This document shows positions 1-64,000 of a stretch of 64,000 nt of DNA, one piece after another. The notes below the pieces were generated by a model. The model saw only the letters and a program-made list of their open reading frames with translations. It searched no databases and was not told where the DNA came from. Position 1 is the stretch's first letter; every line of letters starts with the position of its first letter. The DNA comes from Nymphaea colorata (lineage: Eukaryota; Streptophyta; Magnoliopsida; Nymphaeales; Nymphaeaceae). The DNA is taken from assembly GCF_008831285.2 (NCBI RefSeq), contig NC_045139.1, forward strand, positions 10,690,704-10,754,703. The letters are read 5' to 3'. A program made the translations under genes and the position numbers.

Positions 1-1
1 A

Positions 2-1093
2 TCAACCACTTCATCATCCACATCTTCAAAGAAGGATCATCCAACACAATTTGGCATTCCTATCCCTATTATATGCCAGTGGTTGAAACAGCACTGGGAG
101 GGAAGTTTGGATGAGTTAAGCAAACCCAAAATACCACTCATGCGCTTGATGTCCACAGGGCAGAAAAGTGAGCCTTCAAGTGCTTCCTTTACCCTCCGCA
201 GAGTGTTTAAATCAACGGAAGAGGAAGATAATGATACTCTCTCTTCTCAAATCTGCTCTAGGCCTGTAAATGAACATGGATTGAGTGGGTCTGCTGCTTC
301 ATCTGCTTTTATATGTCAAGAACCTCATATAAGTCATGAGCAGGGAATACCTACTCCAGAAATTTACGAGTCTCCAAAATTGACGGCATGCCCTCTTAGG
401 AAGATGGAAAATCCTCAGGTGCACCTATTGGATATCAACTTCCCACCAATGAATTCCAAAGCTGTGATGCCACCGTTGGCAGTCAAAGAGACCACAGTGC
501 CAGCAAACAGTTCTGGAGTATCGGGCAAAAGCCAACATGATAACGATGCACAGGAACTTGTATCGGATAATGGGTCAGCAGTAGCTGAAAACCCGCTGGC
601 AGAGGCTATTTTGGATGTATCGGATGTAGAAGCAGGGGCTTCCAATGTAGAGTTTGCTGATGACACTCACAGTGAAGTTCAATCCAGTTCTCCTGTAGAG
701 GTTTCGGCGCATCAGAATATAGACAGCAGATACCCAGTTGAATATAGCAGTGATAATGAGACAATGTATTCGGCTGAGACGAGGGAAAGCAGAAACTACA
801 GCAGCCCAAGAGAGCAGAGGCTTCCACATGTTGGGAGGAGCCAGAGCTGTGTGAGCTATAGCCGGTGGGGCAACACTCGCAGAAATTCTATACCTGGACA
901 GAAGCCAATGCTAGAGAAACAGCGGAGCCTGTTTACAGGGAGAAAAATGGGTTCACAGACTGCTACTTACAGGACTCATGATTACTTTAGCCCAACAGTT
1001 TCTTCAATCATGAAAAAGCGTAACAGTACTGAGCAGCAAGCAGTCAAACCCAGGCTGAGTGCCGTGCAGCTATCTCCAAGGTGGATGTTTTGA
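2..1093 (+). CDS. C-terminal exon of an unrecognised Ser-rich plant protein (5' partial)
   Basis: The frame is open from base 2 to the TGA at 1091-1093, so the window starts inside an exon or coding region and about 363 residues are visible. Codon usage is even and the frame is long for this AT-rich DNA, which argues that it is real. The product is hydrophilic and rich in Ser, Glu and Asn. An early stretch reads PIPIICQWLKQHWEG, an acidic low-complexity middle follows, and the basic tail contains RSQSCVSYSRWG, HDYFSPTVSSIMKK and ends in SPRWMF. No catalytic motif, membrane segment or signal peptide is visible. The conserved-looking short blocks in a disordered tail suggest a scaffold, cytoskeletal or regulatory protein, but I cannot name the family. 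The internal TTG/ATG starts are not the true start, which lies upstream of the window. Confidence 0.72.
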   Translation, partial: STTSSSTSSKKDHPTQFGIPIPIICQWLKQHWEGSLDELSKPKIPLMRLMSTGQKSEPSSASFTLRRVFKSTEEEDNDTLSSQICSRPVNEHGLSGSAASSAFICQEPHISHEQGIPTPEIYESPKLTACPLRKMENPQVHLLDINFPPMNSKAVMPPLAVKETTVPANSSGVSGKSQHDNDAQELVSDNGSAVAENPLAEAILDVSDVEAGASNVEFADDTHSEVQSSSPVEVSAHQNIDSRYPVEYSSDNETMYSAETRESRNYSSPREQRLPHVGRSQSCVSYSRWGNTRRNSIPGQKPMLEKQRSLFTGRKMGSQTATYRTHDYFSPTVSSIMKKRNSTEQQAVKPRLSAVQLSPRWMF

Positions 1094-4000
1094 ACAATGA
1101 TTTCCTGGGGCACCACATTCAAAGTCAAGCATAGTGTGCTTGCTGTATATCCTGAGAATGTCTTAATTATTTATGCTTATGCCTATTTATTTACCCTCTG
1201 TTAGTTAATCACCATTTTTGTAATTGCATATGTAGCACGTTCACTTCTTAAAGAATAATTTGTTTGAACAGTGCACATATGTTAATGAAATGAGATGAGC
1301 TTATGGCAGTTGAAATCAACAGCATCTTTGCTCGTCTCTTATACAAAATCTGTAATTTTTTAAAATGCTTCCTAAGGATTATGATTGCTGCATTATAAAT
1401 TTGGAGCACAGTTCTGCTGTATCTAGTTCAGACGTTGTGCCCATTCTAATATGATATAATGTGAATGATATGGTATTTGAACATGGGGTTTGCTGGCAGA
1501 CCCACATTACGGTTTTACTTGCATTATTTGTCCAAATTTAACTTTGTTTTTCCTTATCTGCATGCCTGAGCCAGCCAATTACTTGATCATGTATGAAGGG
1601 CACTTACCCTGGTACAATCTTCTTCTTAAGTGCCACGTTTTGTGCTCCTGGAAAGAGGAAGGAGACCCTGGTGCTAAAAAAAAGGTGGGCCTATGAAATG
1701 CACTTTTTCCATGTTCTGCTTTGAAGCGACTCCTGATGTAAGAGCCTGGTAGACACCTTTTCCTTATCTACTAAGAAAGCGTCTTCATCTTTTTGTCCTT
1801 GCAGAAGCATACTGCAAGGCATTGCACAGCAAACCTCTTCAACTTGCTGATTTTAAGCGACCTATCTGACCATGTATTCTAAGCCTCTTTGGTGAATTTT
1901 TTCAATTTGGAATTGTAACTCATTTATTTTTCATCAAGATCTTTCTGGTATTTTTCCATATAAAACATCTGTAACTGCAGTCAAGCAATTTAATGCAATT
2001 GCGGTTCTAGTATTCCTGTGGAAGTCGGCTTGAAGCACGCACTTCCATGACAATGTATGATCCTTTCATCATCTGATGTGTTATGTAGTTGTGCAGCCTG
2101 ATTCTAAGCCTGTAGAAGCTACAAACCCACACCTCTCCCAACACACAGGCATGCATATGCACATCATACAAAAGAGAAAAGGATCAGATCTAGTCATCTG
2201 ACAAATCACTCTCTAGAGGGACCTTACATCTTCATTCTTGGTTTCATCCAATGGCTTCAAACGCAGACAGTGGAGCCCAGCAAAATTACATCATTCATGC
2301 TTATAATGGCATCAGCAGAAAATGGAGATTGAAAACTACACTTATCTTTTGGAAAGTCATCTGGCAGGTTATATAATAAATTGCAGACGAAGCGGCTGGC
2401 TTGAACCTAAATTAACAAAAGGAAAGAAAAAGCAAGAAAATGTACAGCACACCATGTCAAAATGAAGGCATTAACAATCCAGAATTTTGAGCTGCGGCAA
2501 AAGTGAAGAGAAGCTAAGCTGCACTTGGTTGGAACCGAGAATGGCAGTTCCACTACCACCCACATGGGCCGGACTTCAAAGTCGTGATAGAAAAATTTGC
2601 CTTTTAAAGAGAGGTAGTGTTGTTCCATTTGCCTTTTTAATGGCAGAAACCCTCCAAAGACCGGACCAGATGGGCATTGGCCTGACCCCGAAGAGGTGAA
2701 TCCCGGCCAGCACCACCAACAACACGACGGAAAGGCAAAGGGGTTCAAACCGACAGTATCATGACTTCATCTAGAGTCCTTACCTTAATGTCCTTACGTC
2801 CTTCACGTCTTTCTGTCTGCTTACAACTTGCTCTCTCTTTATCCTGCAAGCAACTTATAAATTGAATGGTGCAACAGCAAATATTATATTCACTGAACAG
2901 CTTCACGTGTAGTTTAGTGACAACTATAATAAAAGAACCTCTTCAATGTCTCCAAAGAAGATGTTATGCACATTGTTGCGTATCAGTCTGTATCAAGCGA
3001 TGCAGATGGCATCTGTCTCTTACTGCGGGGCAGATATGGAGCGATATTGGCCTATATATTCAGCTGGGTGTCCGTTGAATGGGGAAAGCAGAGATTCCAA
3101 CGATGAAGAGGAAAGGCCGCCGGCCGGCGAGAATCACAGGCTAAGAGCTCGACATGAGAATATGGTAGCTGGGAGAGTAAAGACTGGAGGAGACAGTGCA
3201 AGACAACCAGATCTACTATACAGATAAAATTGTTTAGATCAAACGGAAAGATGTAAAGCTAATTGATTAATAACGTGTTAAAGGTCGCTACTGTGCAATT
3301 GTGATCTCTTGACAAGATGTAGTGCGGGAGGGCCTATCTCAGCTTGCTGACTCAAAAAAATAATCTTTTTAAATAAATTAATTCCACAAGTTTCCATTTG
3401 GGGACAGATATTTTGCCTTAATCTTAAAAGTAAGCATCCCACTTTTGAATGCCTTGGTTTCAGGCACTGTTCTCACAATTGGAAATTGGATCGAAATTGC
3501 CCAGCCGCTGATTCAGTGGGTAAGTTGAATTGGCAAAATATTATTCTATACAACCTTTTAGAAAGACAAAAAAAAAATGCAAAACTAAGTAAAAAATATT
3601 GGAAAAAGAGTATTGCATAACATGTACTATCTTGAGGTAAAGTTTGAATACTTGGAACTAAACACCTGGCCATCAAAATGCTGGTATTGAGTACTGGATA
3701 TCTTTTTGGTGAAATTCTCGTTTTACCTTCCATATACCCCAGTTTGTTTGATTTTTTATAACTTTTGTTTCGGGTATTTTAGTACCATGTTTGTTTATGC
3801 ATAAAGCTTAAACATCATTTGTTTCTAACAATAGTTCAACAACAGTGAATTAAAAACGATGCAGACACTTCAATGGTAAAAGAAAAAAAGCACAGGAATA
3901 ACTTTATTGCTGGAAGTAAAGTTCCACATCTACATAGAAAGTCCCGGGTGTTTAGTTCCGGATTTGTTTTATGATGGAGCTTTCCACCGAATTTGAACTT

Positions 4001-5354
4001 CTGTTCTCTCTACAGTAAAGTTGCATCTACACTAAAGTTCCAAGTATTCAAACAGGCCTTTAGATTGGTAGATCATTTAAGCCAATTTTGCTACTGATTT
4101 GATTTGAATAGGCATGAGGTGCGACCATATTTTTCTTTTCAAGTTCGTTGAACCTTTAGTAAGCATTCGTCTGCTTGGAGCTTTCAGAACCCCAAAAGTC
4201 CCTGGGAAGTTCAGAAAAAAGAGATCAATTTTCTGATTTCGACAAAAAAAAAGAAAGTTAGCCATTAAATGAAATACAGTTTCACTGGGATTAATATTAA
4301 TCGACTGTTAATAATTCAATCATGAGTTCCATGATATCCATGGTTGTGAACCAGTTGAATATGGTTTCCACCTCACCTATGATCCCAATCCAAATAGACT
4401 AACTTTAATTTGAAACTGAATATTGTGTTGAGTTCTTAAGCACTGTTTGCCTTATTGGCGATTTTGCATTAGAAACAATATGTGGGTATTCTATGAATTT
4501 GTCTCAAAATTAAAGAAGATTAATAAAACACTTGGTTTTATTTCAAATTTGAGACAAATTTATGAAATACTCGCCAAGTATTCTTAATACCAAACGAGCA
4601 CTCGTACCCAAATACTTTTTCTCTTTCTACAAAACATGGTCATGTGTTTCAAAGGTCGTAGTAGTCTCGTCAGCCGGTCCCATGTCCAGTCATAACCCAT
4701 GATCTTACTGATCATATGCATTTTATTTAAACTTTACAATCAGCTCTGCCCATATATGTATGTCTATGCTACCTTTTCCTTTTAATTCCTTTTCTCCCCT
4801 AAAGCTTACATCATTCCATCCCTCAAAAGCAAAAATAAACAGCTCTCAAGAACATAAGCTAAATAACTGCCTCAGAATCTTCTGAATCCATGATGTTCAG
4901 TGGAGGAGCTCAGTAGACCCCATTGTCGATTAGGCGGTCAAAGTTCAAATTATCAATGAACATTTTTCTCATTCATAGGTCCATGCATGATCTCGATGTA
5001 CACAATTCCAAAAGGCAAAGTTGCTTGCTACCATCGTGTCAAAATTTTACAAAGTTTCACTGTTTAGAATGCAGTTTCCTTGAGCAATAAGAAAACACAA
5101 AAAGGTGCACACAGCAGAGGAAAGAACTGCAATACTTTACGGCCAAAATTCTCTTTTCTCTCCCCTTTTCATATTCAAGTTCATGTTCACCCATGGATCT
5201 CTCTGGATTCGGAAGACACTTTTCTCCATCAACTTGCCTTTTCTTATCTCCCTTTATTTTTTGCTTCCTTTGGATCGCTCGACCTCCCAACTTTTGCCCC
5301 TTTAAATCCTTTCTTTTGTTATCCTCCACCTTTGTTCCGAGTCATTGCCCCGTC
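1094..5354. other. Intergenic: 3' UTR of first gene and spacer
   Basis: The first few hundred bases are probably 3' UTR of the upstream gene. Short open frames occur at 2407-2748 (-), 2487-2699 (+) and 2946-3227 (+), but they overlap each other, lack recognisable motifs and look like chance. I see no complete transposon with clear ends here. The final 300 bases are pyrimidine-rich and presumably hold the promoter and 5' UTR of the X8 gene. Confidence 0.5.
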
Positions 5355-8297
5355 ATGCTCTCCTTTCGGCTGCTGGTGCTGCTGCTGCTCCTCCTGCTCC
5401 TATCAGCCGGCGGCGATGGTGATGGTGGCGACGGTGGTTGCGCTACGAGCAGAGTAATTGTGGCCGCCACCACGTGGTGCGTGGCCAGGAGCAGCATGGA
5501 CAACACCTCCCTGCAGGCGGCGCTCGACTATGCCTGCGGCGTGGGCGGTGCGGACTGCTCGCCTATCTCCTCCGACGGCCTCTGCTTCCTTCCCAACACG
5601 CTGCAGGCGCACGCCTCCTACGCCATGAACAGCTACTACCAGCGGAGCGGCCACGGCCCTACCTCCTGCGACTTCTCCGGTGCCGGAGTCATTGCCATGA
5701 CCGACCCAAGTACCTCTCTTGCCCACCTTTCTTCTCTTCCTTGTCCTCTCCTTCTTACTCCTTATGACCGTTATATGCCATGAAGAGCTCCATGCACCTG
5801 ACTCTCGACCTCCTGGGTTTAGTGTTTTGCCTTTTAACAGTGAAATGAATTTCCTTGACAGTCCGATATTTTTAGATTAAAAAAACAACATGGGTCTTTC
5901 TCAAATTCTTTGCAACGGGTATAGTCTGGTTGGTTGGGCAGGTGAGGTTGAGAAGCTTTGTCCTTGATTCTTATGGGTATTATTCTTTTAGATTGCAAAA
6001 ATGATAGCACCAAGGGTCCTTTTGAATCTCGAAGCAGCCTTAAACCCCAGGAATAGACAAGTAATGAATGAGTTCAACACTATTTGGACCGCTTCCACTC
6101 ACCTGAAAAACATTGGGGTTTCTTGATTTGAGAATGTTTTTATAAATTTAAGCATGCCCGTAAACAAGACATAGCGATGAATGCTACCCTCTTCTTCTTC
6201 TTACCCTGAGAGTCTAAGGTTGCTTTGGGACCTTAGTGGCCAAATAGTATATCTTTTAATTTACTTGTCATGTATGCCACTATTTGCGGTCCAAAAAACA
6301 TAACGTCCATGATAATCAAACTAACGACCAAACTCACATCGAAGGCCAGCTACGCTACGCCCTTTTGTGGACATTCCAAAACTAAGTCACAAAGATTTGG
6401 CTTCGATTAAACTTATTTTATAAGACCCAATGTGTAATCAGATTTTGAACAGTTCTTTCTATAAATTTTATAATTCAGACTTCTCACATTCACAAGAATC
6501 TTCGGTTGGCCAAAAGCAACTTGACGTTACAGGACCTCATATTTGTAGATGGCGTAATCAAGTTTCTCATTTGGCTTTGAGGTGCTAATGGGTGTCCTGC
6601 ATCTTAAATATGGAATATTAGTGCTTCCAATTTAGATGTTTTATTTCCAAGGCACTTCGTTCAGGATTGATCTTCACCCTGTTCTTTTTGTTGATGTTAA
6701 TTTTTTGCTACCATGAAAGCAGATCGAGTTCTTCTAAGCAAAATTTATTGGTATTTTCTGTTAGCATCCATTTTTTCCTCCTTAACCTTCTTGCTATACG
6801 TTTCCAGGCTATGGATCTTGCGTCTATCCTTCATCTGCAAGGTAAAGAAACATACTGAGTCCTGTTTTATCTTTATGCTGATTTCTGCGCTGCACCCTTT
6901 TGAGTCCTCCAATGGAAATACAAAAAATTCGGTTGGCCCGACAGAATTGGGGGACCCACTTGCTCATTCTTGTAAGGAAAAACAACTCTTGACATACCTA
7001 GGGGGCTGTTTGAAAGCAGTAACACATTGTTACTATCTTAAAAATCTATAAAAAAATAAGGTAGATTCATAGAACACTAAAACAAATGTTCCTCTTGCTT
7101 TTTTTTTTTGGTACAAATTCATAGGACCGTAACTATGTATTACTGTTGCCAAACTATCCCTAGAGGATGTTTGATTGAAAGCAATTCTTCGGACACTAAG
7201 AACAAGATGCCTTGTTCATGGCATCCTAGGAATGTTGCACAAGTGGAATGGTAAGTAATTATTTCATGAATATGATGCAAAGATTGAAGCAGATTCATGA
7301 AATGGTTATAAATTGTTTCATTTGCCAAATGGATCACGAGTGTATTTGTAGACAGCAAATCATGCATATTTTGAATCATGCATATTTTGAAATATGGATG
7401 TCAATGGATCAAATTAAAATTGCATGCACCTTTGCCGTATCTGATTTATTTGAATGTTTATATACTCAGATTGAAATAAAAAAAAAAGAGTTATGTGCCA
7501 TATCTAAGTCCGGCTTTTAAATTCACAGCTGACTCCGTATATGATTTAAAAAAATCTCAACCACAATTGTGATATGTCAAAAATCAACTTTTTAAAATGC
7601 ATGCATGTTGATATAGGAAAGTTTAAGTTGCCACATTGATACTAATTGTCTGACTGAGTATGAATTTGGATCGAATCGGATCGATGTCATTTTTTAAATG
7701 TGAGTCCAATCAGACTTTTAATTGTTTTTTTTGAATCCATTTGATTGGACATATGATGCGAATCCGATCCATTCACATCCCTGCTCTTTATATAGCTGGG
7801 CTCCATTTGTTGGAGTACTGGAAAATCTTACGTTCTGATTGTTAGTTGAGATGAGATGCTAAGAGTTGTTGATTGGCTTGTTTGTGTTTGAGTTTGGCAG
7901 TACAGCCAGTGGAATCGGCTCGACAGCACCACCAACAACTATACCCACACCCACCACTACGCCGGTGACTACGCCGGTGACCACGCCGGTGACCACACCT
8001 TGGGCCACGCCGTCGACCATACCTTGGACCACGCCGGTGACCACGCCTTCGACCATGCCCATCACTACACCCACACCCACAACGAATACGCCCACAATTC
8101 CAACCTACAACCCTGCCAACCCCACACCCATCACCAGCACAGGTGGCGGACTTAGTCCTCCTGGGCTCAATAGTCCTCCTGGGCTGGGCTCACCCACTGC
8201 GTCCAATGCCATGATGACCAAGACAAGCACCAGCCATCCAGTTGCAGTGGTCACTCTCTTCTTCTTGCCGCTGCCCTTTTTCTTCCTTTTGGATTAA
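5355..8297 (+). CDS. X8-domain GPI-anchored protein, PDCB-like callose-binding
   Basis: Three exons join in frame: 5355-5709, 6808-6841 (34 nt only) and 7901-8297, giving 261 residues. Introns start GT and end AG and split codons at Ser119 and after Ala. Residues 1-18 are a Leu-rich signal peptide. The X8 (CBM43) domain runs from about W41 to 128 with the six expected cysteines (C42, C61, C68, C77, C105, C123); the last sits in YGSCVYPSS encoded by the tiny second exon. A Thr/Pro-rich spacer of TPVTTP repeats follows, then a hydrophobic C-terminus typical of a GPI-anchor signal. By family knowledge such proteins bind beta-1,3-glucan (callose) at plasmodesmal necks or other cell-wall sites. 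The ATG at 5355 is chosen because it directly precedes the signal peptide; the open frame upstream lacks one. Whether it is a true PDCB or another X8-GPI clade is not decidable here. Confidence 0.93.
7641..7783. repeat. Degenerate hAT-type MITE fragment in X8 gene intron 2
   Basis: The stretch contains GGATCGAATCGGATCGATGTC and GCGAATCCGATCC and ends near CACATCCCT. This resembles the inside and right end of the intact element at 36849-37294. The left end is eroded and no target-site duplication is clear. Confidence 0.4.
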
Positions 8298-8487
8298 AAC
8301 TCCAGGAGGATGGTTATGAGGAAGATGAAGTGAAAAATCTCAAAGAATGTAAAGTTGTTAGTTTGATTTTGAATTGTCGTTTCCTTTTTCCTTTTTGTAC
8401 AATTACTATATTATTTACAAATTCCTTATGTTTGCATGTTGAAAAGAAATGTATAATACACTTATCTTGGTTAAACATAGAAGGTTA

Positions 8488-8830
8488 GGGATGTACAACG
8501 AGCAAGCCGAGCACAATCGGGCTTGGCTTGAGTCACATACTGTTCGGCTCAAGGTCGACTTGAGCTTGACTCGAGCTTTATGGAAGAAGCTTGAGCTCGG
8601 ACTTCGTTTTAAGGTCGTGTCACTTGATTCATCTATTATTTTTCTTTCAGTAAAAACAAAAACCATAAAAAAGATGTTAAAATTCGTAAAAAATATGGAC
8701 CCACCCCTCAAGATTAACAAACAGAAAAGAGACAAGTTGAATCGAGTTTAAACAAGACTAGCTCGTGTAATTCAAACTCAACCAGTTTTATAGCTCAAGT
8801 TTTAACTAGAGTTCGAGTTGGACTTATTTA
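8488..8830. repeat. hAT-like MITE fragment, TCGAGCT-rich family
   Basis: The left end TAGGGATGTACAACGAGC is followed by repeated GCTTGAG/CTCGAGC words, as in the better preserved copy at 19000-19441. The right terminal repeat is not recognisable, so the copy is truncated or decayed. Confidence 0.5.
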
Positions 8831-9482
8831 CTAAACAAGAAGAAAAAGGTATGAACTTTACCTGCTGGTTGTTGCAAGATGATTAAATAATTAAACAGCA
8901 AGATGATTAAATAATTAAAATCCATCACCGGAGGTATTTAGCTATACGGGCATTCACTATGGTTTATTATGGAGTCATGCTTTATAGTATTTTTAGCAAT
9001 AATTTATAGTGATTTAGCAATATATTATCTACCCATTTGGAGTTTAATTATTTAGCCATCCGGCTAGCTCTATCTCTTTCTCTCTCTCACACACACACAA
9101 TTAGTAATTCATAAGACCAGACCACTAGGACAGAGACAAGAAATCCAGGCCACTTAAAATTGATTATTAAAGTACCTTTTTGTATAATTTAATCATATAT
9201 ATATATATATATGTATATGATTTTAGATGTTTTGACGAAAATTATACACTAACTTAGTCATTTTCGTAGCAATTAAATAATAAATGTATGACTTCAAAAT
9301 TTTAATAGTATAAAAATCAATGATTTCTTTAGAAACAACTTGAACTAAGGCTCATTCTATATCGTTGAATTAGTATCCATAAGCACACATTAAAATGTCG
9401 GCATGTTGTTTAAAATATTGTCTTACCGGAATTTAGGACGTCTGGTCTTGCCCATAACTTAAGTGGGTTGGATATATATATA

Positions 9483-9523
9483 GACACACACACACAAAGA
9501 GAGAGGGAGAGAGAGAGAGAGAA
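9483..9523. repeat. Compound (AC)n/(AG)n microsatellite
   Basis: Direct dinucleotide repeats sit just left of the AATTGGTAACTACTAGATTAC start of a MITE-like repeat. Confidence 0.9.
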
Positions 9524-9800
9524 AAATTGGTAACTACTAGATTACTTTGGTAAGGGATAAAAACGAGTTTCACTAAAAATAGTTATTAAAGCGTTTTTTG
9601 TAATCTAACCTTATAGATTTGATCTTAAGAGTGACTTGATGAGGAACATATATTAAGATGATTATTTTTTTTCACTTTAATATTGTTTTTTCACTAAAAC
9701 ATGATTTACATTAAATTGGTATTTACCAACACAATAACATATTCACATTTTCTTTAAAATAATTTTCAAACAAATGCTTTAGTTTTTGTCTTTTATTCAA
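9524..9800. repeat. AT-rich MITE-like repeat sharing TAATCTAACCTTA block
   Basis: It shares the words GGTAAGGGATAAAAAC and TTTGTAATCTAACCTTA followed by ATGATCTTAA-like sequence with 31366-31640 and, in inverted orientation, 62819-63181. The ends here are not precise. Confidence 0.5.
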
Positions 9801-10149
9801 GTGGTCTCGTATCTATCGACAAATTATATATATATATATAACGTTATTAAGAGGGCTAATTTTATAATTCTCCATGTACTTTTGATATAAGGAAAACTTC
9901 ACGATCCTCCTCTTCGGCTGCATTTCCGGCGTTTTTATTGTAGCAGCGCACCATCTTGTCTTCAAGCCATAGCAGCCTTCTTAGGCAGGCCTTTACGTGA
10001 TTCAAACGCTAATGGTGGAGTTAGAAAATTTTGGCTAAGGGGTATTAATTGATTAAGCTTTAAGGGGCACTTATATACAAATAAATAAAAAATTAAGAAG
10101 GTATCAATTTGTAAATAAAGCAATTTTTATGGGTACATAATACGAGCAA

Positions 10150-10547
10150 TGTCGTGTATCAGCCTACACCTACAACATAAAAACTTTAGGCATTACGGAC
10201 GGCCGGAACATGTCGGTGAAGATAGTATCAGTGAAAACCATCCCCGAGAGTTTTTACCGATGTACGGGTTGAACTTCCGTAATGTTTGGCAGGGAAAATG
10301 TTTCAATGACGCGAGAATGGTAACCTGTTAGTAAAACTAGCTAATTACAATGAACTTTTACCGACTTTCATAGTAAATGTTGGTAGTTTGCACCGAAAAA
10401 ACAGTTTCCTTGATGGGAGAATGGTCAAACATTGTTTAAAATAGCTTTCTTTCAGTAGTTTTACCGACGTTCGGATAAGGCGATCCATAAAAAGATTTTT
10501 TAGCGACGTTTGAGTTGGGGATGTCAGTAAAAGACAAACTTGTAGTG
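10150..10547. mobile_element. Terminal segment of a CACTA-type DNA transposon
   Basis: The segment ends in CTTGTAGTG (10539-10547), the inverted form of the CACTACAAG terminus. It is preceded by many short subterminal repeats of the type TTACCGACGTT / TTACCGATGTA in direct order. Dense subterminal repeats next to such a terminus are characteristic of CACTA (En/Spm) elements. No matching left terminus or transposase is visible, so this is a fragment or a strongly reduced element. Confidence 0.68.
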
Positions 10548-11777
10548 AATTCATCTTCTTTTTGTAGGGTTACCTCCACTACTCAAGAAGGACTGGGGTC
10601 TTGACCGCTTTCAACTTTAATGTCTCTGCTTTATGTTGCATGCTATGGTTGCATTTTATATTTTTGAAAAATTTAAATTTGTCTTATGTTAAAATCTGAA
10701 AAATATTGAAATATTATTTATTCTCCCTAAAAAAAAATTAGGGCTCCACCCGTGGGAACCAAGGTCCTGTAGTGAGGGTAGAGCCTCCTTTATATATATA
10801 TATTATGGAATCCTTAATATATAATTAATAAATTTTCAATTAACCATGAGACAGTGATTTGGGTCTCGTAGGTTTATCCTATATAATTGGATCCAAAGGC
10901 ACCCATGTTCAACCACCACCTAACTAGGGCCCTGCTTGATAGGTTGACCCTTTGGAAGCGCTAAAGCTATTCCAAAATTCTTTAGTCCTTTCTTCAAGTA
11001 ATGTTTTGATTATTCTTGCCTGATTGCTTTGTTGGGTCTTGTTGATGCCTTTCCCTAAGAAAGCGCCAAACTACTGGACAAGAGCGGTTGTGTTTCCTCA
11101 CATTTTTTTGCTTGCTTCAACTTCCTTGACACAAAAGCAAATTCGTCGCATAAAAAAGAAGATTCTTTCATTTACTTGGTGCAAATATTGAAAAGGGCGG
11201 AAAGCTGATCATAGATTTTGTTCTTTGTGCATTTTTTTTCTTTCTTTTTTCCTTTTCAGTTGAGAAACCAAAGGGGTGGGAGAATTCTTGTGTTACAAGG
11301 AGAATTAATCAACAACAAGCTAGACAATGTAAAACTACTAAAAAACTGCATCATCTCTTTGGAAGAAAAACTCTCTTCAACCAATTTTTGAGAAATGCGT
11401 CTTCCATTTTCCATTACCTTGGCATCATTCTGATTTTTTTCAGAATTGCTAGATACAGATCTTTGAGGCTTTGCCTCGATTTCCACAAACGAATTACGCG
11501 TCAGTATGGTTATGATAAAAATACCCCTCTTCACACAAAGAAGAAAACTTTTTAAAAAGACAAAAAATAAAAACCAAAAAATTAAAGAAAAAGACTATAA
11601 AGGACATGCCTTTTTAAAAAATTATTAAAATGTCCCGTACTTAGACTCTACATATGAATGTTGTATGCCCATAACGGTCCACACAACTCAATCTACTTTG
11701 CTTGTGCTCTATCCGAAAAAGTGTATGCTTGGTAGTCTTTAGCTTAGATGTGATATCACTGGATCCCTGGGGCAGCT

Positions 11778-11940
11778 TTAGGGGCGAAGCCAAGCACCTC
11801 AATTTTTTTTTTAAATGTACATCTAAATTTTAGAAAATTTTATTTATTTTTAAATAAAAATTTCGAAGAATGATATTTCAATCCGTGTCAAAATTTTAGA
11901 AACTGTCATTCGGTCCTCCTCATGAAAAATTTCTACTCTG
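11778..11940. repeat. Short hAT-like MITE (CAGGGGCGGAG family), diverged
   Basis: The left end reads AGGGGCGAAGCCAAGC and the right part TCCTCCTCATGAAAAATTTCT is nearly identical to the right part of the element at 36008-36180. The ends are eroded (CTACTCTGCAG instead of GGCTCTGCCCCTG). Confidence 0.55.
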
Positions 11941-13801
11941 CAGCAACCAAAACTTAGCTGTTTGCGCCTCTCGCAGAGCATTCACGAATAATTGAACAAT
12001 TGCCCAACTGAACACAAACAAAGCTTGGATTGCAACCTGCCACTATTCTTGCAACTCCGTTGGCTACGGCCTCATTAGAAACCAATACCGGAGACTGGAG
12101 ACAACCCCACTGGTTCCTAAGATGACTTTCATGAATCATAGTATCGTTTAGAAAATGTACGTCGACTTTAAGTTGATTCAACAAAATGGAAAAATCATGT
12201 CTGCCATGCAGTTTACTGTGCCAGACCCCTGATGTTTCAAGATGGAAAAATAATTGGTTTTTTGCTTGGGCAACAGAATTTAGCAGGGTGTCTCCCCATC
12301 AAAGATGAGGCCAGCCAGCTAAAATACAAAATCATTCCACGTCTCCTGCATGCTTTTTGCCCTGCAGAGGAGGGAAATATAAAACAACCCGACCTAACCC
12401 CACACTGGGCTCATGCCATGATCCGATGGATCCCAACCTATCCCATAGCAATCTTGACGGATCCCAACCTGCCTCCTAGCAATCCTGCTTCTTAGCTTTT
12501 TTTGGCTTGAAGTCTAAACTGGTAGGAGGTAGGTTAGGATTCATTGGACCATGAGCCAGAGTCCGATGAGAGAGTGGGTCAGGTCATTATCAGCAGAAGC
12601 CTAGTTTGCAGCTAGACCTTGATGCAAACTTTAGCAAACCTTGGTTGAAGAAACTCTCTTTTATATAGCTTCCGAATTTGCTTTAATGCCACCTTCGCTT
12701 AACCTCTAGAAATGAGAAAAGCTCAACGACACCACTCCTTTCGTTTTGAAGTTCTTCTAAGAAATCATTCTGCTCTAACACCAATTTGTCACTGGACTTC
12801 CATTTTAAGCTAATTTCGGCTCATGGAGTGTTGAAGGTTGCTCCAAGCCATTGAAAGTGCATCTTGTGGAGAATTTTGTTGCAACTGATCTGGAAGAAGA
12901 AGGTAATCAAGAAGAGGCTGCCAATCAGCCTATGAAAGGAGCCCAAGTATGTCTTAGTAAAGAAGAAATGTAGAAGCAAGAGGAGATCAAGAGGGACATG
13001 CAATAGAAAAAGCTTTCTAGTTAAGTTTCTAATGCTTAAAGCTTCTTATTTTAATCTTCAAATGCAAAGTATGTCTGAAGGAGTGAATCCAGTGGAAGCC
13101 ACAAAATTTTGTGACTTCAACCTTGAATTCAATTACCACATATATGGTTTGCAGAGAACAGAGAAAATGAGAGAAATAGATATTGTGGAAGGATGGGCAA
13201 CAATGTTAATTCCTTGCCCCAGTCCTAATTCCTTATATTTTTAAGAATAATTACAAAGTGGACAAAAAATGTGCCTGTTTCATCAATGAAATACAGCATG
13301 GCATAAATGAAAACAGTTTGCATATGCATCAATTTAAAACTTGACCTTATATTAAGCATGTTTGAATATCGATTCAGATCCAAACACGATACATTGTCTT
13401 AACATTCATCCTCAAGTTGTACATGATTGTACACTGTCCAGAAATTGTTCAAATTTGTTGAACAAATAAGCAATTTGACCACCTCCCATACAAATTATGG
13501 CTTGATTTCTCTATCCTCCTTCTGCTTAATAAAATGTTGATATATCTCAATGTTCTAAGTAAGTGTAGTTGTGGTCATGAGCAAGTGTAAAGAAATATTA
13601 ATGGCCATTTGGTTATCATGCGTTAATAGAGATTGAGTTGCATCTTCTCTCAAATCCCCTGATGCGTGTTCAACCCATGCAACCTCAAAAATCCTTGCCG
13701 CCATGGATATACTTGACTGCGATCTGATTCAAGCTTTTGCTCGATAATACCCAATGATTCCCTCTCATCAGGATCTCCAACCCAATCTGCTAATGTATAA
13801 G

Positions 13802-14181
13802 CATAGTCACAAACAACGTTTTGGAGTTTTAAACGGTGATGTTTTTCTCAAATATAATACAACGAGCATGAAAAAAATGAGAAAAAACAGTAAATTTTTA
13901 AAAATTTAAAAAACTAAAAATGAGAGAAACATAAAATAAGTGAAAACCTAATAACACAAACATCAAAAAATAAGTAAATTTGCAATAAATAAAAAAATAA
14001 AAAAACTGGTTGGCATTAAAAAATAAAAATGTGAAAAACCGAGAAAAAACGCTTTAAAACATGTTTTTTTAAAAACGCTTTAAACGTTTTTTTAAACACA
14101 TTTTTTTAAGTTTTAAACGGTAATTTAATTTATCATGTTTTTCATTTTTTTCTTTTGAAAAACGCATTTTTTGTGACTATG
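13802..14181. mobile_element. 380-bp AT-rich non-autonomous DNA element with 12-bp TIR
   Basis: The left end CATAGTCACAAA and the right end TTTGTGACTATG are perfect 12-bp inverted repeats. AAG flanks both sides (13799-13801 and 14182-14184), a possible 3-bp target duplication. The interior is AT-rich with repeated GTTTTAAACGGT and AAAACGC words in both orientations and no coding capacity. The superfamily is uncertain; a 3-bp duplication would fit PIF/Harbinger or CACTA. Confidence 0.65.
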
Positions 14182-14645
14182 AAGCTTATCAGTAACAAGC
14201 TCACATCATCTTATTGAAGTTTTGCTTCTTCAGCAAACCAGCCCATTTGTGGCTTCACACATGCATGAATTAAAATGCCTAATTAATATAGATTCGATAC
14301 TTTATCCTTGTCCAAGGCCTCATTGCCAATGAGAGTAAGCTTGTTCATGATTGTCTAACTGGATTCAGATACTCCATAATCTTCGTTGAGCTTCTTGAGA
14401 TTTGGAAATACATGACTGTTTTAACTTGATCCAAATGTTCGTGTATATGAATCTACTATTTCAATCTGCATGCGCTTAAAAATGCGAATATAAATTAATG
14501 AATTTGCTTTTAAAACATCCAGTTTAATCGGTAGGCACCAGACCTTCTCGAACCTGGTATTTTATTGTGCAGGTGAGCCCCAGGAAATTGTGAACCATGC
14601 ATGGGTCTAATCATGAACACCTTATTGCAGACCAATCCTCCAGCC

Positions 14646-14825
14646 ATGGGCAGAGTCAGAAAATTTTGGTTAATAGGCACTAGTTGTCTGATTTTAAATT
14701 TTTAAGAGCCACCTGTATGTAAATGAGAAGAATCAAGATGAAGTTTTAAAATATGAAAATAAACACTTTTTGTGGGCTTGTGTGGACAATTGCCCACACG
14801 ATCACTAGAAACTGTCTTTGCCTCT
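14646..14825. repeat. MITE-like repeat with GTGTGGACAATTGCCCACAC palindrome
   Basis: It starts GGGCAGAGTCAGAAAATTTTGG and contains a near-palindrome also found at 29131-29150 and 41372-41390 (GTGTGGGCAGTTGCCCACAC). The first block also recurs at 10012. No target duplication could be fixed. Confidence 0.45.
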
Positions 14826-15399
14826 GCCTTTAGCCCAGTGCCCACCCTTAGCCCTGCCCATAATTTGAACCAGACCAAACATGGATGGTTAGAATTTACA
14901 TTGAGGTTGCTTCTTACAGCAGCTCTCCAACTAGTGTCTTAATCCTTTGAGGTACTCTTGAGTTGGAGATGACTCAACTCTCATATTGTGCACAAAGAAG
15001 GAGGTTCTCTGTAAAATTTCAGCTGTTTTCAAAAGTTTATTGCTTTTGTAATGTTTTGCAACCAAACGTTAGTGTGCATGGTGCTAAGGTGATCATCCAC
15101 ACCAAAGTTCGATGCACAAATCTGAGATTACAATGATATCAAAAGCAACAAGCAAGAAATGAAAAGAGCCTTGGTTGGTAAGTGTGATTTCCTCGCATCT
15201 TGAATTTTTGTGGTTTTTTTTTTTCATGCTTATGTTTTTGGGCAGTTTAGACTACGTCTGCCTAGCCGAATCTTGTAGAACTCAAGAGAAATCTGGATGG
15301 TAACTAAATTTAAAAGAAATAAAAGTAGAAATAGAATATGCACGGTCAAAGGAATAGTATTTCATCATAGGGCTCAGAAGAGAGCCAAAGCTCCCACCC

Positions 15400-15595
15400 A
15401 ACCCCTTGTCTTCTCATGGTATAGTGTCTTCTTTTGGTGCCTTGGGTTGTCGCCTCTGCCACACCTCAACCTAGGTGTTAGTGGTTCCTACTTTTGCAGC
15501 ACAAGGGGATTGAACCCCCAGGGATTTGAAACGAGAATTGGCTGTCCACTAATGCCTGCCCCAACCATTGTGCCAACCCTCTCGTGGACAAGAAT
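15400..15595 (-). mobile_element. tRNA-derived SINE, minus strand
   Basis: On the minus strand an A-box-like TGGCACAATGG (15565-15575) precedes a B-box-like GTTTCAAATCC (15522-15532) at tRNA-like spacing of about 43 nt from A-box start to B-box. This is the internal Pol III promoter layout of a SINE head. A second B-box-like GGTTCAATCCC follows. The 3' boundary and target duplication are not clear. Confidence 0.6.
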
Positions 15596-16495
15596 AAGAA
15601 TAGAACATTAATCCAGGCCATTAGATGTCAATTTTTTTTACTAAATTGGCATATATTTCTGGCTCCTATGTGTATTTGAAGAGAATGTTTTGATCAAATA
15701 CAAAAAAACAATAACGAATCATAGCTAATTTGATTTAAATACACTTGCTTCTTGTTAATGAGTACAGTTGCCCATGTTGATGGATTAATTCAAATCCAAA
15801 CCCAGTTGAGAGAGTAGAATTTTTTCTATGTAGCTCCAGTCATGATAGTCCAATCACTAATGACATAAATTTGACTAGAAAAAATTGTCATTGAAACTGT
15901 TGTGTGATTAAATGGGGAAAACAATGATTCATCCAATTAGCTGAACGAAATTCAAATGAGAAACGTTGGAGAACTGCCCATGAAAAGGTTGTATTTGTAA
16001 TGTTCCATCTTTGGTTCAAATCCAATTTTAAGCCCATCATGTTGGGCGCTTCTCTTAAGGGATGTTTGGTAAATAGAAACTCCAACATAATGTTTCATGC
16101 ATTTGTCCGAAAAATTGGGATAGGCTGGGGCCCTCAGTTTTGGGATAGATTCATGAAGTACTGTATTAATATTATTTGTTAGAGCTACGAACAATAGTAA
16201 GTGTGACACTAGAGTTGAAGGATATACCATAGGTTGATCCAAACCCAAAAGCAGAGTAGAACCTAAAAGGTATAGGAGCATGACCTTGGGAGGTCTAAGT
16301 AAACATTAAAAAGTATCGTCCTTAAAAAGAACAACTAGAGAGACTGGAGATCATGGCTGTCATCTTCTTTCATTTATATCAAACAAATATCATCGGTTTC
16401 ATTGTCACATTGCCAATTCTTGAATTTATACAATAGTTTGCCATAGAAAAGGAATTATACGTTTTGAATTTATGTTTTCCTTTGATCAATTTCTT

Positions 16496-16857
16496 TCATT
16501 CTTGGCCATGCAAATTTGATGACCTGAGACAGCAGGGGAGTAAGGTGAGTGCAATGGTGAGGAGGGCAACTCCGGCAGCCACCGACAAAATAAGCGTCTC
16601 CTGCCGATCTGTGCGCCCTTTCACGGGATAGAGTTGGTTTCCCAAATGCCTCGTTGCCTTGGGTAACATCAGGTAGAGGACGCCGGCGTTTAAGACGGCT
16701 TTGATTCCATCGCAGGTGCAGTCGTCCGGAACAACAAACGTTTGCCGAAATTTTGCATGCTTCTTCATGCCTTGATCTGCCAGTCCTTCACCACCGGCGA
16801 TCACCAAGTAATTGCGAACGGCGTCCACCTTCACTTGGAGCTCTTCCTTCTTGAATC
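16496..16857 (-). CDS. C-terminal exon of membrane-anchored HSP20-like protein (RTM2-like)
   Basis: On the minus strand an AG acceptor at 16859-16858 opens an exon that reads GFKKEELQVKVDAV and continues for 120 residues to a stop at 16496. It contains the second half of an alpha-crystallin (HSP20) domain: FRQTFVVPDD, then the signature GVLYLMLPK. A single hydrophobic helix LILSVAAGVALLTIALTLL lies near the C-terminus. Small HSP-like proteins with a C-terminal membrane anchor are known in plants as the RESTRICTED TEV MOVEMENT 2 type. The intron phase (codon for Gly split after its first base) fits the usual exon break just before GF. The first exon, expected on the minus strand above 16860, was not found, so the gene may have a long intron or be a 5'-truncated copy. 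Confidence 0.75.
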
Positions 16858-17344
16858 CTTATAATGCAAAGCCATATTAGAAGATAGTGAGTTTAGGTAT
16901 GTTAGGAGAGAGTGAATGATGACTCTGGAGAGTCACCTAGCACTAACCACGTACGTTTATCTTTGTTGTTTTTCTCGTAACCACCCAACATGTTAGATCA
17001 GACGACCTTGATTCGATGTTAAGTAACTTTAAAAAACTAGAATCACCTCTATATATATATATATAACTCTAACCATCCAGAATCACCCGACCATCCAACA
17101 AGTGTTGTCCATTTGAAGTAGCTGGGCATCGGCTCGGGACGAGCCGGCCCAAAGCTCAACAAAGTCGGACTCGAGCTGACCCAAAGCCCCAAAACGGCTC
17201 ACTTAGGTATTGGGCCAGGCATGACCGTCAACCTTATGCCTACCGGATACCTAGTTCGATGTCCACCTACATTTGAAACCTTTAATATTTCATATTTTAA
17301 TATCTTAAAAACCCCTAGCGATATGCTGAGGGCTCATAAGAGTA

Positions 17345-17419
17345 TCATCGGCGACATATGAAGAGTTTCTAAGGGTGTCATCGGCGACATATGAAGAGTT
17401 TCTAAGGGTGTCATCGGCT
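17345..17419. repeat. 33-bp minisatellite, about 2.3 copies
   Basis: The unit starting TCATCGGCGACATATGAAG repeats at 17345 and 17378 without change; a third copy begins at 17411 and diverges after TCATCGGC. Confidence 0.9.
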
Positions 17420-17883
17420 ATTCATTAAAAATACATAAGGGAGTCATTGAAAATACACCAAAAGTTTTTAAATAAGTCGATTGTTAATGTCATAAGTCGA
17501 TGAATATATATATTCAGGCGAAGTCGAACCCCCAATACCCGATTAGGGCCAGCCCAACCTGGTGAATTTTTAAATGGAGCCTGCTCAAGAGCCAAGAAAT
17601 CAGCCCAAGCCCAGCCCATAACTGGTCAAGTACTTAGTACTTAACTATATAACTATATAGATGGTTAAAAAAAGGTGCAAACTAATACTAGATAAATAAA
17701 ATAAGTAAAAAAACAAAAAAAGAAGAAAGTTGAACTCAACAGACCTCCTTCTGTCCCCAATTTTTTTTCTCAATGTTCGATAGAAGAATAGACTTTCACA
17801 TCCACACCCTCCTTCTTTTAAGGGATACGCATCCATTGTGGAAGACGTCAGGTCAAGTGTTGAGAATTGTCTATGATACCGAT

Positions 17884-18060
17884 TGTCACGAACCGACCCA
17901 CTCTTATTGTTATATCAGGCTTAGTTGGGTCTTGGTCAAGTGGATCCCAACTCAATAACAGTTTCAGATCTTTCCCGAAAAAAAACTAGAACAATCTATC
18001 ACTCAACCGACCTCTTTATAAGTCTTATCAATTTAAGATACAATACTAAACTCTTATATC
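17884..18060. repeat. TRIM-like LTR fragment
   Basis: After a degenerate GATACC (primer-binding complement) the sequence reads GACCCACTC, GTGGATCCCAACTCAATAACAGTTTC and CCCGAAAAAAAACTAGAACAA in the same order as the LTR at 31040-31228. It appears to be a diverged solo copy. Confidence 0.5.
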
Positions 18061-18999
18061 AACTCATACAGATCAATCTAGCAATGTTGGAATGAAGCTG
18101 ACCAAAAGAAGTGGAAATAAGGCTAACGAGTACCTGGGACTTGGACCTGGAGGATTTTACTACCCTCTTCCTCATGACGCCACCTTGCCTCAGCAACTTG
18201 TTCGGAGCCCATTGTTACACAGATTACCCTGCGTATCGAACTCTTGACCTCTTTCAACCTCAATGTCTACAGTCTATTTTGTTGTTGCTACAAATGCATG
18301 TGCATGCCAAGGTTGGATTTTATAGGTGGTTTTCTTGCAGTGTGGGTTGTTCAGCGGTAAATGGAGGAATCAGAGTCTCCTACAACTTGGTAGTTCCACC
18401 ATTGAAGGGTTATCCCAATGTTCCTTACAGCTATTTGCAGTGATTGGTTATTCTTTTGCATGGTTACTTAATTTGTTGAGTCTCCTTGATGCCTTCTCCA
18501 TGTTCATTATTTCCCTAAGGAAGCACCTAAGTTGCTTGGCAAATGACCTAAATTTCTTTGACATAAGATGTTCGTAGCATGAATTTCTTTAAAATTTATA
18601 TATAATTTTTTTAAAAAAAAAATTGAGGTGGGACCAGCGCCCATGCGGGCCCCCCTTTGGCTCTGCCCCTAGTTGCAAGGAGAATAATAATTAGAAAATG
18701 TACTTAGAACCATTTAAAAGCGGTAAGATCTATCTGAAAGATAAACTTTTTGCGACAAATTTTGGGAATCCGGCTTTTGTATCTTTCAAATGGTCTTCTA
18801 ATCTTCTTAGAACCGCCAAATAAGGATATTTGCCTTGGTTGATTAGCTGAAGTTATGCAGTTTTTAGATTTGAAGCAAAAGAGGGGAATAATAGCACATA
18901 TTTTTCTCTTCCCTTGGGGCTAACCAAGATTCTACTCAAGGACTACTACCAAAATGGCCTGAAAAACATCATGTTTGTTCAAAAAGGCTTACTTGGGAG

Positions 19000-19441
19000 T
19001 ACGGCTGCACAACAACTCGAACTCACCTGTAAAAACCCAACTCGTTGCTTGAGTTTGAATTTATGCTCGGCACGTTAAACTAGTCGAGTAACCCGACTGG
19101 TTTAAACTTGGCTCGGCTCGACTACATAAATGTGTCATGAATGAGATATTCTGTTACTAAGTTTTCCTTCAAGGGATATATGGATGCAGAATATGTTCAT
19201 TCTTCTTTCTTTGGATTTTCTGTTAGATTGTTGTTCATGGTTGAATTAGTTAAAAAAAGGCAGTTAAACTGAGTTAAAATAAACTAGACATGTCAAATTA
19301 ACAAAAAGGAGTTAAGAGTTAAGCGAGTCGAGCCTGAGCTTGATGCTGTATAGTTGAGTCAAGCTTGAGCCTGTTCAATGGAGCTCGACTTGAGTTCAAG
19401 TCAAGCTCATGCTAGATCGACTAGGCTCGTGTGCAGGCCTA
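19000..19441. mobile_element. Non-autonomous hAT-type element, 442 bp
   Basis: The termini TACGGCTGCACAAC and GTGTGCAGGCCTA are inverted. The flanks CTTGGGAG (18992-18999) and CTTGGGAA (19442-19449) match at 7 of 8 bases, the 8-bp duplication expected for hAT. The interior is rich in CTCGAGC/GCTCGAC words and non-coding. Related copies lie at 8488, 20751, 27885, 58980 and 60082. Confidence 0.75.
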
Positions 19442-20750
19442 CTTGGGAAGACTTATTTGCAAGAATGATAGAAATGTGATACCTGTTTGTGGATTACAGC
19501 CAAAAGATTTATGCCCATAAACGGATATTTCTTGCGCTCTTCCATATCTATGCCCAATCATCAGATTTTAAAACCCACCCCTTTCCTTAAGCATTACACG
19601 TCATTTTTCTTTCAAGAAAATGTCAAAACACGAATGGTTCATACAAACATGATAGTGTAAATAAGAAGCAAAAAATAAAGGGAGGTCCGATTTGTTGGCA
19701 TGCCTCCACACATGATACAAACATGCAATTGTTGGCATACCTCCACACTTGATTGGGATCCAATTTTGTGTTTTCTTACTTTTCCATACAGCCATATTGT
19801 CTCCAACAAACACACATAAACTTGTGGTTGATTTTTTGGTGAAGGAACGTCCAGTCCTAGCTGCAATTGTTGACATCCAACTTATTATAGCTTAAATGCC
19901 TAGGAGTACTTTTATAAATACTTTTTTTTGTTTAGATCTCCTTATAAAAAAACATTTTTAACATCAAGTTGAAATAAATCCCAATTTAAGTTGCAAGAAA
20001 TAAATAGCAAGCTTCTAACCGTGTTCATTTTTAAAGCAAACATCTCAGTACAATCCAATACCAATCATTGAGAATATCCTTTGTCATGAGTCTTGCCCTG
20101 AGCCGCTCAATTTTGAACTCAGCTTGGCACACTAATATGCAAACAATAAGTTTTTTGTCCATACAGATGTTGAGAATTTTCCAAGTATGATTCTTCTCCA
20201 TTGCCTTGAGTTCATTCATCGCATCATGCTGTTCCTTCCTTTCACATGTCTCTCCAAATGCGCTTGGATCTTGTACGTTTGAGGCCTTAGCAAGATATAA
20301 GCAAAGATCTTTGTTTGCGATACATGAGATTAGTTCAAATATTTTTGAACTGGATATGTTACAGAATTTTATGTGACCAAGTCAATGGTATCTAGCAGGC
20401 ATCCCAGTTGTTTTTATATGAGTTGTTTGGCAGTTAGAACACTCTGTAAATCTACCATAAAGATTGAAACAGATTCATGGAACATTACAATTATGTGCCT
20501 ATGAATCTGCTCTAATTGTTAGGAATGATTCGACCACAAAGTGTTCTACTTGCAAAACGACCGCTTAAGACTACTGAACTGTCCTAGTATCATCAACAAC
20601 ATCACCAATCAGTAAACTATCAACCCCATACATATCAAGAATAACATGAGAACATAAATACAACGAAACTTGTGCTGCAGTAAAAATATAAGGTTGGACA
20701 TCAATCAGTAGACTTCCAACCCCCATACGTCTTTGGGCTCTGAACTTCCC

Positions 20751-21117
20751 TAGGGCTGTCAAACGAGTCAAGCCAAATCATACTGGACTCAAACTCACTT
20801 GATTAAGCTCAACTTTAGCTCAAATGAGTTGAACTTGAGTTTAACTGAAAACAAGTTGGGTCAAGTTTGAGTAACAAACTCCACTAAACTCGAGTAAGCT
20901 CACTTAATCTAGATTACTTTTTTTCTTTGTAATTTCCAAATTAGAAGAAAAGAAAGATCTTGTCAAGTGGAGAGTTGGTAAGCACGCTTAAGCAAGTCAA
21001 ACTCGAGTTGAGACTCGGTGTATTTGAGTCCAGCTCACCTTGTACAGCTTGACTCGAGCAGAGCAAGACAAGAGTCTAGTCAAAGCTTGAGTTCAACTCA
21101 GCTCATGTAGAGCCCTA
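20751..21117. repeat. hAT-like element nested in Copia remnant
   Basis: The left end TAGGGCTGTCAAACGAG and right end CATGTAGAGCCCTA are inverted, with TCAAGCT/ACTCGAG-rich interior. The 8-bp flanks (AACTTCCC, AACAGAAG) do not match, so the target duplication is lost or the ends are slightly off. Confidence 0.55.
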
Positions 21118-21709
21118 AACAGAAGTTACCACAGTGCCAAAGCTGTCGAAAGCATTCTTACTGGCGCTCAAAGAGTGGGTTTCAGTGAAGTCCTTGGGGT
21201 CGGACCTTCAGCAGCGTTGGTTGATGACATTCTCACATCAACGCTCACATTGTGGTGCTTTTAGGTCTTAGAAACTTGATGGGTGTCCAAGCATCGGATA
21301 GAATGCTTTTCCTTCATCATATCAACTAGCAGGTAATGCCTGGTTTGGTTCATTCAAGGCATAAGGTCATTACCAATCGCCTTCATTGTCTTGCGGTCAT
21401 GAAAAATAACCTCACTAACAACGCAGCACTTTATTGTATGATTAAATCTTACTAATTGACAAGAGATCACAGGTTGAACATGGATTATATAACGCATAAA
21501 CGGGCTGTTGTTTTTCAAACTTCAATTCATCCTGTTTGATAATTTCCATATGAGAGTTTTAGCTATTAAAAACTAGTTTAATTCCGTTAATATTTTCAAC
21601 ATTCACTAGGCATGTTTTTCATAAATCATAAGATCATAAGACCCAGAATTAAGAATCCATGAGCAGTTTATGTGTGGCTTTCCAACATATTTCATCTCTT
21701 ATGATAGTG

Positions 21710-21915
21710 ATCAAACGGCATAGTATAGCTGGTCGGGTTGGCAAATCAATGAAAGTCTGATCGCCAGTTTGATTCTCATGAGCACTAACTTCTGTTTGTA
21801 GACAATGGATACATGACACTTAGTAAATGGGTGTCTTGCTCCCCACCCAGGTTCTGAAACAGTCGAGAGGAAAAGGGGAGGGGCTTTGACCCCTTGGGGG
21901 TATCTCTCCCCTTCT
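21710..21915 (+). mobile_element. tRNA-derived SINE inserted in Copia gag
   Basis: An A-box-like TAGTATAGCTGG (about 21721-21732) and a B-box-like GTTTGATTCTC (about 21768-21778) have tRNA-like spacing on the plus strand. The direct repeat TGATAGTG borders the element at 21702-21709 and 21916-21923. Removing it restores the minus-strand gag frame (VCATI joined to IRDEICWKA). A diverged relative is at 47345-47545, sharing ACAATGGAT and GGGCTTTGAC blocks in the body. Confidence 0.75.
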
Positions 21916-22354
21916 TGATAGTGGCACATACCAAATTCAAGCTGGGTAGCTTAAATGCCATTAGAATCTGGCTTTGGACTTGTTCATAATCTTGTCCATT
22001 GAAACACTTTTTATTGCTCATGCCACTCTTGAGATACAATTTGGACAGTGAAAGGTGGCATATGAAGATCAAACTCATCTCACATACCTTGATGCAAACC
22101 AAGGTACCAGTGAAAAACTTATTCTCTCTTTCTAGACTTTAAACTTTCTGAGTTAATTGGTATCTCCTCCCAATATTACATTGTTCACCATGTAAACTCT
22201 TGGTTGCATCCCAGATAGCTTTAGATGAGTCAAGAAAAAAGGAAAGGAAAGTCATTGGCAATGTGTGCCTCTATAGAGTTAAAAAGCCACGACATAACCC
22301 AAGTAATGATGTTCAATGAAGGATTTGATTGGTTTGTTCTGAATCACGGGGGGC

Positions 22355-22646
22355 TAGGGGCCAGGTAATACAACGGGGTTTTGGGTACCCAGACGAGGTC
22401 AGGCCGGGCCGAGACATTTAAATAAGGCCTCGAGCTGGCACAAGGTCAATTTTAGGCAGTATAAAATTATTTTTATTATATTTTATAAGTTTTTATTAAA
22501 ATATTATATTTACATACTAAAAATGGATATTTTATTTTATTTTTAATTAAAATGCGCTCAGGCCGGGCCCAGGCAGCAAGCACAGGCGATGAGCGGGCCA
22601 GCGCCCGACTTCAAATCGGGCTGTGCTAGCCTGATGCCCAGCCCTA
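22355..22646. repeat. GC-rich-ended hAT-like element
   Basis: The left TAGGGGCCAGGTAATAC and right CTGATGCCCAGCCCTA ends are inverted and GC-rich around an AT-rich core, resembling the intact element at 28820-28989. No target duplication is apparent. Confidence 0.5.
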
Positions 22647-24000
22647 GCTGAGATGGTTAGGAGGATGACCTTGACTCCAACACCAAAAAATCATACAAAG
22701 AACCTAATCTGGTACCATGTTAAAACATGACTGATTCAAGCAAACATGATAAAGAACATGAACCAAAACTAAAGGGGGAGATTTCACGTGGCCTACAGCC
22801 AAGGACACCAAAAAGCATAATTTTCACTGTGCATTCTCACCAATACATACGTAAGTTTAGATGAAAATATATACGACATGAAATATTCACTAATCAGGAA
22901 ATATGAAAGTCACCTGGAAAAACTAAAAGCACCCTATCAATACAAAAAGTCACACTGAGTAACCAAAAGTCATCCCAAGTATTCCTTACATGAATGAATA
23001 CGAAAGAGCACCTTGGATAACTACATGCGTTCTTGAAAACTCCAAATCACAGTGATGTGATGCTTCGATACTTGGGTAAGAGCGTAGGCTCCTCAATCAT
23101 GCCTTCAAATTGGCCTTGAATAATTTAATATAAAATAACATAAATATTCTTGGAAACGAAAGAAACAAGAGGAGAAAATGAAATGGCTATAACTATCTGA
23201 AACAAATTCGGCTCAATCAGATTTAGATTTGAATCTAGTCTTCACCAAATTCGGCTCAATCAGGTTTAGGTTCAGATCATACTTTTTAAGACAGTTCAGA
23301 TCCATCTAGCACAAGCACTAATATTAGTATCACTTATAAAGTTTTAGTCATACACGAGACTCAGGTTTGGATTTGCTTATTAAACTGCATACATAATCCA
23401 TATCTGATTAATTACTGGAACCAAATTTCTTTCAAAATCGGACTAAAAGACTTTTTCTTGCTGAGATTGTTGGCCTCTTAGGACAATCGCAAAGAAGCAC
23501 CCAGAATAAAATAATCATGTGCATATTGAGAAATCCTGCCCAATCATCTCAACCTGAAGGTCCAAAGAGGTACCCGACCAAAGCTCAGTGAGATGGCCAA
23601 GCTTCCATAGTAAGGATTGACACCTAAGTGGGTGATTCACAGATCAGATAATGGAGTTCATGCAAATTCCCCTGTCTATGTCCCTCATTCTCCTCAGTCC
23701 TGTTCAGGATGCCCAAAGCAGCATTGCATAAACAAGCTATAACATCTTAAGGTTCTGAGCCAAGTGAACAGTACAGCACATCTAGGATTTATTTCTGTTA
23801 CAAATCTTCCTAACAAAAAAAACACGTCCTCAACTGCTAGATCATAGTCAAGGGGAGAGAATACAAGTGTAACGTATTTTCAACGGAACGAGTTCACAAT
23901 TGGAACAAGATAATGATGAGAAGTATAATACACATTCCGATTATCCCTGCGGTGCAAAATGGCATAAGAAACACATTTCCATAGGCTAGAAATCCTCATT

Positions 24001-27000
24001 TCACTCTCCTTCATTGAGGATGGGTACAATTAAGGGCTTCAACTGTGCCAGATATACTATAGCCCACCTGCAAAGGAAGGTTAAAAATGTCAGGTCAAAA
24101 GTCATAAGCCCTTTTACAGTCTCCTCAAATCACCAACAAGAGAAACTTGATCAGCAAAAGCAAGTTCAGTCAAACAATTTGAATGCAGCATTACAATGTA
24201 GACAACCTGTAATAGTGGAAGTTATGTTTTTGGAGAAGTAATGCTAGCAAGACAACAACAATATGACCATTGTGTTAACAAGGAAGGAAACGGTATAATC
24301 AGTTATGCTTTTCATGGCACCATGTTGCCTCTAATCAATAATTCCTCTGGTTGGGAGGGCTGGTAGTTCCCGTATGAACCAAGTGGTGACAGCATATATT
24401 GTCAATTGTCATGTAAGCCTAACGCAAGGAATATCATCATCTGGGGCTTTAACAAAAAGTGGCATCATACACTAGATTTATACTTTATACTGTTGAGATT
24501 GCGAGCATGGTGCCATGAATGCACCAACTAAGGAGGTCTTTTGAGTCTACCTTGATTAAGACATGACATTGACACAGACCTTATGGATAGGCATATCAAG
24601 TCTTTTGAAAAATATAAGGTCAATTTCAAGGTATCATTATGTGAAAACTGGAGAGTCGTTTCTTAAAGCACTTTTCAACATATGAAGACCAGGATTGGCT
24701 TGCTTACCAAACAAAGGCAATTTAATGAAATAACCTACTTTATGTTATTCTGATGCAACTTATATATTTAACAGCTAGGAAATAAAGTGTACGAAAAAAA
24801 ACATTCAGCACTAGAACTATAACAGTAGAAATAGGGAAATAAGAGTAAAAAAAGAATAGTGGTGGACTGTCAAACTTTTCTTTACATAAATAAGCAACAT
24901 GAGCCACAGTTGCTAACAGAAATGGACTAGAAAAGGAACCATTCCACAGAATCAATAATTTGCACTACGAGGTAGAACATGTGGTGAAAGAATATAAAGC
25001 CACATCTGAATCTGACACGTTCAAATCATGCTCATAAACAAATATATACAAATTTGCTTAAGGAAAGGCAACTTACATCATCCAACAACATACGATTGTT
25101 GTAATCACTAATGTCAAGTGGAATCTGCAAGAATAAATCAACCAATTCAAAATCAATCACTAATACTAAAGAAACTATTTAAGGGGCATTGCACACGAAG
25201 TTCAAGGAGAGGTTGCCCAGAAGATAAAGCTGATAACGGTACAACAAAAAGCAACTCCTGAGGTTTGCAACAAAGCTTCACATAGGAAATTTTACCATGA
25301 GATCAAGAATTTATTTCTAGCTATAAATGGCAAAGATGAAATATATAGACTTTAGTTCAGACTAAAGAAACATTCACCAAGAGAAAAATTAGGGGTAAGA
25401 AACAGTTATGCTTTATTCCTATAGTCAACCAACGCAATCTGTATGCTGATGGAACATTCCTTTACACTCAAACCACACACACATACAACAAAAGATAAAT
25501 GTGCTTCAGGACACTTTGTGGGAAAGAAACTAGGCCCACTGACTAAAATAAAAATGGTCTATGACGAGCAAAACATGTGCAGATCATGTCTTGAAGTCAC
25601 AGTATGACTTATTAAAAAGTTGGATGCTAACCTGAAAAATGTTCACAAACCTGCAGGAATTCATTTGGACTCAAAGATACAGATGGTTTATTTTGATGCT
25701 AAAGTTTAACATCTTCTTATATCTGCAATCCATATTGCACATTATACGGTTCTACTACATGGTCTAAATTCTAATGCAGTTTTACCATATGGCTTTCTCA
25801 ATAGCCTTATTTACGATGTTAAACATACCTATTGCCGTCGTAGCTTGTCCTATTATTGACCAGGGGCTTCCAAATGCCACCCCTAGCAACAAAAATAGGA
25901 ACTTTGATTACTTCAATCTCAGATTCCAGGTACTTATAGGCATTCTGGTTCCTCTCATGTTTAACAGTAATAGTAACTTGTTTAGAACGATATTAAATTG
26001 TGAAAAGGATTGTTCAACAAAGAAATCAAAAGATGGTACAAAATTGGGACCTATGATGCCACTACATTGGCTTAACAACTATTTAGGTCTACAAAGCTAC
26101 ATAAGTGCTATTTATAACTTTAAATCAATAATTGAAACCTTGACATATGAATACCCCAAAAATAAAGAGCAGCATTAAAATAAGCAGGGGTTCATGACAA
26201 AATTGCCTGGATGTTGATACCGGGATCAGAGATGAAATACAAACAAACAGAAAAGGTGGTTCTCTCCACCATGAGAGAATTCTTCGGTGCATTGAATTCA
26301 ATCCAACAAGTTCAATTTGTGTCTTCCAGCTCCGAAGATTACAAACTGAAGTTATGAGCCTAAATTGCAATTTTCCTCCTTTAATCACAACTGTGACAAA
26401 AACGATAGTGACAATGTTTCACTGTACGCCATAATCGATGCAACAGAGGGATAAACTATATCTACTCTTTACAACCTGGTGGATACACATTTCGTGATGC
26501 GTAAAAAGAAGACTTAAAGCATGTAAACCTACTTCAATGGATTGAATACCACGCATATTTCAGAATCGACAGATTGAACATTCAGGGATGTTAAACGATT
26601 GAACTTGCGACGTTTAGCCCGGGACCGGCCGTAAAACGACCAAGATCGCATACTCGGCGATGGCATTAATCAAATCATCAACACGAACAAGATCAAATGA
26701 ACGTTGACGGAATGGCAGGATAAATCGTCCAAAAGGACCACAAAAAGAAAGCTGCACTTAAAAATTATGCGACTAACAACAGACAAACAATCAAAACCCT
26801 CATTCCATATCCAAAGACAAGCAATCCAATAAAAGGATCTAAAGCCAAAATTGGGTTCATTTCATTGAAGTTCGACATCGATCTCACCGCACTACTAACA
26901 ACTAAAAGTATGATGAATTAGGAAAAGAAAAAAGCAATCCCAATAAAGACAATTAATAAAATGAGATCCCATTGAAGGAAAGATCAGGATCTTGGGTGAA

Positions 27001-27166
27001 AAGAGCGGAACAGAGTGAGCACTAAACCAAGAGAAAGAAAGGGGTATGAATAAGATCCCAAGACATACAGATTGGTGGAGGGGCCTCGATTGCAGCAGAT
27101 GCGGACGAGGAGAGAGGCGAGGACGCCCGCCGTCACGAACATGAGGGTTGTGAACCAGAACCCCAT
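24001..27166 (-). CDS. VHA-e: V-type proton ATPase subunit e (VHA-e)
   Basis: Three minus-strand exons join in frame: 27069-27166, 25077-25124 (48 nt) and 24001-24067, 70 residues in all, the same length as the Arabidopsis protein. Introns begin GTATGT and GTAAGT and end TTGCAG and TTTGCAG. The product starts MGFWFTTLMF, contains VRICCNRGPSTN, then TIVCCWMMWAIVYLAQLKP and ends IVPILNEGE. These are hallmark blocks of the small two-helix membrane subunit e of the V0 sector, which takes part in V-ATPase assembly and proton pumping into vacuole and Golgi/TGN. Helices lie at about residues 1-24 and 36-58. The exon-1 frame runs on into the intron as a decoy. A (CT)n tract lies upstream in the probable 5' UTR. 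Frames inside intron 1 (such as 25774-26178 on the plus strand) look like chance. Confidence 0.96.
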
Positions 27167-27305
27167 TGCACCCCCACCACTCCCTCTCCCTCGGTTTCTC
27201 TATTTCTTCCTCCGTATACGTTGTGAAGTTTTGTTGATTGGGGTTCTGCAATCGCCTGTTCTCGAGAAGAGGAAGAAATGAAGAAGACGAACTCTATTTC
27301 TCTCC

Positions 27306-27310
27306 TCCTC

Positions 27311-27345
<35 letters not shown>
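27306..27345. repeat. (CT)n microsatellite in probable VHA-e 5' region
   Basis: About twenty CT units follow CTCCTCCTCCTC; relative to the minus-strand gene it reads (GA)n and lies about 140 bases upstream of the start codon. Confidence 0.9.
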
Positions 27346-27351
<6 letters not shown>

Positions 27352-27884
27352 GACTCGCTTGTGACATATACATAGAAAAATTTGGAAAAAGGGAGCCTAA
27401 AACAGTTCATATTAGAAATACCGGCAAAACATTTTATATATTGTATTTTACCACTCGCCCATCGAAAATTTCCATCCTTCTCGTTTTTTCCTCTTTCCGT
27501 GGGTGGATTCTCGGGTTTCAATAGAAAGTGGTGGAACCATAAAATTTTGGTTAAAGCACACGATTATAAAAATTCTCATCTCTTACGAGACACAACATAT
27601 ATAAATAAAAAATAATAATTATAAAACACGTATATAAAAATAAAGAAAAAATATTGTACACACGCTTATACGTAGCTCCACTATTAGATGAAGGTTGACC
27701 TTCATTGTTCTCATCATCTTTTCATTCGTTTCATTGAGTCAATGAATCATTTATGTTCCTTGGTTGTATTAACCATGTCCTCCGTTTTATTTGAGGCGCA
27801 CTATGTTTATAGTATTAAGGAGTGTTGATTTGGGTTGAAGGTTGCCCTCAGGCTAATATGACTAAGTCTTAGCCACGGGTACAC

Positions 27885-28290
27885 AACAAGTTGAGCCAAC
27901 TCGGGCATTACTCGAACTCGCTCAAAAAAACTCAGCTCGTACTCTATTCGTTTATAAACGAATCGAGTTCGAGCTTACAAAGATCCTCAAAACGATAAAT
28001 GAGTCGAGTTCAAGTTTCAAGAACTCGATTTGTTTATGCTCAACTCGACTCGCAAACTGATACTTTATATAATATTGCTAAAACCGGTTTCACAAGTTAC
28101 ACAAGTTAATACTTACACGAGTTGAACGAGTTAATGTTTACACGAGTTAATGCCTAAATAAGTTAAATGGGTTAAATGAGTCAAGTTCGAGATCGATTTT
28201 GTGTAGTCGAATCAAGCTCGAGCTTGATATAAGGAGCTCGAGTCGAACTCGAGTTGGCCAAGTTCGGACTCCACTCGGCTCCTGTGCAGC
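27885..28290. repeat. hAT-like TCGAGCT-rich element, diverged
   Basis: It runs from GGGTACACAACAAGTTGAGC to CGGCTCCTGTGCAGC with CTCGAGTT-rich interior and the same layout as 19000-19441. The ends are degraded and no target duplication is clear. Confidence 0.5.
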
Positions 28291-28819
28291 AAGAGTAACA
28301 CATTGAGATACTGAAAGCAGACCTTATATCATAGGATGACAATGAGTTGGGTGAACAAGAAACTCAATCAGTGGTATAAAATGACTCGTCTTAATCAGCT
28401 GTCCGTTAATGGCACATGAAGAGCTGCTTGATAATATGTCATTTGAAGTTGTTGCATGAAGAAACTAGAAGATTGATTGAGAACCGGAGACTGGGACTAG
28501 TGATATTGCTCAAATAATGAATGACCAGCTGTGGAACTCTTTCACCTGAGTTTCTGAATGGTTTCAAATGAATACAAGATCATTTACCTAGATTTGGATG
28601 AAGTGAAGACATTCTTTGAATGAAAAAATTTTGACTACCAGTTTTTAGATGCTTGTCTAAAGCATATAGAGAATTTTGTAATTTGCATACCAAATTATCT
28701 CCCACCTTCCCATACTCTGGTAGCATATATCCATATACACCTACCATCTACCATGATGGCAAGCATTATATGCATATATTGGACACAATGTTTAGTTTTA
28801 TGCAGTAACTAGTGCCAAA

Positions 28820-28989
28820 TAGGCATGGGCATCGGGCCCGGGTATCATGATAGCAAGCATTATATGCATCTATTTTTTGTTTTCTTAATTTTAACCCCGG
28901 GCGAGGCCGAGCCCGGGCTCGGGTTTCGGACATTGGGCCAGCCTGGGCCTACGTCGTATTGAGCCGGTTTGGCCCGATGCCGAGGTCTA
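28820..28989. mobile_element. 170-bp hAT-type MITE with perfect 8-bp duplication
   Basis: The flanks GTGCCAAA at 28812-28819 and 28990-28997 are identical. The termini TAGGCATGGGCATCGGGCC and GGCCCGATGCCGAGGTCTA are inverted repeats with few mismatches. The body is GC-rich at the ends and non-coding. It includes a 29-base block nearly identical to sequence found 94 bp upstream outside the element. Confidence 0.82.
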
Positions 28990-29103
28990 GTGCCAAATTA
29001 CTATTGGGGATTAAGTTTTCATTATGGTATTCTACAACTTGCTGTAGTAAGTAGCATTTTGACCTTGCAACATTCAATGGAATTAGGGGCGGAGGGGCGA
29101 TCC

Positions 29104-29284
29104 CAATAGCAGAGCCACATATAGTCCAGTGTGGGCAGTTGCCCACACCAGCCCCTCAATTTTCTTTTATTTTTACATCAAGGTTTTCAAGTATTTACTT
29201 TGTTAGATGTGTAAGTGGCCCTCTCCAAGCATGAAGCCTATGAATCAGTGCCCCTCAAAAAAATTTCTGGCTCTACCATTGAGC
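29104..29284. repeat. MITE-like repeat with CAATRGYAGAGCCA termini
   Basis: The left CAATAGCAGAGCCA and right TGGCTCTACCATTG are inverted repeats around a near-palindrome GTGTGGGCAGTTGCCCACAC. Flanking 8-mers do not match. Confidence 0.5.
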
Positions 29285-30450
29285 CATCACCCCACACCCC
29301 TCATTTTAGGGGAAAAAGTTTATACTTACATTTTTGAAAATTTTTAATTCAACTCGCGTAACAATTCTAAAAAATATTATATAACCCCTATATAAAAATT
29401 TGAAAATAATCATTTGGCCTCTCCTAAGTTAGCAATATGTATCTACTAATGGAGAATATGAAATATTTAGTTTCTTAGAATATGATATTCAAAAACATTT
29501 AGGATGTGAGATTTGTAGAATATATCATGTTCGCATGTGAGATGATCACAGGCCTCTACATTTAAGATCTAGGCTTCAAATAAAGCTTTCTTTTATTCTT
29601 CCACACTTTGAGGCCTCACTGAAGAAGCATCCTACAATTTTCACCACGTTATTATGCATCTCAACAAATTAAAATTATCATGGGCATTGACATCTTATGC
29701 ATATTGGTGGCAAATTTTGTCACTTGTCATCAAATAATAATTTATATACTCCACCATCGCAGATGACATGCCATAACAAACAATATATTCTGCAACCATA
29801 GACCTTAAAAACAACGAAAATCAAAGACCAAGCAACAAACTTACTTTGTCCATCATGACCACAACCAAATTAAATTCCATCCATGAGTTATTTGGTTTGG
29901 AATTAGACCTTTTAATTCGAAAGATTTCAATAAGACTTTTGATTTCCTGCTTAATTTCAACATTTTTTATTTTACATATTAACGCCCTAAAAAAATTGCT
30001 CCTTCGGCCCCCAAGAATCCAAAATTGTTGAATTAGTCACCCTCGACCCAAAATTTCTAGCTCTGCCATTGAACCTCGGTAACATGACACTGATATGTTC
30101 TTGGTGGTTCAAGAATTGCATGAACGTATATCGCCTAAGATAAACCTTATTTGTGTGGAGTAGAATGAAGGGTAGCTCTTAGTATAAACTGGTATTAGTT
30201 TATCTATTACCTACGTGCTAGAGAAAATCAAAATGAAGGTTTTGAAGAGATAAAAAGGAATCGCTTATTTAAGTTAAAAGGCACGTTCATCAAGGTCTCA
30301 CCTCATCCTTTGCATGTTTTCAAGCGCGTTTGGCAACAAGAGTATCAATAATGAATCTGCTCAATCTTTAGGACCAATTCATGGAACACTTTGTGAGTGT
30401 TTCTATTGTAAATTCCCTTTAAATGCAATAAGCTAAGTTTAGTGGAATGC

Positions 30451-30808
30451 TAGGCTATAATGACTTGACAACTCTCAAGCTTGGCCTCCTAATCCGGTGT
30501 ATCCCAACCGGTCCTCTAACAGTTTCAATTTCAACCCAAAAAAGGTTAACCAAGACAGTAATGTTAGGTTATAATGACCCAACCTACTTTCAAGCTTAGC
30601 CCCCTAATCTGGCGTATCCCAACTTGTCACCTAGCAGTTTCAATTTCAACCCGAAAAAAGGCTAATGAAGCAGGACAATAATGTTAGGTTATAATGACCT
30701 ACCCACTTTCAAGCTTGGCCCCCTAATCTGGCGTATCCCAACCTGTCACCAAGTAGTTTTGATTTCAACTTGAAAAAAGGCTAATGAACCAGGACAGTAA
30801 TGTTAGGT
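30451..30808. repeat. Three tandem LTR-derived units, about 114-120 bp each
   Basis: Units start TATAATGAC at 30456, 30570 and 30690, each preceded by TAGGT (TAGGC for the first). Each carries TCAAGCTT, CCTAATC(C/T)GG and GTATCCCAAC and ends in (G)ACARTAATGT. They match the first part of the LTR at 30809-30962 and abut it directly. Confidence 0.85.
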
Positions 30809-31228
30809 TATAATGACCCAACCCACTTTCAAGCTTGGCCCTCCTAATATCCCAACCTGTTCCCTATTAGTTTTAATTTTAATCCCCAAAAGACTAAAGA
30901 ATAAGGACAACCAAAAACTTAACAACCTCCTTTATAAATTTCTAAAATTTTGGAATGTTACAATCTACTTCCTTTAAGGCACATACGTCCGCGCGTGTGG
31001 AAACTAAGGTCCGAGTGTTGAACCATGCTTTGATACCACTATAATGACCTGACCCACTCTCGAGGTCGGGCCTTTGGTCTGGTGGATCCCAATGTGTTCC
31101 TTAACAATTTCGATTATAACCCGAAAAAAGATAGAAACCAGAACAACCACTAACTTAACAATGCACTTTGTAAGTCCTCCAAGTTCCCTCACAATGGTCA
31201 ATACATGAGTAAATTTTTGGGTGTTACA
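30809..31228 (-). mobile_element. Complete TRIM retroelement
   Basis: Two direct LTR copies (30809-30962, 154 bp; 31040-31228, 189 bp) flank a 77-bp interior. On the minus strand each LTR starts TGTAACA and ends near CATTATA. The interior begins next to TGGTATCAAAGC (31027-31038), an initiator-Met tRNA primer-binding site, and ends with a purine tract AAAGGAAG before the 3' LTR. TAGGT occurs on both sides (30804-30808 and 31229-31233), a perfect 5-bp target duplication. With no coding capacity it is a terminal-repeat retrotransposon in miniature. The shorter 3' LTR has internal deletions. Confidence 0.82.
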
Positions 31229-31365
31229 TAGGTATTAAAGGAAAACATACCATGCCTTTTTTCATTTTTATGCTTAACAACTAGTACATGTTACTTTTTG
31301 TAAAACATTGGAAAAACACATCCAAAATGGGGGATTTTAGTTGCACTAGCCTTAGATAGAGATAC

Positions 31366-31640
31366 ACTAAACCTTTAAATTTTGATGCTTAAATGCTTCT
31401 TTTGTAATCTAACCTTACTGATATGATCTTAATACGAGTTGATGCAAAAGCATATAGGATCATTTGTTAGATTTTAATAGCATTTTTTTAATAAGAAAAA
31501 ATGTGTACTTTTGTCATAGCATCAGCATTTTGATAATAAAAAAATCCACTTTTTCATAAAAACAACTTGATCAAAACATATTTTATACCAAAACAGTTTT
31601 TATAAATACATTTAGATGTTTGTATTTTATTTGAAATAAT
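31366..31640. repeat. AT-rich MITE-like repeat, TAATCTAACCTTA family
   Basis: It shares TTTGTAATCTAACCTTACTGATATGATCTTAA-like sequence (in pieces) and GATGCAAAAGCATA words with 9524-9800 and the inverted copy at 62819-63181. Ends are not fixed. Confidence 0.45.
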
Positions 31641-33353
31641 GTTTTAACAAAAAAATTAAAGGGTTTGATTTTATCCCAACCGTCAGTTTTCTATCAATTC
31701 CTCTTTATGCATATATGTAAAGGAAAGATTGATCATGCCGCCCTCCATTTATCTTGCTTTCTAGTGCTTCTGGTAATTTCTAAGCGCTGCAAATGTTGCA
31801 TTTTAATTTTTATAAAATTCAACCATGTAAATAGATGCAAAATGTTAAAATTTATAAAACTTCAAAAAGGCTGATGCAAGTCGAATATTAATGTAAATCT
31901 CTTTTACAAGGTTTCAAAATTAAGCTTATGGTGTCTGGTTTATCAGCTCAAAGACTACTAGTTTATTGAATTGTCAATTTGTTTTTTCATTCTTTTATAT
32001 ATATATATATATATATATACTTCTCACAAAATTCTAGTCTTGCATGAGATGCATATCTAAGGGTGAATTTGATAACGGGGTGAAATATTGTTGCGAATGG
32101 AAAATTGTACGGGTGAGTCCCACCCGCTGTTCCTTCCCTCCCTCGTGTGTGGGGTAGAAATCCTGATTTTGCTGTCGTTGAAGACTGATTTCGCTGTCGG
32201 ACGGAGAAGAACAACTCAGAGGATCGCTTTTCCCTCCCCTGCTCCGTCACCTATTTTTCATCTTCTCTCATTCTCCCATACCTTCACCAAACTTTTTGGT
32301 GGATTTTCCAAAAATTTAGCTCTGCTATCTTTGTTCTTTTTGTTTTCTGGTTTCCTGTCCGTGCGTGCGTGACTTGCCTTCCTTTTATCTGTTCTCTTTT
32401 TTTTGTTGGTTTGTTTTCTGCCTCCTATTTCACACGGTTCTGCAGACTTGCCTTCCTTTTATCTGAAACTGTGTTCATCAGAAGCATGATTTTGTTGTGC
32501 ATTTGTCAGCTTTTTGTATTTCATTGATTCTTCGGAACCAGAAGCCTTCTCCCAGAAAAGACCTTCCCAAGTTGGGAAACTGTGAATCACAAAAGATTGA
32601 GTCAATTGTCTGTAGAAAAATATGAGATTAAGATACTAAGATAAAGCAAAATATATCAGATAATCAATTTAGAAGAAAGGTTCAACAGTGCTGGACAGTG
32701 CAAGAGCCAACAAGATGGCTGTTTATATGTACAACAGTTGCAACGTGAATAGAAAAGCATAACAGATATCACACAACAGTTGCAGATATCCTCACCCCTC
32801 GCTTGCTTCTGTAGAAACTTTCATATGTACAGTGAATTTATGCAACAGAATTATCACCATATGAATGAAACCTGTCCCAAGCCTACCTTTATATTAAAAC
32901 CGTTAAGATTTAACACAAATGGGTTTGACGTAGTGGTTCTTTCTCAATGGAAAACAGGTAAATACTTACGGTTGGATGTTTATGAGCATTTCTTCCTGGA
33001 AATAAGTTTCTTGTATCAAAGTAAGAAATGTATTTTTGAAAATCTGGAAATATGTTTCTTAAAAATCAAACACAGAAATATGTTTCTGGAAATATATTTC
33101 TCAGTTATCACAACACACTCGTTAAAATGAGGATCGGAAATATTTTTTTCTTTCCCTTTTTTTAGGAAATATATTTCTGAAATATATTTCCAATTCCATA
33201 ATTCTATGACATCAAACGGCCCCTCAATGATGAGAAAAATTACAAGGTGAAATCAATCTTTACTGGTTGAAAGTTAGTTGGTGAAATAGACACACACAGT
33301 GGGGACGCTACCTTTATGTGAAATAAGATGGTTAGGTGTGCAGGGCAGTAGGG

Positions 33354-33354
<1 letters not shown>

Positions 33355-33434
<80 letters not shown>
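33355..33434. repeat. Long (TA)n microsatellite
   Basis: About 78 bases of TA, interrupted once by GT. Confidence 0.95.
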
Positions 33435-33436
<2 letters not shown>

Positions 33437-33816
33437 GTATTTTTTTATTTAACTTATATAAAAATTTTGAAAAATTAGATTTAGGCCCCTATTCAAATTT
33501 TAAAAATATAATTCACCTCCCAAACAAAAAATTTGGGGCGGATACGTGGATCCAACAATTCAAGGAGTGTTACATTGATCTTTATCATCAGCATTAATTG
33601 TGGAGTTTCCGGAGACAAAGAGGCAGAGTGTTATTAATTAGTTTCCACAATATGTAATTAATTTCCATGATTTGCTTTTTTATCACATTTTTATCACATT
33701 GTTTCATTAGTGTGATTATTGAAACACAAATTAAAAAAAGAAAATGTTTGTAATAGTTATCGATAATGTTAGACATTGAGAAGTTTACCAAAGCATACCA
33801 ATGTCCATCGTACAAG

Positions 33817-33984
33817 CAAGGGCGGAGGGAAGGGGGGGTTGGCCCTGCCAACACCCCCCCTCAAATTTTTACAATTTTAAAAATTTATATGTAAATTTAA
33901 AAAATTTAAAAATTTTTATTTCTGCTTAAAATTTTTGAAACTATAGTTTGGCATCTACGACAAAAAATTCCTGACTCTGCCCTG
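33817..33984. mobile_element. 168-bp hAT-like MITE, CAGGGGCGGAG family
   Basis: The left CAAGGGCGGAGGGAAGG and right CTGACTCTGCCCTG ends are inverted; flanks CGTACAAG and CTTACAAT agree at 6 of 8 bases. The core is AT-rich with AAATTTTTAAAATTT words like its relatives at 35733 and 36008. Confidence 0.65.
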
Positions 33985-34594
33985 CTTACAATTGGAAGAA
34001 GGTCCAGTAGATCCTCTAGGATGGAATAGAGAAGATCACACAACAGATTTCCTAACCCTTGTGTCTTATGACGGTTTTACCTATCATAAACTGGATATAG
34101 ATTTTCTCTAGTTTCTACCCATATCGTTCATGGTAAATGAGATGAAACTGACCCATATTTATTAGATCACCTTAAATTGTGTCTATTTACAAAAATAGCT
34201 TGTAATGTACGACAATCAACATATATATACGCTGGACTATGGGAAATTTACTCTCTTCCACCCTTTTACCAATAGAACTTTTCCCATGAATTTTCCCCTC
34301 CGAAGAAACAATCAAACACAACCAAAGGGAGACATTATCTCTCACCCTGCCATCTTTTGTACAGACAAAGCTTTGTCTCCCATCGATTTCAAGCGCGGGC
34401 CTGATCTCTGCAATACCAACTTTTCCGTTTCTTCGCCGTCACCAAACACGTTACCCTGCCAATTTACCAGCGGTTCCTTTCTTTAAGTATGAAGAAGCCG
34501 ATGGCCTGATCAAATCTACAGCAGAAACTCAAGCTCTCTGTCTCCGCCGTTTCCGCTTCCAAGGAGAACTACCAACCTCGTCTTTCTTCCTCAT

Positions 34595-37500
34595 ATGGCC
34601 AGATTTCTCTCTCTTTTCCTCTCTCTGCTTTCCTTGACGGATTCCGGTCGGCACCGGCACCATGAGGAGGCAGGTAGGAAGCCTGGGCTCTTCATCTTTG
34701 GGGACTCGACTGTGGACTGTGGAACCAACAACTTCATCAACACCACCGACGCCTTCAGGGCCAACTACTTCCCTTACGGCTACAATGGCTATTTCCGGCG
34801 ATCGACCGGCCGGTTCTCCGACGGCAGAGTGTCTCCTGATTTCATCGGTACGACATCGAATCTGACCGCGTAAAATTTATGTGCATGTCTCCGCTGGTCC
34901 TTGGGAGGGTTGACTCGTAGGCGAGCCGATTTCTTCGTGATCGGACACTATAATTTCTCCATGAAATGAAAGTTTTCGAGAAAAGGCATTCAACTTTTGG
35001 TGGTGTGACAAAATCACTACTCCTTGAAGCCTGAATTTATTTTATTTCTCATCGTTTTTTTATTGTAATTTAATCAGTTATAAAATTTAAAAAAATCAAA
35101 TCTAGGCGTGTTCAGACTTGGATGAGGGTGTTAAATGGATCATCCAACGATTTGGATCTAGATCTATTTGTCTCTTTCTTAAAGAATGATACGATTTGGA
35201 TCTGATAGATCTATTTTGTCTAAGATGCTGTAGTCGTCACTGTTTTTGTCAGCTGAGTACGCGAAGCTGCCGTTGATCCCGCCGTTCTTGCAACCGTCGG
35301 CTGATTTTTCACATGGAGCCAACTTTGCATCGGGAGGTGCAGGGATTCTCTCAACTACCAATCGAGGCTTGGTAAAAAGATTTTTTTTTTTTTTACTTTT
35401 GTCAATATTTTGTTTGTGCCAACTCTTTTTGACAGTGACATGGGATCTTTGAGAATATTGGGGATCTCAAATCTGCATATTTTAGTCTGGCTTCAAATAT
35501 GAGGTTTTTAACTAAATTAGGAATTTTAAATTCTTTTTTTTTTTTGTTTCACCTAGTGGTAAAATCCAGTATTTGTTTATTTTTGTAAGTTTCACGTTAA
35601 AAGAATCTTAGATCAGCCTTAGATTTAAGATCCGAGACTACTCTTATGGTTTTTATATATTTTTTTCTCAAAACTATCTTCTTTTTCTAATGTTGGTAAT
35701 GCTTGAAAATATAGTCTCATTTTACTCACGTTCAGGGGGCGAAGGTAAGGGAGTGCCATGGCCTCCCTTCAAATTTTAAAAATTTCAAAAATTTACCTGT
35801 AAATTTTATTAATTTTATTTTAACTTATATAAAAAAATACATATGATTAAAATTTTGAAAGCATAGTACAAAAAATTCCTAGCTCCACCCTTGCTCGTGT
35901 TACATTTGTCAAAGTTTCTGTTTCAATATATATATATGGAAAGCATTTTTATTCCCTTTTTTTATAATTAATTTTTCAAGTCCTGAAGCGCTTCACAAGT
36001 GTGTGCTCAGAGGGGGGCTTGTATGAGCCCTGAATCAAGTTTTAAAAAAAAGTTACATGTAAATTTTAGAAAATTTCACTTGTTATATATAAAAGTTTTG
36101 AAAATGATATTCCAGCCCCTGTCAAAATTAAGAAGCTTTAATTCGGCCCTCCTCATGAAAAATTTCTGGCTCTGCCCCTGCGTGTGTTTAGCGCAAAGTG
36201 TCTGGGATGTACCACCATATTGATGTCATTTCTCTTCATGTATGGCCTTGAAACATAGGACGGACAGGAATAAAAGACTAAGACCTCTATCAGACTAGCT
36301 ATTCTATGCTTCTTGAAGCTTATTTTCATTTGGATTTTCCCTTTTGATTCATGGTCATCCATTTAGATCTCTAGATAATTACAAATTGATGGGAAGGCAG
36401 TGTTTCTTGGACTCAACATGACCTTATTTGGATATCAAAACAGTAACAACTGGCGCCACCTTCAAGCCGCCTAGCCGGGTTTCCGGAGTCATTACCGACG
36501 CTTTTCCCTTAATTAGCTTGTTTGTTTTCCATGATATAATTAACCTGAGTTGATTAAGCTACTCAGGTGGTGGATTTGAAGACCCAATTGAAGCAATTTA
36601 GGAGCCTCAAAGAGAACATCACCAAGCAGATGCAGCTGGGTTCGGTTGAGGCCCAGACATGGTTGGGGAGCTCGGTTTACTACTTTAGTGTTGGGAACAA
36701 TGACTTGTTTGCAGGCTACCTGCTCAACAATGAGACCCTAGAGAAGTACACCATTGATGAGTTCCGGCAGCTGCTGGTTGAAGAGCTCTCTACCGCGATT
36801 CAGGTGCCTTTCTACTTCATCATCAGTTAGCAAAACTTGGTTGATGAATAGGGATGTCAACGGATCGGATTCGGATTGGATACACCTTTAACCATATCCG
36901 CTTTTTTGGATATTCATATATTTGGATTCTGATTCAGATTCGAATTCGAATAAAGCAAAGTCATATCCGAATCCGAATCCGAAATCCGATTTTACAGTCC
37001 GAATCCGATCCGAATCTGATTTTTATATTTATATCCGAATCCGAATCTGAATTTTGGACCGGATTTTGTTTTTTTTTTCAAGTATTAGATAGAGGATATT
37101 TGTCTAAAAATGAATTCGATCTGAATCCGAATCCGATCCGATATTCATGTATATCCGAATCCGAATCTGTTCGGATGTCATTTATTAAATCTGAATCCGA
37201 TCCGATTTCTTAATCGGATATTAATTTTTTATCCATATCCGATTTTTCGGATTGGTCGAATATCCAATTCAAATCGGATATATTGACATCCCTATTGATG
37301 AAGATCTATAACTGCATTCACAATTATATTGCTAATGAGCAACCTATGCTCTATATGATATATAAACGAGCAGAACATGTGAGATATTTCAAAAATAATT
37401 GCATCAAACGGGTTCCGAATTTTGGTTCAAGAATGAAAATTTCATAATCATAATTTCTTCTCAAACTAGGATGGAATCAAAATTCTGGGTTTCAATTTCC

Positions 37501-39899
37501 TAATTCTGGGAAACAAAATACCTTGTTTGTTTAATAATTTCTATTTCTTGTAAATGAGTATTTTGATTCTAAAATTTCATGATTGTGGGTACATCAAGCA
37601 CCTCAGGGATTGGGATTGAATATGAGATCAAAATGTTTAAAACAATTTTGGGTGTGAAAAAAAAGGATTAGTTTCGGATGTATAAATTGATCACATTTTG
37701 GTTCAAGAAATAACATTCCATCAGATTCGGATTTGGCTTGGCTTTAAGTAAACATCTAACCACATTTGGATTAAGTTTTAGATTTAGTTTCATATACATA
37801 TATATCCTATATCGAATATGTATTCATTTTAGATGAGAACATCTTCCTTTATCACAGTTTGTGGTGTCTTCAAGTTTCACTTACTTTTACAAATTTTTAA
37901 TAAAGTTTCACCCACACACACACATATATATTACCTGAAGTAAAAAACTGTTTAATGAATATTTTAAAAAATTTTCCATTTTTTTGGTAAGAAAAACAAT
38001 AGAAAAATCAAAATGACTTTTCTAATAATATTCTCAACTTTTTGAATGGCCAAGATTTTCATTGAGGCTGTTCTCAGACAACAAACTTCCCTCATTAATA
38101 CCCGTGAAAACATACTGATTACTAGGGTTGTGGCAGGCTTTGCAAGAAGAAGGTGCAAGAAAATTCATTATAACATCATTGGTAGATTTGGGTTGTCTGC
38201 CATCAGTTAGAACTTTCTACAATGGCTCCTGCTATGAGATCGCCACCAACTTCACTTTCGCCTACAACTTAGCTATGGAGCAATCACTGGCGAATCTCGC
38301 CTCCGCCATTGACATCAGCTATGTTTGGTTCGATCTCACTGGGTTTCTTAGAATGAGGATGAACAACCCAGAAAAATATGGTATGTATTACGCCTAATAG
38401 TCTTATGAACATTCCTAATAATTTCATTGGGATTCGTGTTTAACTCTTGAAATGGTCACCGTCACGTCTCAATGCGCTTTTTCTCTGGACCATAAAAGGC
38501 CCTAAAACATGCACTGTAAACCCAGATAAAAGGCACAGAGGGGTAGCAACCTTTCTTAAAGGCGGTGGAATGAACCACTCACCCTTAAAAACAAGAGAAA
38601 AAAAAAATCTTATAAACATTCATTTTTATGAATACAAGTTCCTTTTTTTCTTGATACAATGCCATTAATTAAATTTTGCATATTCATGTCTATAAATTGT
38701 GAAACGTGCAATGCCCATCTTTTTATGAAATAACTCTAACAATAGTTATAGGTTTAACCATATAGTTTCTACATCATGCATGTAAATTGGGTTACATAGT
38801 GACTTTCTCTGTGCCACGGAGCAGCGAGTTGCAGGGATCAGGAATATTATTTTAGAAGACATGCAGCAATTGAAAACATTATTTGGCAACAATCAATTTA
38901 TCGAACTCACTAGGTTTATGGCTGTTTTAAGACATAGATGAACAGTAGTATACTCATTAATTAGAATGTTGTGCATATATTATTTGTAGTTCAGATGAAT
39001 AGCAGTCACATGAATCAAATTAATGATCAGACTTTTACCAGTATGCCAGTCTGACTAACTATGTTATCCTTCTTAGGATGCATGATATTTATACCAACTG
39101 TTATGAAATGAGAACAACAAACTGTTTCATGAATCTTGTCCAAAAATTGAGGTAGATTTATGAAATTGTATATGTTAAAGTTTTTTATATGAATCTGCTC
39201 CAATCTTTATGATAAATTCAGAAATACAGTTTCCATTTTCTTTGCCAAACAATGTATTTTGATTCTTAGGCTCATTCTTGAATCACAATTCCAGAATTAT
39301 GGTTCTATCCTAAGGGCAGAATTACGATTTCAGAATTTTAGAAAATTTTTTCATCTTTCTTTATGACTCATGTCATAAAAAATTTAATTCATCAATTCTA
39401 CAATCAAAATTCCATGCTTCAAGTACAAAGGGAAACTAGAATTAGAATCTTTATTCCAATTCCAGTTTGAGGTAGAACTTTGTTTCTAGAATTTTAATTG
39501 AAATTCGAAGCTATCAAACACCCCCTTATAAGGACTCACTCTTAACCAGGTTTACTTTATGGGCACCTTGATTATCAAAAGCATGAGTGTGATTTTTCTG
39601 GAAATTCTTAAGAATTAATCTTTCTCGGAAAATTAGGTTTGACGCATCCTATCGACGCGTGTTGCGGAAGCGGACTTCTCAGAGGTTTGGACACGTGCGG
39701 CGGGAAGAACGGCAGCAGCTACAGCTTGTGTTGGGATCCATGGACACATGTGTGGTTTGATGGGAGCCATTCCCCAGAAGTAGTTCATAAACAGATAGCA
39801 GAAACTTTGTGGGAAGGCAAGGACTCAACTGTTAGACCCACATCAGCTAAGATGCTCTTCCATGAAGATCAGAACATGTTGCCATATGAGAGTCAGTAA
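34595..39899 (+). CDS. GDSL esterase/lipase (SGNH hydrolase), secreted
   Basis: Five exons join in frame to 371 residues: 34595-34847, 35253-35371, 36567-36803, 38137-38380 and 39637-39899. All introns are GT-AG; the five-exon layout and length are typical of plant GDSL lipases. An N-terminal Leu-rich signal peptide precedes block [16 protein letters not shown], with nucleophile Ser38. The block II glycine lies in [10 protein letters not shown] (about 110-117), block III is GNND at 167-170, and block V is FDGSH with Asp326 and His329 in the order D-x-x-H. The full catalytic set is therefore present. The block I motif reads CGTNN where GNN is usual, a mild departure. Such enzymes hydrolyse ester bonds of lipids, cutin or acylated metabolites outside the cell; the substrate cannot be told. 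AATAAA signals lie at 39968-39978. The introns hold at least three MITEs. Confidence 0.95.
35733..35893. mobile_element. 161-bp hAT-like MITE in GDSL intron 2
   Basis: The left CAGGGGGCGAAGG and right CTAGCTCCACCCTTG ends are inverted; flanks CTCACGTT and CTCGTGTT agree at 6 of 8 bases. The AT-rich interior contains AAATTTTAAAAATTTCAAAAATTT-like runs in pieces. Confidence 0.65.
36008..36180. mobile_element. 173-bp hAT-like MITE in GDSL intron 2
   Basis: It begins CAGAGGGGGGCTTG and ends CTGGCTCTGCCCCTG; flanks TGTGTGCT and CGTGTGTT agree at 6 of 8 bases. The right half is nearly identical to 11880-11935. Confidence 0.65.
36849..37294. mobile_element. 446-bp hAT-type MITE in GDSL intron 3
   Basis: TTGATGAA is repeated perfectly at 36841-36848 and 37295-37302. 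The 12-bp termini TAGGGATGTCAA and TTGACATCCCTA are perfect inverted repeats. The interior is built of ATCCGAATCCGAA-type 6-bp units in both orientations, AT-rich and non-coding. It lies 45 bp after the exon-3 donor. Confidence 0.9.
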
Positions 39900-42001
39900 A
39901 TCCTATATATGTATATTGTCCAGTGCAGTGCTTGGCCTACAGACTAAGTGCACATGTGTTGGACTAAAATAAAATAAAGCATTTATTATAATGTAATTAA
40001 CCACTGTTGAAGCCTCTCTTTTCTTTTAATTCTTTTTTTTAACATTATTCAGAGATGTTGGTTCATGATCAAGCCCCAAGTTTTTGAAAAATAAGGTTTT
40101 ACTACTTAACATTTTATTTTATTTTTTTGTTTGGCCTCTATTGAAAGTTAAACAGATAATGTCCCGCTCCAAAAGAAAAAAAAATCCTAGCTCTACCTTT
40201 GAAAGTTGAACCTCTTTTTTTTTTTTTTTACACTATAAGTCTTTAAACCATTGAACTTTTAAAAGTAAACCATGAATTTTAGGGATGAGAGGTTGGGCGG
40301 GGGCTTCGACCTTCATCAGGATGGTGAGTTTTCTGTACTCACTCGGAGTAAAAATAAATGTGCAGCTAAGATGCTTTTGGCAAAAAATATTAATAATTAC
40401 TCACACATTTTTATGAAAAAAAAATTATTCTAGAAGAGGGAAAATCTTAATAATACACAATTAATGATTTGTCGGCATAGTTGACGCTAACAAATCCTCA
40501 TAGCTAATGAAATTTAGTATTTTAATATGATGTGATTGTGAGATAAGACATATATAGAATCAGTTTTCTTAATTCATGGCATCGTCAAGGAAGTTGTTGA
40601 CTTGTTGTAATGGGCAAGGTAAGGTGGATAGGTGGTCAGTCTCTTTTACAAATTTTTAAAATGTCAATTCATTATACTGCAAAAGGAAAAACTAATATGT
40701 AAATTGAAACATAGAAAGAGTGCGACCTCAATACACGGAAAGAAGGTCTAGTACCTTCGAAATATGAAAAAAGGTTGGGGGCTTCGGCTCTCAAGCGGAC
40801 CATAAGATGAATATTTCTACTCAAAGAATATAATTGTTGATGACAAATCTAACCATAACATTATCCAAACCAGAAAAGAATTGTTTAAAGTTATTATTCT
40901 TATTCTTAAAAGAAAATAAGAATTGCATTATCCAAACAAAGAATTTTGATTGTAGAATTATAAAGAACCAAAATTGATCGCATCCTAGGGGGTGGAATTT
41001 TTATTTTGCAGTTTTATAATTTTTCTGAATTCCAAAATTTTAGTTGTATTTTCAGCAAACAAGTCATTTTTAATTTTGAAATAAATATTCTAGATCATCA
41101 AATATAAAGTAAAACTACAAGTAGAGTTTTTCAGTCCCATTGTATATTGAGGGGATCAAACACCTCAAACTCATATTGTAAAGTGAAATATGTCCGTGGA
41201 AATCTTGAATGTTAAGAATTAAAGGGAAAAATCAAACTTAAAAAACGTTGTATGTGTAATAATATGTATGGACGATTTCACTAGAAAATCGGCATTAGTT
41301 AATTTAGAGATACCTGTAAAACCCAAACTTGAATTCAAAACTCAAGGTCCAAGCATGCATGTGGGCTTGTGTGGGCAGTTGCCCACACAGTCCTAGAAAA
41401 TATACTTATTTACATATTTGTTGACCCCAACTTTTTGCATATTTTAGATATTAATATCCTTTAATTATTTACTGATTTATGTATTATGCAGTTCATACAT
41501 TTTACCATGTATTTGACTATTTGAGGGTTCTAAAATACTCTTTTGAATTAATATAAATAATGAATACATCTCCCAATTTGGATGAAACAAAAAAACAGCT
41601 AATGAAATATTTATTCTAATGAACTTGATATTGTTATTAAAAATTAGTCCTGATCAACGTATTGTCCATGAAACACTTTCCATTCGAATATTTTTAAAAA
41701 ATTATACATCACAAAATACATGTCTCGATTGTTTTTCTATTAAATTTAATTCTAAAAGAAAGTGAGACGGGTGATCTGAGTCGAGTCGCCAATTTCTTGC
41801 ATATTTTTTATTAAATTAATAGTAAAAGAACTAAGAAGTGACGAAAGAGCGCGCCGACTCGCCCTAGGTAGATTATATTTATAGCCGACGCGTACCGAGT
41901 CGTGGGCTTTTCCAACAGAGTTTTCCCCCACCCAGATTTGGTTCGACAATCTTGATCGGAGCGGCAAGTCCGCCGGAAGAGGCAGCGTTTCTACGCCCCA
42001 A
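39900..42001. other. Intergenic spacer, GDSL lipase to mitochondrial SSB
   Basis: It holds the GDSL 3' UTR, a diverged CAGGGGCGGAG-type MITE right end near 40185-40205 (CCTAGCTCTACCTTTG) and a GTGTGGGCAGTTGCCCACAC palindrome at 41372-41391. No gene is supported. The final 150 bases are GC-rich and likely promoter/5' UTR of the SSB gene. Confidence 0.5.
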
Positions 42002-42967
42002 ATGGCGCCGCCGCCACCTGCTCTCTCCCGCCTCGCTCCTTCCCTCCTGAGACTCTCTGGTACTAACCTTCTCTCTCTCCCTCCCTCTCTCTCTCTCTCG
42101 CGCGCGCGCGCTCCCTCCAACTCCCTCTCTCTCTCTCTCTCTCCCTCTCCCTCTCTCGCTCTTTGACCCATTTCTTCACAGAGCTCTGGATTCTTCCCGC
42201 CTCACACTCGCGGAATCTCTGCACTGGTACTTCTTCCACCAATGAACCCGACGACGGCATCTTCTCGGCCGAAACGGATTTCGACCGCCGGGAAACCACC
42301 GTCGACGATCGATGCCCGTCATCTTCTCCGACCACCGAGGGTCTGAACCGTAGCCCCTTCCCTTACCGCCTCGAGAACGGCATGGATGTCGGTATTTACA
42401 AGGTAGTGGGTCTCTCTCTCGATACCTGAGTATGTTCTTTCCGTCTTTGCATCCACTTTTGAGGAATTCCTGGGGCTTATGGCGGTGGGAATCCCAGGCA
42501 ATCTTGGTGGGGCAGGTTGGGCAAGCGCCTGTACAGAAGAAGCTGAAGAGCGGTCTCACGGTAACGCTCTTCTCGATTGGGACCGGCGGAATCCACAACA
42601 ACCTAGGGTCCTTTGATGGCAGGAGCCCTATTGAGGATCCTCCAAGGTGCACGGTCCAGTGGCACCGTGCTTGCATTTATCCGGAACCCTTGGGTAAAGT
42701 TGCTATGGAGCATGTGAAACCAGGGTAAACGCGGTTGCTTCATGCTTGTTCGTTCCTCTTAGGATTTAGTTTTTTCGAAGTTCTTTTTTTTTTTTTTTGC
42801 TGCAGTTTGAGCATCATTCATCTTCTCGATTGGAGATTTGATCTTATTGTTTCTATTGTTTTTTAGGTCAATTTTGTATATTGAAGGGAATTTGGAGACG
42901 AAGGTCTTTAATGATAAAATAACAGGTGTTCCTAGACAAATAAGAGAGATCGCCATTCGTAGAGACG
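42002..42967 (+). CDS. Mitochondrial single-stranded DNA-binding protein (exons 1-4, 3' incomplete)
   Basis: Exons 42002-42059, 42182-42402, 42498-42724 and 42867-42967 join in frame with GT-AG introns, giving about 202 residues. The N-terminus MAPPPPALSRLAPSLLRLS is Ser/Arg/Leu-rich like a mitochondrial presequence. The OB-fold of the bacterial-type SSB family follows: AILVGQVGQAP, GLTVTLFSIGTGG, VQWHRACIYPE, LYIEGNLETKVF and REIAIRRDG. These match the conserved order of plant mitochondrial SSB, which coats single-stranded DNA during mtDNA replication and repair. The frame ends with the donor at 42968 after the first base of a Gly codon. A short last exon (expected to carry the last beta strand and a tail) was not recognised downstream. 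Intron 1 is a CT/CG-rich low-complexity tract. Confidence 0.88.
42066..42165. repeat. CT-rich/(CG)n low-complexity tract in SSB intron 1
   Basis: (CT)n interrupted by CGCGCGCGCG. It generates long Arg/Glu-rich antisense frames that are not real genes. Confidence 0.9.
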
Positions 42968-45900
42968 GTATGCTCCTTGATTTTTAGTCTTTGTGTTTTT
43001 TGTTGAATGCATCTGAGAGTGAAAACTGTGGGACATTTCAACTTTTGAGTTGGATTTACTTTATCCACTTTATGTTTACAAGATTGGAGAATTTGGAGAC
43101 AATGTTACCAATCTTCTTGAAGATTGTTCTATTTAGAACAAAGGAAGAAAAAGGAACTTAGATTAGCCGGTTGCTGATTAGTGTCCGAGTCTTTGCACAA
43201 GGTGAAAAAAGTGGTGCAAGACGTAGTTTCTCGTAAGGCTGAAATGTTGCAAAATGACTAAGAATGTGCTTCTGAAATATTAAACCAAACAGGTAATACG
43301 ATTTTTTTTGTGCCACTCAGTTTGCTCCCAGTTAGCTCATGAAGAATCCCAATTCTTGGATCCAAACACAACATCGGTCATTACTTCAGTGAGCATGCTT
43401 CAAATGGTATTCTCTTGAAGATCACTGGTGCATAAATGAACAAGATCTGAAACCACAACTAAACTATGGAGAACTGTCGGCCAGGCAGCAGACAAGGGCG
43501 ATAGCCAACTTTGTCTACATGAATTTAGCGCAAAAGACTAGTTTTGGATAAAAGAAGGATTTTGAGCTTAAAGCCAAAAAAAAAATCTACATAAACAAGT
43601 TTGTTGCGTGTAAATATGGGGATGGTGTTCGGATAGTCCCATACTCCAATTGCTTTTTAGCTAAGGTAGACTCTATCATCAAAAATTTGCCGCCTTTAAA
43701 TTGGTGTACTGAGGTCTAGCTTCTTTACCTAATGATATCAGTTTAATTTAGTATTGGTTATTACAATATGAACTATGCAGTCAAATGCATTCCTAGTCCA
43801 TCTAGGTGCAAAGGTAGGATTTCAGGAAGGCTCGGTGACTACAATTGTAATAAGATCTTTAATCTTTTTATGTTGGTCATATTAATTTCCTTTCAATTCC
43901 TTCTAATTCTCCGAGCTAATGGTGCAATTTTCAGTTTAATATTTTAAACTTGTTTTAAGTCCTGACTATGCTGATCCATCCAGTCCAGGAAGCCTAATCC
44001 TTTTAAGGGCCTCTAGTTTTGTGTGTGCCAAGTAGCACATTTCACTTCTTAGCTATGTCACATGCATAAAGGTATGGGTGCAGAGCACTTTCAAAAAACT
44101 TGGATATGGAAACATGGCCATACAGACACACATATATGCATACCAAACAATAAGATTTTAGACAAACTTATCCATGTTTCACAGTCCACACTTTATATAT
44201 ACACAGAAGAACAAATACAGTTTTTACAGTCCTATTCAAACAAAGAACGGGCTAAAAAATTAGTAAAACCGCAACATCAAAACCAACTGAGAAAGAGAGG
44301 AGGAGATACAGAGAAAAAGAAGGATCAGAGGTCAAGAGAAAAAAGGAGCCGGAAAAGGGGAAAAAAATGAAAACAAAAAACCAAGCAACTGGGTTCTTCT
44401 TGGAGCATAGAGAATTAAAGAAAGGAAGAAAAACTGAAAAAGTGACTGTAGAAGAGTGCCTTCACTGGAAAAAGTTTCTGTCTCACTGGGGAGCTACCAC
44501 TTGCTGGATGCTGGAAATTGAAGTTGGGTAGGATGATAAAGTTTTTCTGTGCAGAACAAAAAGCCTTTGAAAGTGGAAGGTTGTTTACTACTTTACTTTG
44601 TAAACTTAAAAGAACAAAAAAAAAACATAAATATGGATGATTTTGCACTTGTTCAAAATTGTCCAGGCCGAAAAGTCGACAGATTCGGCTTTGGGTGTGC
44701 TGACCACACCTGGCATGGTCAGAGCTGCACCCAAGCTGTGTCCACAGCCGCACCTGCAGCTGTAGCCATGTCGGGTTGGGTTGGGTCGACACTGGTATTT
44801 CCCCCTTTTGGAAGTATCCATGTTACGTAGCTTCTTAGAATGACAAATTGATTGAGTTGAATTTCTAAACAACTGCTTTTTTATCCTTTCTGTATTTTGA
44901 CTAGGTTCACAAAAACATGGCCCAGAGTCTGTTGCAACCTAGCGCAATTTATAGCTGGACAAAGCTAAATTTGAACCAAGCTTGTACAGCCCTTTTAAGC
45001 TCAAGTTGGTCCTTGCCAGAATCAATACAATGTTAAGTGTTAACAAAAACTAAGTTTATCTTGGAATTTCAATACGTCATCTGGCAGATGACATTTATTT
45101 TTCATAATTTTTGGGCAAATATTTTTCGTTTGCTCATTTGTCTCAGTTGGTTTAGTACTTTATGCACTAAGTGTTGCAGAAAATGAAAATAGGCTTTTAA
45201 TGTCTCCCAAAACATGGTTAGGCTTGGCTCCTTTGCTAATGAATGAGATTGAGATAGCATGAGGTACGTTACATAAGTGTGGAGTGTGGGTGTAGCAATC
45301 GTAGGTGAGGGTGCTGGTGCAGCGACTGTTTTGAAGAGTTAACATCTAGTGCAATTTTTTAAAAGCAATGGATGCGGTATCTTCATCTTGCAGGTTTTCT
45401 GCTATCCATTTGTGGTTCCGGTTTTGCTCTATGTAGATGATGAATTGTATACACTACTGGCGTTGACCAATTAAGCCCCTGGATGCTGCCTGAGGACTTT
45501 GATTGTCCTTTTAATATGCAGCCGTTTGTGACTTGTTTGGCCTTATTTATCATTGTCCAATGCATCTTCATAATTTTACGTGGACACTTTTGCTGGAGGG
45601 GCCAACGGTTCCAAGATTTTTATGTTCCTCAAATTTCCTTTGACATATTTCTGTAGAACCTAAAGTTAGCCATTTGTGTTGATCCTTCCAATAGATTTAG
45701 TTATTCATATACGGTTGCTGATGATCTTAAAATGTCCTGTAAACACTCTTGCTATATGTTTTGCATGACTTTTGAGTATTTGCAGTTCAACATACGTGTT
45801 CATTATTTCTGCTTTTAGCAAGAGACTCAAAAAATGTAGCTGGTAACTATACAAGGAAAGAGCTTCTTAGGGAAACTAAAAGGGAAAACAGTACTGTACG

Positions 45901-46329
45901 AGACAACTCCTGCTAAGTGGCTGGAGCTGTTGTTGGCAGGGTGCCAAATTTCTTGGTTATGTAACTGCTGTTTTCTGGTTATTATTGAAATCAATAGAGA
46001 CCCCCGAATGACTTTAAAATTCGAGTTTCCTTGTCTCCTGTGTTCACAGATATATTTTGGCTTCTTGTGTGCTGTATTCTTTGGTCGACACGGATGAATC
46101 CAGCTTGCTAGGCTGCCAAGCGCCAAGTCTGCCTTGAGCAGATTTTGTTAACTTTTCTCTTTGTTGAAGCTGAACTTGCTTTTGATGGTCCTTCAATGCA
46201 TTATATTGTAGGTCGATTGGTATTTTTGGAAAACAAAAGGTGATATTGGTGAGCCGTCTTCCTGAGGTACAAGGGTCGACCACTTTTTAAGTCTTGTTGA
46301 AGCATTTCCAGAAGAAGCTTCAAATTGCA

Positions 46330-46866
46330 TTATTGAATCCAGAATTGGCTATGCTTAATCCTTTCTCTCTGGTATATGGTACATGTATGTGGCCATCCAC
46401 CTTTCCCATCCTCAACTGGGATATTGGACCGTAAAGGAGCTGCGGCATTGGTAAAGAAACTCCACTCTCCTTTTCTTCGAGGCATTGGCAAGATCAAAGC
46501 TTGTATCTCTATCTTTTCTATGCAAAAACCTTGTGTACTGTAAGGAGAATCACAATGAAGACATGGGTGACCCGTTGAGTTTAAGAAATTTGCCTTCTGG
46601 TGCAATTCACGCCCGCCTCCCTGGCTATGAGAGTGCAGGTCATCGCTGAAGCTAAGGCCAAGGTGTTCGTTTGGCTTGATTTGCCTGTATCTCAAACGGG
46701 ACCGCTTCAATTTGGATTCCGAGGAGTAACATCTCGTGTATTTGTAAACGAATGAAAAGAGTACAGGAAGCGAATGGTGTAACGTAACTCTTAAACGCGT
46801 ACCTTGACTCTCTGTTCTAGAAAAAGAAAGAAAGCGTACATGACGTCGTTTAGAGGCGTTTATCAT
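46330..46866 (-). other. Orphan 178-codon open frame, doubtful
   Basis: A long minus-strand open frame, basic and Ser-rich, with no signal peptide, membrane segment or known motif. Its length is notable for AT-rich spacer, but a competing plus-strand frame exists and it may be transcribed UTR of the SSB gene. I do not call it a gene. Confidence 0.2.
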
Positions 46867-47344
46867 GTGAATTTATTTGTTAGACTTCTCTCTCTCTATA
46901 TGCGTCCTTTTGTTTGTTTGTTTTTTGTATTTTGTGTTGTATTCCTTTGCGTCTTCCTTTTTTTTTTTTAACTTCTTGTCACAATTTTTGCTAATGAATT
47001 TCTCATTTTATCCTCTTTCTCTCTCTCTTATCTTTTTTTCATAATCAAAACTATTTGAAACTGCCTGGACGGCCATAGCTTTTTTTAGAGGAAGTGTGGG
47101 GATAAATGACAAGAAGATATTGGATCATCAATTTGGAAGAGATGATGGAAGCGGGGGTTCATTTTGGCCATGGTACTAGGAAATGAAATCCTAGAATGGT
47201 ACCTTTCATCTCTGTAAAGTGTAAAGGTATTCATATTACAAATCTTACGTTCGTTTTTTATCAGAAGCCTGTGATTTAGTTTTTGCCCCAGTAAGTAGAG
47301 GAAAACACTTCTTAATAGTTGGTACGAAATAAAAGGCAGCTGAT

Positions 47345-47545
47345 TCGGTAGCATCAGCTGCAATAAGGGCTCGGTGTCAAACTGACAGGCTGGTGAAGAT
47401 TTATTTTTCTATATTGTAAACAATGGATGCACGACACTCCTGTAGGTCTTGCTCCATACTTAGGTCTCAAACAAGCCCTTCAGCGCAAAGATGGGAAAAG
47501 GGAAAGGGCTTTGACTTCTTTGGGTATATTGTTCCTCAAGTTGTC
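47345..47545 (+). mobile_element. Diverged SINE, relative of 21710-21915
   Basis: The body shares ACAATGGATGCACGACACT, GTCTTGCTCC, GGGAAAGGGCTTTGAC and TTTGGGTAT with the SINE in the Copia gag. An A-box-like TAGCATCAGCTG lies upstream near 47350. Boundaries are approximate. Confidence 0.55.
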
Positions 47546-48205
47546 TGAAATTCATAAAGATCTCATGGTCTGCCTATAGAGCTTGTAAGTTGCAACCCTA
47601 TACTATTTGGGACTGAGTATCAAAAGGTGTTCTCTAACATACTTGTTTGCAATAAATACTCGTTCATGAGATTGAGATTGGATTTTGAAACTAGGCAGTG
47701 AGAATAGCAACGCATAATGTTTTGATATGCCGTTTAAGAACACCCTCTAAAATAAGTTTTAAGTGTTTTTAAGTCATCATATGAAATTATCTGATTAAAA
47801 GAGATGAAATTTTACAATGAGGTTGTCAAGATTATGCAGTTGGAATAATAATTACGGAACTCGATATAGAATCGTGATGATGTTTACACAAATAATATGG
47901 AATACCTTATAAACTATGAAAAATTCCTTTGAAGACGTAGAGGCATTTGGATTTAAATTGGCTCTGGTTTGTTATCTCGAGTAAGCATTTGACATGATTC
48001 TTGATTTGTGAACTAATACAGGGACAGTTAATGAAGCCAAGTTAGGTTGTAAAAATTGTTTATAGTGCTTTGCACAATTTTTTTTAGTTAGAATGATCCT
48101 CTTTTTTCAATTTAGCTGAAAGTTTATCACATCGTCGAGTGAAAAGCTTTGCTGGATATGGTGCCATTGCACATGGCACTACGCCCACCACACTAACGCC
48201 TCCTT

Positions 48206-48338
48206 GCAACCGCTCTCTCTTGGCTAGGGCTCCGCTCGGGTGTCGTCGCCGTTGGCCAACCCCTCCCTGGGAACTTTCTCGCAACCGCTCTCTCTCAACT
48301 AGGGCTCCGCTCGGGTGTCGTCGCCGTTGGCCAGCGAC
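48206..48338. repeat. 75-bp tandem duplication in LINE 5' UTR
   Basis: GCAACCGCTCTCTC plus AGGGCTCCGCTCGGGTGTCG and GTCGCCGTTGGCCA recur at 48206 and 48281, nearly unchanged. GC content is far above the surroundings. Confidence 0.85.
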
Positions 48339-48606
48339 CCCTCCCAGGCCGGCGGGAGGGTGGGGTAGCGTGTGAGGGAGGCAGCTCCTTCTTGCTCGTG
48401 ACAGGCTTTGGGCGTGAGGGCTCATGGAGTGCGAGACGGAAGGAGAGGCCGAGGAAGCAGAGAAACGCCCAAATTGGGAGGCGTGTGTAGATCAGACGGG
48501 CTCGTGTGGAGGGGATCCCAGCAAGAATGGCGGGGGATGAGAGGAGGCTATCCCAATAGGAATGGATTGTGAGACAGAGGAGACGGAGGCATGACTGAAC
48601 CTAAAA

Positions 48607-49470
48607 ATGGGCGCAGACAATGGGGCGCAAGAGGAAAGTAGATGGAAGGGCTCTTGGGCGAAGGTGGTGGACAGTCAGGAGAAGCCACACCTGGGTGAAA
48701 TGGAGGAAGTGCAAGTCAGCTTCGAGGGGGAAAACCCTGCTGTCAGATTCAATGCGGAAGCAATCAAGCATATAGAAGAGCCCTTCAAATTTGTTGTTAT
48801 CGTTGGTCTTTTTGGGGGTGGTGGGAGACTGGGAACGGATTACAGTTATGTTTTTTCATCCTTGAGAAAACAGTAGGGGAAGGTTAAGAACCCACGTTTC
48901 TCCATAGTGGGAAATGGAAGGTTTCTAATTAGAGTTGATATAGAAGCTGCAGAAGTAATTTAGAGAAGGGCATGGAGAGTGGGCGGGCGTACTCTAATCG
49001 CTAGCCGATGGCAGCCTGGTCAAGCGCTGAAGATTAATGTGGTGGAAACGGTTATGCTATGGGTTCAGCTACCCCAGCTACCGATTCACCTATGAAATGA
49101 ATACTGCTATAAGGGCGTAGCGAGGGCCATACGAGGAGAATATGTGGAGGAAGATAGCTGCTCGGGCAAATGGGAGAAGGTTGGTTTTGCAAGGGTGAAG
49201 CTTGAAGTGCCCATCAACTTCTTGCCAGTGCCGTGTGTCTCCCTGGATCTAGGGGACAGTCGACTGATCGTTTAAGAGGTGGTGTATGAGTCGAGGATTT
49301 CCTTTTGTGACTTGTGTGGTGACCTCACGCATACGAGGTCAACATGTAAGAAACTCACAGCGGGAGAGGCAACCCAGCTAACCCCTGGGCCAGGGTTAAA
49401 ATGGCCACAAAAGCTTGGAAGGGGCATCCCCGAAAGACTGGTCTCTCCTTTGCCAAACAGACCAGTTTAG
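48607..49470 (+). pseudogene. LINE ORF1 pseudogene (DUF4283 and CCHC knuckle)
   Basis: One frame without indels carries four internal stops: TAG 48874, TAG 48961, TGA 49093 and TAA 49273. It includes GNGRFLIRVDIEAAEV and GGRTLIASRWQPGQ (DUF4283-like), VQLPQLPIHL, and the knuckle CDLCGDLTHTRSTC (C-x2-C-x4-H-x4-C). By family knowledge this is the RNA-binding ORF1 protein of plant L1 LINEs. Decay by nonsense changes only, with the frame kept, suggests slow point mutation. Confidence 0.85.
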
Positions 49471-49962
49471 GTGATGAAATAGTAGGAATGAATAGAGGGA
49501 GCGAGAGGAGGTACGCACAATAACTACTCGACAAAAGGAGCAAACCAAGGGGAAAGGAAAGCAAGGCGACAATGGAGAAGGCGCAGCTAAGCACCAACCT
49601 ATGGAGCCGAATCCTCAAGGATCAGGTACTTCTTCCAAAACCTTATCTCCTAACCCTTTTAATGTTTTGGCAAACGATAAGAAGATGGACAACCTTACTT
49701 TTCCTCTCTCCTTTGAATCTGGTAATTCAGTGATGGAGCTGAACCATAGTGGGGTCGAGACTACAGGAACTAGAACCCAGGCTAAAGTGGTGAGAAGCAC
49801 CCGCATTAATGGGTACAAATAGAAGAAACAAAGCCTGCTACCCATTGACGCCTCTCCCCCAGTAGACAAGCCTAAGCTAGGGGAAGGAGAAAACGAATTG
49901 ATCAGGGTTGAACCAAAGAGAAGAAAAGAAAGATATGACTTAATTAAGGAGATAAGTGGTGG

Positions 49963-52935
49963 TTGGCCGGTTACTTCTCTTTTGCTAATGTGACGCAGAT
50001 TTTCCAGATAGTAGCTGTTTACATGCCAAACAACCCCATACTTCGTCGTAATAGCTTTATTGAGTTGGCATTTTTTCTTAATGCTCAAGACATTCCTACT
50101 TTGATCTATGGGGACTTTAATGTTATGCGCAATAGCCTCAACAAAACGGATAAGCCCCCGAATGCTCAAGCTTGTTCTGATTTTAACAGATTTATTCCAT
50201 CTTCCAATCTTAATGAGCTATGTGACAACCAAAGTAACTACACCTGGTCCAATAGACGCCAAGGTAATGATATAATCTTTTGCAAACTTGACTGGGGTTT
50301 AACTAATTTTACTTGGGAAAGACAGACAAACGTTGTTTGTGCTCTTTCAACGTCCCCCAGAGCCACTTTAGACCACAAGGTGATCATGGTGAAGATGGAC
50401 AACCCTCTTTAGCAGAATAGAAACACTAGACGGTTCAGAATCATAAAACCTTGGATGATGACTAGGGATGGCTGCCAGGTTATTAGTGAAGCATGAAGGG
50501 CCGAGGTGCAGGGGTGTCCCATGCTGCGGGTCCTTCGAAAACTTGAGGTGGTCAAGTGCGGTCTAATATCCTGGAACAAAAATTCTTTTGGGCGTATTAA
50601 GGACAACATAAAGTCACTTCAATGTCACCTCAGGCAAGCACAAGCTAATAGTGAGGCTGGGGATGGGTGGGCAACGAGGGAAGATGAATCCATCAAGAGA
50701 GAGCTGGAAAAGGCTTTACACTTGGAAGAGATCATGTGGAAGGAAAAGTCGAGAGTCAAGTGGTTGTTAGATGGGGACAAAAACACGTGATTCATTCAAA
50801 CTATTGCCAACAATAGATCTAGAAAGAACCGCATTGCTGATCTTGAGGTGGCTGGACAAACTCTCTCTTCTATCAATAGCGTTCTGGAAGCAGCTAGCAA
50901 CCATTTTGAATGTTTCCTTAATGAGGCTACAACTAATGGTGAAATCCCTAGTGATATCGGGCAAGGAGAATTTGTCTCTGCGGAAGAGAACGCCTCCCTC
51001 CTGCAACCAGTCACCTATGTGGAGGTCAAGGAAGCTGTTATGTCTCTAGACAAGGACAGTGCTCCGGGGCCTGATGGTTGTCCGTTTTTTTTTTTATCAA
51101 ATCATGTAGGAGGAGATTTGCCAGGATATTTGGAGAGTGGTGGACAATTTTTTCAAATTTGGGAAGTTGGTGCGTAGTTTGAACAAGACCTACTTGATGC
51201 TCATCCCTAAGAAAAGAGGAGGTTCTTGGATCGATGATTTTAGACCCATTGCCCTATGCAATAGTCTTTACAAGGTGATTGTTAAAGTAATGGTGCAGTG
51301 CATGAAGAACATCCTTCCTCGCTTGATCGGGATAACTCAAGGGGCTTTTGTCAAATCTAGGGTGATCCACGATCAGATTGCCATGGCCAATGAGTTGGTT
51401 CACCTTTTTGATAGTAGGAAAGAGGTCGTAGCCTATCTCAAACTCGATATCTCTAAAGCGTATGATAGAGTGTCTTGGAGATTCATGCAGAACAACCTCC
51501 TTTATCTAGGATTTCACCCATCCTGGGTGGAAAAAATCATGCTTTGTGTCTTCTCTGCCTCCTATACAGTGTTGATTAATGGTGATGTAGAGAGAAACTT
51601 CACAGCTGCGAGGGGTGTTAGGCAAGGCGATCTGATGTCCACCTACCTTTTCATACTTGTAATGGAAATGGCGGCCAGATATCTTAAGGGACAAATTATG
51701 AAGAGGGCCATTCTCCTACCATACTCAATTAGAGTTATTCCTGATGTTCACTGCTTAATGTTTGCTGATGATCTTCTCCTCTTTAGCGTTGCTATAGTTA
51801 AATCGATAACCAATATCAAGAGGGTCCTGAGCCAACTTGAAGAAAGAATAAGATTCATGATCAATAACTCTAAGTCTTTTCTTTTCACTTTCAACGTGGA
51901 GACTCCCCTTGAGCAAAGGTTAGCCAACCTTGGAGGCTGGCAGACAGTTAAGCTACCTTTGGATTACTTGGGTGTTCCTCTCTTTACGGGAAACTTAAAT
52001 TCAAACTTTTGCGCAGGTTTGAATGCTAAATTCTAGAAGAAGATGACACCTTGGAAAACCCAACTCCTATCCTATGCAGGACGTGCTTGTCTTATCACCC
52101 ATAACCTAAGCTCCATGGGTAACTTTTGGATGCAATCTTTCTCTCTCCCCAACGAAGTACTAAAGAAGCTGGAGCGATGCATGGTTGGATTCCTGTGGGC
52201 TGATACTGAGGTTAACCGGCACATCCACCAAATAGCCTGGAATTCTTTGTGCAAGCCCAAGGCAGAAGGTGGCATTGGTTTATGCCTTCTTGAGGAAGTG
52301 AATATTTCCCTCCTAGCGAGCAAACTTTGCTCTTCTTTTAATAATAACTCTCTTTTTGCACAATGGATAAGAGCTACATATCTCAAATCCAACAGTTTGT
52401 GGACTGTGCGTAAACCTTGGAGGGGATCTTGGGCTTGGAAAAGCTTATGAAAAGGTTGGAATAAGATAGCAAATTAGGTGAGGTGGAAGATTGGAGATGG
52501 TAATTCTGTTTTCTTCTGGTCCGACTGGTGGCATGACGAAATTCTAGTGAATTCAATTAGTGGAGAGGAGTATGGTGTCATAGTTGATCAATTGAAACTT
52601 TCTGTTGCCGAAGTTAGGAGTTTGGGTGAGGCTAGACTAGCACTGCCAAGCAAGGCATTAGTAGGTGTATCCAACTTGCTAATGAGACTGACAAACTTGT
52701 TAGTAGTGCTACTAAACTCAAGGATTTTTCCTCTAGATCGAGTTGGGATGCCATAAGACAGAATGGTAGTCAGGAAGGTTGGCGAAAGCGTATTTGGAAC
52801 AATCACATCCCAGCTAGAGCAAATTGGATCACCTACATCGCCAACCATATGAGACTGACCAGTCAAGACAGATTACAAAGACATGGAGTTCATTTGGCAA
52901 ACAGATGCCATTTATGCAAAAGAGAGGATGGCAGA
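49963..52935 (+). pseudogene. LINE ORF2 pseudogene (endonuclease, RT, zf-RVT)
   Basis: The visible endonuclease part starts late (VAVYMPNNPILRR, IYGDFNVMRN, LDHKVIMV); the N-terminal WNIRGL-type block is missing. RT follows with KDSAPGPDG, LNKTYLMLIPKK, DDFRPIALCN, LDISKAYDRVSW, ARGVRQGDLMSTYLF and the catalytic FADD (51761-51772). The tail has WKIGDGNSVFFWSDWW and a zf-RVT CHLCKRE. Stops interrupt near 50410, 50494, 50788, 52034, 52448 and 52475. Frameshifts occur near 51090-51140 (at a run of ten T) and 52690-52740. It cannot encode an active enzyme. Confidence 0.88.
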
Positions 52936-53264
52936 GACCAGATGTGTCAATATGGGGAAAGGAATGGCAGAGATGATGGTGGTTAATGCTTTCTTTTGTT
53001 TTCTAATATTGTTTCTGGTTTTAGCCTTTGCCTTTTTCATGAGCTTAAACGATGGTGGGAATTTTAGGCATTCTGGTGGCGGGTTTTTGGGGCAGCTGGG
53101 TTATGCTTACCTGGGCTTTGGGTTTTTTCCCTGTGATGTGGCTGTTTCACAGCTTTGTGTAAATTTTTTCTTTTGTCCTGTACATATCTTAATTTTTCTG
53201 TAATAAAAGGATATGAGCCTACCTCCCAGCAACTGTTTATTGGCACTGCATATGGCACTACACC

Positions 53265-56200
53265 TTGGAACTTGGTCAGATTGATTTTTGATGCTGAAAT
53301 TTTGTTCTAATCATAATGGGCATAGAGTTCATGGCAGGGATCTAAAGACTGGTACGTATGTCAAGGAGGCGTTTGGCGCAATTGATGGGTGGGTGCTAGT
53401 AGGCGACCAGTTTCTATTTCAACTCTCTGTACTGTAAAAGTGAAGTCATTGACATGCAAATTGAAGCATGGTATAAAGGTTACACCTAGAGACACCAAAA
53501 ACTGACTGTAGGGATGAGTGGATGGGGACTTTAGCCTTCAATGAGAAGATGGCTCTCCCTTGGAAAGACTAGTAATTATGATATTTAATGTGGAATCACA
53601 TAAGGCTTTCATATAAATCCTTAGCATTTTTGTACAATTGGAATGTTCTAAAGATTGTGTCGTTTTCTTACTATTTATATTGGAAAATGTGATGGACAAA
53701 TTTATTAGCTTATGAAGATGGTGTAGATTGATATTATCTTAAAGGGCATCATGTCTCCACTGATTGTGTGGTGTCATTAATTGCAGATAATAAAATGCTG
53801 TTATTTGTCACTGAAAGTGATAATTTTTTGCCATAACATTACCTAGATCTTTAAGGTCTGCTTAAGTTGGAGTATATTCATGAAACACATATTTAAATGT
53901 TTCATGAATCTATCACAATTTTTTGAGTAGGTATATGGAACAATAATATATTGTTACTGTTACCAAATGACCTCTTTATAAGTTTGGAAAACCTTTTTAT
54001 CAATCTCATGAAAAAACTAAAGAAATTACTATGATTTGGCGGTATGACTGCATTTTTAAATGGAAACCAAGGATGATTAGAAAGTTAAGCTTCTACTTAA
54101 CAGTTGAAATACATAAACAACTACATCCACCATAAAATCCTTTTTCATCCTCATCTTTCATGTTGAGTTCATCTCTTTCAAAATACTGATTTAAAATACT
54201 TTGAAAAAGAAGAATGAATTTATCAATTAACTCTAATAAGCAATCAGTTCAAGAAAAAAACAACATTTCTATTTAACCACAGCAAAGAACATTCAGGGTC
54301 TGTTTGGCAAATGAAACAATACTTAAATGTTACATGATTATGCTCCAAAAGTTAGGTCCAAAACTTTTGAAATAGGTTCACACAACAATTACAAGCTGTT
54401 GCATTTGTCGAACGGACCCTTACAGACCAAATAACTAAAGAGCCTGATCTTGGCAGAAATCTGAACTCTGGCTGATGCAAGCAAGTTTGATGTAGAGGAA
54501 TTTCAGTGCTGTTTGATGGGCAGAATAATTTCTTACTCTGAGTAAACTCAAAGATATTCTTGTCGTACTACACAACGAGACAACAAACATGACAACAATT
54601 TCGCTTGTCATACTACTTTTTGGCTTGATTAAAATGTAAGAAAACTTGTTAGGATTTAACAGGTTAGAATCTTTTCCCCTAAACTTTTGCGCCCTGAAAA
54701 AGTACATCCAGAAAAGATAAATCTATCTATCAAACAACCTTTCAACAAAAGACATTCTGAGGTTGCAATTGAGTCTGAGACTGGGAATTAAAGTCAGTTC
54801 AGTTGCTTTTGGACTGTAGCCTTTCTATTGAATTTTTTGGTACAATATCTCGATCCTGACCTTAATGCAGTGACAGAAACGCTTCTTCAAGGAATCCCAT
54901 TAGGTCGAGCATTTGGGCACCAACAACACCCAATGTTACATTTATCTCCTTATTCCCAACAGAAAAAGTTTTCGGTAATGCAGGTGAGCAGGAAGATTAA
55001 TCCCATCGCTGGGGGAGTTCAATTAGCCAAAATGAATTTATAGATTCACGGATTCCTAGTGTTTGAATTGGCACATTTGCATAAAAATGGCAGCAGGGTC
55101 TGCTTGGAAATTTTTTTGTCACAAATTGGAAGGAATTTTTTTTCCAAAAAAGAGAGCAGCAAAACCGATGCATGTGATAGACGACTAGCGACGTCCAAAG
55201 AGAGGATGACTGCACAAGAGACGAGAGAAAGTTACACTGTGTGCAGTGAAGGAAGGAAGAGCATTTTGATAATTTATTAAAAAGAAATGTCCTTCACAGA
55301 TTTTTTATTTTTTTCAATTTTAATTTTGTCTTTACAAAAAGTTTTCTTTTTCAATGTGAACTAAGGTTATTTTAGTCATTAACTATTCTGGCCCATGAAA
55401 AATCAATATGGCAGATATAACCAGGTTCGCGAGGAGACAGATAACTAGTTGGGAGGCCAATCTAGCATAGAGAAAGAACAAAAAAAGATGAAGATGAAGA
55501 TGCTGACCTTACAGAAGCAGGGAACCAAAAGTCAAGGATGAAGAAACAATCTTTTTACAGTAAACACCAAGGACACAATTTAATGAAACAACCAGACTCT
55601 GTCCAGAAGGACGGTGGACCCTCTTAGAGCGTCCATACTTCTGTGCCAGTACAGCGAGCCCACAACAATCTTTTTATGTGTGTGAGTTGCTGACTTAAAA
55701 AGAGGAAGCCCTGAAGGGCACAGCTCAAACAGGCAAAACTTAGGGTGCATTGTAAGGCATCTCTTTGGTTCCACTTGTGGGGAGGTATGTTTCTCTATTG
55801 TGAGAAGTGTCGATCCTGAAACACATAGAGATCTCGCTACTAGATACCAATACAGAGTGAAATTTAATCCTCCCACTCACCCGGATTTAAAAAACTAGGG
55901 AAAAAGAAGTTTGAAAAGAAAATTTACTTTCCGACTTCTCACAAGTTTCACAAGCATTCTCATTATTGCTGCTGCCAGTCTGTGTAACTATTTGAAGCTT
56001 TTTAATTAATACAGCAACTGCCAACAATCCAAGCAACTTTGTTTTCATCTTTATGCAAATTCCACCAAAGATTGGGCACCCAGCGCTCAATGGTAACGAA
56101 TAGAGTTCAAACAGGTTTCTAAGAAGGAAAGAAAGAAGAAAAGGTCCTGCTCATTAACGAGGAATTCTTGCACTCTGGAATACTCTTCTGCGAGCGAGAC

Positions 56201-56680
56201 GGAAGTCGAAGAAATTGACACAGTTTTAAACTCTTGAGGTTTTATCATGAGAGTTCCAGATGCCAACCTTTAAGGGGAGGAAATTCCAACGTTCTCAGAT
56301 CACTTGGTCTGAAAATAAATTTTCTGGTTTTTGGCGTTCTTCATATTCTTTTCTGTGAATGCCAGCAATTCGCCAAGATTTCTCCAATAAAAACCAAAAA
56401 AACTAAAACTACGACGTTCTCAGACTCTCCCTTGCCATGATTTTCTATGAATGAAATCTGTGGCTACCATCAAAGCTGACAAGAAGATAAAGAGCCACAA
56501 GTTAGCAATAAATTGATATTGAATTTAACTTCTACAACAGCACAATGACATCCGCTTTTTAATACCCAACAAAGAAGAGAAAAGGATTTATTGAGTTAAT
56601 CCCAGCTGCAACTCTATGATGGTAGCCCCAAGTCAAAAAAGCAAAAGCAGTGGCAGCAAATAGAACAGAGAAGGGGGTGA
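53265..56680. other. Spacer after LINE; no firm gene
   Basis: Mostly AT-rich unique-looking DNA with MITE traces carrying AGATTCATGAAAC-type words (53870-53980) and one well-bounded MITE at 54296. Short frames (54435-54707 -, 54828-55043 +, 55580-55876 -) show no domain. The last few hundred bases are probably the 3' UTR of the minus-strand Cys-rich gene. Confidence 0.5.
54296..54419. mobile_element. 124-bp Tourist-like MITE
   Basis: The termini GGGTCTGTTTGGCAAATG and TTTGTCGAACGGACCC are inverted repeats. The flanking triplets TCA and TTA differ at one base, near the TWA target typical of PIF/Harbinger MITEs. Related fragments with TTTGGCAA and ATGAAACA occur at 7000-7330, 20405-20560, 30320-30410, 39107-39250 and 59905-60070. 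Confidence 0.6.
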
Positions 56681-57469
56681 CTACAAATGGCATCCAAGGC
56701 AGTTACAGGTCTTGGGGACGAAAGAACAGAGGCCAAAGGGTCTGTTAGGCATGTTGCAGGCGATGGCGTAGCAGCAAGGTGTGAGCAAACAAAAGTGTCT
56801 TCCTCCAGTGCAGCATGTGCAGAGAGCACAAACCTGAAAATTTCCAAGTCTCCTCCTGCTCTCGTTGAAAACTGGCCTTATCTCTGCTCCTCCAACCGGC
56901 ACAAGATCTGCTGAAGATGCGTTGGAGTGGACCTTCGATCCATTGAGAAAGAAGAAAGTCAATTCTCGAGCAAAAAAAAAGAAAAGAAAAGAAATCACCA
57001 CTTTATCCAGCAGGAAGTGAAGATATTGTCATCACTTTATCATAGAACTGCATATTGAACACATCAAGGGATGCTGCTGCAAAACACGATTCTACTAATC
57101 GAAAAGCATTTTTCAATCATTGAGAAAGTTGAGTTTCAGAAAGAAGATGTTCCCTTCACTATGAAACAAAATCTGTCCCAAATAGTCACCATAAGACCAC
57201 AATTCCCAGAAAGTGCAGAAACAGGAACACCCACAAGAAGGAAAAAGGCAAAAGCGACATGTAGGACTATAGCCATCATGAAGCTCATCACTCTTTCCTG
57301 CCACTAGCTTGAATTTTGCATAAAATAGAGACAGACCCATTTTGAGAACAACAAACAAGAATGCCAGCAACCTCCGAAAGAAACTCACCAGGGAACAGCC
57401 TCCATGGTTAAAGACAGAAGCAGCAAGCAGCAGCAGCAGAAGGAGGTGTTTGAAGACTCGAATACCCAT
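56681..57469 (-). CDS. Small secreted cysteine-rich protein, two exons
   Basis: Exon 1 (57389-57469) gives MGIRVFKHLLLLLLLAAS, a clear signal peptide, and ends at a GTGAGT donor. Exon 2 (56681-56932) begins after an AAG acceptor behind a pyrimidine tract and joins in phase 0, for 110 residues. The mature part has a short variable stretch, then RRRLGNFQVCALCTCC, PCCYAIACNMPNRPFG and ends KTCNCLGCHL. The dense Cys pairs and the CNC-x2-C tail recall a plant-specific family of small secreted proteins of unknown function. The disulfide-rich fold and size suggest an apoplastic peptide, by inference only. The alternative acceptor at CTTCAG would break the frame. Confidence 0.8.
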
Positions 57470-57730
57470 GGCCTCAACTGCGGAAGCACCAACAGATGCA
57501 TAAAAGCATATAAGCTTTGCAGAAGAGCTGAAGTGAGAAAGTGAGAGTTCAAAAGTTGTGGGAACAACAAAGAATCGGGAGTGTATGATTGCGAGATATG
57601 GGGACTGATGTGTGGTCTTCCTTCCTTCCTTTTTTTTGTTGAATTTTCTATGAAACCATAGTTGAGAGCTTCTATAATTCATATCTGTGCACGAAAAGTT
57701 TGGAATTTCAAACCCATGCTTCAATCTTAC

Positions 57731-57750
57731 GGGGGGGGGGGGGGGGGGGG
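57731..57750. repeat. Homopolymer of 20 G
   Basis: Directly visible; may be an assembly-sensitive length. On the minus strand it is a C20 tract about 260 bases upstream of the Cys-rich gene's ATG. Confidence 0.9.
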
Positions 57751-58979
57751 AGAGGGATTGCTTGTTTAACAATGAGGGTAGAACTCAAACAATTTTGAGA
57801 TGGAATTATTTAATTATTAAATCATGCATATTGCAATTAGACTCCAGATCGTCAAATTTTAGTTTGGCCATATGTTTTTCATCAGTAACTTGTCTTTTTA
57901 CATAATGCTGCTGAATCACAAAGTTATAATAGTACCAAAATCATTAATCTGTTCTAAATCTTCACAATTGGCGTGGATAAAAAAATATATTGTCTCAAAC
58001 CGATTTCAACTTTTCGAATCATCTTGATTCTTGAAACTTTTAAGTTTTGTCATTTAAACTTGGTAGGAATGGCCCCATATTCAAAGTTAACTGGTGATCA
58101 CCGGGAGTAAGACTGGCTCCATTCATAACAATTAATACATGGAATCCGTCGATAATCTCAGTTCCCAAACAAGGACAGGGTGCCTAAACGAGAAGCTCTC
58201 AAATTTTCTTGCCAATTAAATCACTGTCACTGCATTGAATATATTTTTTTGCATTGCGGTCTTTAATTATTTGAAGTGTTGATTGTTGGTATTGATTTAT
58301 TTGTGTTTTCATGATTTAATGCACACTCCTCCCTAAACAGTGTTTCAAGCAGCTTTATGCATGTTTTCTGCTTGACGAATCATCTAAAAATTGAAACCAC
58401 TGTTCTTTTCTCTTTCAGTTGTAACTTTCAAGCCACTTGTTTCATCTTTCGAATCCAGCAACTTTGTATATATGTGTAGGTGAGAAAAGGCTTGGTTGCA
58501 ATTAAAAGCACATGAAATGTCATATGAATAGTAGCTGTGCGCCTCGCAAAAGTCATCAAGTCGACAGGAACTTATGAGTTCAAAAGCTAATATGGGATGT
58601 GAATGGTGAATGTCCTTTACTGAAAAATCAAATAAGGTGCCCTTTCCGAGTTGGTAGAGGACCTCAAAATTCTCTGTAGTACTTACTGGTCTACTAGCTT
58701 CTGCTCCTAACTGGTGGAAAATTTATAGCTTGGAATATTTCAAGAAAAGGAACAATCTATAAAACAGCAGAACTTTTCACATGGTTTAATTATGTGGAAC
58801 CATGTTCAATTGCTGCATGTCATTAATGACTAATCTCAAATGAGCACCCGTTTGTTACCATGTATGTAAGATTTGGCATGAGTTGATAGTAGGAATGCCA
58901 ACGCCTAAAGCTATTATTTGATATCTAATTCGAGTCTGAGTTCATGTGGCTGGACTTGAAAATTATGTCTCAAGGACTG

Positions 58980-59464
58980 GACAACCAGTCGGGCTCCACT
59001 CCAAGACTGCTCGTACAAACTCAACTCGAGCTCGACTCGTACTCATTCTTAAATTTATACTGAAAATGTCATGAGTCGTGTTTGAGTTGTAAGAACTCGA
59101 ATTGTTTAAACTCGTTTTGAGTTGACTAAATAATGTGTCATGAATGAGAGGTTTCTATTGCTAAGTTTCTCTTTAGGAGATATTTGGATGCAGAATATAT
59201 GCATTCTTTCTCTGGATTTTCTGTTAGATGGTCATTTATATTTGAGTTAATTAAAAAAATCAGTTAAACAAGTTAACGAGTTAAACAAGTTAAAAGACAC
59301 GATTGAGGCTAAATCAATAAAAAAAAGTTAAACGAGTTTAGAAAGTCAAGCTTGAGCACAACTTTATCTCATCGAGTCAAGCTCGAGCCTATTCTATGGA
59401 GCTCAACTCGAGTTTGAGGGAACCTCAAGCTCGAGCTTCGATTCGGTTCATGTGCAGCCCTAAT
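58980..59464. repeat. hAT-like TCGAGCT-rich element
   Basis: CTCGAGCTCGACTCG words, a middle very similar to 19140-19240 (GATATTTGGATGCAGAATAT) and a right end CATGTGCAGCCCTA. The left end is unclear. Confidence 0.55.
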
Positions 59465-60081
59465 CTCAAGTAATTAGATGCTGATATAGTTTTCAGGTTT
59501 TTCTTATTTAATATGATAGATGTCTGATTTTATTTTTAAAATTCCTCAATTGGTAACATTGTCAGACTGTTTTAGAGAAGCGGCAATCTTGGAATCAGTT
59601 TTCAAAGATGTCTTCAAATGGGAGCATCTTCCATCTTTCAAAAATTTAATTTTTTCAACGGCCTAAGTTAGGGTTTATCAAACCCCTACCTGCAGATTTC
59701 AACTGCAATCCCTCGTACATGTTTTCAGTAATTCTGCTTATGGCCTCTAATCGGGGGACTTATGTTTGGACGTGCAAACCAGTTTGGCCAACTCCTTCGC
59801 TATACAGCTACATGTTTTTTTATGTACAAAATTGATTTTTAATGGTTGGGACTGATTGATGGCGTCACTTGGCACATTATTTTTTATTCATGTTTCTTTA
59901 ACTGTCGTTTGGTAAATGGATCACTTTGTGAGTGTTCGATGAATCTATGGTAAAGATTTGTGGAGATTCATAACGACCTAGTTTTCTCAAAGAATGTTTT
60001 AATTGTCAAACAACCCTTTAGAGATTGTTTGGTTAATGAAACATTACATATTATGAACAGATTCATGAAATAGTAAGTAGG

Positions 60082-60240
60082 GGTGAACGAGCTGAGCAAG
60101 TCGAACTCGTTAAAGCTCGGCTTGAGTCAAAGCCAGCTTGTTTGCTAGAGGAATGGAGCTGGAACTTGGCTCATTTGTATTATCGAGTTGAGCTTTGAGT
60201 TTCTTCAACCCAACTTGTGTAACTCGACTCTGCTCGAATA
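60082..60240. repeat. hAT-like element, 3'-truncated
   Basis: Left end TAGGGGTGAACGAGCTGAGC followed by CTCGGCTTGAG words; no matching right end before 60300. Confidence 0.45.
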
Positions 60241-60762
60241 ATGTGTTTATTTTTTTTTAATCGTTGGATTTCATTTTTTACATTGTTTTCTCTCTCTTCA
60301 TTCACTTTCTACTCTAAAGCCCTGTCTCCTCCAACTCCCAACCAGCAGGCTGTAGCACCAGCCACCAGGTACCCTTCTCATCAGTCATCTCCCTCTACTC
60401 TTCCCTTCTCTCTCTCTCTCTCTCTCTCTCTCCAGATCTTTCCCTCTCTCAATCTAAAAAACTCTCATGGGTGAGGGTGAAACCCTTGCCCAATCGCCCT
60501 TGCGAGGGTTTCCGAAAGCCCTCAGTTGGGTGAGGGTGGAACCAAATGGGTTTCTGAAAGCCCTCGGTCCGGCTAGAGCGAACCCTAGCCCTATAACAAT
60601 AAGTTCAACTCATTGACTAAGGAAAGCATTTTGCGGCCTTTTGATAAGATGAGAATGAAAAAAAATGGCAGGCATATGGAGATCGAAATTCCATTGACAT
60701 CTGATGAAAAAGTAGAGGATATCCAATTTCATATATCAGCTCATTTGGATGATGCTCTCAAC

Positions 60763-61090
60763 CTAGTTACAAATTGGGTATGGGTGCAAAACCCTGCTAC
60801 AAAAGCTAACCTGGTTTGGGGTGCAAAAGTCGAAGATTCAAAATCTTGTGATATTTAATCCTTTCTCTCAAACTAGTTACAAGTTGGGTATGGGTGCAAA
60901 GCTTGTTAAGAAAACCTGGTTTGGGGTGTAAAAGTCGAAGATTCAAAATCTTGTGATGTTTAATCCACCCTTAGTTATGCTCTAAGCCTAGTTACAAGTT
61001 GGGTATGGGTGCAGCACCCTGTTACGAAAGGTAACCTGGTTTGGGGTGTAAAAGTCGAAGATTCAAAAACTTGTGATGTTGATCCACAGT
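60763..61090. repeat. Imperfect tandem triplication, 110-115 bp units
   Basis: Units start CTAGTTACAA at 60763, 60873 and 60988. Each contains TTGGGTATGGGTGCA, ACCTGGTTTGGGGTG and AAAAGTCGAAGATTC, then CTTGTGAT. Units 2 and 3 share changes not in unit 1 (ACAAGTTGG, GGGTGTAAAAG). Confidence 0.9.
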
Positions 61091-61442
61091 TACACCATGG
61101 CATTCAATTATCAAAGACTTTTATGTGCTACCGAGTCGGATTTCAGATCTCGTTTCCGATTAATCACCCATCCTGAACGCTGATCTTGATTTTGGGTGCC
61201 GGATATCCCATGTACGGGAATAGTGGGTGCAGTTTCCGTCTAAAAATTCAGAATTATTTTCTCTCTGCGACCTCGATTTTCCCTTCACCCGCCGGAGATC
61301 CGCCGCCGCCAGGCCAGAGTTTGACGCCGACGGCCCGTCAGTACCAGCCATCGATCCTTCAGGTCTTTCTCTCTCTCTCGTTCTCTCTCTCTCGCTATCT
61401 CTCTCCATCTCTCTCTCGCTATCGGGTGGATTCAACTACAAC

Positions 61443-62220
61443 ATGGGCTTCCTGGTTGGGAGGATTGGCGAGAAGCATAATTTGACTAACGGCACTGGTT
61501 AATGGGATTTGTAACTCGAGCATCATAATTTGGCTAATGTTTCGCGGACTTGTTTAAATGTTGACCTTGCACTTTCATGCTTGAATATGAGAAAAAGACT
61601 TGAACTCATCAATTAGTTCCTTCTCGTGTTGTTTTATAGTTAGCTTCCTTTTATGCATCGATTTTTTGTTAGTTCCTTTCGTTCTGTTTTCTTATGTTCA
61701 TGGTGGTGAAGGCTGGGTGATGATGATGTCATTTAGATTTGTGCGATGAGAGAGAAAATGGATCATATGGGTGATTTCCAACTTCCTATAATGCTTTCTT
61801 TCTCTTTGCTCATGTATGTTTTAATGTGGGCTTGCTCTGGAGTTGTTTCTCTGTTATTTTTGTGTGGTTATTTCTTATTTATTTTGCAAATGGAGACTTC
61901 AAAGTAATGCTTTTCTCATGTTCTTTTCTAACTGAACAGGTCTTGAACTCAGAAAGATGCGTAGAAGGCCTGAACCTGCGCGCGAATCATTGCTCACGAG
62001 GGCAGTGAATATGGTTTTTTCATTTGTGAGATTGGCAGAGTTTGAGATTCTGTTCGTTTTGTTCTTTGTAATTGCGTTCATCATTTTCAAAGATCTTGTG
62101 AGTGCTTTTAGCGTTTCCTTTATTGGCATTGCTCCTGCATTGGTTGGATTAGCATTGAATATTTGTACCCTGCAACTAATTTGTGTCAATAAGACTGCAG
62201 AAACCAAAAATTTCAGTTGA
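61443..62220 (+). CDS. Small membrane protein of unknown function
   Basis: Exon 1 (61443-61497) encodes MGFLVGRIGEKHNLTNGT; exon 2 starts at 61940 after AACAG and continues LELRKMRRRPEPARESLLTR. A membrane helix EILFVLFFVIAFIIF follows at about residues 51-65. If unspliced the frame ends at 62220 (111 residues) with a second hydrophobic segment. However a strong donor GTGAGT sits at 62098 right after FKDL in phase 0. The real protein may therefore leave exon 2 at 62097 and continue in an exon beyond the window, making the second segment intron. The basic stretch before the helix predicts a cytosolic N-terminus. I do not recognise the family with confidence. A GA/CT-rich 5' UTR lies upstream. 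Confidence 0.62.
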
Positions 62221-62749
62221 ATTAACATATGTCCTTAAGTTCCATTTTACACTTTCATTGTGAGTGATGGAATTTTGGTCCCTTTGTTGCCGAAAATTGG
62301 TGGATCATCTTTTCAAGAAAAGTGGCAGGATATTGCACTTTGTTGTATCTATTCATTGTTCTCACTTCTCATTAATTGTCACTCTAGAGTTATTTGAGCA
62401 TGTAGTTTATGAAAAACGCATACATGATACAATCCTGATATTTTCAAACGGACTGGATGATGCTATTGATAGTTCTCAGTGAAACTCTTTCTTGATGCCG
62501 CTACTCCAATATTTTTGCTTTATCAGGAGAATATTTTTAACTTTACAGTTGGCTTGATTTGCATTCTTTGAAAGCTTTTATAATGTCATTGCTGGCATGC
62601 CTTTACATCTAAGTTGTCAAAGTTTCATGTCTGGCAGAGGTTATTCAAGACCTTAAAGGACTAGACTAGTTGGGGCTAGTCAATTTGACTTGGTAAATAA
62701 CTAAATATACATCTGTATGAAAATATGTACAGCAACATACATATATATA

Positions 62750-62758
<9 letters not shown>

Positions 62759-62780
<22 letters not shown>

Positions 62781-62816
62781 TATATAGATATGTGTGTGTG
62801 TGTGTGTGTGTGTGTG
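62759..62816. repeat. (AC)n - TATATAGATA - (GT)n palindrome
   Basis: About eleven AC units, a 10-base spacer, then about thirteen TG units. The two arms can pair over more than 20 bp. Confidence 0.95.
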
Positions 62817-62818
62817 AA

Positions 62819-63181
62819 ATTGGTAAAAACCAGACAATTAGGTTAGGGATAAAAACCAGACCTTTAATTTTTTGTTAAAAAATTAGTTTAAATAAAATAC
62901 AAACTTCCTGATATATTTATGAAAAAAAACTATTTTGATATAAAACATGCTTTGAATCAACTTGGGTTTATGAAAAATGTTGATGCTATGGGAGCCATTC
63001 ATTTTTGCTGATTATAAAAAACCATTAAAACCCAAAAAATGATCAACTTAATATATATTTGGCATCAACTATCCTTAAGATCATATTGGTAAGGTTAGAT
63101 TTCAAAAAAAAAAAAAAACCTTAAATATCATATCTAAAGGGTCGAGTTTTTGTCCGACCTATTGGTCTGGTTTCTACCAGT
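62819..63181. mobile_element. MITE with long imperfect terminal inverted repeats
   Basis: The left arm reads TTGGTAAAAACCAGACAATT and GGATAAAAACCAGACC; the right arm inverted reads TGGTAGAAACCAGACCAATA and GGACAAAAACTCGACC. The interior holds the TAATATATATTTGGCATC / AAGGTTAGATT blocks also seen at 9524 and 31366. Both outer flanks are microsatellites, (GT)n and (AT)n. Confidence 0.6.
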
Positions 63182-63482
63182 CATTCATATATATATATAT
63201 ATATATCCAAAGAATGCATGTATGTGTTTATGGATCAGAAATTAGTCGATTGAACAATGACAATTGACGAGGCTGTTTAAAAATCACGTTGGTCTATTAC
63301 TGGCTTAACCGACTAGTCTGGCTGGTTGATTGACTAATCAGGATTCAATGGAAGAAATTGAACAACAAACTTTTGTTATGCTAGGACCTTTGACTCTTAA
63401 CGGCACCATAAGGTACACAAAAGTATACGGCAATAACTAGGCTCAACTGGTTTTGGTATGAGGGGTTATGAGTGTGTGTGTC

Positions 63483-63486
<4 letters not shown>

Positions 63487-63519
<33 letters not shown>
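63487..63519. repeat. (GA)n microsatellite
   Basis: About 16 GA units. Confidence 0.95.
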
Positions 63520-63522
<3 letters not shown>

Positions 63523-64000
63523 GCATACGAGAGAGTAGACATACTTTTTCTACTAAGAAAGTTGAAAGTCTGTAGCCAATAGTACCTGCAGCAAATACGA
63601 GCGATATTTCATACGCGTTTACTGCATTTTCTTTCCCTGCTAGAATTTTCCTTGTGTTTAATTAAATCAAGAACCATTGAATTGGTTCTTAGCCAAATGT
63701 TTGGCTTCTTAATCAAGTTATGTTTTGCATGTGTGCTCTAGACTCTAGAGCTTCCCTGATCTATGCTATCTTCTTTATTCTTATGTGACCTAACCTTCCC
63801 CTAATGAAACTATCTTCCTTGTCTTCTTAGTTATTGCATTTTTTCTCTTCATTTGTGATGAATAAATGTTTTACGAGTTTTATCAGTTATTTCTTCTTAT
63901 TCTCCTTATCTGTTTACATTGTAATAAATATGTTTTCTGTGAACATCCGTTGTAGTTTGCATCACCACCGTAAGAGCTAATTCAGTTTTAACTTACTTTT

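What the first reader, a model, noticed from the sequence alone, without database searches (positions are those of the whole stretch)
30451..31233. TRIM element whose LTR plus target duplication has been amplified in tandem
Seen: two LTR copies, a 77-bp interior with Met-tRNA primer-binding site and purine tract, and perfect TAGGT duplications make a complete TRIM (30809-31228). To its left lie three more head-to-tail partial LTR units, each again preceded by TAGGT/C. Known: TRIMs can form tandem arrays by unequal recombination. Here only the LTR start plus target site is amplified, with about 120-bp spacing and the remaining LTR lost. This resembles early birth of a satellite from a retroelement end.
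Basis: partly seen in the sequence, partly recalled or inferred. Interest (0 to 1): 0.72.

Follow-up and report, generated by a model that had tools for sequence, protein, structure and literature searches.

The report
Old TRIM with small local duplication
A decayed miniature retrotransposon whose end, together with ten or so bases of the neighbouring host DNA, was copied a few times in a row long ago; it is real but looks like an ordinary small tandem duplication rather than a growing satellite.

Summary
A 420-bp TRIM-like element lies on the minus strand at 30809-31228 (LTRs 30809-30962 and 31040-31228, 77-bp interior, primer-binding site one mismatch from the recalled initiator-Met motif, TAGGT on both sides). 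Three head-to-tail partial units lie to its left (30456-30808; TRF period 119, score 559, against at most 61 in 20 shuffles).

Each junction joins the LTR at about position 102-108 to AATGTTAGGT, which matches the host flank left of the first unit at 8 of 10 bases and the element interior at 1 of 10. So the unit is about 12 bp of host flank with the target duplication, plus the LTR end. Tandem duplication across the insertion boundary, in two or three rounds, explains it; the rest of the LTR was not lost.

Units are only 82-90% identical, so 'early birth of a satellite' is not supported. It is not a TA-TRIM: no interior is repeated. The genome search for other arrays did not complete (10 tries). 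Low interest.

The parts
30446..30455 (.). Host flank AATGCTAGGC left of the first unit; the last 5 bases (TAGGC, 30451-30455) are the likely original left target duplication, one base changed
   Evidence: TRF array starts at 30446; matches the junction AATGTTAGGT at 8 of 10
30456..30569 (-). Unit 1: LTR-end copy (102 bp) plus junction GTAATGTTAGGT
   Evidence: 84% and 82.5% identical to units 2 and 3; lengths; junction
30570..30689 (-). Unit 2: LTR-end copy (108 bp) plus junction ATAATGTTAGGT
   Evidence: 90% identical to unit 3 (107 of 119)
30690..30808 (-). Unit 3: LTR-end copy (107 bp) plus junction GTAATGTTAGGT
30804..30808 (.). TAGGT, left target duplication as now seen next to the element
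30809..30962 (-). Left LTR (3' LTR of the minus-strand element), 154 bp, 35 bp shorter than the right one
   Evidence: alignment
30963..31039 (-). 77-bp interior
31027..31038 (-). Primer-binding site TGGTATCAAAGC, 11 of 12 to the recalled initiator-Met motif
30963..30975 (-). Degenerate purine tract next to the LTR (weak)
   Evidence: sequence printed
31040..31228 (-). Right LTR (5' LTR of the minus-strand element), 189 bp, the longest copy
31229..31233 (.). TAGGT, right target duplication

Best explanation
An old TRIM-like retrotransposon inserted on the minus strand at a TAGGT site. Later an illegitimate recombination or replication slip made a tandem duplication of about 119 bp that straddled the insertion boundary: 10-12 bp of host flank, including the target duplication, plus the adjacent 102-108 bp of the LTR. 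Once two copies existed, unequal exchange or slippage added two more in one or two further rounds. The array then stopped and decayed along with the element. Shown: anatomy, junction content, copy divergence. Inferred: the order of events, the type of recombination, and that growth has stopped. No function is indicated.
For: The three junctions agree in content: the LTR runs to GGACA (AGACA in unit 1), then GT or AT, then AATGTTAGGT. That 10-mer matches the host flank before unit 1 at 8 of 10, the interior before the right LTR at 1 of 10, and the 10 bases ending in the right target duplication at 5 of 10 (the TAGGT itself); 55 of 63,991 plus-strand 10-mers of the window match at 8 or more, the array's own copies included. 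TRF places the array start at 30446, inside that flank. Since the unit carries what looks like the flank and target duplication of this one insertion, it most simply formed here after insertion. Units are nearer the left LTR (K2P 0.29-0.37) than the right LTR (0.39-0.42), though for unit 1 the gap is small (0.371 against 0.393). Units 2 and 3 group in 901 of 1000 bootstraps, fitting stepwise growth.
Against: The flank match is 8 of 10, not perfect. The trees are weak: with the two window relatives added, 0 of 4 inner branches was well supported. Unit 1 moves with the columns used: split LL+LR in 604 and LR+U1 in 354 of 1000 bootstraps with 112 columns, LR+U1 in 648 and LL+LR in 251 with the first 104, which leave out the junction; the second result does not show unit 1 nearer the left LTR. 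No clear microhomology marks the first breakpoint, and the two junction bases GT/AT are unexplained. Other genomic copies could not be searched.
Confidence: 0.88

Rival explanations
1. Early stage of a satellite family seeded by the TRIM end, present as longer or more arrays elsewhere in the genome.
For: LTR- and retrotransposon-derived satellites are known in plants (PMC3648361 and PMC7004042, passages); the units have a regular spacing of 114-120 bp.
Against: About 3.4 copies, units 82-90% identical. TRF lists no other array with this unit in the window; the two other relatives found are a foldback-like fragment and a lone diverged fragment.
Confidence: 0.04
2. Repeated insertion of the same element into its own target duplication, each earlier insertion reduced to a solo LTR.
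For: Each unit is bounded by TAGGY. Multiple insertion into target duplications is a proposed route (PMC12628747, passages).
Against: Solo LTRs would be full length (154-189 bp here). The three units instead stop at about the same LTR position and carry the same extra bases before TAGGT, which independent insertions would not share.
Confidence: 0.02
3. A tandemly arrayed TRIM (TA-TRIM, LTR-interior-LTR-interior) that lost its interiors by deletion.
For: TA-TRIMs are common: 129 subfamilies in 35 of 43 genomes (PMC4717578, passages).
Against: The junction sequence matches the host flank and not the interior (8 of 10 against 1 of 10); one deletion before the copying, or three alike, would have to have ended in a flank-like sequence.
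Confidence: 0.03
4. Assembly artefact (falsely repeated sequence).
For: Short tandem arrays can be misassembled (general knowledge).
Against: The copies differ by 10-18% and have distinct indels; an artefact would give near-identical copies.
Confidence: 0.02

Closest known systems
TRIM elements (for example Wukong, SMART, Katydid, Br families)
   Same: Short element, two direct LTRs, short interior with primer-binding site, 5-bp target duplications. Wukong: 532 bp, 230-bp LTRs, 72-bp interior with PBS and PPT, mostly 5-bp target duplications (PMC4528315, passages).
   Different: Membership of a named family by sequence was not tested (no plant repeat library at hand); LTRs are strongly diverged.
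TA-TRIMs, Cassandra arrays and tandem LTR retrotransposons
   Same: Local tandem arrangement of an element.
   Different: Those alternate LTRs and interiors (PMC4717578 passages; PMC11899658 abstract and discussion). Here no interior is repeated and flank-like host sequence is part of the unit.
LTR-derived satellites such as Sobo (potato) and CRM1TR/CRM4TR (maize)
   Same: Unit made from part of an LTR plus other DNA. Sobo is said to be similar to LTRs, satellite repeat and genomic DNA; illegitimate recombination is proposed for the CRM arrays (PMC3648361, passages).
   Different: Those are long arrays in or near centromeres (same passages); this has three extra copies, decayed, and its chromosomal place is unknown.

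Membership tests
TRIM | Under 1 kb with two direct LTRs | tested here: met
   420 bp; LTRs 154 and 189 bp, alignable end to end, 67-79% identical depending on the alignment
TRIM | Primer-binding site next to the 5' LTR | tested here: met
   11 of 12 to the recalled initiator-Met motif, the one such site on both strands of the window
TRIM | Polypurine tract next to the 3' LTR | tested here: inconclusive
   AAAGGAAGTAGAT, interrupted
TRIM | Target duplication of 4-6 bp | tested here: met
   TAGGT on both sides, 5 of 5; next to the outermost unit it reads TAGGC
TRIM | Repeated family in the genome | tested here: inconclusive
   Two diverged relatives in the window, E 4.9e-15 and 6.8e-8 for a search of the window; genome search unanswered in 10 tries
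TRIM | No coding capacity for mobility proteins | tested here: met
   420 bp in all; the one stop-to-stop frame of at least 75 aa overlapping it is 76 aa. That frame was not searched against Pfam.
TA-TRIM | At least three LTRs alternating with at least two interiors | tested here: not met
   One interior; unit junctions match the interior at 1 of 10
Satellite DNA | Long, homogenised tandem array | tested here: not met
   At this locus about 3.4 copies, units 82-90% identical; other loci could not be searched

The most novel reading that the evidence does not exclude
The ~119-bp unit (LTR end plus AATGTTAGGT) escaped this locus and forms arrays elsewhere in the genome, which would make this the founder locus of a satellite, with the host-flank tag marking its birthplace.
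Probability: 0.03. Interest if true: 0.5.

Novelty: new member of a known kind. Interest (0 to 1): 0.13.

Why it matters
Little by itself. It is a clear small example of a tandem duplication that straddles a retrotransposon insertion boundary, so that the target duplication marks where the repeat unit came from. Such marked junctions could be used to count how often transposon ends seed tandem repeats.

Tried and rejected
Rfam at gathering thresholds on the whole window gave 0 matches, and at E up to 1 on 30400-31300 gave 0, so nothing supports a retrozyme hammerhead or a 5S-bearing Cassandra LTR here. ARAGORN found 0 tRNA genes in the window. A scan of viral contigs for an LTR-end pattern gave 0; plant-like DNA is not expected there, so this says little. 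A seven-row tree was unresolved. Five-row bootstraps were unstable for unit 1.

The age is only indicative: K2P between the LTRs is 0.454, about 17 or 32 million years at recalled rates of 1.3e-8 or 7e-9 per site per year. The alignment is gappy and the host unknown, so I do not lean on it. The 102-108 bp lengths of the LTR part come; the positions printed (101, 107, 106 for the units) are one lower because my script counted from zero.

Full report
What is there. The window holds a TRIM-like element on the minus strand at 30809-31228. On the plus strand it runs TATAATGACC...GGTGTTACA, so TGTAACACC...GGTCATTATA in its own reading, flanked by TAGGT on both sides. The interior is 77 bp. One base after the LTR it has, in the element's reading, TGGTATCAAAGC, one mismatch from the initiator-Met primer-binding motif (recalled); no other place on either strand of the window comes within one mismatch. 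The purine tract is degenerate.

The array. Three partial copies of the LTR end lie to the left at 30456, 30570 and 30690; successive starts, the left LTR included, are 114, 120 and 119 bp apart. TRF reports 30446-30848, period 119, 3.4 copies, score 559. The highest score over 20 dinucleotide shuffles of the window was 61, so chance is excluded. In gapped pairwise alignments the units are 82-90% identical to each other, 84-86% to the left LTR and 76-81% to the right LTR; the two LTRs are 79% identical (118 of 149). In the five-sequence alignment the LTRs differ at 50 of 153 columns, so LTR identity is 67-79% depending on the alignment.

What the unit is. In the three junctions the LTR part is 102, 108 and 107 bp long and ends in GGACA (AGACA in unit 1). 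Two bases (GT or AT) follow, then AATGTTAGGT, then the next LTR end. The 10-mer AATGTTAGGT matches the host flank before unit 1 (AATGCTAGGC) at 8 of 10, the sequence before the right LTR (the interior) at 1 of 10, and the 10 bases ending in the right target duplication at 5 of 10, which is the TAGGT alone. On the plus strand of the window 55 of 63,991 10-mers match at 8 or more, the array's own copies included. So the repeated unit is best read as host flank plus target duplication plus LTR end, formed at this locus after the insertion.

Mechanism (inferred). The simplest history is insertion at TAGGT, one tandem duplication across the left boundary, and one or two further rounds by unequal exchange or slippage. 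Units 2 and 3 are the closest pair (107 of 119 identical; grouped in 901 of 1000 bootstraps). By K2P the units are nearer the left LTR (0.371, 0.293, 0.312) than the right one (0.393, 0.410, 0.415), as the model asks. Against this, when the junction columns are left out unit 1 groups with the right LTR in 648 of 1000 bootstraps, and a tree with the two window relatives resolves nothing (0 of 4 inner branches supported). The first breakpoint shows no clear microhomology by eye. The rest of the LTR was not lost; it lay outside the duplicated segment and is still in the left LTR, which is 35 bp shorter than the right one. The divergence between copies says that the growth is old.

Surroundings. 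A profile of the five copies finds two further relatives in the window: 12590-12478 on the minus strand (E 4.9e-15) and 17890-18031 on the plus strand (E 6.8e-8), and weaker pieces at 12417-12457 (E 0.0017) and 12456-12483 (E 0.094) on the plus strand. The plus-strand one has TGATACC just to its left, where the primer-binding site would be, and aligns into the interior, which supports a real, old element family. The other sits in a foldback-like arrangement (no control was run for it). TRF lists no array of this unit at either place. The host is plant-like by inference: of nine open frames tested, one has an X8 domain and one a reverse transcriptase domain, seven gave nothing. No organism was identified.

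Known context. TRIM tandem arrays that repeat LTR plus interior are common in plants: 129 subfamilies in 35 of 43 genomes (PMC4717578, passages); Wukong (PMC4528315, passages); Cassandra (PMC7215508, two passages); larger LTR elements (PMC11899658, abstract and discussion). LTR-derived satellites are also known, one of them similar to both LTRs and genomic DNA (PMC3648361, passages), and satellites that expanded from short arrays inside retrotransposons (PMC7004042, passages). Reviews name multiple insertion at target duplications (PMC12628747, passages) and repair at target-duplication regions (PMC9659126, passages) as routes to tandem copies. In six paper searches (25 of 1,750, 12 of 12, 20 of 28, 15 of 22, 10 of 10 and 12 of 82 papers listed) I did not see this exact form, part of a TRIM LTR plus its own target duplication as the unit, in the listings or in the passages I read of eight papers. 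That is no proof that it is unreported, and as a local event it needs no new mechanism.

Limits. The search of the host genome did not complete (10 calls), so uniqueness of the array is untested beyond the 64 kb. That is the one result that could raise the interest of this finding.

Noticed in passing
12378-12590 (minus strand reading): A relative of the same LTR end in a foldback-like arrangement: a forward copy at 12590-12478 faces an inverted, more diverged partner, with a small inner repeat around 12417-12483.
   Followed up: partly
17850-18060: Lone diverged relative of the LTR with a primer-binding-site-like TGATACC just to its left; no second LTR was found by the profile.
   Followed up: partly
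60755-61087: Second short tandem array in the window, period about 105-120, TRF scores 399 and 340.
   Followed up: no
51137-52036: Open frame with a reverse transcriptase domain (RVT_1, E 6.6e-30), probably a LINE fragment.
   Followed up: no
19090-19441 and 59094-59462: Two dispersed repeat copies, 72% identical over 374 columns; family unknown.
   Followed up: no
31397-31699 and 62818-63110: Inverted dispersed repeat pair, 71% identical over 319 columns; one copy lies just right of the TRIM but does not overlap it.
   Followed up: no
34493-39899: Frames that by eye resemble a GDSL-type esterase gene in pieces ([14 protein letters not shown]); the three pieces tested gave no Pfam match at E 0.001, so this is only a lead.
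   Followed up: partly
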